Below, piece by piece: positions 1-61,961 of a stretch of 61,961 bases of DNA. The position numbers and the translations under genes were made by a program. Numbering within the stretch: position 1 is the stretch's first letter; every line of letters begins with the position of its first letter. The notes below the pieces were generated by a model. The model was not told the DNA's origin. It did no database searches and worked only from the letters and a program-made list of their open reading frames with translations. The stretch spans positions 1 to 61,961 of the forward strand of contig JAULBX010025398.1 of assembly GCA_032358255.1 (NCBI GenBank), in the 5' to 3' direction. The DNA comes from Heterotrichella gracilis (taxonomy: Eukaryota > Sar > Xanthophyceae > Tribonematales > Xanthonemataceae).

Positions 1-2246
1 GGGGCTGGATAGGGCGACAGCATGAGACCGCGCGCTGGGTGACGTGCACATGGTTGAGTAGTGTCACCGAGATCTATGTGGGGAATGTTCAGGCCCGGCA
101 AAGAGGGGGGCTGGTGGGCAGATCAGCATACATGCAAGACGCAAGACGCAAGGGCCGAATGTGTTGAACAATGCATCTTGCAAATGGGCATCGTGTTGGG
201 TGCAGTTGCAACTGAAGTGGTCATAGTGCCTAGAGCAGCAATAGAAAAGCTTAACGAGTGTATCAGCTTTTGTTATTTTAGTCCCTCCTACATACTTTTC
301 GTAAGGTTTTGGCAGAACTGTGCTGGAGGTTTGTACACTTGAGGCACGTTTGGCTAGGCTCTGGTCGCAGTGCGAAAATGCAAAGTATGGACGTGGATTG
401 TGCCCTTGCAGACTTTTGCATATTGATGATGGGGTTACCACTTCAACACCTGGTCCAGGGGTTGGAATGCAGGTTTGTTTGCTTGGCAACGACGAGGTTG
501 TAAAGTTTCTATCGCCAATTTTACAATTGGAAATCGGTTTCAATTGTCCATCAAGTATGGGGGTGATCCATGTGTATACGGGGCACCAGAGTCAGTGCAA
601 CTACTTGCATAATCGCAATATGCTGTAAATTGGTTCAAAATTTCATGGACAACATTGTACCATGACCTGGTGATGAGCATGCATGCATATGGTCACAATT
701 ATGATGAGCATGCATAATGCTATATCTTAGCGCATTCAGACTGAGAATAATCCAGTCGGCGACCTCGGCGAGCTTGAAGAAAAGAAAAAGAAAACAATGT
801 TTGTTCGTTTAAAGCCAAAGGCGTGCATAAGGCGGCATGCATAGCGATTACGCATAGCCCCCATCTTGATTTAATAAAGAAATTAGTCCGGAGAGCCATC
901 ACGTGGGGGGGGAAATGCTGAGGAGGAAGGGGAATTAGCAGCAGGGTGCGTACGGGGGTGGTGAGGAATGGAGGGAAACTACTGGGGGTGAAATAAAAGC
1001 CTGTTATTCCCAGGGTGGGTGGGATGGGCAAGGATGGGAGCGCGGCCCGCCGGCGGCAGACAAAAATTCATATCAATTGTAAATTTACAATGAGCTGTGT
1101 GGGTCACAAGGTGGTGTGACAGCTCGGCTTTGCAAATATGTACAACGTTGGTAATGCGCAGGCTTGTCACAAAGAAAGTCCCAGAGAACAACGATTAATA
1201 ATAGCTGCTTTTTATAGTGTTTTCCTTTCGTCCTTTCCTTAAAGGAAGTTTGGGAATGACACTTGGTGGTCCAAAATAGTAGACTATATGTTGAGCTGGT
1301 GCTCAGCATGCTCAGAGCAGGTGCTGATTTAAATTACATATTACGAATTTACAACACCTCCAACTACAGCCCTATAAAGAAACATCAGGTAATCATTGCA
1401 TGGCTACTTGATGACATCCGAGCATAATGAGCCGTTGTTAGAAAATTGTTTGGGACAGCAACATTATGTTATAAATATACATTAATGCAGCATACTGATC
1501 GAAACTGCTGCCATAAATATTAGTATGCTGAAAGGATGGGAAATGACACATGACAATGCAAACATCAGTGCATTGCAATGCCGGTAATATAAATTTGCAT
1601 TGCTGCAATGTACTGTGTGCACTAAGCAATAAATTGCTGGCAATAGTATGGCTACAACGGTAAGTGTTTGCAATACAAAGTTGCTGACGCACATGTTATA
1701 CATGCTGTTAGTCCATAATTTATTATTATTTAACATCAGGAACATGGCATGGAATGAGCTGTGAAGGCATGTAGCTAGCTGACTAATAGCTATTTTATGC
1801 GCTGCAGCGTTTTGAAGCACATAAAGAAGAAAATTATCATATAATCACGGCCGCGCTGTATCTGGCTGGCAATGATTGTTTTAATAAAGGCCTCCATAAA
1901 ATGCCCGCACTTTTTACCTTTTGGTACCGGTAACGTGCCGCATAACATTGCAACATGCCTAACGTCTTCTGCCTGGTGGCACTTATCAGATCATTTGCTG
2001 GGCGCATGCATTGCTTATTCAGGCATGAGTCAGCTGTCATCTGAAAAACATCAAGAGACATAAGTTGAATAGCATTATTGTCTGTGCATTTTGAACAGTG
2101 TCCCCACCTAAAGCTGCGCATGCACTTCCTTAAGAGAGCTTGGTGTGCACTTTCCAGTTACACCAGCTCCATATTTTACGGCACTGACGGAAACAATCTG
2201 TCTGATACTGAGATACTAGCTAATGTCGCGTCCACATGCAAAATCA
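1..2246. other. Intergenic, no gene seen
   Basis: Short open frames occur on both strands (the longest is about 159 codons, minus strand, near 64-543). None shows a recognisable motif or splices convincingly into a longer product. The stretch is AT-richer than the coding regions and contains a TGCATGCA palindrome near 680. It may hold the 3' UTR of the transporter gene that ends at 2247. Confidence 0.5.
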
Positions 2247-3863
2247 TCACTTGAAAATTCGTCTGCGCTGATGTGGTGTCTGCTGTTGCCCCTTGGCTGG
2301 CTGCTGCAGCCATGCATACCAGACATGGCCGCACATCACAGCTGCAGCTCCAGCAACCTGCGAGTACAATGTGACATACAATCGGTAAGAAATTACAAAG
2401 TTAAGTGCCACTCACGCAATACGCAAGCCCGGCTGTAAAGGCTCACGCTAGGAGCCATCTTGCCATGGCAGAAGCATTTAATCAATGAACCTGGAATGCC
2501 AGGGTGCGTGCAGCAAAAGGGGAAAAATAAAGTCAATTGGGCTGTAAGTGCTCCTACCAAATCTGGACAATAATGTCTCCTGTTAACGATCACCTGTTTG
2601 GTAATTACCTGTTTGGCCAAACATTATATGTGACATCCTATTCTGCCAGAAGGGCCAGTGCGGGTCCACCTGATAACAGGTTTGCAAATTGGAGCACACT
2701 TGCGCAACATTTCAACAATGACTGCAACCACGCGGTGTAAACCACGGTGGGTGTTACTTGCCTGCCAAGCGCCGACACTGGAATCGAAGAACAGCCATCC
2801 CAGCAGAAGCACCAACAGGGTCTTTGAGTGGCCCATTACTGGAAAGGTGGTAGCAGTGAGGAGTTCGAGGCAGCTGTGCATGCTCAAAATTGTTGCCAGG
2901 GAAAGTAAGCAGGTTAGCAATGTTAATCCCAGTCCCGCGGGCGTCCATGAGTACTCCTGCACCCATTGCTGAGCTACAAGGTAACGATCAATGAAGGGTC
3001 CCAGTACCAACAGCATGGTACCCTGAATAGGCGCCGTCAACGCCAAGAACTCTGCTGGATCCACATCGTAGCGCGATTGGATGAAGCGTGCCGAGACATA
3101 ATTCCCGCCTGTGGTGGCAACTGCAAGTGCAGCCACTGTAGTGCTGGCAGCGGTGGCGGCCACATCGTTCACAAAGGCAAGTTTCAAACCACCCATGACC
3201 ATTGCCATGCTGCACAGTGCGGACCAGCTGTATCGCTTCCCAAAGAACACAGCTTCCAAGGTGGCAATGTATGGGATGACAGCCACCTTTGTCAACTCAT
3301 ATATGCCTACCTGCAAGCGTTGGCACATTTTGCAGCATACATTTATATATTTTTGAAGTTATCACAGTAATCATAGCTTCAGCTCATGTCACTTCTTGAC
3401 GGGGTAATAAACCTTCGGTGTAACAGTAATAATAATGTTGATATACCCGCACTGTGGCAACCACACTAAGACAGTCATGGCACGCAGACAAGCAGCATGC
3501 GCAGACGCTGCTGTTTAATTAACATACCGAATTGACGTTGAGGCTGATGTTCATAGCCACAATGGAGGTTGCCGACATGATTGCAAACACCAGCACAAGG
3601 TACATAGGCGGCTTGCTCAATGGCGACACCTCCTTGCTAACAGGCTTGTTTGCATATCGCCGTGTGACGGTGAGGGTGGCTGTTGACACCAGAAATTGCA
3701 GACATGTCAAAGTTGTCACAAAGTTGAATCCAAAGCCCTTTGGTGGCTGGGACATCAGGACTTTGTTGCAGATAATGAGGCAGACTGAGCTGACAACGTT
3801 GGCTGCAAAGGCTGTCACTGCAAAGACAGCACTAGCCCATGCGCTTGGGTCCAGCCTCTGATA
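2247..3863 (-). CDS. TPT / nucleotide-sugar transporter family membrane protein (5' end unresolved)
   Basis: Drug/metabolite-transporter superfamily, triose-phosphate translocator branch; such proteins exchange phosphorylated or nucleotide sugars across Golgi, ER or plastid membranes. Exons: 3528-3863, 2762-3310 and 2247-2357, giving about 331 residues after the first visible acceptor. Seen: the family-typical block YELTKVAVIPYIATLEAVFF at the start of the second exon, many hydrophobic segments, and a last exon with GAAAVMCGHVWYAW, matching the family's final helix. The second intron has a GC donor (AG|GCAAGT at 2761); the downstream acceptor restores the family C-terminus in phase 0. The first exon(s) with the start codon lie upstream of 3863, but none of the candidate donors between 3870 and 4080 closes the frame, so the N-terminus is missing. 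The substrate cannot be told from sequence alone. Confidence 0.85.
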
Positions 3864-6800
3864 CTGTCATTGTGGCTAGGGTTTGAAGGGTTTGACCAAC
3901 CATCGTGAAGAAGGGCCAGCTGGGGCAAGTTTATGTTGTTGGTAAGATTATCACTCATGTCACCGGGCCACGCAGTAGAAAAACGTTGCGCCTGCAGCAA
4001 CGCAAATCCTGTGGTACTGGTACTCTTGAGGCTCGCTCGGTGAGTGCACACATGTGTTACCGGCCATAAAAAACATTTTAGGAATATTTAAACATTTATT
4101 GGATACTCTAGCATAGAGCTCTAATTCAAACTATGTAGTATACATTGCAAATGGCATGCCAATGAACAGTGATACACTATTGCCTTTGGGGTCAATGTAT
4201 GTTACCACTGAGCTGCTGCGTCATGTATCAACCTGGGTCAACCTCTGCTTTGCTTGTCAACAAGCCATTTTTAGCTAATGCTTGAAATCGTTTTAGTACA
4301 GGTAACACCATGCACTGCATATATTTACATATAATTATAAATATGATGTGCGCTTGGCGTAAATCATACTGGCTATACTATAATGCATGCTGCAGCAGCC
4401 CCGGTCATTGAACCCCGGGTGGCAATGCATGCACAGTGTACTGGGTAAAGTTTGGTGCATGTGCGCATGTATACTGTGACCATGCATCCAGTTGGTAATC
4501 CCAGACTGGGATTTTAAGTAACTTTATTTTTTTGTAATTGATGCAGGATGAGACTGCACCATGGAACACGCAATGCCAATGACGCTGCGGGAATGTTTTT
4601 AGAAGAGTGAGCGGGGGACTTTGTGTACCCGTCCCCCTTGGGGTGAAACCCACTCCCTGTCAAGAGGGGTACCTTTCTCGGCAGATGATATTGAAGGACC
4701 AGCTCTGATGAAAACCCACTCCTTTTCAGCACAACCGAGGCTCCCACCTGCAAGCATTTATTCATATCCAGTAACGTTACTTCCGTTCAACGAAGCTTTA
4801 GCCTGGATCTCGTCTGCAACCGGACGGTGAGTCGAAGTCCGACTCGAGCAGCGACCGTGACAGGCTGCAGCTGAGGTGTATTCAAGATGGGGATATGTGG
4901 CCACAAGGTTACAAAATCATGCAGCACAAGCTCCGCATGGATATGACACACGACCTTGTACTACACCATCTAAACAAGGTCATGTAGGCGTCACCTACAT
5001 GGCGCGAATAATACACTCAGTGCCAGTTCTACTGAAAAGAAACCTTCTATATTCAACTGTCACAGTCACTGTGCACTGTACTCCATTGGAAGCACGAGTA
5101 CCATTCTTGCACGAGCCATGCACAAGCCAGTGGCACTCCACGCCAGGGTTTCACTCAGTCTACCAGCCTGAGATTCAGAATATTTCAACAAATAGAAAAC
5201 CTTACATGGAACAAGACCCTCGAGCATTGTCATGCAATGCAAGGCAGCAATTACAAGCCCACGTTGCTCTAGTATTGAAAACTCTTGCAACTCTTGCATG
5301 CAACCCGGTTGCACGGCATTCTGATGGCTGCAGCCACGGAGGACTGATCGAGGTACAGTCATGCCTAGGTACACTATTATAATGAACTTCACTGAATGGT
5401 TTCTGAATGCGGCCCAGCTGGGATGCGGGTTATAACTAGTAGACTGAGCAGGGCATCAGAGTATGAAGTTTGAGTCAACTTTGCGGCATTGCCATGTGAC
5501 TACCAGGGTTGCACTGTGGTAACAAAAACACGATATGTTTTTGTCCCCTTTGGGGCACGTAGTGCAGACCACTTGCCGTTGACCCAACACAAGTTCTACT
5601 GTATTGCTGTCACTGGCTGAGGCCATTATACTTACAAAGCATGCAAGTACGGCCAGATTGCGCCCAACTCACCATGGGCAAAGAATACCTAAATATACCT
5701 CAGTCTGGACATCCACTGGAGATTTATCCCAATGTGTAGCCTGCGTCCCAGGGTGCGCCCTGGTAGTTCCATGTCTGTCGTTTTATTAAACGCTGCTGTT
5801 AGCTGAGACATGTATCCAGACCATCGTCACAGTCCCAGAAGAAGAAATCCTTTTACTACGCCAGGGTTGAAAGGTTTGGGCTGGATCCTGAGGTTGAGAG
5901 CGGACCGTAATGTATTGCCGTCTGATGGCGCAGCATATGCTGCACAGCAGTGGCTCAGCCATTGTTTTGAAAACAATGGGCTTAGGCCCTATTTGAAATA
6001 TGTTTTTTTGGCATGCGTTGGTCTACTTTCCAACCCACGCCAGACTGGATTGCTGGAGAATTACTGGACATACATAGAGCCACAAAAGTCTTTTTTTTTT
6101 ACCTGCATGTGGTTGAGCAACCATGCAGCACTGGCCATTGGCCAAAACTATTGAGCAGCTTGCAAGACAACCATGCAGAGGATTTGGCAGTTGTAGCAAT
6201 TTCTGCATGCCCCAGGCGGTATTATTTGGACAGTGGCAGGTGCCACCTATTTTAATGCAGACAGCACAGCACTGTATGGCTCGCAATAGGTACGACCTAC
6301 CACTATGCCACCTATTGTGATGCAGACAAGTTTTGCTCCTGCTAGAATGGTGTAGCAGTCAATGCTCGGGTCAAATATGCCATTTCGCACAATTTAAAAG
6401 CAGATGTCCTTGTAAGAAAATAGCAGTCTAATTTTGCACACATGGCAATAATTTGGGCCCTGTCAATCCAGTAGTTTCTTCTTAATTAGCCAATGCACTT
6501 TTTAAATAGGCTTCACTGTACTGCACTGCGCAGTGGGTACTACAACGTTTGTTTCTGTAGCTGTTTGTGAAGCAGTTCAACGTGAAGTTCTAACGTTCAA
6601 CAAATGGTCACCGTTTAATTTCAATTGCAATTTGAACACATTTTTCTTTTCCAACCATGGCTGCAGTGTAGTTGCGCAACACCGGCGCAACCTTGCACAG
6701 GCCTTAGGAAGGTCCTGGCAGCATGGTCATGATGCTTGGCTTAAGAGCCGCAGCGGGACTTCATGAAACGGCTTGAATTTCTTATTTGGAAGTGCGATTA

Positions 6801-7512
6801 TTACACAATAAACCGTTTGGCGATCATCGTGGGCCATTGTCCATTATCAAACACTGTCTGACATCTGTACATGTGCATTCTCTATTTTTTACCGACTAAT
6901 CTAGTAGCTAGACTAGTGGCACATTCAAATGGTCTGAGACATCCCGTTTGAACTACAAATGGAACCAGATATTGATCCGAATGCGTACCCACTAAGCCCC
7001 ATTAGCATACCAAACTTTTGCAAATGACATTTGCGAGCATGATCTGGTGAAATCCGATACGATCCTCTCCCACAACCTCTCCACATATCATACGTTCATC
7101 ATATTCCAATGCAATGGCTTAGTGCTACAGCAAATAATTTTTTGTACTACTAGCGACAACACGATATTGCACTGACTTGTTAGCAGTGCAGCAAGACAGA
7201 GCAGACTGCGACACTGAATGCGATACATTGTGCTGGCTGCTTATTGCTAAAATGAGTTCCCTTGCAGTAAAACTATGCATGCATGTGCACAGCGTTCTAC
7301 ATTCTAATTTAGAAAATATTAATACAGTAGTGCACCATAGCACCGAGTGACTCTTAATTCCTCACCATGCTATATTCAGAAGACTAGTAACAATAACAAG
7401 ACTAGCGGGGGAGCAACTCTAAAGCACTGGGAGAAGCGGTGCCGGCGACTATGCAACGCTGAGTGCCGGATGCTCCTCTTGTCTCCCATTGCTGCTACAA
7501 CCGCTCCAACCC
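3864..7512. other. Long intergenic stretch, no gene seen
   Basis: The missing first exon of the transporter (minus strand) should lie at the left edge. Otherwise only short frames are present, the longest 168 codons on the plus strand near 4876-5382. None has recognisable motifs, family resemblance or splice-consistent neighbours. I see no tRNA fold and no obvious repeat. Confidence 0.45.
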
Positions 7513-10500
7513 TCACACCAGCAGGGGGTCCACTTCACCAGCCTCTGCTTGCTGTGCAGCTTCTGCGCTCCTTTCCTCATTTGCGTCTGCCTCCAGAGAT
7601 TGGAAGACCGGTTTGCGAGCCTTCAAGATGCACAGGCATGTCCAGTACCAGAATGCCATGATGCGCGTCTGCGCCTTCAGGGCTGTTGGGATGCTGCTGT
7701 TTGCAAATGACAGGCGCGCCAGCACCTGCAGGGGGGGAATGCGACTCAGAAACCATATTGCAGTGCAAATGCAACGCTCCATGGTGGACTTAGCACAGCC
7801 CAGCCCATATGGCACAGATACGAGATAAACTGTGCAAATGTATAGGGGACAGGGGATTTTTATTCTTGTTATATCGATTTAAAAAATAGAAATGCACCCA
7901 AAAAAAAGTATAATCAACTTAGAATTTTACATGCAAGGCTCCAAGCACCACCACCGTAGATGTCACGCCATGATGGACCACGAATGCGTCACCGATGCAA
8001 GGAAAATGCGCACTACCTGATCCCCACTGGTAATGTCACCAACTTTGCCCTCTGAAGCAAACTCCTGCCCCTTGAACTCATTGATGCACAGCGCCTCAAA
8101 TGACTGCTTGATGAGGCTGGTTTTGGGGATCCACTTGAGCACTCCTGGCACAGTCTCTGCATTGACGTAGTACCCACCTGCAAGCAAAATAGCTTGAAAC
8201 ATAGTATATGATAATGCTTATTTATAATCATGTCACTTATATTTCTATTGTGATTACTTATCAAATAATCAGATAATGTGGGGCATATTCCCCACAGGAG
8301 ATGTGTTTTCTGCTGTCAAAAGGCATTCCCATCTGTAGATGCAAAATAACATCAATTAAAAATTCCGTTTCTATACACCCTTTGATACCCAACCGCCTTG
8401 CAACTCTTGATGAACCGACTTGCCAGCCAGGCTGATGCAGTTACAACTTACCAAAGACAATGAAGACCAGCATGACTGCCGGCCCCACAGCCACTGCAGC
8501 CTCCGTTGAAGGTGCAAAGGCACCAACCGTCAGCCCCAGTGATGAGCTGGCAAACGACTCCAAGGTGATGATCCCCAAAAACTTGGCAAACCTATCAACG
8601 GCAAGGGACATTCAACGCGGCGAATTAAGGGTGCTAACACTTGTCAGCGGCAAACCTGTCAACGGCAAGGGACATTCAACGTAGTGATAAAAAACATGTG
8701 TCAAACAAACATGACTGAACCTGCCAGCTGACTGCCAATGTGGCTCAGCAATGATCACAAAGCACCACATGGCAGTCCCTGACAAATCAAAACAACACCA
8801 AGCGATTTGATGACTACCACAAAAAAGCGACCTCCCAAGCATCCATGTTTGTGCATCTGATTGTGTACCTGTGGAAGCTGGGGTTGAGGCCAGTGGTAGG
8901 GTAGACGATGGCTCCAAACAGCAAGGGGAACAGAGCGCCAATGGGGAGCTCAGCAGCCAGCTTGCTGACCAAGTACGGCAGCACATTGTAGCTCTTCTTG
9001 GCCCTCTCCCTGGACACAATCGTCCTCTCTGTTGGGAACACCTGCAGCGTCTTGATCAGCGAGGACATGGCTGTGTTGATGGCACACACCTGCACACCCA
9101 GTCTGCCTGTTAGCACAGTCTCAAATGAAGAGCAGCATAGAGGAACATAAATGCCAGGTGCAAATAATTGTACTTGCAAATATGCGCATCTAGGCCAAGG
9201 CTTCTCCAAAGTGGATCCTTACTTTGCATAGGTGGGCAAATTTGCGTAGCCTACGGTTTTAACTTGCGCATAAAGCTGCCACATACCTGCATCAGCCCCA
9301 TGCGATCCTGGATGGATGGCTGTGTGAGCTTCAACCTCCAGAAGATGGCCCCAAATACCACAGCAGATGACACGTTGCTCATGGCGCGTGCAATGTTTGT
9401 TGCCTTATCCCTCGTCACCTGCTTCCAGGACCTGCCAATCAACATCCTGCAGCCAATTACCCCACATCTAAGACTGCCTGGCAGTGAAAGTCCATTTTGG
9501 AACCATCCAAGATTGACAAGTGTATACCTTTTATACCTTTTATAAATTTTTATACCTTTTCAAGCAACAAACATTTTTATACATTTATAAAACACCGCAT
9601 ATATTTCAACCCCCCCACCTGAATTGCTTCAAAAACCCAATCTTGGGTGCGTCGTCCTCGGTGAGCAGCTCGTTTCCAGCCTGCTTGTGAGACGCCAACG
9701 CACCAGGACCTGACTGAGAGTCCCTGAAGGCTGCAACCAGCTGGGCAATGCGCTCCCTACAACACCAACCAATTTGCTCAACTGGTGATGGGCATGGCTC
9801 TGATGAGACGCCAGGGCACTGGATTGTCGACATCAAAAGTTGTGGTTTGTGTCAGGCTCCGTAGTTGCATGCACTCAGATTTGGCAATTTTGCCTACCTT
9901 GATGCAGCCTCTGCTTCAGGAGAAGAGTAATCGACTGACACAAGGTCTGCCAGGTACTCAGCTGGGTTGTAGTGGTCCGGACACCTGCGGTGGTGCGGCG
10001 AGGCTTGTAACTTGCTAACAATCTACAAATGTGCATGCATGCACCGGCCGACTGACTGTAGTCAACAGGTAGTTCCATCAGCGGCGTGGTCTAGCACTGA
10101 TAAAATTTATGACACTACACACAAATAACTGGATTTTCCAAGGAGCTAACTCCTTACTGCTAGTCCCCGGACCCTAGCTCAGGGTTTGCGAGATTATGAA
10201 GGCTCCCCCAAACCCTTTGAGACAGGCTGCCTTAGGGTTGTGCGAGCCCTACGGACCCCTGTCCGGATTCCTATGGCCCAGTCCGTTTGTGAAGCTACAT
10301 GCATCCCCGCACTTACAGCCAGATTAGCAATAACCTGAGGTACACGCATTATCCACCCACTTCTATTGCTTGGCTTGTACTATGCTTTTATTACCTGTGG
10401 CCCAGCGAGGCAAAGTATTGCACGGAGTCACTTGCAGGGCCACTGTACACCACGCCACCATCACACAGCAGCACCAGGTCATCAAACATGGTGAAGATTG

Positions 10501-12035
10501 AGCTCCTGGGCTGGTGAATGGAGCACACCACAGTGTCGCCCTCCTCTGCCAGCTTCTTCAAGGTTTGCATGACCTGCATGGCCACGATAATGATGACGGG
10601 ACCCTAGATTAGGACTACGTAAACACAGGCTTGCCGTGCTGTGCATGGGGATTGTTGCACAGCGACTCATGGTGTCACACTGACTACCGCTGTCATGCAA
10701 TGCTGCTTCCAACCTTCCAAACTGTTAGTTCATAGCTACAAAAATGCTCAAAAAATGAGCAAAATAATAACAGTGACGAAAGGACCAACAGCCTGTGCGC
10801 CATACATCACTGTTTGTCACATGCATTTTACCTTTTCAGCCTGGAATGAGTCCAGCCCAGTCGTGGGCTCATCAGCAAACAGCAGCTTGGGAGCAGCTAT
10901 GAGCTCGCACCCAATGCTCAGCCTTTTCTTCTCTCCACCTGACAGACCCCGCTGCTTCTCATCGCCCACCCTTGTCTCTGCGCTCTTGCTCAGCCCCAGT
11001 GCCTTCATCAGATTCTCAACGTAGGCTTCATTGTTCTCCTGGGACTCATCGGGTTTGCGCAAGCTGGCTTGCATCAGCAGGGTTTCCCTACGCGCAGTGC
11101 ACAAGGTCAACCCGTGCACATGTGGTTGCAAACCATGTTGCAGATGTGGTTGCAAACCATGTTGCAGTTGGGGGCGACATTGGCGTAACCTAATCCATTC
11201 AAGGTTGAAGCAGCCAGCATGCAAGAGCCAGCACTCCAGCCTGCACATCAGCAAGCAAACCGTGTTGTATTTCACTCCTGCACTGTCTGGCTTGATACGT
11301 GGGTGGCGAAGGAGCCACGTCGGGGTTGGATGCATGTCGGTGCAGCATATACCATCCTGTGCCCACCTGACTGAGAGCATGGAGTAGAACAGATCCTCCT
11401 GCTGCACATAGCCCTGGCGGTGCTTTGAGTCGACAGCGAGGACCCCGTTGACCGTGATTTGGCCCTGGAGCTTCAAGCCCTTGGCCTTCGGCAGCTGCCC
11501 CGCCAGGGAGTTCAGCAGAGTGGTTTTGCCCGATCCAGATGGACCCATGAGGGCCAGAAGCCTGCATTGCACAGCCAAAAAATGTTTCCTGCAGGCTGTG
11601 TGATCCAGATGGCCCCAAGAGGGTCAGGTAGGACGCGGTGCAGGCATTTTGTGGCCCGCTAAAGAAGTAGAAGGATGACAGAGGCCTTCTGGCCCGGTGC
11701 GACATGAGCTGTTGCTGGTTTAGCCATGAAAAGCTTCAGTGTTGGCAGTGTAGCCGTGCGCACCTTCCTGGTCGAGCAGCGCCACTGAGGCCTGTGAGGA
11801 TGGTCGTGGTGGTGCCATGCTTGTCAGTGATGCTGCACGTCACATCCTTCCACTCCAAGAGAACGGAGGAGTCAGCAGCAGCTTCCAGTTGTTCATCCGC
11901 TTTCGCCTTGTCAGCTTTCCGGGTGTCCCTGTTCTTCAGCACGCGGTTGATGCCCTTCACTGCAGCTGTTGCAAGCAGGATAGGCAGCTGGTGCTTGGGG
12001 AGCACGATGACCACCGCACCAAGCAGGAAGTCCAT
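7513..12035 (-). CDS. ABC transporter G family, half-size
   Basis: ATP-driven exporter half-molecule (nucleotide-binding domain then membrane domain, the ABCG/WBC order) that works as a dimer in a membrane. Eleven exons: 11764-12035, 11367-11561, 10832-11087, 10395-10573, 9898-9984, 9619-9756, 9287-9431, 8869-9089, 8452-8591, 8017-8177, 7513-7725; all phases agree, giving 668 aa. Visible motifs: Walker A GPSGSGKTT (about residues 97-105), Q-loop GYVQQEDLFY, signature LSGGEKKRLSIG, Walker B LLFADEPTTGLDS and H-loop SIHQPRSS. The exons from about residue 425 encode hydrophobic helices of the ABC2 domain. An in-frame stop immediately precedes the ATG at 12035, which supports this start. Intron 1 holds a degenerate copy of the Walker A segment. 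The N-terminus begins with a hydrophobic stretch. The substrate is unknown; ABCG members move lipids, sterols or hormones. Confidence 0.93.
8585..8681. repeat. 33-bp direct repeat across a splice acceptor of the ABCG gene
   Basis: Positions 8585-8617 and 8649-8681 are identical except for one base (A versus G). On the minus strand, copy one contains the TAG acceptor and first bases of the ninth exon (starting at 8591). Copy two lies just upstream in the intron and carries a CAG acceptor look-alike, whose use would lead quickly to a stop codon. Confidence 0.85.
11531..11630 (-). repeat. Walker A exon segment and its degenerate intronic copy
   Basis: Positions 11531-11560 (the real exon encoding the P-loop) and 11601-11630 (inside intron 1) are closely similar. 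The intronic copy, read on the minus strand, gives LTLLGPSGSHS, against LALMGPSGSGK in the exon. The invariant Gly-Lys of the P-loop is lost in the copy. Confidence 0.8.
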
Positions 12036-12758
12036 GGTTGCGGCTTCCTACCACCTGCGTCAAGCACAGTTAATATAAAGAAACGTACAGAATGAAGTGT
12101 GTTGCTCTATTATGTGTAGTTTGATGTGGGCGACGTCGTCATGTGAGGCACATGACTAGCTGGTGCAGAGTTGGAAAACTGCTGACGATGGGACGACAAC
12201 ACCCTTGGAACCCCTCGAAATGCGCGTGTTTACTAGTTGGGTTGTATACCTGCTGCGATATGTGGCAGGGACCTCACACACAATAGCTGCTGTTGCCAGC
12301 CATGGGCTGATGCCTAGGCGTGACGGTTGCTTTGTGCAAGCGGCAAAAAGGTTCGAACTCCCCAGATGCACCAGTTGTGTAGGTTCCACTCGCGCGACAG
12401 TTCGAAAGTTCGCAACAAAAGACCCACGAGACTGGTGGATACGTTTTTTATCTGCTGCCTGATGCATGCATATGCGTATACTGGATAAGGTGCCCGATAA
12501 GGTGACCCAAAATTAGGTGGGAATACGCTGGGTTGAGTATTGCAAAGAGCTTAACAACCACGGTGATTTGTCAAGAACCGTAGGTAGTGCGTTTATCGAG
12601 GCTACAAAGCAAGCGCGCCCGTTGCATAGGACGCACATGCATGCATTCCACAAATATGCATGCATTGCTTCGGCATCTACATATAAGGTTTCGTAACTGA
12701 CGCTTCTGCGCACTGCATTGACATCCAGAAACTTGTCAGTAGGGCGTTTTGTCCCGCC
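12036..12758. other. Divergent upstream region between ABCG and GHR genes
   Basis: About 720 bases separate the two opposed start codons, so the region probably holds both promoters. No box can be assigned with confidence. Three copies of the palindrome TGCATGCA lie at about 12463, 12637 and 12658. A 186-codon minus-strand frame (12513-13073) crosses this region but overlaps the proposed first GHR exons and looks like a chance frame. Confidence 0.4.
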
Positions 12759-15700
12759 ATGCAATCGACCTACAGCATGGCCCTGTGTACCACTGTCACT
12801 CCGGGCCTGAACACAGCCAGATGCTTCACACCCACGGTGAGACAGACAGACTGTTCTGTCGTTCGTTAAAAGAACCCAATATTCCGTTTCAAGGTTGGCA
12901 ACCATTTTGAGTGCATGCCAGTATGAACGTGGCATTGACTGTAGTTCCTGCCTGCAGACCACCAGACCGAGACCAACGCTCCGCAAGGCAGCAACTTGTT
13001 CAGGTTCGGCCAGAAACTGAAGGTTTACTTGGTTCATAGTCACTAGTGATGTAGGGTGTTCAGATATGCTCATTTAGAGGGCTACATCCTGCACCCTCAC
13101 CCCCGCCTCACCAACCCCGCACCCCAATCATCTCATAGTCACTAACGGGTGCTGTGTGCACACCAGCGGCTCCTGAGCCCCGCAACTCCAACCGTGGGCT
13201 AGGTGTGCTGGAATGGACTGGTTCTTTGGTTCCCCAAGGCATGCTGGTCAAAGGTACACAACACTTGTTTTACTACTGGCATGCTCGTACTGCACCTGCC
13301 AATGACATGCGCTAATGCGAGCGCGTAGTGTATTCAGCGGTGACCAGAATGTGGTCCTGTCCACTGCAGGCGTCAAGACTGGATGGCGCACTGCCTGGGA
13401 AACCCTCATGCGTGAGCTGGCACCTCAGGACAAGACTGGCGCATACGTTCGGCCCCAGTACGGATTCAGTGGCAAAATTGGCGACGCGCAATTCCCGGTA
13501 AGCAATGCCCTCCTTGCGTCCCACAGCAGGTACCCAGCATCACAGCTGCCGCCTGCCAACCCTCGGACATCCTTCATACACACCACAGCTGGGCGCGTTT
13601 CAGGTATCCTGCGTACACACCATAGCTCGGCGCATTTTGTGACATGGCACCTATTTCCTGAGACTCAAAGCTTTGACATCCTTTCCTCCCCTTTGCACCA
13701 GGCTGCATCAGGGCGATACCACCTGTACGTGGGCAACGCATGCCCCTGGTGCCACCGGGTGCTGCTGGCCCTGGCAGTGAGGGGCCTGTCAAACCACGTA
13801 GGGTTCACACGGGCCGCTGATGACCCGGAGCGGGCCTCCAGGGGCGGGTGGGTGTTTGACACCCCGGAGCCGGTGTTTGGATGTCGGGATCTGAGGTACG
13901 CATGGTCCATGGCAGCACGACCTACCCACGCAAATCCTAGAGGAGCCATTATTATTATCATTACATGCGTCCTAGAGGAGCCATGCGGCGCTCAAATGCC
14001 ATCCAGCTATTCTCCTCAGTCAGTTCCATGACAGTGCATATTACATGCGTCTCATGGCGGTACGCAACTTTTGGCGTGCACTTCATGAGGACAGCCCACC
14101 CGGCAGTGCCATCATTGCCTCCCCTTGCACTATCTCCTACAGCACGGTGCTATATGCTTACAGTAATGAATAAAAGTAGCATCAGCCGACGTAAAATCAG
14201 ACGGCATGTGCTGCACCTCGATCACCTGACTGGAACCGGTTGCAGCAAAATAAAAACTGAGATACTTATTGAGAAGGGATGTTTTTCTGATAAGATTACT
14301 GATGTAAGTTTAAAGTGGCCATAAATATAAATATACAATGCAAATGAATCACATGGCACAACAGGTCCATAAGTTGCCCCGCAGGGAGGTGTACGAGGCA
14401 TGCAGCCCAGGGTACCGCGGCCGCTGCACCGCACCCTTGCTGGTGGACAAAACCACCCGCCGCATCGTGAGCAACGAGAGCAGCCTCATCGTCCGCATGC
14501 TCAATGATCTGCAGCTTCCAGGCACATCCCCAGTGGATCTGCGCCCAGCTGAGCTGCAGGTAATCAGGTTTGAATGCTGGAATGCAATACTGGGTTGGTT
14601 GCTGCAACTAGCAATCATGATGCATGGCTGATGGCTAGGTTGGGTAGTGGGTGCGATCATGCAACATGGTTATTAGTGGCAAGTGGCCCCATTGCTGGGG
14701 GCGTGGGATGCCGTATTGTGCCTTGTTAGCATTGGTCACACAGGCCAGGTTATAGTCAGGCGCGTTATCATTAACATTAACCACATGGCAAACACTATCA
14801 ACCATGGTGATGCTGCTTCCAGTGGACATGCATGCATACATGCACCTGGGGCTAATGCACTCCCCCACCTTTGCATGCAGCCACAAATTGACGCGCTGAA
14901 CGACGTAATCTACAACACCGTCAACAACGGGACCTACAAATCTGGGTTTGCCACCACCCAGCAGGCATATGACACAGCACAGCGCCAGCTGTATGGCACG
15001 CTGGACAGCCTGGAGCTCAGGTTGGGGCAGCACCGCTTCCTGCATGGGGATAGGTGAGTGGGGCAGGGAGGTGCCTTTGTAACATATCCATGTGGCCACC
15101 GCATGGGTTCTCACGGTCGGCCTGCAAGGGGTGTTTGGCAGGAGGCCACAGCCCCTTGCCACACACACACACCCGTCCTTGACACGACCCCCTCCACCCC
15201 ATAAAGTTGCACTCGCCACGCACCTACATGTACGGTGTTTTGCAACAGATACCATTATGCAGCTGTGCGGCACATGCTCTAGCTGCCGACCCTGGGTTCG
15301 TCTCAAAATGTTTTTTTCTTTTTTACATTGCGTTGTTTTAATAGCAACAGAATTGCACCTGCCCCACTTTTCGTGGTCCATTCACTTGACCCCTACACCT
15401 GTCGCCCTCCCCATTTGGCTTCAGTGACCCTATTCATGGGTAGCACCTGCATGTCACGTGACTTTAAAAAACCCCCTTATGATCATCTCCCCGTATCTGC
15501 AGGTTCACCGAGAGTGACCTGTGGCTGTACCCCACCATCATCCGCTTTGACATCGCGTACGCAGTGCTGTTCAAGTGCAGCAAGAAGCGGGTGGCTGACT
15601 ACCCACGCCTGTCTGCCTGGCTCAAGGATGTGCACGCCATCCACATACCTGGCTCATCCCTGCAGGTACGCGGGCATGCTGGTTGTTGTTTTTCGGGTCT

Positions 15701-16956
15701 ACATGCCCGGACGTCGACAGCGATTTTGGGCAAAAAGTGTCCACGAAAAGTGTGCACGTCCCTGATCGAGAATCCCCAACAAGACATAATCCCCAGCCTC
15801 TCAAATTCGTGCTTAAGAAGCTGTTTAAACACTTCAAGCACCGCAGCTTGTATCCAACAACGTGGGTGTTCGAACGGCAAGTTTGCAAGGCGTTTGAAGC
15901 GGGTAGAACGGGCAGTGACCGTGGTTGTCGTAAAAAAGGTAGTGGTGGATGGAGTAGTGGCAGTGGAGGGAACAGTGGAGTTTCTGGGAGGGCCCTATTC
16001 GGAATAAAGAATGACTGCGTGGGTTGGCGAAGGCAGCGTGTGGTGGAACATGTGTGGATGGCAAAAGAATGGGGGTGGGAGCACTAGGAAAAACAGGGTG
16101 AACGGCGGCGGATGGGGTAGCACTAGGAGACCTGAGAAAAGGGAGCTGAAGAATATGCCCTTGTCTTACTCTAGGGCCACACAGGATTGCTTATGCTACA
16201 ACCCTCGCTGCAGATGAGGGGCACACATGTCCACCTAGATGGACAATAAGAAGTTTGGTAGCACTGGCAATAAGTCCACTCCTTCAACCTGCTCGCTTGG
16301 CAAGAAGCTTGTAGCATTTTGTTTTTTTACTCGGTTAATTTCCATTGGCTTTTCCTTGTGCCCTTCGGATTTTAATTGGCCATCAACAAATTCCCACAAT
16401 ACCATGTAATCCCCAAAATACCACATATACTTTTGCACCATATGGAAGACCCGCATGGATGTTTATGGTGTTATGTGCGAGTATATGTGTGTCTGTGTGT
16501 GGGTAAGCAGCGGTCGTGTGAGGCGTAATGCAAGACACACACTACTGCCAAAGGGTCATCAGGCTGTTTGTGCATGTGTATGGATACACTGCAACGTGCA
16601 TTTCCAGCAACATATGTATGATTAACAAGGAATGTCCAGCAGGGTATTCAGATGGCTATTATATTGCTGACTGCCACAGAACTTTTTTATTCACACTTTG
16701 CACACCGCAGTCTTAGAAGGGGTGCAATGCTAGAAGTCACCACCTTGCCCTCTTTTCCCCACAGGTGAAGGACACCATCGACATCGAGGATGCACGCCGC
16801 AGCTACTTCACCCAGCTGTTCCCGCTCAACCCCAGCGCCATCATCCCCTGGGGACCCACTGCCGCAGACCTGGGATTGGAGTCTGGTGCACATGGTCCCC
16901 AGCCGCTGGAGGAGGTGTTCCACGTCCACAAGGGCGTAGCTGCTGCACTGCTGTGA
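12759..16956 (+). CDS. Glutathionyl-hydroquinone reductase (ECM4/YqjG-type GST), probably plastid-targeted
   Basis: Xi-class glutathione transferase that removes glutathione from glutathionyl-hydroquinones. Exons: 12759-12836, 12958-13003, 13167-13253, 13370-13497, 13702-13895, 14385-14559, 14881-15053, 15503-15665, 16765-16956; phases close, 411 aa. Seen: the thioredoxin-fold active site NACPWCHR (first Cys about residue 127), the RPQYGFSGKIG block before it, NNESS-like SNESSLIVRML, and a helical C-domain with FTESDLWLYPTIIRFD. The segment LVPQGMLVKGVKTGWRTAWE matches the start of plant family members. Exons 1-2 encode a Ser/Thr/Arg-rich leader resembling a chloroplast transit peptide; they are supported only by splice phase and composition and are the least certain part. 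A shorter model would start at the ATG at 13241. Introns 3 to 5 carry short direct repeats (13576-13637, 13936-13984). Confidence 0.88.
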
Positions 16957-17925
16957 CACCTGCTCCGAATGTGGTTTTGAAACTGGAGAAGTGTTTGAGG
17001 GGGCTGAGATGCGAGGGCTTTACTATGATGTTTGTTGTTGAATCGATGCAACCCTTGGGAGTACACGGGGGCACAGCTATTGTGTGTGCGCCCTTTTAGG
17101 GCACAGCTGCCGTTCTAGTGAGCAACAATGTCATTGTGAGGAGCAACATGGTCTGTTACAGTATTGTGTGGACAGTTTTCTAAGGCCCGCGAGGGTGGAA
17201 TCTGCCGGCGGACAGTTCCTCCGCTGAGTGTGCGCCACATTCCCGCAGTCCAACTTTGTGTGCACACTCTTCGAGCCCTGAACAAATGAAGCACGAACTG
17301 CAGTACAGTACAGTATTTGCGGCGTATGTTACCTTCAGCTGATCTCCAAGCCTTGAGGGGGCCCTGAGGGGGCCCTGAGGGGGCCTAGGGTTTTGTGTCA
17401 AACCCTGACGTAGGGCTTCTGCTAGGGTGTGCCACCGGTTTGAGCCGCAAAAAAGATGTCGACCCAACAATTGCCTCAAGAGGAAAGCACACAAGCATCT
17501 TGGGCAAGTCGTTAGGTGCTTGTTGTTTTGAACACTCTAGCCTGCAAGATTAGTCGCACGCTTCTCTGTGACCACTTTCCTCACATATATATGCCGCCCT
17601 CGAGTTGGCCTTACCCTTTGTGCAGACATATTACAGCAGGAACCCAATTTCGAACGTTTTGTGGCTGCATGCTTAGTACTCCAGTATAACTCTCAACCTT
17701 GATTTGCAGCCTGTCGGCGTGCGCCACTTGCCTAGACTTCTTGCAAGCAAACGCATGCCCACTCAACATTCAGTGGCATCGTTGCAAGCTTCACCAGATA
17801 GGACTTGGGATTAGAGTAGGTCTTATCCTAAGGGAACCGCTTTCCTTCGCATTGTAGGCTGTCATATTGTGCCCTTGTTGGCCGCCGCGTGGTTAGCCTT
17901 GGTGTGAGGATAGCCCACCTCAACA
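16957..17925. other. Intergenic with a short GC-rich tandem repeat
   Basis: This lies between the 3' end of the GHR gene and the start of uL24m, both on the plus strand, so it should include a 3' UTR and the uL24m promoter. A tandem of the unit GAGGGGGCCCT (about three copies, the last imperfect) sits at 17355-17388. No open frame worth calling. Confidence 0.5.
17355..17388. repeat. Short tandem repeat, GAGGGGGCCCT unit
   Basis: About three head-to-tail copies of an 11-bp unit. It is self-complementary in part (GGGGGCCC), so it could also form a hairpin. No role can be assigned. Confidence 0.75.
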
Positions 17926-18948
17926 ATGGGGTTGCCAAGGAAGGCCATGAAGGCAATGTTCCCACGAGGGAAGTTTCGGCTCTTTCGTGGGGACATGGTG
18001 ATGGTGATAGCTGGGAAGGACAAGGGGCAAACAGGGACAATAACGAAAGTCATCCGCGACGTGAAGTTTCCCAGGGTGATGGTGGAAGGCCTCAACTTGG
18101 TAGGTTTTGGTGCATCTTATGTATCCCTTGTGATGTGGGTTTCCACTGCCTTTTACACAGTGCTGAACCCAATATTTTCCTTTTGCAGCACAAACGGTCC
18201 ATCAAGCGCACCAAAGACAACCCTGGAGGCATCGTCACTGTCGAGGTATATGCATGCATTGCTGCTGGCAGCTCACCATTGCCACTGTGCTTGCGCTCTT
18301 TCCAGCAGCACCTGTATACTGGTCTGAAGCAGGACGTCACATTTGTTGCAGGCCCCATTGCACTATTCCAACGTCATGCTGCTGGACCCGGTGACCAAGG
18401 CACCTGTGAGGGTTGGCATCAAGTGGCTGGAAGACGGCACCAAGGTGGGTGGTGGTGGCGTGCAGCACTGGGTGGTTATGGCGTTTAGCATCCCTGGGCT
18501 GGCATAGTAATACTAGTTGGTATCTACTGGTTGGCAGTACTGGGTGGTGATTGGCTTGCAGTAGAGCACTGAGTTGCATGTCTTTGCCATGCTGACGAGG
18601 GCACTGCATTTGTAGGTGCGCGTGACGCGTGGCAAGCTAGCCTCAGGCTCCATCGTCCCCAAGTCGGAGATCCTCCTCCAGCGGCGGAAACCCAGGCCTC
18701 TACCAGGCGTCAGCGACACCCCCATGTCAGACGTGCTCAAACCCACCTATGTCCCCGGTGACTTGCCTTCTGTGCTCAAGACCTATAGCACAGCAGCACA
18801 CCCTGCAGGGCAGCTACACAGATGGCAGTTCTCGTCCCTGCCACAGCTTCCCCTGCGGTTACCGGCCAGCAGGGCACAGGGAGCAGGGCAAGGCTGGGGG
18901 TTGTGGAGGGGCTTTGCTGGGTCAGCTCTCAACTGGATGGGCCAGTAA
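17926..18948 (+). CDS. Mitochondrial large-subunit ribosomal protein uL24
   Basis: Ribosomal protein L24 (KOW fold), an early assembly initiator of the large subunit. Exons: 17926-18099, 18189-18245, 18352-18444, 18616-18948; 218 aa. Seen: the KOW signature GDMVMVIAGKDKGQTGTITK (about residues 23-42) followed by RVMVEGLNL, then HKRSIKRTKDNPGGIVTVE and the C-terminal half with APLHYSNVMLLDP. An in-frame stop lies five codons before the ATG at 17926. I prefer mitochondrial over plastid because the protein is longer than plastid L24 and the APLHYSNV region resembles organellar forms of algae and plants; there is no clear N-terminal leader, so location is inferred. The last about 60 residues, after VPGDLPSVLKTYST, look low in conservation and could include an unspliced or lineage-specific tail. 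Confidence 0.9.
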
Positions 18949-20061
18949 CGCTGTGTGCCTGATGATGCGTTTTTTAGCACAAGCCAACTGTTTTGCAAGG
19001 GATACTGATTTGAGTGGGTCACCGCCCCTGGGAATTGCACAGGCAATATGCTTCATCCCTGTCAGAGTTGTACAATTTACACTGGATTAACACCGGAGGC
19101 ATGTGCGCACCAAGTATTATACTCTGCAGCTTACCTGGTCAACGCGTGGCTGGGACCTGCACTGCAATGCTGTAATGTAACAATTTGCACGGCATACAAC
19201 AGTTACAAGCATCTTTGAGTGCCTCAACGGCAAGGTGGGTGTAACCACCCCCAGTGCCACAAAGTGGGCATTGCATGGGCACTGTCACGCAAAGCACTTG
19301 TGCCCTGGCCTTTTTGTTGGCAAGGCCTCAGAAAGTGGTACCCAAAACCAGCCTCGTGCATAAAGTGAATGTCACTTTGAAAGTGTTTTTAAGGTGAAAG
19401 TAATGCAAATGACTTTTGTGCACATGATGTTGATGATCAACATCGCATGTAAATACAACGTAGAGACTTCCCACCCCCTGGGGTTACAAAATATTCACTG
19501 TTGTGCATCATTGCTGCATTAATGTTTCTAATATACTTTGCTACGCATGTAATGCTGGCAGTGGTGTACCATAGTATGGCCGATGGCAGTGCTCCCACAA
19601 ACTGTGTAGTACACCGATGGGTATCTAAGCAAACGAACACCACGCGTGCACACAGAAGCCTGAGGCATGCATCAGGCACAAGGCACCATAAGTGGCACTT
19701 CACATCCCCGGGCTGTGGCCGTGACTGTAACTTACTGAGTGTAAAGTACCGAGTGAATGCCTAATGAAAAGCATACACGCACCATGGGCATTGGTGCGGA
19801 GCCCACAGATGAGATGTTAATGACTGCATCATGATCATGAATTGGAAGTTTGCTTGCAACAAACCCCACTAAAAGGATATGCAGCAGAACCTGCGTGCAT
19901 ATAGCATCGTCCCATTCTTGGCATTTAATGGCACAGTTATCAAGCTTGTCAGAGCTCTACCACGCTTCGAGCAAATCACCATTAATCTGTACATATTACA
20001 TGTCATCAGAGAGATGAGCACACACCCCTCCCCCCCTGCCCGTCCAGCGCCCCCACCCCTT
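18949..20061. other. Convergent 3' region between uL24m and the E4-E2 gene
   Basis: Two convergent genes end here, so both 3' UTRs are expected. The minus strand has TGTAA at 19996-20000, about 60 bases past the stop of the E4-E2 gene. TGTAA is the usual polyadenylation signal in green algae such as Chlamydomonas; whether this one is used is inference. No convincing coding frame. Confidence 0.45.
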
Positions 20062-23000
20062 TCACAGCGCGGCCAGCAGGCTGTGCAGCTCCAGGATTGC
20101 CTCCGCCATGCGGCGCCTGTTGAGGTCATCCAGCACGCCCTCAGACTGGCGGAACCACTGCTGGCAAGCGCGCAGCACGCGATGGCGCAGCAGCCTGCGG
20201 GGGCCAAGGTGCACACATGTGAGCTCATGCGGCTGTGCCATGTGGGGGATGACCATGTGGGGGCAAGCAGCACACCAGATTTTGATGATGTGGCCATGGG
20301 GGGGACCTCGTGCGGGGCAAGGGGGGTCAGCGCGTGGGGGCAGTAGCATGTGGGGGCATGGCCCCCAAATGCTACTTGGCACCACAAGGTGATCTCCGTA
20401 TAAAAGATATCTAGAAGGCAAGCCGGCCCCCACATGCGCAAGCCGAGTGTCGCAGAGACCATCGCGTCGAGCCGATCAAGCCAAGGGATGACCCAATGAT
20501 GGCCACACCCATGCACACCACCCCCATCGACACGCATGCACCAAGCACGCGCACGCAGTTACCCATGCAATGTGCAGCATCAATACCCCCTTCCCCCCCC
20601 CGGCCACACCCACCTGAAATGCACCACCACCGCCTCCTCAAACCCTGGTGGCGGCCGCCTGAGCACATCGATCATTGCCCAGCGGATGGTTGCCAGCTGT
20701 ATGTGCGCGGTGTACTGGCTGCTGGCGCTGGTTCCCTCCGCCTTGCCGCGCATGCTATCGGCGTTGGGCTCGTTGAAGTAGGGGTCCGCCACCAGGATGA
20801 GGCTCTGTAAGGGAGGTTGTTTAGGGTTTTGAAATTTGATTTTTGGGTGGCAGATTAGCATTTTTGCAGGCAGGAGCAAGCGGTTCAAATGACATGTACA
20901 TTAAATTATGGAAAACTGTAGATGCACCATCCTCCCCTTGCGCATGTTCTGCCGTCCAGCTTGCCCTACCACCACAGCTGGATTCCTTACCGTGTAAGTA
21001 TACGGTATCTATTCAAGTCTTACAGCCTGGAGTAGACCATAGTCGGAGGTCCTACCAGACCTACCCGACAGACACCCCATGACGCCACCCCCCTCCCTCC
21101 TTCTCACCTGAATCGACACCAGGATCTGGTACACGCTGGAGTCCTCTGAATTCCATTTCTCAGATGCGTCAGTGCCGTGCCACGTGCCCAGCAGCGACAG
21201 GCACACCTTGCCATCGGCGTACAGGTTGGGGTTGAATCGCACCCGCCCCTCCCCCGTGGTGTGCAGCTCGCACAGAGGGGGGTCAAGGGGGTAGCGCTGG
21301 GGGCAGAAGATGTCGAATGCGAAGCAGCCGCCATAGTAGGGCGTGTCCTCGGGCCCTGGGGCAAGGGTACAAAACAATTAAATAAATACAAAACAATGAA
21401 ATACAGACACCCAGTGGTTTTAAAATGGTATAATGTTTGGTATCATCTATTTACAGAGTGCGCGCGGTGTGTGGTTACATGTACAGGTACGCCCCAGTTT
21501 GGATACATCCACCAACGTAGGCCACACCCCATGCACTACTGCCTTTCATGGTGCATGGTGTGTGCCTCACTGCGCTACCTGTGATCAGCGCGCGCATCTT
21601 GTCCACCCTATCCGCGTCATAGCGCAGCAGTATGGCGGCGGCGGCGTGCACCGGCAGCTTGGTCTTGGAGTGCAGGCTGCGGATCTCGCGGCCCAGGCGA
21701 CGGGTGCGGGTGGCGTCCAGGCCCTGTAGCAAGGGGAATATCATTAGTAAAACCATTATGATAGAAATAATATAATATAAAATGTATTTAGGAAAACAAG
21801 GCAATTTTAGAAAACCAAACAATAACCAGACATACATTTAAAAAAGCATAAATGCACGCAAATGCCTGCCATTCACATGTATCACCCATGCCCCTTTATG
21901 CAAGCCCCCTACCCACATGCGCACCTGCACCTCCCCTGCTTTCACCGCGAAGGCCCTGTTGTACGCCCCTGGCACCTCCGAGTCAAACGTGGCCAGCGCC
22001 AGTGGCTCCACTGCCTGCTGGTACTCCTCGTTGCTTGGCTCGGGTGCATCCAGGGTGAGCGCAAGCACTCGGTCAAAGTCCGAGGCTCCTCCAGCTGGCG
22101 TCGAGGGCGAGGCAGTTCCTGGATATGGGTAGCAAGACACTGAGCCAGGGCGCCATGCCATGCAATGGGTGCTGTGCTGTGCTGTGGCATGGCAGGCGGT
22201 GGTGTTGTGATTGCAATTACCGGTAGTAAAGGTCCGCATGCAGCAAGCTACTAGAGTGCGGACTTGCAGCTCTGGGACGCACATTTCCAATCCCCATCCC
22301 ACCTGCCGAGGGATCAGATATCCTCCTCAGCGCACCCCGCACAAGATGATCCCACCTCCGGCCCCATCCCACCCACGCACCCACCTCCGGATCCCATCCC
22401 ACCCCACCCACGCACCTGTCGGGCTCCTGCGCAGCGCCACCATCGCCTCCACCACCCCCCGCAGCCGCTCCACATTGTCATAGTCCCCAATGTGCTTCTC
22501 CTCTAGGGTTTTCACCACCTTGCGCAGCACCCCCTCCTCGAAGTCCTGCTCAGCAGCCAGCGCAGACACAAAGGCAGGGCCTGCCGCTAGACGCACCAGG
22601 AGGTCTGCCATGTCCCCCAGCAGCTTGTTGGGATCGTAGCGGTACTTCTCGGGGTTGCTGACCTGCGGGAGGGAGGGCGGTGCGGTGAGGCTCAGGCTGT
22701 GACGGGCTGGGTGTAGCCTGTCATCTCTCCAGATGTGTGGGCATCCAACAGGTGTTGAATATCCAGTGTAGTATCAAGTCTTTGTGCAGGCTATGCAGAA
22801 TTATCATACTGGTCCTTGTTGCTTGGCTGCCTCCACTCCTATTACAAACGTATAATCACACTGCAGCACACTGCTGGGGCAACAAGGGACATCAAAAGCA
22901 TAAGATCACGGCTGGGTGACGGCTGCGCGGAAGCTGATCATTCTTTCCAGACAGCCCAAACACCCATTCCTCTCACCCCACCGACTGTTCCCCACCCACC

Positions 23001-26000
23001 TGCAGCGCCCCTCCCTTGGGCCCCACCAGCACCTCCAGGAAGTTGAGCGTGGCGTACGCGGCCTGCGCCACGATTGGCTGCTGCTGGAACGCGCGCTGTA
23101 TGGCGGGGTTGCGCGTGAGCGTGTTGAGCAGCGCCAGCGTGTGGTTGGCCATGGACATGTAGCCCTTGGCGGTGTGCTCCTGGCCCTCCAGGAACTGCTG
23201 CGTCTGCTCGCGCTCCCTGCGGGTGGGGAGTGGACGGTGGATGAGGGAGGGGTGGATAGAGGACTTGGTTATGAATGGGGAGCGCATGGGTGGGGGCGGT
23301 GCAAGAGTGTCGAGGGTGGTGCAGGCAGGAGGTGCATGATGGCGAGGCAGCAACGACAACCCAAGAAGAAATTTGATTTTTGTTTTAATGCCACAGTAGA
23401 GCATGAGACGGCATCCCAAGCCTCAGTCCCAGAGCTTCAAAGATAAAACTAGGTGACATCTGCAAAAAGAAGGGATGGAATTACAGACTACGTGTATACA
23501 CAACATGGAAATAGACAGGCTTAGGTTACACCACTCCACCTCCCACTATCCCCCTTCCGCCAACCCTGCCTCTCCTACACCACCGCCCCCACCCACCTGG
23601 GAGGCAGCGCCTTCCAGCCCGCCTCGTCCGCCTGCGCGCGCTCCACCGCACAGATGTCCTCCAGCCTGCCCAGCGAGTCGCGCAGCAGGTAGGTCAGGTC
23701 ATTGAGCACGGCGCGCAGGTAGTCCGAGAACACGCTGTCGCTGCTGGTGGCCAGCGCTGCGCCCACCACCTGCTGCAGGCTGGCGCCGCACTGCGGGTCC
23801 TTCCACAGCTCCATGAGGAGGAGATCGATGGAGTGCCTGCAGAGATTGGGACGTGATTTGATAACATCTATTGGATTGTGATTTATATACTAGGAGCTCC
23901 ATGAGGAGGTTGATGGAATGCAAGGTGATTAGGCCTCACAACACAACAGGAGGTCGATGGAGTGCCTGGTGATGATGGAGTAGGTGAGTGATCCGCACAA
24001 CAAAAACATCGCTGCAGCTTAACTAACCTATGCAGCTGTGAGAAGCAACAGATTCCAGGAATCACACGGGACGTGCACGAAGGAGGCACATGACAAACCA
24101 CAAAACCCTTTACAAAGCTTCACCTGAGCGATTCACAATCCCAGCCATCCCTGCAAGGGTCCCCAGCTCACCTCATTGAGAACTTGTCAAACCTGTCCCG
24201 GTCCACATCCAGCCCCTCCACATGGTCTGCTGAGGCATATGCCCGCATGAGCGCAGGCACTAGGTCCCGCTGCGCTGACCCTGTGGGAAGAATACCCTTT
24301 CATTACCCTGTTTTGCAGCAAGGTCGCCACGAAATTTCCTCCCAGCACAAATGCGCGTATGGGTGCAAAAGGGTGCAAGAACATGCTGGAGAGGACAAAA
24401 TAACATAATTGACAAATTGTATAAAACAAGTTCATCTTAACGTTTCCAACCAGAGCTCTGCTTTATTCATTCTAACTGTCTGGGAAGATTCTCAAATTGC
24501 CATACCGGCAGAAAATGTGCGCATGGGTGCAATAGGGTGCAACAACATTGCTAGAAAGGAGTTTAATGTAGAAAACAATGAAAAGGCACAGTTCGTAAAA
24601 CAACCAGATCTGCATTTCCAAGAAATACTACTGCTTTATTCAATACTCTTTCTGGGTTTGTTTCCTGATTGCCGTACCTGTGGACAGCACCGTTGCCACC
24701 AGTGCCTTCTCCTCAGCCGACTCCATGTCAGGCCCCAGCGCCGCCCGCCTGTACTTGTGGCTGGACAGCAGCGGCGCCAGCATGTTGGTCAGCACCTCAA
24801 CCAGCTGTGGACAACGCCATGTTAGTCAGTTAGTAATAGGACAAGCTGGTTGTCCAACTAATTGCTCACATCCATTCCAATACGTTGTGGGTTAAGGTAC
24901 GTGTGGGTTGACCTGATTTACTACATTCTGCCTCAGCTTTCCCCAATCCCAGGGCTTGAACAGCACCGATAGGGTTGTCAGTGCATTAGCACATTCTCCC
25001 TGGTGCCCCATGACTGCTGCCTGCAGAGCCTTATGCTGTTCAACGACGTCTGCCACACCATTACCCCCTCACCTTGTTGAGCACCAGTGGGCTTGAGACC
25101 AGGCGGGGGCTTTGCAGCATGACAGTGATTGCAGCCATGAGCAGGTGCAGGGGGATGCTGAGCATGTAGCTGGCGCGCCGCATTCGCATCACAAAGCACA
25201 GCCAGGAGGCCATGTCCCGCACCACAAACTGCAGGAAGGGGACAACATGGTTGGTGGCTGGTGGTCGGTCCAACATGGGCTTTGAAGGGTGTAGCATGGC
25301 CCTGAGGATGGGCAGGTTGGTGGCGCTGTGGCACTTGGAGCAGCAGTGGCATATGGTGAACAAACAGGGTGTGATCCACATTACCTTGTGTGCAACCGTG
25401 TACGGCCCTCAAGCCTCAGGCCATTTCAAGGGGGAAACATTGACAGGGGGAAGTGCACTTCAGAAATGCCGGCATGCATGTGCATGGCTGACTGCAAAAT
25501 CGGCTGAGTTGCTAGACTGCAGGCAAATACATACCTAACAAAGACCATGCTGAACATGCATTTCATACTCAAATAAATCTGAAGTGCCTGACCTCTGGTG
25601 TGCTCCTGAACGCTGCCAGGGCCGCGTCCCCAACCTTTTTGGAGTAGCTCACCAGCCACGAGGCCTCCAGTACTGCAAAGCGGATAGCAGTGATGGCAAG
25701 CTCCTGCTCCATCAGCTGCGCCATGCTCAAATCGTGGAACAGCTGCACATCCAGCGGCAGCTGCCTGCCAGTCGGTTTGTGGGCCTTGAACAGCATCTCG
25801 AAGCTCGATGCGTATCGGTTGCTTGCGGGGACGAGGCCGGTGCGGATGATGCGCTGAGTGATGAAGAAGCACTCGGAGACGAAGTGGGGGACAGCGTCAG
25901 GTGCCCGATCAGGTGCTAGATACGGGTAGCTGGTGCTGGGGCTGTCACTGGTTTCTGCTTTCCCTGCCAGAGTTGGCTCAGTTGCCACAGCAGGGAACCT

Positions 26001-28954
26001 GTGGGCCTGGGCCACATAGAAGTCTGGGTCCAGCCTCAGCATGAACTTGTCCTCCCCTGCACGGCAGTGAATAAGATGGTTACAGTACTAGTGCAAGACT
26101 TGCTTTTCACAACTCTCTTCGACACACATTCAGGGAGCCAACCTGAGCTCACTTGACTTTTCTATATAGTTTTGCACATTTATGATTCCAAAACTTGGAA
26201 ATTTCCAGATTTACTGCATGAATATATCCAGTGATAGATAATGACAAGCAATTGTGTGCACTATAATCTTTGGCAGGGCAAGCACAGTGTCCTAGTGCAC
26301 GCAATCGCTTGATGAATGGTAAGCATCACAGGACCATTGGCTACAACCTGCACTCGTCAACAGTGGGCAGTCAAGCACATCAACTGTCCCTGCACCCATG
26401 CACACAGACCCTAGCCAAGACCAGGACTGTACCTGACAGGAAGGGCTTGCAGAACAAGAGGCAGACTGAAGTCACACCCAGCATGAACGAGTCGCTCGAA
26501 CCTTTCGCAAATGCCTGCACAGACCACAGGGGCGCTCATGCCGAGCTTGATGCATACGATTATTTAAAATAAGGTCAATGCATCAGTAAATTTGACATGG
26601 GATTGGGAGTCATGCTAGCTTTGAACCTGACCTGCATCTGAAAGGTGTTTGTCTGCTCCCCAGCTTGCGCCCTGCACTCATTGACTCCCGCAACTGCTGA
26701 CAGCCATGCCAGCAGGGCCTCCTGGCACACACCCTTCTGCTTGGCAAGCTGCTTGCAAATGCCATGCGCAGCACCGTACACCACCTGCGAGGCCAGTCAC
26801 CAATCAGTCCAGGGCTTGTGATTAAAGCAAATATCAAAATGCTCCTTTCCACGGCAGTAATCACTACACATGATCCGATGTGCCAGCAAAGATGTGCTTG
26901 GCGCCGCATGGGCAAGACTGACTGCTAATCTGGCTGTATTGCTGGAATGCTTGTGCTAACTATGATCCCAACATGGCTGCCAGACAGTAGACGAGATCAA
27001 AATATCTTGAATGATGCAAAGGTCAGCAATCGCACCTGCAGCTTGTGACTGATATCCATCATGCACATGTCAATGTCCCGAGTGACTGAGGGATAGCCCC
27101 TGAGGCTTGTGAAGATGTCCTTGCTGCTGGAGACAACTGTTCCACCAGGCCCAATGGTTGGCATGGTCCCAATGCCCAGCAACGGCGCCAAGATGCTGTC
27201 TTTTTCAAACTTCTGTCCAGTCATCTTTGGGTTCTCCGCAGCCTTCTGGACTTCCCGCAGCAACACCGCTGTCAGCACCTTGGCCATGGATGCAGACTGC
27301 AACAGAATCTGTGGAAGCGACAGCTTCTGCTGGATCTGCGGCAAATCCATGTTGAGGCGGACGTCCTTCAGTGTCGCCAGAGCGTTCCTCAGCACGCCCT
27401 CCCAAAGAGTTGCTTCTTCAGCAGTTGATGTCTGCTCAACACAGGCCTGCAGCAGTAGGGTAGCATTACCAGCTGGTGATGAATGCAGTTGCTTCTATGA
27501 ACATCCACCACACAGTCCACACCAATACTTTTGCAGCGAACAAGTAATGGGTTCCACCGCAAAAAAACTAAGGATACATTACCTGAGCTGTCTCGTTGGC
27601 TTGAGTAACACAAAATGGTACCAGCAATACCGGGACAGTGTGACTGGTGCTTGCAGGTGCATGCGGCAACTGCTAATCTTGCTATTACTACCATAATCCC
27701 CCTCACATATCCAGAAACCAAACCCAGTGCCCCATTTGCCATGGTTGCCCATACAGGTAATGTGATCCTTGCAGGTAATGCGGTCTCACCTCAAGGAAAT
27801 CACACCCAATGCGCCTGGCCACCAGGTTGTCCATCAGCTTCTTCTGCTGCACCCCCCCCTCAAAGTACAGGTCATCCTCCTGATCATTCACCAGGGTCTT
27901 CAGTGCCTTGGCCGCCAAATGCTGCTGCAACAGCCTCAGGCCCTGCTGCACCACCTGCGCAGCTGCCCCCTGCTGCCCCTGCTGTGCACGCGCCCAGCAG
28001 TCATACAGCACCTCTATCGCAGCCAGTCGATGCGGCAACCTGCTTGGCTGCAGCAGCTGGAGCACCATCTTGTCAGCATCAGCTAATGCCAAGGTTTTGG
28101 CATCCCCAGCGCTTGCAAGGCTGACTGAGATGCTGCCAGCAGCTGCAGACCCTGTCAGAGACACCGCCACGCCCAGCGCGTGTTGGAGAGCAGATGCCAG
28201 CTGTGCTTCGTCTTGTGACTGTACGACGACTGATGCAGGCGGTGGATTGCTTGTGCTGTACCAGTGCTTCGCACCCTTGACCCACTTGGGGCGCAGAGAT
28301 TTGGTAGCTGCTGGTGGTGCAGCCGCAGCTTGGTCCTGGCTACGAGCTTGCGGCTGTGCGACTGGTGCTGGTGGGGCTGGTTGAGGCACCGCTGCTTGTG
28401 GTGGTACTGCTGCTTGTGTTGCGTGTGATTGTGGTGCTGCCAGCTGTGCTTGTTGACCCATGGCTGCAGCCAGCGCCTGTTGGAGCCAAATCTGCGTCGG
28501 GTCAAGCTGCTGAGGGCCAGAGGTGGAAGGCCCAGAGGCGGGCTGTGCCGGTTGTGCAACACTGGCAGGAGGTTGAGTTGGCATAGGAGCTGCTGCAGCA
28601 CTAGGGGAGGGTGCTGCATTGTTCTGTAGCAGTGAAGCCAGTGGCCCAGGTGAAAACAGTGCAGCAAAAGGGTTGTCTGGCTGCTGGTCTGGCTGGCTCC
28701 AGGTGGGTTGCACAGCAGCTGGCTGAGCAGTAGAAAGCTGTGGCCCTGCTGGAGGATCCACGTCCATGTTTTCCTGTGAACCAGGAAGAAAACCTGGGTT
28801 TAAACTTCTAGGCTTCCTACTGGGTTTGAGCAGCGTGCACTGACAAGCACCCATGTGCCCGCTATTGGCCTCATCCTACCTGCAAGCTAGCCTGTATAGC
28901 TGCTTCTATTTGCATCTGTTCCAGATAGTCCATCTCATCCATATCTTCGTCCAT
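20062..28954 (-). CDS. Ubiquitin E4 (Ufd2-type) core fused to a BIRC6-type E2 (UBC) domain
   Basis: Predicted ubiquitin chain-elongation factor and conjugating enzyme in one chain. Exons: 28880-28954, 27790-28773, 27036-27446, 26632-26784, 26433-26514, 25593-26056, 25073-25228, 24678-24804, 24172-24280, 23597-23836, 23000-23216, 22416-22662, 21925-22118, 21579-21723, 21108-21355, 20614-20804, 20062-20194; every phase agrees, 1391 aa. Order: acidic UIM-like start with EAAIQASLQ (1-25); Ala/Gln/Pro-rich linker (26 to about 220); Ufd2 core (about 330-1090), with [76 protein letters not shown] and [20 protein letters not shown]; then UBC (about 1155-1391) with [20 protein letters not shown] (catalytic Cys about 1253, codon 21201-21203), [20 protein letters not shown] and a C-terminal helix. 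The U-box expected after the core is absent. The UBC resembles BIRC6/UBE2O-type E2s. Confidence 0.9.
23807..23970 (-). repeat. Exon 10 start of the E4-E2 gene with two degenerate intronic copies
   Basis: The real sequence at 23807-23842 (encoding [10 protein letters not shown] after the acceptor) has imperfect copies at 23893-23924 (readable as HSINLLMEL) and 23946-23970. Both copies sit in intron 9, upstream of the exon on the coding strand. Confidence 0.75.
24340..24685. repeat. Diverged tandem duplication in intron 8 of the E4-E2 gene
   Basis: The segment at about 24350-24405 (core GGGTGCAAAAGGGTGCAA) recurs at about 24512-24566. The segment at 24453-24500 (CTGCTTTATTCA followed by AATTGCCATACC) recurs at 24628-24680, where it forms the donor end of exon 8. 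Unit length is about 165 bp, so the intron grew by duplicating the exon 8 donor side plus intron. Confidence 0.7.
26898..26960 (+). repeat. LINE 3'-end fragment (5'-truncated copy)
   Basis: Shares the string GACTGACTGCTAATCTGGCT and the TGCTGGAATGCTTGT tail with the copy at the right end of the window (opposite orientation). Its 5' flank, GGCGCCGCATG, aligns with the end of the reverse-transcriptase relic at 58820. It lies in intron 3 of the E4-E2 gene. Confidence 0.65.
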
Positions 28955-29552
28955 CTCGCTTGTGGGCGTTCAGCCTTTGTTTCCTTGGAGTCTGATCAAC
29001 ACACAAGGCCAAAGCGATTCAACTGGTACTCGTTATTGACACGGCCGTGATAGGTGATTCACACTGTCATCAAGTCAACAGTGTCACATGGATGGGCGAG
29101 GTATTCTGTATCGTAACACAGAGGGGGGCTGTTTTGCATCTGCAGCAAATGGTGAACACGACTGACTTGGGCAATATTAGAAACCAGCTGGTTTACAATA
29201 GGCAAGGTGCTGCAGCAACAACAAGCACACAATGTTTGACTTCTGTTGGGCAGTTGAGGTCAGTTACTTTGAAGCCTGAGCACTGGGGCATAAAGCACTG
29301 GGGCATAAAGCAGTGGGGCATGTGCACATGCATGCATATGCTCAACACCACTTGTCGCTCGATACGCCACGTGTCAACTCCATGATGTCGTAGGACCAAT
29401 CCTAGAGGTGGTGGAAACTTGCGGCAAGAACAGGTCTACTACTGGGCCATAGACTTCAGTGGCACAATCCATTGGCGCACCGCACACTTGAGGATATACT
29501 TGACACCTGATCTTGCGCTTCCAGATCTCTCTTCGCCCAGCAACTGCACGCC
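28955..29552. other. Divergent upstream region between E4-E2 and FabD genes
   Basis: About 600 bases between opposed start codons, so it probably holds both promoters. A 15-bp tandem repeat lies at 29281-29321. No other element can be named. Confidence 0.45.
29281..29321. repeat. 15-bp tandem repeat upstream of FabD
   Basis: Two perfect copies of CACTGGGGCATAAAG (29281-29295 and 29296-29310) are followed by a partial third copy with one change. It lies about 230 bases before the FabD start codon. Confidence 0.85.
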
Positions 29553-32500
29553 ATGGCAGCCCACCAAGGCACCCTGTCGAGACTCCCTAGCTTGGCTACG
29601 GGTTGCTCGGGGAGGTCCTTGCAAAGCCTGAAGTTCCGCAGGTATGGTTTGATAAGATTGGGGTCCACGTGTGTTGTGTTTGTGTCCTATCTCTGAACGT
29701 GTCGACCAGTCCTAACCCACTGCTGCCCCCTCCTTGTAGGCATGCCCGGGTGCCCCTGCAGGCGACGCGCACTGTCAAAGCATCTGTGGCCACAGAGCAG
29801 GTGAGTCATACAGCAAGGGAGTATGTGTCCGCATATTGCCCGCAGCTACAGTGTGCTGCACATGCATGCAGCTGTCACATGCGTTGGCCTCCAAGTTGGG
29901 AGCTGTGTCAGTGATGTGGGTTTGTGGTGCCTAGACTGTGGATGATGCCAAGTTCGCTGACTACAAGCCCAAGGTGGCGTTCTTCTTCCCCGGGCAAGGA
30001 GCACAGAGCGTAGGCATGGCCAAGGTACAGTCTGCTGTTGGGATGCTTTGCCCGTGCCCAGATCATGCTGGGCATTGGCATCGCCATTGCCGTTTGCCAC
30101 AATATTGGAATGCTGCTGTGGTATAGTGCATATAATCATGTACGCTGCTTGTACCCTGTGTCAGCACTGCGTGTACTGTCGCAGGATGTGTGCGCCAATG
30201 TGCCAGCTGCTAAGCAGATGTTTGACACGGCGTCAGAGATCCTGGGCTATGATCTGCTGCAAGTGTGTACTGAAGGTGAGCACAATATCAGCATCTTGCA
30301 AGATATGTTCAATGCCTTATAGGTTAGGCACCTTCCCTTACAACTACTATAACTTAAATGGCCCAGTTTGGATCCACCAATAGACACACATGACACTCCA
30401 GCCTCGTGAACGGCGCCAAGTGCCAGCCTTATGCAAACCTCTGTCAACAAGGTATCCCTTTATCTGAGTCCCTTACATGCCATGCGTTTTCGTCACCTAG
30501 GTCCCAAGGAAAAGCTGGACTCCACTGCTGTGAGCCAGCCGGCCATTTATGTCGCCAGTTTGGCGGCAGTGGAACAGCTGAGGCAGGAGCAAGGAGAGGT
30601 GAGCTCATTGCTATTTGTTGATTCAAATGGTTCGTCCGATACATGCTTTGCAATTATACAGCCAGGTTGTGCAGCAACCTCTACAAGTGTGCTCACCCAC
30701 AAATGTCCTGGCATTCACTCCTATGTCCTGCACTATATGCTGTGCCTGACGGTCATGCATTGCAAATTGCATGTTTTGTGCATGAAGGTTGCGCACAGTC
30801 ACGTCAGTTTGTGTGGCTCTAGGCCCCATGTAGGCATGGTTTGTGCACAGTACACCTTGCAGCAGCAAGGAGCCGTGAATCATTATTTCCCTGCAGGATG
30901 TGATCAACTCGGTTGATGTCACTTGTGGCCTGAGCCTTGGGGAGTACACAGCATTGGCATTTGCAGGAGCTTTCAGGTACAGAGCCGTTATTAATGTGCT
31001 TTAAAAGGGAATTCGCTTGTCACTTGCGCATATGCATGGACTGATAAATCCATCCACGGCAGGTCCAGCCATCTAATGGGGTTATTTTTTGTGCAACCAC
31101 CGTGCTATGTATGGTCCTTCGTGGCATCTCGGACAGGGCGGCAAATGCAAGTGTTGGCGCTCAAATGTGTGTGACTGGCTGATTTGTCCTGACTGTGCCA
31201 TGCTATGCAGCTTTGAGGATGGTCTGAAGCTGGTCAAGCTGCGCGGCGAGAGCATGCAGGCAGCGGCTGACGCACAGCCATCCAGCATGATGTCAATCAT
31301 CGGCCTCAGCTCAGACAAGGTGATGGCACGGGCAAGCACTTCTAATATCCTGACATGATTTTGACTGGGCTGCTCGCATTACAAAACATTTGAATAGAGA
31401 TCACATTCATAACTGGCATCAGCAATGCCAGGACACAACCTGGTGGGATTCCTTAAGGCTGTCTGCTAGTCTGGCTGTTAGCTTGCAACTAACTATGATT
31501 GTTGACATTTGTGCCAGGTCCAAGAATTGGTTGACGCCGCCAACAAGGAGGTCGACCCAGCACAGGCTGTCAAGATCGCCAACTACCTGTGCAATGGTAA
31601 CTACGTCATCTCTGGTGGTGTGGGCGGGTGTGATGTTGTGGAGAAGATTGCAAAGGACTTCAAGGCGCGCATGGTAGTGCGTCTGGCAGTGGCAGGTAAG
31701 CTGTGTGTCTTTTTCTCCATGTTTGGAGGTCAACGCACACATTGTGACCGTAGGGCAGTGGCAATTGATGCTGCGCCTCTTGATGCATGCACCATTCAGG
31801 GGATAATTAATTGGCGCAACAACAGCATGCCATGTATTATGTTGCATGTTGGCTCCAGATGTGCATGTTGGGAGGTAGGATTCAAGTGCGGTGCACCCAA
31901 TCAGCAATCATGATGTTGTCATGTGGTGGTCAGATTTGCCTGACATACAATGGTACCGGCATCGAGTCCTGTCGAATTATTGTCTCATTACCTTGCTATT
32001 TACCTAAGCAAACCTATGAAGACAGCCCCACAAGCGGCAGCGGTAAAACAATTGGTGCCTGCTGTAGGTGCCTTCCACACAGACTACATGCAGCCAGCTG
32101 TTGGCAAGCTGCAGGAGGCGCTGGCTGCAACCCCCTTGATCACCCCCAGGATCCCCGTCATCTCCAATGTGGATGCGCAACCGCATGCTGACCCTGAGGT
32201 CATCAAGGCCATCCTGGCAAGGCAGGCAAGTCCTGATCAGCAAGCTAGGTTGTTGTACACAGTGATCAAACGCATGAGGCAGGCATCTTGGTGGCGTATC
32301 ATTAGGGAGGTGTTATGCCCATTGGGGAAGGGAGCGCAAAGTCGGGGAGATGTCTGTATACACGAGTCACAAGCCCAACTGGCTTCGTATCTTGGTGTTT
32401 TGTAATGTTTGCATTGGTTTGTGTACGCAGGTGACGTCCCCTGTGCAATGGGAGACCACCATGAAGACTCTGCTTGAGAGGGGCATGGAGACTGGTTACG

Positions 32501-32580
32501 AGCTGGGGCCTGGCAAGGTCATCTCGGGCATCATGAAGCGCATTGACAAGACACAGGCAATCACCAACATCACTGTCTGA
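29553..32580 (+). CDS. fabD: Malonyl-CoA:ACP transacylase, plastid type
   Basis: Transfers malonyl groups from CoA to acyl carrier protein, the first commitment to type II fatty-acid synthesis in the plastid stroma. Exons: 29553-29641, 29740-29800, 29935-30024, 30185-30275, 30501-30598, 30897-30976, 31211-31319, 31518-31695, 32068-32225, 32431-32580; phases close, 367 aa. Seen: VAFFFPGQGAQSVGMAK, nucleophile motif GLSLGEYTALAFAGAF (Ser about residue 156, the plant/cyanobacterial variant of GHSLGEY), NYLCNGNYVISGG, catalytic His in AFHTDYMQPAV (about 269), and VTSPVQWE near the end. The first about 50 residues are Ser/Arg-rich without acids, as in a transit peptide. Intron 9 has a GC donor (AG|GCAAGT at 32226), and splicing it restores ARQVTSPVQWE. 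A LINE tail sits in intron 7. Confidence 0.95.
31421..31500 (+). repeat. LINE 3'-end fragment (5'-truncated copy)
   Basis: AGCAATGCCAGGACA followed by CTGTCTGCTAGTCTGGCTGT and an ACTAACTATGATTGTTG tail; the first part aligns with CAATGCCAGGACAGGACTG at the end of the LINE relic (58801). It lies inside intron 7 of the FabD gene, same strand. Confidence 0.6.
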
Positions 32581-33264
32581 TGCCATAGGCACCAGGATGG
32601 GACGGAGCTTGAGGCAGGGGGGAGATGGTCAGCGAGCTTTCCATCATGACCAGTATGGGGTAGTACAGCATGAACGTGCACCATGGGGCAGGCAGTCAAT
32701 TGCTAGGTCACCAACGCAGTCAATTTGGACAGGCAGGTGTTTACATACGACGTAACATATCAGTTTTTGCATGCTCTCCTCAGCAGGTGCATTGCAGCAG
32801 TTAAATATATTAAGATTTTGCACACCGAGTTGAAAAGGAGAACACACCAAAGGTTATGACCATCATGGTGCTGTGCTGCTGTTTACCGTCCCTATGATCC
32901 CAAGCTTTTGGGGCAACGTTGTTATGGCTGGGATTGTTTTGCCGTTGGCTGGGATTGGTTAAAATAACCTGAAACCAACTGTTTTTGGCTTTGGAACATG
33001 GTCAAATTCCTGCCATGATCAGTCAAAGCTTGTATAACAAGTAGTTGCGAGGAGTAGCTGGCCCTATTTTATGTACGGCATACATGCGGTTCCCAGAGTG
33101 CGCAACGTTGACGCATTCCTTTGCATGCATGCATTCCATTGCATGCGTTCCCTAGCATGTGCCACCAACAACCATAAAAGAAACGGACGGTCTAGACAGT
33201 GTAGAGTTTCGTAATAGGCATACGTGAATTAAATTGCCACAATCTCAGCTTCCTACCTGGCACT
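32581..33264. other. Intergenic between FabD and the next plus-strand gene
   Basis: Should contain the FabD 3' UTR and the next promoter. No coding frame is recognised. TGCATGCA occurs at 33122-33129, about 140 bases before the next start codon. Confidence 0.45.
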
Positions 33265-35016
33265 ATGTCGCACCCAAGGAACCAGGCTACCCTGAACAAG
33301 GAAAACTTTGCTGAAATTGGCAACCAAATCTGCTTTGGAAGCCTCGATGGTTTTCCAACACTGGAAGAGGCGGCAAAGATCTCTCGCCACGCCTCCACGA
33401 GAACCTCCCTTCGCCCCAAGAGGTTGACCGTGCAAGCCACTGCAGTGCCAACCAAGGCCTCGCATTCAACCAAAACTGCCAGTACTTTCAACGAGCAACA
33501 CCCCCGAGACACCTGGAGCATATTCAGTGACCCTGGAGTGCACTCACACAGTAGCACTACAGCTCTCAACCTCCAACCCCTATCCAGCGACATGATACGA
33601 TGGGTGGTGCAACTGGAGAACTTTGCCTTCCGATGGGAAGCCCTGGTCGAGCTTGCAAGTTCAATGCAGCAGGATATGTCACCACCTGCCTTCTGCCAAT
33701 CACTATGGAGACTGGAAATTGTGCCCACTGTCCTCCTCCAAACACTCACCCTTGGATACCGTGTTGTTGCCTCAGAGGGCTGCTCACCTGCTGACTATGA
33801 CCTGCTGTCAAGTGTGTTCTCTCTGCTGCAACACCTTGCTTGCCACGAGGCAGATAGCATGCTACAAGGCAAGTGCCGTTTGGCCATATCTGTTTGCTTC
33901 ATGTGTGTTGCAACCTGAACTGAATGTCGTCTTGTGGGGTGCTACAGCCAAGGTGCACGAGTACTGCTACCCCTACTTGATAGAAAACAAGAACAGCAAC
34001 AGCAATGAAGCTGAGATGTTGCGGGTGCATAGCTTGTGCCTCTTGCTGGCCTTGTTGAAGGTGGGGACGTACCTTGATTTCTACAGTCTGAATTCCACAA
34101 GCGCAGCTGCTTGCAATGCACCTTGCTCCAGTGCGCTACACTATGCCGTTGCACCGCAGTCTGCTGCAGTGTGCTTCTAACTCGTGATTGTGAGGCGCAG
34201 GCAAGCCCAGCAGATGCAACTGCTGCCATTGTCACCCACGATGGTCTGGTAGACTTGTTTACCACAGTTTTGTCGCCTGGCACATCAGATCTCTCGCGGT
34301 GGATGGGCCTTGTCCTGCTCAACAGGCTGACCACTAGATTAAACCTGGTATGACTGCGTGGGTCCACTTTTTGTTATTTTCTCCCTGTTGGACCTGTATA
34401 AAATCTATCATACACATTGCAATGTCGCCATTGCAAGGACAACTCGCCGCCAGTCTCTGCAAAATCAGTGTGCCAAATTTTGCAGTGCCAGCAAGTCGAT
34501 GTCAACGGTCCAAGTGCAGTTACAAGATTTGCCAGGCTTATGGTTCCTGTGGAGCGCTTGCTGATGGGCTTCTCTCAGCTAGATTCCCACACACTAGCTG
34601 TGCACCACGTTCACATATTCAACTGTCTGTTCGAGTTCTGTACACTGTTGGCCAACAGTCCTCTCCTCCCCAGCTTCATATCCGCTCGCTTGGCAAACGT
34701 GACCACCTTCCTGTCGGCCAAGCCCCTGCTTCTGAGACTGTTCACGTGTGAGACTGCCAGGTAACCCCGCCTGGTCTTGCTGCAACTGAAGTGTTGACTC
34801 ATGCGTGGTCCATAGTGCAGCATGTGTTTACCACCTGCTCAATTTGCAACAAGCCTCACATACCCCTTCCACAACCGCAGGAAACTGATGCGCACGTTGC
34901 AGAAACTGGGCTTGGATGCTGAATTGCAAGATTTCAAGTGTGCACTGAGCACAGTGCTGCTAACGGGGCTGGGTCCAGACTTGGGCGCTGCACAGAACGT
35001 TCTGGCTTCTGAGTGA
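33265..35016 (+). CDS. Unrecognised Leu-rich helical protein
   Basis: I do not recognise the family. Exons: 33265-33868, 33948-34060, 34201-34347, about 34486-34760, 34881-35016; 424 aa with phases closing. The first about 100 residues are polar, Ser/Thr-rich and probably disordered. The rest is a run of amphipathic Leu-rich helices (for example VHSLCLLLALLK, RWMGLVLLNRLTTRL, FISARLANVTTFLSAK), which suggests an alpha-solenoid (ARM/HEAT-like) fold, but no repeat consensus is clear. No signal peptide or membrane segment. Intron 1 is short (79 bases) with a GC donor (AG|GCAAGT at 33869); reading a nearby GT instead gives an early stop. The acceptor of exon 4 could be six bases later. It ends 171 bases from the convergent CNOT9 gene. 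Confidence 0.6.
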
Positions 35017-35187
35017 CACCTTGACAGCCAAAATCACCGACATGCGTTGTCCATTCTGCTTCCTCCTGCCAAGCAGCCCACCACTCCTTTGGAAGCACTG
35101 ACAGCGCCCAGCCCAGTGTTGATGCAGCCCCTGCCCCACTGCAACCACCAATATCCTCCAATTACTTGTCTGCCGTTGGAAGTTCCA

Positions 35188-36378
35188 CTATGTCTGCAGT
35201 GCTGTTGGCTGCACTACATCGGCTGCCAAGGCTGCAGCATCTTGTGTATAGCCCACGTTGATGAGCAGCTGTGCAAGCCACCTGCAGCAGACCAGTAACG
35301 TTTACCACCAAGCACTGGTTGTTTTACGCGACAACCTGACTTTAAAATCGAAGTGTGCGTACCTTCTTGTTGTTATGTCATCCTTCAAACAAGCCGTGAA
35401 CTGGGGGTTGCGAAGCAGCTCAGGCAAACAGGAGCGCAGTGCTTCCCTTGCCCTAGGGTTGTCGCTCAGGCGCAGGTAGCACCGGATAATGTGCTTGAGC
35501 AAACGCACAGACGGCTGCTCTGCAAGCAACTGCACCATGTTGCCCAGCACTGCCCCCACCGCGTAGAACCGCTCTGCTGTTGCACAGATGTAGCTCAGCC
35601 CCACCTGCAATGCATGCCACGTCTCAACACTAGGAACTCTTATGCAACAAAAAACCGCAAGACACAGTCTTCATCCTTGATAGTGGTACATACGTTGTCC
35701 ATGAGGATCTTTTGAACAATGAAGGTCGCAACTGTCTTTGAGAGTTCGCTGCCCATCTCCATGGTCCGCAAGCACAATGGAATGATCTCGGTGGAAAGCA
35801 AGAAGTTGATAACCTCAGTATCGTCCACCTGCATGTGCAACCGCGTTACAGCACTTGCAAGCAGGCAGGAGTTGCTGCTGCAAAGCCTTTCTCCCTTACC
35901 TTGACCAGGGCCCCAATAACACCAAGGCTTGTCAGCCTCAGGTACTCAAATGGGCGAGTTTTGCTGACTGTATTGAGGAAGGGATACAGAAAAAGAGGGA
36001 TGTGTGCTGCGCAGTTGCAAAGAGGGGTTAGACAGTAGATAGCAAGGCTGGATTCCACCTATGTTACTCCCTGCATCATCCAAATGGCCAACCTTGAAGG
36101 AACAAGCCTCTCGTCTCAGGGTGTGAAGCAACGCATTGCAAGAGTGCCAAAGCGTTGCAGACACGGTTGGAGGCGTGGGCTGTGAGAGATGGAGGTGAAA
36201 GCAGAGGATAGATGGACACAATCTCCTGGAGGAGGGCGGTGATGGTTCCATTGCTGTGCCACAGGTAGATGGCTAGTTCAGGGAATGACTCTCTCTTCTT
36301 GCTCAGCTCCAGCAACGAGTTTTCTCTTGTTAGTGGGTTTGTCAAGTCCAGCACAAGCTCTGGCATGTTGGAAGCCAT
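35188..36378 (-). CDS. CCR4-NOT complex subunit 9 (CNOT9/Rcd1/CAF40)
   Basis: Armadillo-repeat subunit of the CCR4-NOT deadenylase complex; recruits mRNA-binding partners for decay. Exons: 36093-36378, 35900-36006, 35694-35828, 35363-35604, 35188-35281; 287 aa, the usual family core length. Nearly the whole chain matches this very conserved family: [113 protein letters not shown]. The start at 36378 gives [15 protein letters not shown], in line with relatives. If the last donor (35362) is not used, the frame reads on to a stop at 35302; the spliced form, with TTRRWLAQLL, fits the family better. Low-conservation N-terminal Gln-rich tails of animals and yeast are absent. Confidence 0.96.
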
Positions 36379-37301
36379 ATTGTTCAAACCGTAGGAGCCC
36401 AGACAACTACATGTGTCGCGAGGAGGCTAGCCACCCGCTCTGTTCAAACCGTAGGAGCCCTCAAATGCTCACAGATAACCCAATAAGTTGTAGAAAACAG
36501 TATTCGCAAATGCGTGCAGCACGTCATGTACTCCAAAATCGTGTCGAAGACTTTCAGCGCATGCATCAATTAATGCCTCCTCGACAGTGCACCGAGTTGC
36601 TCTCCCCCTGGCAGCTTGCAAGGTTTGCGTTCACTCAACCAGGACGTTGGGTACTCTTTAAACTGTTCTTGCTTGCTTCTTGTATCTAGCAGCCCAACAA
36701 ACTTTGGGCGTGCATGCTCGGAGCCAGATATTCGGGTCCCGTTTAGTAACCATGCTCTACAACCCCTTGACAACAGGCCTGCCTGCCAGTGCAAAATTGT
36801 CTTGGCCCACCAGTCACCAGACAGTGGTGCCAGTATGCCAAGGTGGCAGCCTCCTGAATCCTGTATGCTGTAGTAAAGCAATGCATCTTTTGAAGTTGCT
36901 GAGGCACACATCACGCGGCATGAATTGGGTAGCACGAAAGTGCGGTAAGCGGCACAACTGGTGGGCCACCATCTGCCACACTGGAAACACAGTCGGACAA
37001 TCCTTAGCTCTTGCACTGGGGTGAGGCATACCCCGCTGGCTACAAGCTGGAATGCAGAATTTAGTTGCATACTAACACACCACGCAAGCACTGGCAGCAT
37101 TGCACTGCGCGCCAGTCAACTGAATCCGCTGCTATGCAAGGCAGTAGAAGTTCAGGGCAAAATCAGCTGCAGACGGCTGCATGGCATGTTTCTGAGCATG
37201 TTGAGCACTGCTCAGAAAAAAACTGTCCTTTTTGGGTTGCAGGCTTTAGCGTTGGCAGTGGCCCACCACCAGAATAGCCAGGCTGGGTACGCACAGGAAT
37301 A
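36379..37301. other. Intergenic with a 20-bp direct repeat
   Basis: Upstream of CNOT9 (minus strand) and downstream of AATF (minus strand). The 20-base string TGTTCAAACCGTAGGAGCCC occurs at 36381-36400 and again at 36441-36460, exactly 60 bases apart. A 176-codon minus-strand frame (36570-37100) has no recognisable motif and was not called. Confidence 0.5.
36381..36460. repeat. 20-bp direct repeat, 60-bp spacing, upstream of CNOT9
   Basis: Two identical 20-base copies (36381-36400 and 36441-36460) lie directly 5' of the CNOT9 start codon at 36378, so they fall in the 5' UTR or core promoter. The intervening 40 bases are not repeated. Confidence 0.85.
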
Positions 37302-40300
37302 TTACGCAGCGCTCTGTGATCCGCCAATGAAACCAAACAGGTTTGTGAAGAGCTGGGTGGTGATTGCTGGAGTCTCCATGTGTACAGGAGCCATGAAGTT
37401 GACGAGCTTTTCATGAACCTGCCGATAACAAAACAGTTTTGTCAGAATTATTGCAAACCCACACTGAAGTCAGTGGCCATGATAGGTTGCAGCTTTGCAG
37501 ACCTCACATGACGACTGGATGCGCAAAGCCTACAACCCCAACAAACAAGGAATGCATGCGCCCCTGCTGTGCACACCTGAGATTGTGCGCAGCGCTTAGA
37601 TCACTGCTGACAACTTCCCCACCTGGTACCGGATCTTCCTCCCTTTGGATGCCCTCCTATCAACTTTCTTCCGCTGCTTGGGTCCTCGTGTGAGCAGCAT
37701 GGCATCGGTATTTCCATTGGTGGTGGTCTCAAGAAACTGCCTCAGCAGCTGCTGATAGAATTCGCTGTCGTCAAACGTCTCAGGATCATAGTCAGGCTCA
37801 TCTCCATCGTCCTGCAATGAACAATCTGTCAGTAGAGCCCATGCACCTTCCAGCAGAACAACAATGCATGCCCTTTTTGGTGCAATGCCAATATTGCTCC
37901 ACAATGCCCGCGTAATTGCAGTGGTATGCCAAGCCCTGGATGCAGAACCCTGCCGAGTGTCGGACACTGGCCCTTCTTTTTTTTCATGTGTCGCCAGTCA
38001 CTGAATGGCCAAAATATTTCATTACCTGGATTTGACCCTCCAATGGTTCCTGGCCCAGCACCTTGTATTCAGGCCCTTTGACCAATCGGGTACGTTTTGA
38101 CAGCTTTGCAGAATCTCTCATGAGTGTCACTACTTGGCTGGAAACACTTTGGTTGAGGGCCTTCAGCCCACCACCACGCATGGCCATTGCTCCTGTGAGG
38201 CAAATAATGCTCAGTTGGCCACCAGATTCAGCGCAATACTTTTTAGACATGAAAAGTTATGAGCAGCTGCTGCCACCAGTGCACCTGACGTATTCCTACC
38301 TGATGCCAGCGCTGTTTTCCGATGCCATCTGTCCACTGCAGCATCTCGGAATGGCGCCACATACTCGTGCAGATGTGACATGGCCTCCCACGCCTCCTCC
38401 ACAGATCCAACCTCCTCACTCTCTTGCAAGCGTTTGCTGCCAGTGATGGTTCCTACAACATTGTCAAAACGGTACATCAACTACCTGACAAGTAGTTGTA
38501 TGTTACATGTGCCTGATTGCAACAACACAGATGGACCTTTCCTGCCACCATTGTCTTGGCTGGCATGCATCCCGATTGAATAACTGCACACAGAACTTGA
38601 CTGCATCGCACACGTTTCCGCTTTTGGGGCAGAGACTGACATCAACGCACCTGCCGGCCCAGCATGATCGCCAGACGCAATCGGTTGCGACAGCTTTGCG
38701 TCAACTGTCTGTTTGATCAGGGCAGTTTGAAGCTCAAGCAGGGCGTTCAAGGCAGTCAATGCTGATGCTTTCAGCTCGGTCAGGGCACCACGGACATCCT
38801 CTTGCTCTCTGCACAATGCTCTGCATGCTGATCCCTACACACACATTGACAAACTCTTAATGTATGACGAAAGCAGATGACGAGCAAAAATGTGGGGCGC
38901 AAGGGCGGCAAGTCCGAAGAAGGCTATCGCATATGTGCGATTAATACAGCACCACGTGTCCTCATCAACAATTCCAATGCAACTCCGGCCACCGACCACA
39001 AGCAGCTATTACCCCAGGCATGCAATCATGAGGCAAATAACATGCCATCTACCTGTGGAAGCCGATTTGCGCCTTGCAACCCCCTCTGCAGCAGAATGCG
39101 CATTTCCACAGCCTTGTCCCACAGCCCCTGCTGGTTCTTCACTCCCTTCCCCTTGGCAGCCTCCCGTGCCCTGCGCTCCTGCAGGTGGGAGGACAGCCCC
39201 ACATCCTCTTGCTGCAGCTGCTCGTACTCCCGCTCCAGCTCCTTCAGCTCTTGCGCATCCAGACCACCTAGGGGGGAAGAAAACTGGTTATGAATTTTTG
39301 TAGGTTTTATTATTATTATCAAATACAAACAATTAATTTTGGCAGCTTTATTAGCCGCATGGTGTACCAAACTGCTCCAAGATATCCAATCCAAAATTCG
39401 CTGCGCCCCAATCCCACATCAAACCAGTCCCCAGCTGCATCCTACATACAACAAAGTCCCACTGCCCCTCAAATGTGGGTCAGCTCATCCCACTAGACTG
39501 TACGCGCAGGTGATTGCAAGACCACATTCTGCAGGCTACAGCAATCCGTGAGTTGTGTGCAGATAGCAGAGGTGGCTGATCGGATGGTGGCTGGCAAGCG
39601 GCACTGTGTGCCAGCTGAAGACTACGGTGGATCCCACACTTGAGACACATTGGAGAACTGCTGTGCTCAATACGAAGCACAGCACCCATGGCGCCCACAT
39701 GAGAAACATGCATTTGTTACCTCTGTGTACTGCAATGTTGGCACATCATCTACTCAACCCTGTTGAAATGACCCATGCTCCATGAACCTTGCACTAGGAA
39801 GGCGCTGTTCCCTGCTAAGATTGAATTTATCACGCCATGCAGCCCATAGACGCCATGCCATGTTCCCTAGCCATCCTTGTCAACATTTAAAGGCAGCAGC
39901 AGGTAGTACACCAACACGTACCCGCAAGGTATGCAGCATTCTCCTGCTCACTGCCGCCCTCTTCATCGCTGCTCCCCTCTCCCGATGGCGCACCATCACT
40001 GTCATCGCCAGTTGAATCGTCCTCATCACCCCTTCCCCTCAGGCTGTGTCGGTGTTCTCGGTCATCATCATCTGCGCTGCCTGGCGACCCCTCACTACCC
40101 TCATCCGACTCCTCGCCATCAGAGTCACCACCGCTACTGCTGGCCCCATGCACACCATTAGCATGCACGTCATCGCCGTCAGCTCCCTGATCCGACATAG
40201 AGCCCGGCTCATCATCACTTCCATCCCTGATGCACAAAACAAGTCAGCATCCAGTCAGCAAAGGCTGAGAGCCAAGGGAATGCTCCAGGGCAGATCAAGA

Positions 40301-41098
40301 GCACACTGCATGGCAACGAGGTGTATTATGCAGTGCCTGGCGAAAGCCGGCGCCATGAATGGTTGCAGGAGTGCCATGATGGTTGCAGGATCCGTGGCAC
40401 ATTGAAGGCAAAAATGCCTGGGAATCGACGGCTTACCCATCAGAATAGTCGCTAAATTCGTCATCTGACTGCCCGCCAAGCGCCTGCTTCCTCGTAGTCT
40501 TCTTGCCGGCATACTCTTTGCCCGGCAGCTCCAGTGCACCTCTGAGTCTGAGACCCTTCTCCTTTGCTCTCCTACTTATGAAAGGGGAATACGTTCCTTG
40601 CACACACGTTTGCGCTGGAAGTCCACAATAAGTGGTGTTGGCAGGCACGTGCACAGCGAGGGCAGTGTTCCTGACCTGCTGGGCTTTGCCAGTGGCTCCA
40701 GTTCGTCATCAGAGGCCTCAAGAGCTGCACCACCTCCCAGGCCATCCCCCTCGAGGTCTAGATCTGTAAAACAAAGCAAACCCTCCCAGTCAGATTGCAC
40801 AGCAGCCGATACTCTGTGCCCACTGGGCTAGGTAGCAACGAGGCTCCAAAGTCCAGGGGGGCGCCCAAAGTTCCCGCCACAAGGTATGCCACGCTGTCCA
40901 AGTCGCCACTGTGCACTTGCCTACTTTCCCTTGTTGTAGGCACATCCATTACACAATGCGTGCGTGAAAGCCCAGCAGCGTTTTCGATCTGTGCATATGC
41001 ATGCATGCATAGCAGCCACCCAGACCGCACGCACCTTTGGTAGGGAGGGGGTTTATGAGCTCCGCCATTTCATCTGCAAACGACTTCTTTTTCACCAT
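37302..41098 (-). CDS. AATF / Bfr2 (Che-1) ribosome-biogenesis protein
   Basis: Nucleolar factor of the small-subunit processome, needed for early pre-18S rRNA cleavage (Bfr2 in yeast, AATF in animals). Exons: 41035-41098, 40676-40763, 40437-40571, 39922-40226, 39053-39267, 38651-38834, 38300-38452, 38026-38192, 37623-37811, 37302-37418; phases close, 538 aa. Seen: MVKKKSFADEMAELINPLPT at the start; GKEYAGKKTTRKQAL; a very acidic Asp/Glu/Ser tract (about 96-197); the AATF domain with coiled coil and VKNQQGLWDKAVEMRILLQR and GANRLPQ; and the C-terminal TRAUB domain with YDPETFDDSEFYQQLLRQF, ASKGRKIRYQ, VHEKLVNFMAP and LFTNLFG. Start at 41098 is the first ATG in frame. The acceptor of exon 6 (38834) was chosen because it alone keeps phase with GANRLPQ. 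Confidence 0.95.
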
Positions 41099-42109
41099 CC
41101 TGTTGCGTCTCCCAAACAAGGTGCAATGGCTGTCGTTGAATCGAGTACGGCTGTGCAACACTTGAGACCTTCCAACAGCAAGGCACCACCCGCGACGAGG
41201 ATTCAACAGGTTTGAACTAGGACTACTTCAAATACTTTACTCGGCGCCAGGTGCAAAGGCCAGCAAAGGCGCACGGCTGGTATCAGTAACTACCAGCGGG
41301 CATACACACGCATGCAAAGCGTACAGCGCGGCTTACGGCTGCACAAACACACACGACCAGTTGACAGCGAGTAAAGGTGCATGCAACTAACTTCTAAACC
41401 CTTTTACAGGAGAGATTAGGCCTTCGGCTTTCGGCAACTTCCGCTGCAAGCGTGGCGGCTTGGACTTCCCGCCATTGTTACAACGGTAGGGTTCAGGCAG
41501 GGTTTGGCTCATGGCTGAACATGGCTTACTTTGGTGTCCTGTCATGCTACTAGCTGACCGCCTTCTTCAACCGCTTTGCTGCCATGGGTGGGTATTCAAT
41601 GTGCAATAATTGTCCACTGCACAACAAGTTCTGCACACAGTCAACTTGGGCGGATGTAGCCATGGTCCAGCGGGGAGCGTGTATGGTCCAGCAGGATATG
41701 TGCAGGCTGTTCTGTAAGTCGAGTTCAGCAATGTATCTCCATCCCTGATACTAGTTACAGCTGTAGATTGCAAGGGTGTGATACAGTGTGTCACATACAC
41801 TGCAAACAAAGGTCCACCAAGTAACTGCTGATGGAAAGGGCAGTCAGCCAACGGCACAGCAATTTTTTGCTTTGGCACTGTGTGCTCAGGAATCTCTTTC
41901 CCTGGGAAAAATCATGCTAGAAACGCAAACGGTATGACACAGTCAGACACCTGCGTATGGTTGCTTTAGCACACACCATTCAACCTTGAGAAGCAGGGAT
42001 GATGCACAGTGTCAGGGTGCTAGCAGTCCTTCAAATGCTGCCTCACGCCCACTGGCGCCTGATGCCCACAAAATCTTGGTGATATCGTACATCCACCCAC
42101 ATCAAAAAT
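41099..42109. other. Intergenic, no gene seen
   Basis: Lies between the AATF start and the bL19m end, both on the minus strand. Only short frames (up to about 100 codons) are present, none with motifs or splice partners. Confidence 0.45.
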
Positions 42110-43014
42110 TTACACCCGGTACTCTTTCGGGTTCCGATCCCGCAGGTAGTACAGCTTGGACCGCCGCACTTTACGTGACTCCAGCACTTTGAGCTCTAGC
42201 AAGGTAGGGCAATACCTGCAAGGGACGCGGTGTGGCAGTTTGCAATTTGCATTTTGGTTGGCACCATAGCACAAAGCATGGTGCAGCTGTATTAGTGCTG
42301 GCAACCAAAAAGCACATTGCCAGGCAGGCACAAAAAGGCCTGCAGCAAACTTACAATGGAAACGACCTCTCAATCCCCCCTGATGTTCCAATTGAGTTGC
42401 GCAACGTGAAGGATGTCCGCCAGCCCCTGTTCTTCTTGGCTATACAAATTCCCTTGAACGTGGACACTCGTCGCTTGTTCTCAGGTATTGCCTGTTGCAC
42501 CACGGGTTCCATCAGCTCTGGTGGTTGGAATGCAAAACATTGCCCTACGGCATGCACCGCCACCTACCAGCTTGAGTTCCAATACGTCCCCAGATTTGAA
42601 CAGTGGGAACTTCTTGTCCTCAGCAGCCTTTGCCGCCATCTCTTTTTCCAGCTCCTGCAGAAAAATGCCTGGTTACATGCTGGACACAATGTGCGCATGG
42701 ATGCAAGCTTGAACCCTGACTTGGGCGTTACAAACACCTGCCTCAGGCCAATGCGATGAGCACTGCTGCCTCCTTACCTGTATCATAAACCCCATCCGTT
42801 TGGTGAGCACCTTCCTCTTGGTCAGCTCTTTGGTGGGTGTCCATGGGGGCATCGGTGGGTTTGGTGGGTTGGCAACCTGCGATGTGCTGACATGGCAGCC
42901 TAGTTGCAGTGCGGCCGGCCGAAAAACACTTGCCAAGCCTTCAACTGGACCTTTGCAGCTACCAAAACCTTTAAAAAGGGCAGTTGAGCACAGTTTTGTC
43001 AGTGCTTTCCTCAT
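42110..43014 (-). CDS. Organellar (probably mitochondrial) ribosomal protein bL19
   Basis: Large-subunit protein bL19, located at the 30S-50S interface in bacterial-type ribosomes. Exons: 42778-43014, 42568-42654, 42355-42491, 42110-42215; phases close, 188 aa. Seen: KFPLFKSGDVLELKL, IPENKRRVSTFKGICIAKKN, RGWRTSFTLRNSIGTSGG, IERSFPLYCPTLLELKVL and KVRRSKLYYLRDRNPKEYRV, covering the full bL19 domain from about residue 75. The first about 65 residues form an organelle-targeting leader rich in Ala, Ser, Lys and Arg, with a Pro-rich linker. A mitochondrial rather than plastid address is inferred from leader style only. The acceptor GCAACAG| at 42492 gives LKL-AIPENKRR, matching the family; an upstream alternative acceptor would insert nine residues. 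Confidence 0.92.
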
Positions 43015-43561
43015 GCTGGCTGCTATTCGGCTAGCTGCGTGCCAAGCAGGCGTCTTCCAGGCGACACAAGACAACTGGGTTATTGTCCACTGTCCCAACC
43101 AAATCCGTTGTACTTCCACGACTCAGAGGGTATATGTTCTCACGCCTAGCCACCGTGAGCATTAGCATGCATATGCACAAATGGTGGCACCTGGCCAGGA
43201 GGCAACGGTACGGGCAGGCTTGTCACAAACCAGCACAGAAAGGTGAACGTTACAAACAGTTGCCAGAGAGGGTAACCTCATATCATATATGTTAAAAAAT
43301 AACCTTGTGGGCTAGAGTGAAATACAAGGCGTTTTCGCGCCAAGTTTCTCGAGGGGGCCGCAGTGAAGAAGCGGCTCGCTAGCCAACCAATACCATATTT
43401 AGGCACAACCCAAATCATTTCAAGCCGCTGTTTGAAACCCAACTGACAAAGATACAAGTCCAACTGCGTGCCGCTAAAACGCCTGGATCTCCTGCCCTTC
43501 CCTAGATCTGTTGCCTGGTCGGGTTAAAGCGACATCTGGGGGAAAACAACATCTCGCCACC
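43015..43561. other. Divergent upstream region between bL19m and SAR1
   Basis: About 550 bases between opposed start codons, so probably both promoters. No named element can be supported. Confidence 0.45.
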
Positions 43562-44591
43562 ATGTTTCTGATTAACTGGTGAGTCCTCGCCCTTTTGAAC
43601 GTTGCCGGGTGTTACGTTGTGGCATGGTCCTCTAGAACTGCTTGTGCTTGCAGGTTCTACAGCATTTTGAACTCGTTGGGCTTGTACAACAAAAACGCCA
43701 AGATTCTATTCCTGGTGAGGGCTGAGCTCAGCTGGAACGTTGCTCGGCGCACGGATGGTGTCCCTTTGCAACCTCGGTCCATTGATCTGACTTGGTGTTG
43801 CAGGGCCTGGACAACGCTGGCAAAACCACGTTGATGCACAGATTGAAGGACGAGAGGCTTGCACAGCACACTCCAACACAGCACCCAACCTCCGAGGTAT
43901 GCAGACATCACAGTTGCTATTTGCTGTTGGCTCATCATTAGCTCCTTTTCCAAGCACTCAATGACGTGGGCACCCTTCAGGAGCTGCAAATTGCTGGGAT
44001 CAACTTCAAGGCCTTTGACTTGGGTGGGCACGAGATTGCCAGAAAAGTGTGGAAGGACTATTATGCCAAGGTAAGCCAGGCTTGGATACACAGGTCTGCG
44101 CTGTTTGAGAAGCATGGGTAGAGAGCCTACCTGCATGTTGCTGGCTATGGCGGCAACACATATGAACAGGGAGGGGATGGTGGCTTGCAGGTGGACGCCA
44201 TTGTCTTCCTTGTTGATGCGGTGGACAGGGAACGCTTCACTGAAGCCAAGAAAGAGCTAGATTCACTGCTCTCTGACGAGGCACTGTCCACTGTCCCCTT
44301 CCTTGTGCTTGGCAACAAGATTGACATCCCCCAAGCTGCATCAGAGGAGGAGCTGCGGCAGGTGTTGGGACTTGTCAACTACACCACTGGCAAGGGGAAG
44401 CGGGAGCTCAGTGACACCATCCGCCCTATCGAGATCTTCATGTGCAGCGTGGTGCGTGCATGCTGCAGTAATCACTTCGTGTCTGCGCATTGCATGTGAT
44501 CAGAGGGTGAAGGCGTTCACATGGTATCCTGCAGGTACGCCAAATGGGTTATGGCGAGGGCTTCCGCTGGGCAGCACAGTACATCAAGTAA
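43562..44591 (+). CDS. SAR1: SAR1 small GTPase (COPII coat)
   Basis: ARF-family GTPase that inserts into ER membranes and starts COPII vesicle budding. Exons: 43562-43578, 43654-43714, 43804-43896, 43981-44070, 44191-44451, 44535-44591; phases close, 192 aa, the normal SAR1 length. Seen: an N-terminal hydrophobic helix [17 protein letters not shown] in place of the ARF myristoylation glycine, G1 [18 protein letters not shown], the switch region with HPTSEELQ, G3 [18 protein letters not shown]4 GNKIDIP, and [20 protein letters not shown] at the end, a SAR1 hallmark. The first exon holds only five and two-thirds codons. Confidence 0.97.
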
Positions 44592-46585
44592 CTCCGCTTG
44601 ATGGATTTCTAAATGGGAGTTGGTTCAGTGATAGAAATGGAGCTGGATGAACGCTGCTGGATCTGGGGCTACGGAGGCATTGAGTAGGGTACCAGCACTG
44701 GGTTGAGCAGAGAGGACATACCTTGTGCATGCAGTGTTGGCGTCGGGGATTGAGACGGCCTTTGGCCTTTGTGCATGGCACTATTGCGAATTTAATTCAT
44801 GCGTTGACTAGAGCCCTTTAGATTTAGCCGAACAAGGCAACTTTCTTCTCAATGCTGCTGCCGCATGTCTGTTTTGACACTGGTCAGGTTCGTGGCACAG
44901 GCTTGTCGCCCTGTTTTTGTGTTGCGGCGCCCTATCTGTTACGCTTTGGAAATCACATGAGCAAGCTTGAACTGAAACTGACGCTTCCTTGCACGTATGC
45001 ATTCTTGTAGTAATGCTGGTGAGTTGCCACGCAGCAATCGTTGTAGTGAGAGGTCCTCTGCAGCTCAGCAGCTGCTAGGTTGTAAAATGAAGCAAGGATA
45101 AGACTGAGAGCTTATGCATCCACGTTGGCTTTCAAAACGGATGTGCACTGTGGAACGCACATCTGCCTTTTGATTGGCTCTAGAGCGGCCCTGGGCAACC
45201 TGTTGGGTCCTGTGTGGGGCATTATTACGCGTGCTGGCCAGCCATGGACTGACTACTCGCGCTCGAAGCATGACAGCCATGGTAATAGGTTGCACCTAGC
45301 TGGTTGGATTCACCCAAAGTGTCATTGTCGTTTTAAAATCTTCCATCAACGAGCCTGGAGAGCTCCAGCTCTGCCAACTTTTGAGATAGAAAAGGAAGGG
45401 AGTACTGTGTGGAATAATACCATATTTTATTTTGCACTCAGTGTACTGTAATAATTATGCCTCCAACAAACCACCTTGTGCCGCCATCGAAGGCGCTGTT
45501 GCGTTCAAAGTGGCAGAAACTGCGTGACTCGAGTGATCACGGCCATCATAATATGATGTCGCTGGCCAACCCTTGAACTGCCAAGCCACAAGCGGCCAGA
45601 CTAAATGGTTATCACAAATGTTGCGGGCCGGAATGTCACAGTTACAGTTTGTGCAGCCTGGCAGTTTGACTAAATTCTGTACTTTCGAGTTGATAACGTC
45701 CTTTGAAACTGTTCACCGAACAGCGACATTTCTGCCAAGCCGCCAGGTTTTATGAACACCCAATATTTCAAATGAAAATAAATGCCTTAGAGGCTGCCAT
45801 ATACTCAGGCGCCTGTCAGCAATTTACTGTGGCCATGCTACAAATCAATGATTCGCCTGTAAAAAGATGGCAATGTCATGCAAATGGCGTTGTCATGAAA
45901 AATCATAAAAATGCACTTGCCCCGCCTAGCAGTCACCACAAGTAACAAAAAGCTCCCAGCGTATGCAATGCAGTACGAGATACACAACCCCAATCCCATC
46001 AGGCATGCTGCTCAACACAGCCTTTATATAACCCTAGCCCCAGGATGCATCTACACCTACCATTCCCGAGCTATACAATCCCGCACAATCAGCACAGGTT
46101 CAGACATCATCTCGGCATCTAATATGCAATCAGTTGAAAGTCGGAAGGGCCTGCCAGACAAAGTGACTTGCTTCCAAATGTAAATGGACGTACAACACAA
46201 AATTGGCCAGAGTACTGCACGTACAACTGACAACCCAAACCCAGTCACACAAAGTGAAAGTCTCACCCTGCAGATTTTTAGATGACCGCCAAAACGACAT
46301 CATTGGTGATACAAACGACAACATGCTTCGCATGTGCTGATAGTGCAGATTCAGTACGGAAAATGTTCAATTCACTGCACTCACGTGAACTAAGTAAACT
46401 TGTATTGAAGTAACCCTACGTGCTCACACCCATAGCCCTATTCATCCAGGATTTACACTCAACTGACGGCACCGCGCTTCACGCGCCTGCAGACACTGCT
46501 ACGGCTATCCAATAGCACTCACTTGCATGCATTTAGCAACACTTCCGTGCCAAACTCTCCCAACTGCACTGGCAGTGTGCCACAT
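44592..46585. other. Convergent intergenic stretch, no gene seen
   Basis: Lies between the 3' ends of SAR1 and the desaturase. Frames are short (up to about 108 codons) and without motifs. The right half is AT-richer. It should contain both 3' UTRs. Confidence 0.45.
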
Positions 46586-48436
46586 CTACTTGAAGGCCAA
46601 CCGCTCCTTCTGCCTCTCACTGGGCAGCTTGACATTGCTAGCCAAGCCCAGCTTCTGCAGGGCCAGGATCATGTACCAGGTCACATCCACCTGCCACCAC
46701 TCGAACCCGTGGCGCGCAGAGAACTCGAACGCATGGTGGTTGTTGTGCCAGCCCTCCCCAAACGCAAGAATGCCGACCCACCAGTTGTTGCGGCTCTGGT
46801 CACCTGCGTATGGACGAAGGAGTCAGTCCAGTGCTGGGAAAAACACCAGAATGTACTGGAGGACAGATTTGTTATTTCAAGGCGCAATCCCCACAAACAG
46901 GGGACCACCTTTAAGGACTAGCACCATGCACAACCTGCATACACGGCACTATCACTTGCCCACCGCATAGGAATGGACCTACAGTGAACACGCACGTGGC
47001 AGAAGGAGCATGCCTGTGGATAAAGTTGCTGGGCAATGCACGCTGCACCAGCTTACCACTGTATTTCCGTACCTGTGTTGTAAGTCTGCGTGCCCCACAC
47101 ATGGGAAGCTGAGTTGACGAACCAGGTGATGTGGTACACCCAGATGGTGCGCAGCGCACCACCCCACACCAGCGCTGGGAGGCCCCCAAAGTAGTACAGC
47201 GCTGCAAACATGGCCACAATGTGCAGTGCGTATGTCTTCTCGATAAACTTGTAGAACCACTGGGTCTCCATATCACTGATGTTGCCACGCACGCCCACCC
47301 TCTCAATGGTGGCCTGTACAACAGCACACAAAACAGGTAACTTCAAACGAACTGCTGTGCTCCGCATTACCAGGTTGTCAACACTTGCTCTCAACAGTGG
47401 ACATATGACCCAGCCGGACAACAGACCAGGTGTGTATGCAAGTTGCTCTTCGTGCTTTGATCCAGTTTGAATTTCCAAGTTTTTGAACCTACCTCGTTGT
47501 CCAGCAACCAGCCCATGTGGCTCCACCAGAAACCCTCGTAAGGGGAGTGGGGGTCCAGCGCTGTGTCGGTGTGGAGGTGATGGTAGCGGTGGCACGACAC
47601 CCACTCCATGGGGTCGCCCTGGACTGACAGCACCCCGCAGTAGGCCAGCACGTACTCGACCCACTTGGGTGTGGTGAAGCTCCTGTGTGACAGCTGGCGG
47701 TGGAAGGAGAGGGTGATCCCCAGGCACCCAGTCACGAAGTAGGAGCCCAGGAACAGCCACACCATCGGCCAGGAGAAGGTGAATGGGGCCAGCAGTGACA
47801 CGGCATGGAGTGTGATCATCAGCGCAGCATACACCATGTCCTGGGTGTTGTAGGTGCGGTCCACGAACAGGTTGCGCTTCTTGACGCCGTAGACGTCTGA
47901 CAGGGGGACTTTCTGTGCACCTGGCTCCTTCTGCTGGGAGTCCTTGCATGGCTTGGCCACAGGCCGCCTGGGCTCCAGCGTCTTGGAGAACAGCTCGTCG
48001 TACTGCTTGCTGTAGGACTTTTGATCAAACACGGCGGGGCGGACGTCATCCTCAGCGAGCGCAGTGTCAAGCTCTACACTGGCTGCTGCCCTGTGTGCAC
48101 ATCAGCAAGAAAAGGGTCAGGCCAGTGCCACGACACATTAACGGCAGATACCCCATAGCCCAGGCAGCTGATGCAAAGTGCCAGGTGCAAGGCATGGCCA
48201 CAGAGCAGGGTCCAAGCCTACCTTGTGGAAGTGTTTCGTTGGGCAGAGGCTGATACAGTTGTGCCCACCCGCCGGAGTGTGAAGCGGGGTGGGGAGAGCA
48301 GAGATGAGCCGACAAGGCCTGTCAAACGAGTTGGCAAGGCCAGGAGAGTGCTTGCCCTAGCAGGTCTGGCGGCCAATCTAGAAGAGGATGCCAGATGGGA
48401 GCTTGAAAACACTGAAGAACAGACTGCTTGCGCCAT
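46586..48436 (-). CDS. Acyl-lipid/acyl-CoA delta-9-type fatty acid desaturase, plastid-like
   Basis: Membrane di-iron desaturase of the FAD5/ADS/stearoyl-CoA type that puts a cis double bond into a saturated acyl chain. Exons: 48222-48436, 47493-48090, 47073-47313, 46586-46803; phases close, 423 aa. Seen: all three His boxes, HRQLSHRSF (H202/H207), HRYHHLHTD (H239, H242, H243) and [11 protein letters not shown] (H371, H374, H375), four hydrophobic segments between and around them, and [14 protein letters not shown] and [20 protein letters not shown], which are family-specific. The first about 70 residues ([20 protein letters not shown] onward) are Ser/Ala/Arg-rich without acids, like a chloroplast transit peptide. 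Lacks the C-terminal cytochrome b5 domain of fungal enzymes. Substrate and exact position of the bond are inferred from the family. Confidence 0.95.
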
Positions 48437-49355
48437 TGGGGTGGGAGCCTGGGTGGGGCACTGCTCAGATCACTTGAAATGCAGTGCCACGGCACGTCAT
48501 ATGCTTTGTGTACGCTCGGCAGGCAAACAAACACCTACGTAGCCCCCAACGCAGCAAAGAATCGTAGCACAGTGACAGGCACTATGGCGTGCACCAGGCG
48601 GCGTGCGTTGCTTTCAACTGGGGGCTGCGTAACCAAAACTTTTCACCTGGGGTTGATACTGCTCGTGAGTGCAGAGTCACCTTCTGGATGGCGTGGACCG
48701 CTGCAATTGCAGGGCTGCAGCTCCCGCTGATTGATCCACAGTGTCATCCCCAGCTGCGCCCCAGCGCTCATTGGTCCAGCTGGAACCCAGCTGGACAACG
48801 CCGCCCACCACTCAGAACGCTCGCCAAAACCCTCCTGGGGTTTTCGTATCAGATACGATGGCAAGGCGGATCCACATACGTGGCACGTTGTGGCGGCGGC
48901 ACCTGGACCCAGAATGCCACTACAATGCATGCATATACGCGCCTCCACTACGGTTGCCCAAGTTTTTACAGAAAGCTGCAAGGTATAGCAGTCGTTAACC
49001 GTATTGGCAAAGCGGTACTAGATTTCAAGGCACTTGCTGAGAGGTGAATGCATATGCGATATCGCCGTATGTGGAAACTAGCACTTTTGGCGGCACACCC
49101 TAGCGAAAGGCATGTGCAAAACCGGAGTCAATTCAGTGTCGGAAAATAGTCGACATAAGCCGTGTGCTGTGCAATTGAATATTTAAAAGGCTTGACAGTC
49201 AAACCCTGCACTGTCAGAAAGTGTGGAGGCAAACCTCTCTAACCTCAGCCATGGGTTGGTTGCCCCTTCTAGGCTGTAGAATTAGAACTGTATTTTAACC
49301 GCAGGTTTCTGCACCAACAGTCATACCTTAGGTATCAAACGGAAACTTAGCAACG
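48437..49355. other. Divergent upstream region, desaturase / exonuclease-like gene
   Basis: About 920 bases between opposed start codons. The frames present are short and lack motifs. The true first exon of the plus-strand gene could lie here if the start at 49356 is wrong. Confidence 0.4.
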
Positions 49356-52300
49356 ATGCAGCAGTGCACGGGGTATCTATCCCATGGCAACAACCTGTGG
49401 GGCCTGCCTAGGCGTCCTCACCAACAGCACCTGCATGGGCAAAGGACAGGCAGGCATTGGTCCTGGTGTGGTCGGGAGAGGGAAAGCACAGTGTTGCCAG
49501 CTAGGTGCGGACATAATTGCATCCGTTATCCACCTGGTGTCAATTCATGTGGTGCAACTATGACGCATGTCGAGTGCGGGTTTTGGACCAATGCACTGCC
49601 GACAACTCTTCAACTAGTCCAATCCATATCTGTACTGCTGTCGGTGGCAATTCTCAGTGTGCTTGCTGCAGTGCACAAGCACTCCTGTCGCTGCTTGCAC
49701 CTTTGCATTGCGTGCGCCCAACAAACCCTACAAAAACCCTACAACAATTTTATCTTTTTCTACTGCTGCTTTTTGTTACTATCCCCACTGCTTACATTTT
49801 TTCTTTTATCCCTACCTGCAGGTCGCTCACGGTACAGGCTGCACAGACAAAAGTGGCAAGGCCACCCAAGGTGGCAAAGACGCCAAGGCAATCAAGGGGC
49901 CCACGGATACCAGAAAAGAAGGGCAAGCCGCCCCCAGTCCCCACACATGCGCGGTCACCCTCGGCGGCCGGCCCTGGGGCGGGGCGGGGCAGGGAGTACC
50001 TGCTTGAATACCTGAAGGAGCGCTTCCCTCATGGCACCGAGCAGCAGGCATGGGAGACAGCAATCTGCACGGCAATCATCCTGCTGGGCGACGCGCACAC
50101 GCCCTTGAACACGCCGGCAGGTGGGCAAAGTCCCTAAACCCTAACCATCCACCCGGCAGGTGGGTGGATAGCAGCTGTGCCGATTGGGCACATGGCATGA
50201 TGCCAACTGGGCAGATATTGCACGCGGGATCCATGCATCCGTGGCCACTCTATGGCTGCATGCCCCCTACAAAGTTACCAGTCAGGAGCCGGATTTGCAT
50301 GCTGTTTCCACATGCCCAATCCGTAAACTGCTAAAAAGTAATGAAGTAACCCCACTAGGTGTACCCTTCCCAGAACAGAGTTGAGTGGCGCAAGCTTTGA
50401 AGTGCAAGGCTGACTGCTAGTCTAGCTGTATGCTGTAATGCCGCATAGGCCGATCGTGCCTGCCCCTGCGCCTGCCAGCCAACCTGTACTGCACCGTCAA
50501 CTTCTTGCGCGTGGATGCATCCCTCCTCAAGCTGTAGCTGCATGCTGCTGACATGGAGAAGCTGCTCCCGCCCAAGACCCGCTACTCCACGCTGTTCCTT
50601 AAAACAACCTGAATTATAAACCCTACAAACTAATCAGCTAAACTCACCCCTGCCCGTGCCCCTGCCAGCCAACATGTACCGCGCCGTCAACTTCCTACGC
50701 GTGGACGCGTCACTCTTAAAGCTGTGGCTGCATGCCGCTGACATGGAAAAGCTGCTCCCGCCCAAGACCCGCTACTCCACGCTGTTTCGCAAGAACCCGC
50801 TCAAGCGCTACTGTGTGTGGGAGAAGCTGGGCCCCAGGAACTTTGTGTACCTGGATGTGGCGGCATTTGTGCCGGTGGAGATGCGGCGCCAGAGCAACAA
50901 GGTGGGTGCAGCGGGGGGGGAAGGGCGGGGGGATGGGCGGGGTTTGGGCATGGGGAGTGGGTGTTGGTGGCAAAGGCACTCGGATGGGGCATGAGTGGGA
51001 TGTCTGGGTCATGAATGAATGACATGCTCCAAGTGCAACATGGCCCCAAGGAAGTTGTGTGCCTGGACACGGCGGCACCGCTGGCGGACAAGCGTTGCCA
51101 GAGCAACATGGTGGGTGCAGCGGGGCAGGCTTGGGTTGGCATCGGGTACGCAGGCGACGTGCATGGTGCACGTGCCGGGTCAGGGCCAATTAGAATTCTG
51201 TTTGTTTTGCACTGAATGATAATAATTGAGTGATAATAATAAGAAAAGTACAATGTATTTGATGGATGGATTATTGGATTGGATTGCTCAGTGAGGAGCG
51301 CTGGACATGAGCTGTGCCCTAAGGGTCTTTCTCGGCGGCCTCCTTCAGCTGTGCTCTTTTGCACACCAATTGACCACATGCAGCCTGTATACCGCCAATG
51401 CGCACAAGGGCATTCATGGAACCAAATTCCCACACTGGTCCACCATGAACCCTAAAACCTAATCCCTCTGTACCCAGGAGTACGACATGTGGGTGCTTGA
51501 GCGCGTGTGCCGCCACCTCATGGCGCATGGGGGTGTGGGGGCGGAGGAGGCTGTGGACAGCTGGGCGTACGCGCTGGCGGCGGGGGTGCTGGCCAGGAGG
51601 CGACAGGTGGCGGGCCTGCCGGAGGTGGGTGGCGGGTAATAGTAGGGGTGTGCCCTAGGGTTGAAGGTGCTTCTCTGGCAGCTATACAGGATGTGCTATA
51701 AGGAGACGCACATCTGGGGGTATGGCGGAGGTGTGTGGCGGCCATTTGGCATCATCCTCGGTGTGGGTTTGGCATTGTCATGGGTGAGAATCCGCATGGG
51801 GTTCCTGCTGGCATCAAGTGTGCGATGCAGGAGTCTGATGTTTGGTTGTTCATCAGCTGGACAAGGAAGCTGCACCGCATAGTACGCACATGCCTCTGAG
51901 TCCCAGGTTGGGACAGTCAATCCTGCCATTTTCGTTGCAATTTTCTGGGAATGTGCCATTTGAAAAAATTGCGGTTCAGAAACCCCTGCCTGCGTAGACA
52001 AACCATGGTGTTGAGCCGGGCCTTGCAGGTCACCTCCCTGCGTGCCGATGTTTCCTTGGTGAGGCAGTGGATGGTCGAGAATGTGGCGGACTGGGAGCAG
52101 CTGCGCGAGGCGCTGCCGGACAGGAAGCGCTTCTCTGCACTGCTGGAGGTGCCGGAGATTGAGGGCACGGGGCTGTTTCACAAGTAAGTTGTTTTGTTTT
52201 AAAGTCAATATAAGATTTATTTGTTCTAAATTTGTTCTAAAGTCAATTAAAAACGTTTGGCATTCTTATGGGGCTGCTCCTGGCGTGCACATGGACTAGG

Positions 52301-55300
52301 GCGCATTTGCATCGGTATTGATGGTGTCTGCGGCAGGTGTGGTCGAATGCCTGATGCGCTTGGCGCCGTGCAGTCTTGCCAGGGGTTGCACAGGAGGCTA
52401 TCCTTTGCGCTGCTGGAGGTGCTGCACATTGAGCGAATGGGGCGGTTTCACAAATATGGGGCACTCCCTGTTTTATTTTTTCAAAAACTATTCAAAATAA
52501 TTGTTTAAATGTTTTTAAGAAAATAAATTTGGCCACCCTCATTTGCAGGCTGCATTTGGCCACCCTCGCCACACCCACTAAAACTCCACACGCCTCCCCT
52601 GCACCGCCCCTGTAGGGTGGTGTCTGGCAACAAGACCTGGGTGCACATCAATGCGGAGCTGCTTGAGCAGGCGCCGCCTGACAGCGCCCCCATAATCAGC
52701 CCCATGCAGCTGCGGCGCTACATGGCTCCCGAGGGGCCCGGCACCAACGACGTGCCTACCGAGGTGTTCAGGCACCAGGTGTGCGGGTGGCCGAGGCTAG
52801 GTTATTGGGCGGGGTTTGCTTTGGTAGAAGGTTGATGGGGGCAAGTGGATGTGGCGCGTGTGGGGCATCCGGATCCATGAACTGCAGAAGTGATTTTTTA
52901 ATATTGGCCACCTGATGTATGGATTAATATAGAAGAAATATGCCAACAAAACTCCCTGTTGCAATGAACACAAAGCAGCATGCCCACCACCCGCCAAAGG
53001 GTTCAAACACCCGGTGTGCGGGTTGTGGGGAGTGTGGTGCAGGGTTTTTGGGACCGGGAGATGCAGTGGGATGTGATTTCATGTGGTCCAGGGTTGAGTG
53101 GGGTGCATGCAGGTCATAGCAAATACCGTACGTGGGTAAACCCATCGCGCATATATACTTCATTTTTTGCCTGCGCGGTAGTGCGCGGCGATTTTATTAA
53201 TTATTTTTCGGGTATGCCATTTCATTGTTGCCGCCAATTATTTTTCGTTGCTGCGGGATGCCTGCGCGGAAGGTTGATTGAAAGTTGGCTGCGCGACAGT
53301 AAAGTATTGTGCATGGGTCCATTCCGGCCATGTAGCTGTGGTGGAACGGCTACTTCGTGTCTGGCAGCGATCAAAGGTCACATTGACGACTGCTATTTCG
53401 TACGAGTTGTGACACCGCACGGTGTGCTTTATACGACACTTTACCCGTGCGGGAAGTGGTGTGCGTGATAGAAATTTAAATTTTAATTCCTGCATGGTGG
53501 GAGTGCGGGATGCATAAAATACTTATTTTGTGAGGTGCGGGATGGTGCAGGATAGGTTTATAAATTGTGGTTTAAAAGGTGCTGGATGGGTTCGCCAACT
53601 TACGGTTGTTTTAAAGGCATTTCCCCGTCATCATTGACCAGCCACCAAAATAATTCGTTTGCAAAAATGAAAACAACCATCGCACTCTGATGCAACCTAC
53701 ACAATGCAGCATGCCTTGCCAGCCACCCACCAATGAAGATCGTGCCTGCGCCTTATAGCCTGTCAGCCGTGCTGTTCTGTACAGGTGTATGTTATCTCCC
53801 CTGACTGCGACTTGACAGCTGTGCGGCAGCGGGTGTTGTCGGCGGACACCGTGGTGGTTGGTTTTGCGGCGGTTGATGAGAAAATGACGTCGATTGGGCT
53901 TGTACAGGTGAGGTCCAGGGTTTAGGGTTTGGACCTGTGCTTTCTTATTTTGGCGAGGTTAGGTGTGTAGGGATCTGGACGGGTGCTGTGATGTGCAGTG
54001 CCCTAGGTGGGATGCATCCATTATTGGTATCTGCACGCCATGCACCCGTGTTCTGCAGAATTTGCTGCAAGGTCCCATGTTCATATGCATTGCTACAAAC
54101 AAGGTTCAATTTTGGTGAAGGGTCGTGCACGCCTGCCTGAAGGAATACAGCAGTGTTATTGCCGTAGGTGTTGCTGATCAGTCATGGTAGCAATTCAGTG
54201 CTGTAGAAGACCTAAATTCTAGCCAATGCCAATGAAGGCTCCCATAAACATCTGCAAAAGCAATTGCATTGGTATCCCAGATGGATGCAACGTCAAGCCC
54301 TCTGGCTACACCGACACAACAAGCAGGATTAAGAAGACTAAAGAATAGTGCATCTAACTGAACAACTCAAAATATAATAAACATGTCTATAATAAGTTGC
54401 AGGAATTTAAACAGGATCTTCCACACTTATTTCAATCAATAGATTTTTACAAAGTATGATAATTTACAAAAACAAGTCTTGTATTTCCTTTTTATCAAGA
54501 AGATGTAAAGCAATTACAAAGTGTTTCACAAGAATGACAAGGATCAGTAAGAAATCAATAACCTTGAAGGGTTGGGCAATAATAATTTCAGTCCATTGCT
54601 GTAAGCTGCGGGTATAAATATACCTGGTATTTTTGTCACATCTCGCAGGTGCTGACCGGAGACACGTGCTATGTGCTGGATGTCATGCAAGGCTCGGCAT
54701 CAGAGCCTGTGGTCCAGGTGCTGGGGGAGCTGCTAGAGAGTGGGGAGGTCACCAAGGTTGTGTATAATGCCGAGCCTGCGTTTTCGGTGCTTCAGGCGCA
54801 GCATGGGATGCAGCCGCGCAGGGTGATCGATACGCAGGTATGCAGTGGGGGGCGGGGGTAAATGGTAGAAATAGGGCTGAGAGAGACATGGCAGAAACCA
54901 GGGGGGCATTGTACGATTGGAGGGGCATGGCATGGTCAAGGGGTAAGTAAGCACGGTTGTTTTTGTGCCTTCAAAAGGTGCACACTCAGGACGAAAAGGC
55001 CACACCATATGCAATCTAGAGTGAGTGTAGCTGTCACTCCAACTGGTTTTACTTCTTGCAAATGTATCAAGACATGTGCTTCACCGCAGGCCTGCACACG
55101 CATGGTGAACATGATGCTGGGGAGGCGATGCAGCAGTGAGGGGGTGGGGAGTAGCACCCAGCCATGGCCCTTCCAGGCAGCTGTGCGGGAGTATCATGTG
55201 GGGGAGTTCTACCGAGGGGCACGGCCAGGGCACCAAAGTAGGTGGCTGAGATGTACCTTACATCACACTCACAGTCACAAAGTATTAATTACATTCGCTG

Positions 55301-56137
55301 TGCACATAGACGCAAATTAGAAAAATTAAACAATATTTATTTATTACAACATGAGAAGTAATGGAATAGATTATGTCCATCTCAAACACATCACCATGTA
55401 AAAATGCTTTGGATGCACACCAAGGAGAAAACAGTGAAAAGATATACAGGCTTGCTGTGGGCCAGGCCATACACTTTAATGCGCACATACCTTGTGCGGT
55501 GTGCAGTACCTGCAGCCACGCTCCTAGTGCGGCCCCTGTCGAGGCGCAAGCTGCAGTCGCTGGTGGCGGATGTGCTCTGCCTGCGTGAGCTGCATGCGCG
55601 TGTGGTGGGGGAGGTGGCATCGCTGGTGGCAGGTAATGCGGGCGCACCAATACATGGCATTTATTCTGCACAAAAGTGGTGGTTGCTGTCGACTGATCTA
55701 TTGGGGTTTGACGTGCACGAAATTTTGCCAAATTTGGTGCGTTTTGGACAAGGTGTGAAAACAATAACCGGCACTACAGTGGTTCTGAAGCCAGCAGTAC
55801 ATCATATGCAAATGTGAATCTTGCTTTGAGGGCCTGTCTTGTGGTTGCGATTGTACTGGTAGCGTGTGCATGCATCCAACAACCCAGGCTTGCCATGCTG
55901 ACCGGCACTGTACGCATTGTGTGTGTTGCTTTGCTACCCTGACGGGCGCTGTGTACCAATACCAGGCCTGGGGCACCCGTCTGGGAAACTGGAAGGCAAT
56001 AACTGACCATTTTTTGCACTGTGGCTCCAGATGTTGACCCACTGGATGTGGAGGTGGCTGCAGCGCACAGCCGGGGTCCAGCCACTGCGGATGAGTGGGA
56101 GGATCCAGACGACCTGACAGCGGGTAAAATACAGTGA
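49356..56137 (+). CDS. 3'-5' exonuclease-fold (EXD1-like) protein without catalytic residues, duplicated N-terminal domain
   Basis: Exons: 49356-49504, 49822-50120, 50669-50901, 51478-51624, 52029-52183, 52616-52778, 53785-53907, 54649-54837, 55090-55237, 55516-55632, 56031-56137; phases close, 609 aa. The C-terminal half (about 383-575) has the DEDD/RNase D outline: TVVVGFAAVDEK, CYVLDVMQG, VTKVVYNAEPAFSVLQAQHG, RRVIDTQ and VRPLSRRKLQSLVADVLCL. The Asp-x-Glu of motif I and the His-Asp of motif II are missing (GFAAV and YNAEPA instead), so it is predicted inactive, like animal EXD1. The N-terminal half holds two similar winged-helix-like units: DASLLKLWLHAADMEKLLPP...RNFVYLDV (about 162-215) and SLVRQWMVENVADWEQL...NKTWVHINAELL (about 285-345). 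Start exon and the last codons after 56123 (possible further splicing) are uncertain. Three introns hold ghost copies of neighbouring exons. Confidence 0.75.
50384..50450 (+). repeat. LINE 3'-end fragment (5'-truncated copy)
   Basis: Contains GAGTGGCGCAAGC and GCAAGGCTGACTGCTAGTCT, matching the end of the LINE relic (58819-58850) and the other tails. It lies in intron 2 of the exonuclease-like gene, next to the duplicated exon. Confidence 0.6.
50458..50600 (+). pseudogene. Ghost copy of exon 3 of the exonuclease-like gene, with in-frame stop
   Basis: About 140 bases here are near-identical to the start of the real exon at 50653-50790, including the CTGCCAG acceptor. Read in the same frame, the copy gives NFLRVDASLLKL, then TAG, then LHAADMEKLLPPKTRYSTLF. 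In the real exon that codon is TGG (Trp). Other genes in the window end in TAG, so the codon is not reassigned. The similarity breaks off at 50600. Including this copy by mis-splicing would truncate the protein. Confidence 0.85.
51035..51130 (+). pseudogene. Ghost copy of the 3' half of exon 3, with the donor
   Basis: Matches 50825-50925, including the end of the exon and the first bases of the intron (AACAAGGTGGGTGCAGCGGGG against AACATGGTGGGTGCAGCGGGG). Read in frame it gives VVCLDTAAPLADKRCQSN, against FVYLDVAAFVPVEMRRQSN in the exon. It lies in intron 3. Confidence 0.8.
52385..52460 (+). pseudogene. Ghost copy of the end of exon 5
   Basis: Reads RLSFALLEVLHIERMGRFHK, against RFSALLEVPEIEGTGLFHK at the end of the real exon (52125-52183). 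The copy is in intron 5, about 260 bases downstream, with the exon donor GTAAGT changed to ATATGG. Confidence 0.8.
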
Positions 56138-58008
56138 AATTGTTTTTTACAAGTTCGAACCTCGTCTTGTTTGCATGGGCCTCGAGGAAGATACAGTGTC
56201 GAATGCTGGACACTCCCTTTGTGTGCATCCCAGAGCTTGAAGCAACTCTCAGATGTTAATTTTATTCTCGTGACGCAATTTTCTGTGTTTCAAACAAAGA
56301 AACAAAAAAAAAAACATTCCCAGCCGTCATCGGCTTATTGCCTTGTGTGCCCCTGAAGGACACACATTTGGGACGCAAAGTCCACAATGTCATGATTATT
56401 AGAGTGAAAAAGTAAGTCTCGCATACTAGAGACATCAGAAAACAATCCAAGGTACACAAAAGTTCAATTGTTTCGGTAGGAACTATGCTCCACATGCATG
56501 CGCCAAATGGGTGCTGTGCCTGCTGCTGACGTGGCGTAAATATGAGTGTATGCTGCTGTCCTGGAGTACCACACGGTGCGCTAGAGTATATTTGACAGTA
56601 GACGGGGCGGTACCGGAGTCATGGCTGTACCACGGTCATACCAGCTGTGTACAATCATAATAAGTGTATTTTACTGGACTGTCTAGGCCGCCTCAGTGAG
56701 CCTCCGCTCAGTGACACCACCCGGAAAACTTTAAGAGGCAAATGGCTTTTGCTTTTGAATCAGATATCAGCATCTGGCAATTGCAATTTGGCAATCATTG
56801 CGGCGCAATAGACAGTTTACTCCATGCCAGTGGGGTTTTCTATAACCATATGGATGCAGTGCATGTGTACCACATTGGCTCACCCTGCGGCTGCTCCCAT
56901 CTAACATATGTGCACACCTAGCTCACCTTCCGGGACGTGCCACAGTACTGTGTGTTGCCAAGTACAGTTAATGCCAAGGCTGCATTGCTTGACTGTGCAG
57001 GCTGGTTGCTGCCTAACTAATGGCAATGCCATTGTAATGATGTCCATGCCATGGAATGACAGTTAATTGGTACGAATGAAGTCAACATGCTGTTCCTAGA
57101 CACGATGGCTGTTGAATTATGCTCTGATTACGCTAAATTATAACATATTTATGATTATAGAGGCTGTGATGTGTGTGTTTTAGTCTGTGATTGATTGCCA
57201 GTAACTGTTTAGGGTTTAGGGTTGATATGCAGCGGGTCCTGCACTGAAGAGCTGTCTGCCGTTGGTTTTGTGGAGAAGGTGCAATGGAGCTGCCATGCAG
57301 TTTCCATGTCGCTAGATGCGCAGCCTGTGGAGTTCGGTGTTTGGGCTTCCGTGAGCAGTATAAATAGCTGTACAAGTTGCTGGTTCGAGTGGTTGTAGTA
57401 GGATTTATGTCAGTGTTTGGTGTGTGTGTATTGCCGCATGTGTATCATGGGCTGCACGTTGTGTATTGAGTGTTGTGGGTTGTTGTCAGTCCTTGAGTGA
57501 TAGGAGCTGACCGCTGCCATTTTCAGTATTGAGTTTCAGTGTTGTTGTTATCAGGCCTCGCTCTGTGTTGTGAGCAGTGGCTGTGCTTCAATTGACTGTA
57601 AGGAGTGTGGAATACTATTCATGTATGTATGTGTCTGCTCATGGCTGGTTATGCTCTGGGCCCTCCCATAGCCTGCTGTGAGTGTGAGTGACTCTACCAG
57701 CAGTGCACCTGTATTTGGCTATAGTGTGGCGCGGTTTTTTTTGTCTTCGGGCACGCCCGGTGAGCCTGCTTGTTGTGGTGGTGCCACAGATGCCCAATCA
57801 TAGGGCCTGCAGCACAGCCGCGTCAGCTGTTTCCACACTGTGCTGACAGCGGCACTACATCATCACTGAGACGGACCACTGACCAGTCGAGCCCCCTACA
57901 ACCTACAGACTATGCATCAAAACAATGCAAGAATTCCGTAAATGGGATGTGGCCAAATGCTGTTCTCGGTGTCCTGCCAGTGGCCTGTAGGAACAATGAT
58001 GTGGCCAT
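56138..58008. other. Intergenic, no gene seen
   Basis: Contains the 3' region of the exonuclease-like gene and the telomere-like motif at 57208. The upstream part of the LINE may extend into 57770-58008, but I could not align any of it. No other coding frame. Confidence 0.45.
57208..57223. repeat. Interstitial telomere-like motif
   Basis: Two units of the plant-type telomere repeat TTTAGGG followed by TT. Similar short strings lie at 50132-50144 (CCCTAAACCCTAA) and 53918-53930 (GGGTTTAGGGTTT), both just inside introns of the exonuclease-like gene. Confidence 0.7.
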
Positions 58009-58845
58009 TTGCTCGCAATGACTGGTTTCGACAGGTCCATGTTTGAGGGCTTGGTGATGTTAGTTTGGATGTTATTAATAATGCATGCGGATGATCTTTC
58101 ATTGGTGTGCAGTACTGCAGCAAATGTAGGTTTGGCAATGCAGGCCATTTTTGGTATTTTTGATAAGTGGGGGATGAAAGTCAGTGCTCCAAAGATTTTG
58201 GTCGTATCCAAGGCTCCCCAAGACACACCCTTTGTTGTTCTAGATGGGCAGGTGGTGGAAATTGTGGACAATTTTACGTGCCTGGGTAGTGTGTTTTTGC
58301 AGGACAATACGATGGACGCTGAGGTTGCGCATTGGCTAAGTAGGGCGGGCGCGGCGTTTGCAGGGCTGCAGAGCTGCTTGTGGTATGACAAGCACATCTC
58401 TCTGTGAACTAAAATGAACATTTGCAATGCAATAGTCTGTACTACCCTTCTGTATGGGGCAGAGAGTTAGGCAATTACTCAGGCACAGTTGTCGCGGTTT
58501 GAGGTTATTCAAAACCAGTGCCTAAGGGCGATTGGTGATATTTCGCGGTTAGCGCACATGACAAATGCAGAACTGTGAGATGGATGTGAATAATGTGGGC
58601 AATCCTCACTGAAGGAAAGGCTGAGGGTTATGAGGCTAAAATGGCTGGGGCACTTAGGACGTATGGCTGATGATAGACTACCAAAGCGTATGGTTTTTGG
58701 GCAGCTAATTGGGAAGCGGTCTAGGGGAGCACCCCAGGCCACATGGGCTGCTCTCGTTACTAAGGACCTGCAGGCTAGACACATCCAAAAATGGTACAAA
58801 CAATGCCAGGACAGGACTGAGTGGCGCATGCTTGTGCAAGGTTGA
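58009..58845 (+). mobile_element. Non-LTR retrotransposon (LINE) reverse-transcriptase relic
   Basis: C-terminal part of an RTE/jockey-like reverse transcriptase. Seen in one continuous frame: HADDLSLV (degenerate catalytic YADD), FDKWGMKVSAPKILVVSK, VDNFTCLGSVF, TTLLYGAES, FEVIQNQCLRAIGDISR, RLKWLGHLGRMADDRLPKRM and KRSRGAPQATWAALVTKDL, ending in a stop at 58843-58845. The frame is broken only by four stops (the first at 58405-58407) and no frameshifts. The catalytic Tyr is His. Most of the element's 5' part is missing. The 3' UTR follows to about 58880. The element is inactive. Confidence 0.88.
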
Positions 58846-60596
58846 TTGCTGCTCTGGCTTTTGTGGCTGGTGCGCTTGAAATAATAATGTTGGAGGGCAA
58901 CCACACTTCTCACTTGCAATTGGACATCTGCAGCACAGCATCTGCACAAGGTTAAACAGGTTTTCTTGGATCCATCGATGCTTCACCTGTATACTTGCTG
59001 CACCACGTCTACAGTGTATGCCGACATATGGACATTCTTATTTACTAAATCATTCCGTCTCAATCAGTGCCAAACGAATATTCTTCCCAAAATACTGTTT
59101 TGTGACAATCCATGTAAATCCCAGTGGCACAAAAATACATTATAATCCCAGTAATTTCCATTACAAATTATGCTTGCACCACATGGAGATCCGTGCTGTT
59201 TTGCATCAACAAGAAACCGTGCCGAATAGATACGGTACCGGCCGCATATATACGATCTTGACCGTCAACTCCACCGCGGCGCATCCTCTTGCACCGAGCA
59301 GGATCGATACTTCGTGTCCCCGAGGCTTAGCCTCGTGGCGTTGTCATTGCCAATCACGCACTCACAATTGTTGCACGGTGGCCAACCGCCCCCAAGCCTG
59401 CTTTGCCACCTCTGCCAGTACGCATACGGTACAATATGGTAACCCCTGCTTCCAGCGCAGACATGTTTTCGTTGTCAGTGGACGGCGACTGGCCAGGGCG
59501 ACTGGCGATGAAGTAATTGTAACAGCGCGCTGCGCGTTCCCTTTCTTCTACCGAAGGTCATGCAAGGTGAGCAACGGTGCTATGCAAGAAGGCAACTTGT
59601 AAAACAAAATCTGTGACGAGGTTCTCAACCTTAGAGCCTGAGGGTGTTAGTGTGAATATTTCACATATTATTTTTTCATACTTAGCAGTCTGTTGGTGCG
59701 GCGTCCTCCTGTGTGCACAGACCAAATGGCTCACTTGAAGTTCACACTACGTACTTTGTTATTATTCAATGACATCAAGAAAAAACATTTCATCAGTTCT
59801 TTAAAATTACAAAAACATGCAGCGAATGGATCATAATGAATTTTTGCTGAACTTTGTTCAACTTGACACGATTTCATAATTATACAGTTCAATATTTTTC
59901 CTACCACGTGTACACCTATGAATTTGTGGCTGGCAACCCACTCGTAAAGGTTCACTGCTCAGATAGGTGCCTATATATTTCTCAGTTTTTTTTGGAACTC
60001 AGAATGGGGAGGGACACGTTTATAAAGGTATTCCTGTATTTTGATAGATATAGGTGAACTGAGTCAGGCCACTTTGTGTCCATGCGTCCGATTTCAGGAT
60101 CAATTTACAATAATTTTGAATATTGGCAACATCATGTTGTAAATTTTAATGTCAACCTCATATTTAATAGCTAATATTATGTACACGATGTCAGAAATAA
60201 TCGAGGCACATGAACGAATAATTTCTAATAAAAACCCTGCTGCCAACACTGAAGTGGTGTTTGCTAACTAAGCTCTGCATCCACGATACCTGTATATAGT
60301 AATATAACAATTAGAATGCATATATGTATAGTATACTAGGAATTTCCAACCACCGGTGGGGTAACCACATGTGACCGGGTGTAAAGCACATTGGTAGCCT
60401 CATGACCATATTATGGATAACCCCTATCCACTCCATAGTATGGTTTATGGCTTGTGGATTATGGCAAGAGTTAAGCCGCTTGGGCCAAAGATTTGTCAAC
60501 TCTCTCCCAGCTTCCCTCCCATGCCTGTACCGGCTCTAAGCACGCCATACATGTACCACTGTAGGCCTGCAAAGCACTTCAGATCAGGATCCAGCG
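58846..60596. other. Intergenic, AT-rich, no gene seen
   Basis: The left end is the LINE 3' tail. A 194-codon plus-strand frame (59018-59602) lacks motifs and was not called. The stretch from about 59640 to 60420 is clearly AT-richer than the rest of the window. Confidence 0.45.
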
Positions 60597-61860
60597 ATGG
60601 GCATCAATTCCAATCGACCCCTTCATGCCTTTGTGCTCACATCAAAGTCAGGGTCTGCTGCCGTAATTGAAGCGGTCGGCTATGTGTGGCCGGCCAAATG
60701 TCCCACCAGTGCACTTGCCTGCCTGGTGGTACTCCTCTCAATTGCTGGAGCGGGAGCAGACAGGGAACCCATTATTACTCCAGTGAGTTGCAGCTATGGT
60801 GACACCTCGCAGTTTTTGCAATGGCTGCCTGACGATCCTCGCACTGCAAAGCTTGGTCGCTGCATCCCAGATGTGTGCGGTGGCACAATCCTCAGCCAAC
60901 TTGCGGATGCGTCAGGCGACATGCCGGTCTCGTTTGCCTGCCGCTACCAGCTCTATGATACTGCGCAAGCACTCCAATGCCTGCGGGGAAAGCAGGTGCT
61001 GTTTCTTGGCGACTCATCCATGACCGAGACAGTGCACGACATGACTGTGCTGCTGAGCGGAGTGGCATCAGACCCTTTGCAACAACTTGCTGAAGAACAT
61101 CACTCACATCAAGGGTGACCGTGTTACGCAAATTGTTCCCATCACACACAATGAAGGGCTGGATGGGGCACAGCTTTTGGTCGAGTTCTACGGCAACCAC
61201 AGGCGAATGCGCGTCAGTTTGTCTGAGGAGGACACCTTGTTGTGGCACCGCTTCATTGGGCACCCAAATGTCCTTGCAAACAACTATGGCATCCGCACGC
61301 TGATTGACAAAGATGTGCTTCCAGAACTGGCATGCATGTTTGGGCAAGTGCCGGGGTGCTGGCGGACACCGGATTTTGTGGTCATTAACTCGGGTCTGCA
61401 TGACGTCAATCATGGACCATCAGTGGCGCCAGAGACGTACCGGGAGTGGGTGCAGCAAGTGGCAGCCCAGGTGGCAAACTGGACTGCAGGCAGGGTGGGC
61501 GTAGTGTGGAAGAGTAACGTCATAGTGCCAGAGCACCTGGTGCCAGACCACCACTTGCCTGGTCTCCGTTTGCTGCGACAGTATGACCAGGTTGTGTCAG
61601 AGGTAGTAGGCCAGTTTGGGTTCAAGTTTGTGAATATTTCAGAGGTGTACTCAGTGATGGATGAACTGGGACAATTAGAGAATGGGACTACCGATTTCCT
61701 GCACTTTGGTGCAATTGCCAAATACCGCGACATCAACAAGCACGTTGCTGTGTCAACAATGATCACCCAAATGCTATTGAACACGCTGTGTACATGGAAG
61801 GACACATATGACTGTACTTCGGGGTGCGGCGCTGCCAGTGGCATGCATCACAAACGTTGA
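60597..61860 (+). CDS. PC-esterase / SGNH-type (NXPE- or TBL-like) protein with a frameshift
   Basis: SGNH-fold esterase/acyltransferase family, whose relatives O-acetylate glycans in the secretory path. Frame A runs 60597-61118; frame B is open from about 61057 to the stop at 61858-61860. Family blocks lie on both sides: nucleophile motif VLFLGDSSMTETVHDM in frame A; and VVINSGLHDVNHG (Asn block) and TTDFLHFG (Asp-His block) in frame B. Joining needs a one-base change between 61057 and 61118; no intron of workable size with GT and AG fits there. An N-terminal hydrophobic stretch (LACLVVLLSIAGAGA, about residues 41-55) suggests a signal anchor. Either the gene is a young pseudogene or the assembly has an indel. 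No intron was seen, unlike the neighbours, which may point to a retrocopy. Confidence 0.75.
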
Positions 61861-61861
61861 T

Positions 61862-61961
61862 GTTAGTTAGTTAGTTAGTGACAAGCATTCCAGCAAAATA
61901 GCCAGATTAGCAGTCAGTCTTGCACATGCGGCGCCACGCAGCTCTTTCCTGGCACTGTTTG
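61862..61961 (-). repeat. LINE 3'-end fragment with TTAG microsatellite tail, runs off the window
   Basis: On the minus strand this reads CAGTGCCAGGAAAGAGCTGC, then GTGGCGCCGCATGTGCAAGA, then CTGACTGCTAATCTGGCT, ending in a CTAA tetranucleotide array (TTAG on the plus strand, 61862-61879). It is a copy of the 3' end of the LINE at 58800-58880. The rest of the copy lies beyond 61961. Confidence 0.75.

Follow-up and report, generated by a model that had tools for sequence, protein, structure and literature searches.

E4 factors of the Ufd2 type, including Ufd2, UBE4A, and UBE4B, carry a C-terminal U-box and use a separate E2 enzyme; they extend ubiquitin chains and bind Cdc48/p97 and the UBL domains of Rad23 and Dsk2. 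Few E2/E3 hybrids like BIRC6 and UBE2O are known. BIRC6 (BRUCE/Apollon) is built from a BIR domain and a giant scaffold, and UBE2O, to our knowledge, has no Ufd2 core; the respective PDB entries name BIRC6 a dual E2/E3 and UBE2O an E3-independent E2. For yeast Ufd2, the available sections of one study (PMC5303827) describe an N-terminal domain whose loops bind the ubiquitin chains of the substrate at a distance from the U-box, and which also binds Rad23; the Discussion poses as an open problem the route of ubiquitin across the distance from the E2 to the substrate site. The available sections of the three papers found with the closest wording (PMC6548493, PMC10974829, and PMC5542650) consider the Ufd2 core only in the context of U-box families. 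In the literature searched, which covered few subscription papers and no preprints, we found no description of a Ufd2 core joined to a UBC domain.

Such a combination is encoded in the window, i.e., the whole 61,961-nucleotide stretch of DNA from the alga Heterotrichella gracilis that was analyzed here (contig C290). The gene model runs from 28954 to 20062 on the minus strand and comprises 17 exons, which were rebuilt from the raw sequence:

28880-28954, minus strand: exon 1 (aa 1-25), with the start codon, an acidic N-terminus, and the greater part of the UIM-like motif at aa 16-26 (I..A...S..E)
27790-28773, minus strand: exon 2 (aa 26-353), Pro/Ala/Gln-rich linker followed by the first part of the Ufd2 N-terminal domain, which begins near aa 213
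27036-27446, minus strand: exon 3 (aa 354-490), end of the Ufd2 N-terminal domain; Ufd2P_core begins at aa 439
26632-26784, minus strand: exon 4, Ufd2 core (gene model, Pfam, and genome core-model match)
26433-26514, minus strand: exon 5, Ufd2 core (gene model, Pfam, and genome core-model match)
25593-26056, minus strand: exon 6, Ufd2 core (gene model, Pfam, and genome core-model match)
25073-25228, minus strand: exon 7, Ufd2 core (gene model and Pfam)
24678-24804, minus strand: exon 8, Ufd2 core (gene model and Pfam)
24172-24280, minus strand: exon 9, Ufd2 core, with [13 protein letters not shown], near-invariant across the aligned fusions
23597-23836, minus strand: exon 10, Ufd2 core (gene model, Pfam, and genome core-model match)
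23000-23216, minus strand: exon 11, Ufd2 core (gene model, Pfam, and genome core-model match)
22416-22662, minus strand: exon 12 (aa 1007-1088), C-terminal end of the Ufd2 core (aa 1078) and start of the linker
21925-22118, minus strand: exon 13 (aa 1089-1153), linker and pre-UBC segment, downstream of the end of the yeast Ufd2 match in the models of relatives
21579-21723, minus strand: exon 14 (aa 1154-1201), beginning of the UBC domain (aa 1156 on)
21108-21355, minus strand: exon 15, catalytic part of the UBC domain with [20 protein letters not shown]; Cys1253 codon at 21203-21201
20614-20804, minus strand: exon 16, C-terminal half of the UBC domain (gene model and structure-database match)
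20062-20194, minus strand: exon 17, C-terminal part of the UBC domain (BIRC6 type) and stop codon

All 16 introns have GT-AG borders, the exon phases are compatible, and the predicted product of 1391 aa has an intact frame with no internal stop; intron positions were assigned from the sequence, by eye and with a script. The 17 exons with consistent phases that the initial annotation had placed at 20062-28954 are therefore retained, as are its three coding junction exons (22416-22662, 21925-22118, and 21579-21723). Its main claim, a single gene that passes directly from a Ufd2 body into a BIRC6-type UBC domain with no U-box, agrees with the gene model, the Pfam matches, and the homologs described below.

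Elsewhere in the window, a frame at 10820-11623 (minus strand) contains an ABC-transporter ATPase domain (PF00005, E = 2e-21). Four other frames show weak matches under the Pfam cutoffs, to Rcd1 (33205-33915, plus strand), GDSL lipase (61057-61857, plus strand), triose-phosphate transporter (2627-3358, minus strand), and glutathione S-transferase (13306-14028, plus strand), and are perhaps exons of ordinary genes.

In Pfam comparisons, the Ufd2P_core domain covers aa 439 to 1078 of the window protein (306 bits against a cutoff of 20.4, E = 5.9e-91) and the UQ_con domain covers aa 1189 to 1301 (74.8 bits against a cutoff of 27, E = 6.5e-21). The only other match at E <= 1 in the whole protein is a weak one to UEV (E = 6e-4), below the Pfam cutoff; at this threshold there is no U-box, no BIR domain, and none of the N-terminal conserved regions of UBE2O. 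Likewise, none of the 49 U-box model matches listed genome-wide falls on this contig. The core part matches the yeast Ufd2 structure (E = 2e-26), and a profile-profile comparison with a profile of green fusions aligns the region of aa ~213 to 438 with the N-terminal domain of ordinary Ufd2 (E = 2e-6), so that more than the core has been retained. For the UBC part, the closest solved structure is BIRC6 (3ceg, E = 8.4e-69, 235.8 bits), with UBE2O (130.1 bits) and UBE2Z next. Its catalytic motif, [12 protein letters not shown], begins at residue 1242, which identifies Cys1253 (codon 21203-21201) as the catalytic cysteine. The UIM-like motif at aa 16 to 26 fits a relaxed pattern and fails the strict, acid-filtered one, and the UIM_2 score of 12.2 bits is below the Pfam cutoff of 21; the presence of a UIM in the N-terminus of this protein is suggestive only.

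The protein shares with Ufd2, UBE4A, and UBE4B the N-terminal domain and the armadillo-like core (in the window protein these are recognized from Pfam and a profile comparison, in a relative from the fold) but has a catalytic UBC domain where those proteins have the U-box, and falls on a separate side of the core tree. It shares with BIRC6 the type of UBC domain, including the catalytic Cys, but has a Ufd2 body instead of the BIR domain and the giant scaffold. UBE2O, the second-best match of the UBC domain, differs from it in the N-terminal part.

Homologous proteins were searched for with residues 400 to 1391. The search returned 1166 matches, and precomputed Pfam assignments place both domains in 62 of the best 120, which excludes a chance joining. 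A profile search with four fusions yielded 15 proteins with both domains, 6 of them new, in the best 120 of 129 matches. The fusions come from green algae (Myrmecia bisecta, Trebouxia, Elliptochloris, Bryopsis, Ulva, Scenedesmus, and Sanguina; the record Ulvmu1 is presumably from the genus Ulva), animals (Branchiostoma, with two records, Haliotis cracherodii, and Liolophura sinensis), the haptophyte Chrysochromulina tobinii, and the pelagophyte Chrysophaeum taylorii. The listed fusions are labeled hypothetical, uncharacterized, or domain-containing in the database, except for one haptophyte record that says BIRC6. The domain pair is visible in database records, and we have seen no family name for it.

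This spread bears on the possibility that two neighboring genes, or an artifact of the assembly or of the gene model, have been joined at 21925-22662. The placement of the 16 introns by sequence and script rather than by cDNA leaves room for such an error, which nevertheless is vanishingly improbable given that the same two domains are found together in 62 of the best 120 of 1166 homologs, four of them (P0035, P0053, P0063, and P0051) with transcript-assembly names, and several of them with a single frame on contigs that barely exceed it in length (P0003, a frame of 1004 aa on a contig of 3270 bases; P0037, a frame of 1194 aa on a contig of 3742 bases). In addition, separate trees place the core and the UBC domain of the window protein with the same set of fusion proteins. 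On this sequence evidence, the fusion gene is real, with an E4-type body and a UBC domain in one frame.

In vertebrates, fungi, and land plants, no Ufd2 with a UBC domain is found among the matches listed (best 120 per search), and nearly all of the Ufd2 proteins listed from these groups show a U-box, the exceptions being P0255 (a bird) and P0278 (a gecko). A search with the ordinary Ufd2 encoded on contig C95 of the same alga (see below) returned a U-box in all of the best 120 of 190 matches. Myrmecia, Elliptochloris, Bryopsis, and Branchiostoma lanceolatum have one fusion and one U-box Ufd2 each among the matches listed.

The U-box and the UBC domain exclude each other across the family. A U-box profile built from 12 sequences (match threshold, E < 1e-3) matches 221 of 224 ordinary Ufd2/UBE4 proteins and none of the 69 fusions, the window protein included, and a UBC domain is found in none of the same 224. 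Precomputed Pfam data agree that the three ordinary Ufd2 proteins without a U-box match (P0255, P0278, and P0338) lack one. Three core-containing records listed without a UBC domain (P0052, P0247, and P0248) have fusions as their best matches; since all three end early, P0247 within the pre-UBC segment, they are read as truncated fusions. The available sections of PMC6548493 list the ufd-2 of the snail Biomphalaria glabrata (BGLB026024-PA, 938 aa) with Ufd2P_core and no U-box, and suggest annotation as the cause; this protein could be a piece of a molluscan fusion. In AlphaFold models of two relatives, the match to yeast Ufd2 extends approximately to the U-box and is followed by a match to the BIRC6 UBC domain, and the fold match of the full-length relative P0037 covers positions -3 to 879 of Ufd2. 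At the level of sequence, and of predicted structure for two relatives, these comparisons show that the Ufd2 body is kept and the U-box is absent, with a complete BIRC6-type UBC domain, including its Cys, at the C-terminus instead.

The weak UEV match (E = 6e-4, below the cutoff) in the window protein could point to a dead, UEV-like E2 that would only dock ubiquitin or an E2. This is very improbable, and we reject it, as the catalytic Cys is aligned in 51 of 52 fusions (in the exception, P0022, the motif is unrecognizable) and the P and the second N of the NPN motif are present in all 52.

The 68.5-Mb assembly (903 contigs) of the same genome was searched for other Ufd2 and BIRC6-like genes. 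The Ufd2 core model has 12 matches, which are confined to contigs C290 and C95. Two U-box pieces (84440-84514 and 84036-84200) come after the core on C95, and the translated stretch shows the usual Ufd2 ending. A separate U-box Ufd2, the presence of which the initial annotation had left to be checked, is therefore encoded in this genome with both halves of its U-box. A BIRC6-like UBC domain, nearest to UBC-only green proteins, is encoded on C548 at 29647-31335. The core model has no match on this contig, whose end (position 32340) lies approximately 1 kb upstream of this UBC gene, so that the 5' part of this gene lies outside the view of the assembly. With the U-box Ufd2 on C95, the UBC domain on C548, and the fusion on C290, the alga has all three. 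The suggestion that the built-in E2 made a U-box unnecessary may hold for the fusion protein but does not hold for the cell, which has the U-box Ufd2 of C95.

The relationship between the fusions and ordinary Ufd2 was analyzed in an unrooted tree of 65 core sequences (672 columns, cut to the core columns; quick search with SH-aLRT support only). A single branch with support of 100 separates 31 fusion-clade rows, i.e., 29 of the 69 fusions plus the core-only P0247 and P0248, from 34 hand-chosen rows of the 224 in the U-box family, none of them named UBE4A; P0338, which has no detectable U-box, was placed with the U-box family because it resembles UBE4B. Within the U-box side, the green, fungal, and animal sequences form the expected groups, and some rows of the tree are long-branched. 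Forcing green fusions together with green U-box Ufd2 costs 169 log units and is rejected by the AU test (P = 2.6e-44), as is forcing animal fusions together with animal U-box Ufd2 (176 log units, P = 1.3e-58); in these tests, lineage was taken from tree position for rows without a named source, such as P0012, P0017, and P0023 (green) and P0031, P0036, P0315, P0323, and P0338 (animal). In the core phylogeny, the fusions make up a second branch of the family, and green and animal fusions alike stand apart from the U-box Ufd2 proteins of their own lineage; we infer that the two branches parted before these lineages did. An origin within this alga alone is rejected by the core tree and the AU tests. 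The initial annotation had this alga merging an E4 with its own E2, which is contradicted by the same split (support, 100) and by the occurrence of the architecture in chlorophytes, lancelets, molluscs, a haptophyte, and a pelagophyte. The unrooted core tree leaves the U-box and UBC forms unordered, and gene transfer between lineages is possible.

The UBC trees, likewise unrooted and from quick searches with SH-aLRT only, are less decisive. In a tree of 113 rows, which includes 53 of 63 fusion proteins (the other 10, being fragments or near copies, were dropped), the fusion UBC domains form one clan with support of 87; in a tree of 87 rows, with 44 of the 63 fusions, 42 of 57 UBC-only proteins, and the C548 protein, they require two changes. 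AU tests do not reject the grouping of green fusion UBC domains with green UBC-only proteins (P = 0.10) or of animal fusion UBC domains with animal BIRC6-type proteins (P = 0.16), the lineage of several UBC-only rows again being taken from tree position. As the UBC trees are weaker, the case for an old split is carried solely by the core tree. These P values, the patchy spread of the named fusions, and the lack of UBC-bearing Ufd2 among the listed matches (best 120) from vertebrates, fungi, and land plants would also fit a repeated, independent joining of the two parts, or the transfer of the fused gene across distant lineages, instead of one ancient origin followed by many losses. We regard this as rather improbable, since the core tree splits fusions from U-box proteins with support of 100 while keeping the expected green, fungal, and animal groups on the U-box side, and since both lineage-wise groupings of fusions with U-box Ufd2 are rejected (P = 2.6e-44 and 1.3e-58).

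Six UBC-bearing proteins of the same class (P0066, P0067, P0068, P0070, P0071, and P0080) also contain PF00622, which we take to be the SPRY domain, and make up part of one group in the UBC tree. A UBC domain of the fusion's class is also present in P0111, a record named as an archaeal metagenome-assembled genome (MAG), and may represent contamination or an archaeal E2.

Viral and prokaryotic sources were considered and rejected. Searches of viral contigs gave 46 pattern matches, with no relatives by tblastn. Fold searches of viral models recovered giant-virus E2s, such as M1PWN8 of Moumouvirus (TM score by target, 0.91), and Ufd2-like U-box proteins in Fadolivirus and LCMiAC02. Among the BFVD models found (M1PWN8, E3T4W8, A0A7D3QVW2, and others), some match the UBC domain and are named E2, and others match the Ufd2 body and are named U-box or E4; no viral model clearly with both parts was seen in this fold search, which gives no match ranges and in which some E2 records are long. 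Three loci in bacterial MAGs (L015, L016, and L017) match only the UBC end of the query and are probably eukaryotic contamination of bacterial bins.

The ends of the fusion proteins vary. A strict UIM pattern is found in 26 of 68 fusions against 1.25 expected from shuffled sequences; two of the 26 have the motif inside the core, and several are near copies. The same pattern is found in none of 224 U-box Ufd2 proteins (6.3 expected) and in 1 of 57 UBC-only proteins (1.15 expected). The 42 fusions without a strict match include some fragments. Where named green-algal records have the motif, it lies at the N-terminus; in P0053 and P0063, it lies at the C-terminus. Segments of P0002, P0005, and P0053 score above the Pfam UIM cutoff, and P0049 starts with a UBA_4 domain (Pfam). 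The six animal-type fusions (P0027, P0028, P0031, P0032, P0034, and P0036, from lancelet, mollusc, and two kin) have no strict UIM match. Hydropathy exceeds the threshold near the N-terminus in four of them (P0027, P0031, P0032, and P0036) and within residues 59 to 123 in all except P0031, which suggests a leader and a single membrane span, i.e., a putative membrane-anchored form. EF-hand-like loops, below the Pfam cutoffs, are seen in P0032, P0034, and P0036.

Judged from these sequence features, the window gene product is probably a self-charging E4, i.e., an E2-E4 hybrid that would act in parallel with the cell's ordinary U-box Ufd2. In the proposed mechanism, E1 would charge Cys1253 of the UBC domain; the Ufd2 body, aided in some members by the UIM or UBA motifs, would hold an already ubiquitinated substrate; and the tethered E2 would extend the ubiquitin chain in cis, without a RING or a U-box. 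E2 enzymes of the BIRC6/UBE2O class are likewise described as acting with no separate E3. With a BIRC6-type E2 at the position of the U-box, a chain could be read at one end of the molecule and written at the other, with E1 as the sole addition. We infer chain extension, over the priming of fresh substrates, from the Ufd2 body and the predicted ubiquitin-binding motifs.

The proximity of the UBC domain to BIRC6 and UBE2O could also mean that the protein is an E3-independent E2, an E2/E3 hybrid like those two enzymes, which would modify its own clients directly, the Ufd2 body serving as a client scaffold with no specialization for chains. The hydrophobic N-termini and/or membrane spans of the six animal-type fusions, together with their lack of a strict UIM, and the absence of that motif from 42 of 68 fusions fit such an enzyme; the UIM or UBA motifs of several fusions and the fact that the Ufd2 body has been kept, together with the N-terminal domain that binds ubiquitin chains and Rad23 in yeast according to the available sections of PMC5303827, speak for a self-charging E4 and make a directly acting hybrid somewhat unlikely.

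A broader picture, which we put forward tentatively and with slightly less than even confidence, is that of an overlooked one-polypeptide E2-E4, possibly dating back to the last eukaryotic common ancestor (LECA), that would charge itself and lengthen or branch chains without RING, U-box, or HECT domains, in parallel to U-box Ufd2. It would have been retargeted by lineage: in algae and protists through terminal UIM or UBA motifs that read ubiquitin, and in lancelets and molluscs through a hydrophobic leader and a membrane span, which would place a chain-extending E2 on a membrane such as the endoplasmic reticulum.

The fusion combines known kinds of proteins, the E2/E3 hybrids and the Ufd2-type E4s, and we think that its old and wide spread would surprise specialists. 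Such a family would mark the U-box as a replaceable module on the Ufd2 scaffold and would enlarge the E2 repertoires of algae, lancelets, and molluscs by one enzyme. It would also allow the passage of ubiquitin to a substrate site distant from the E2 to be studied within a single polypeptide chain.
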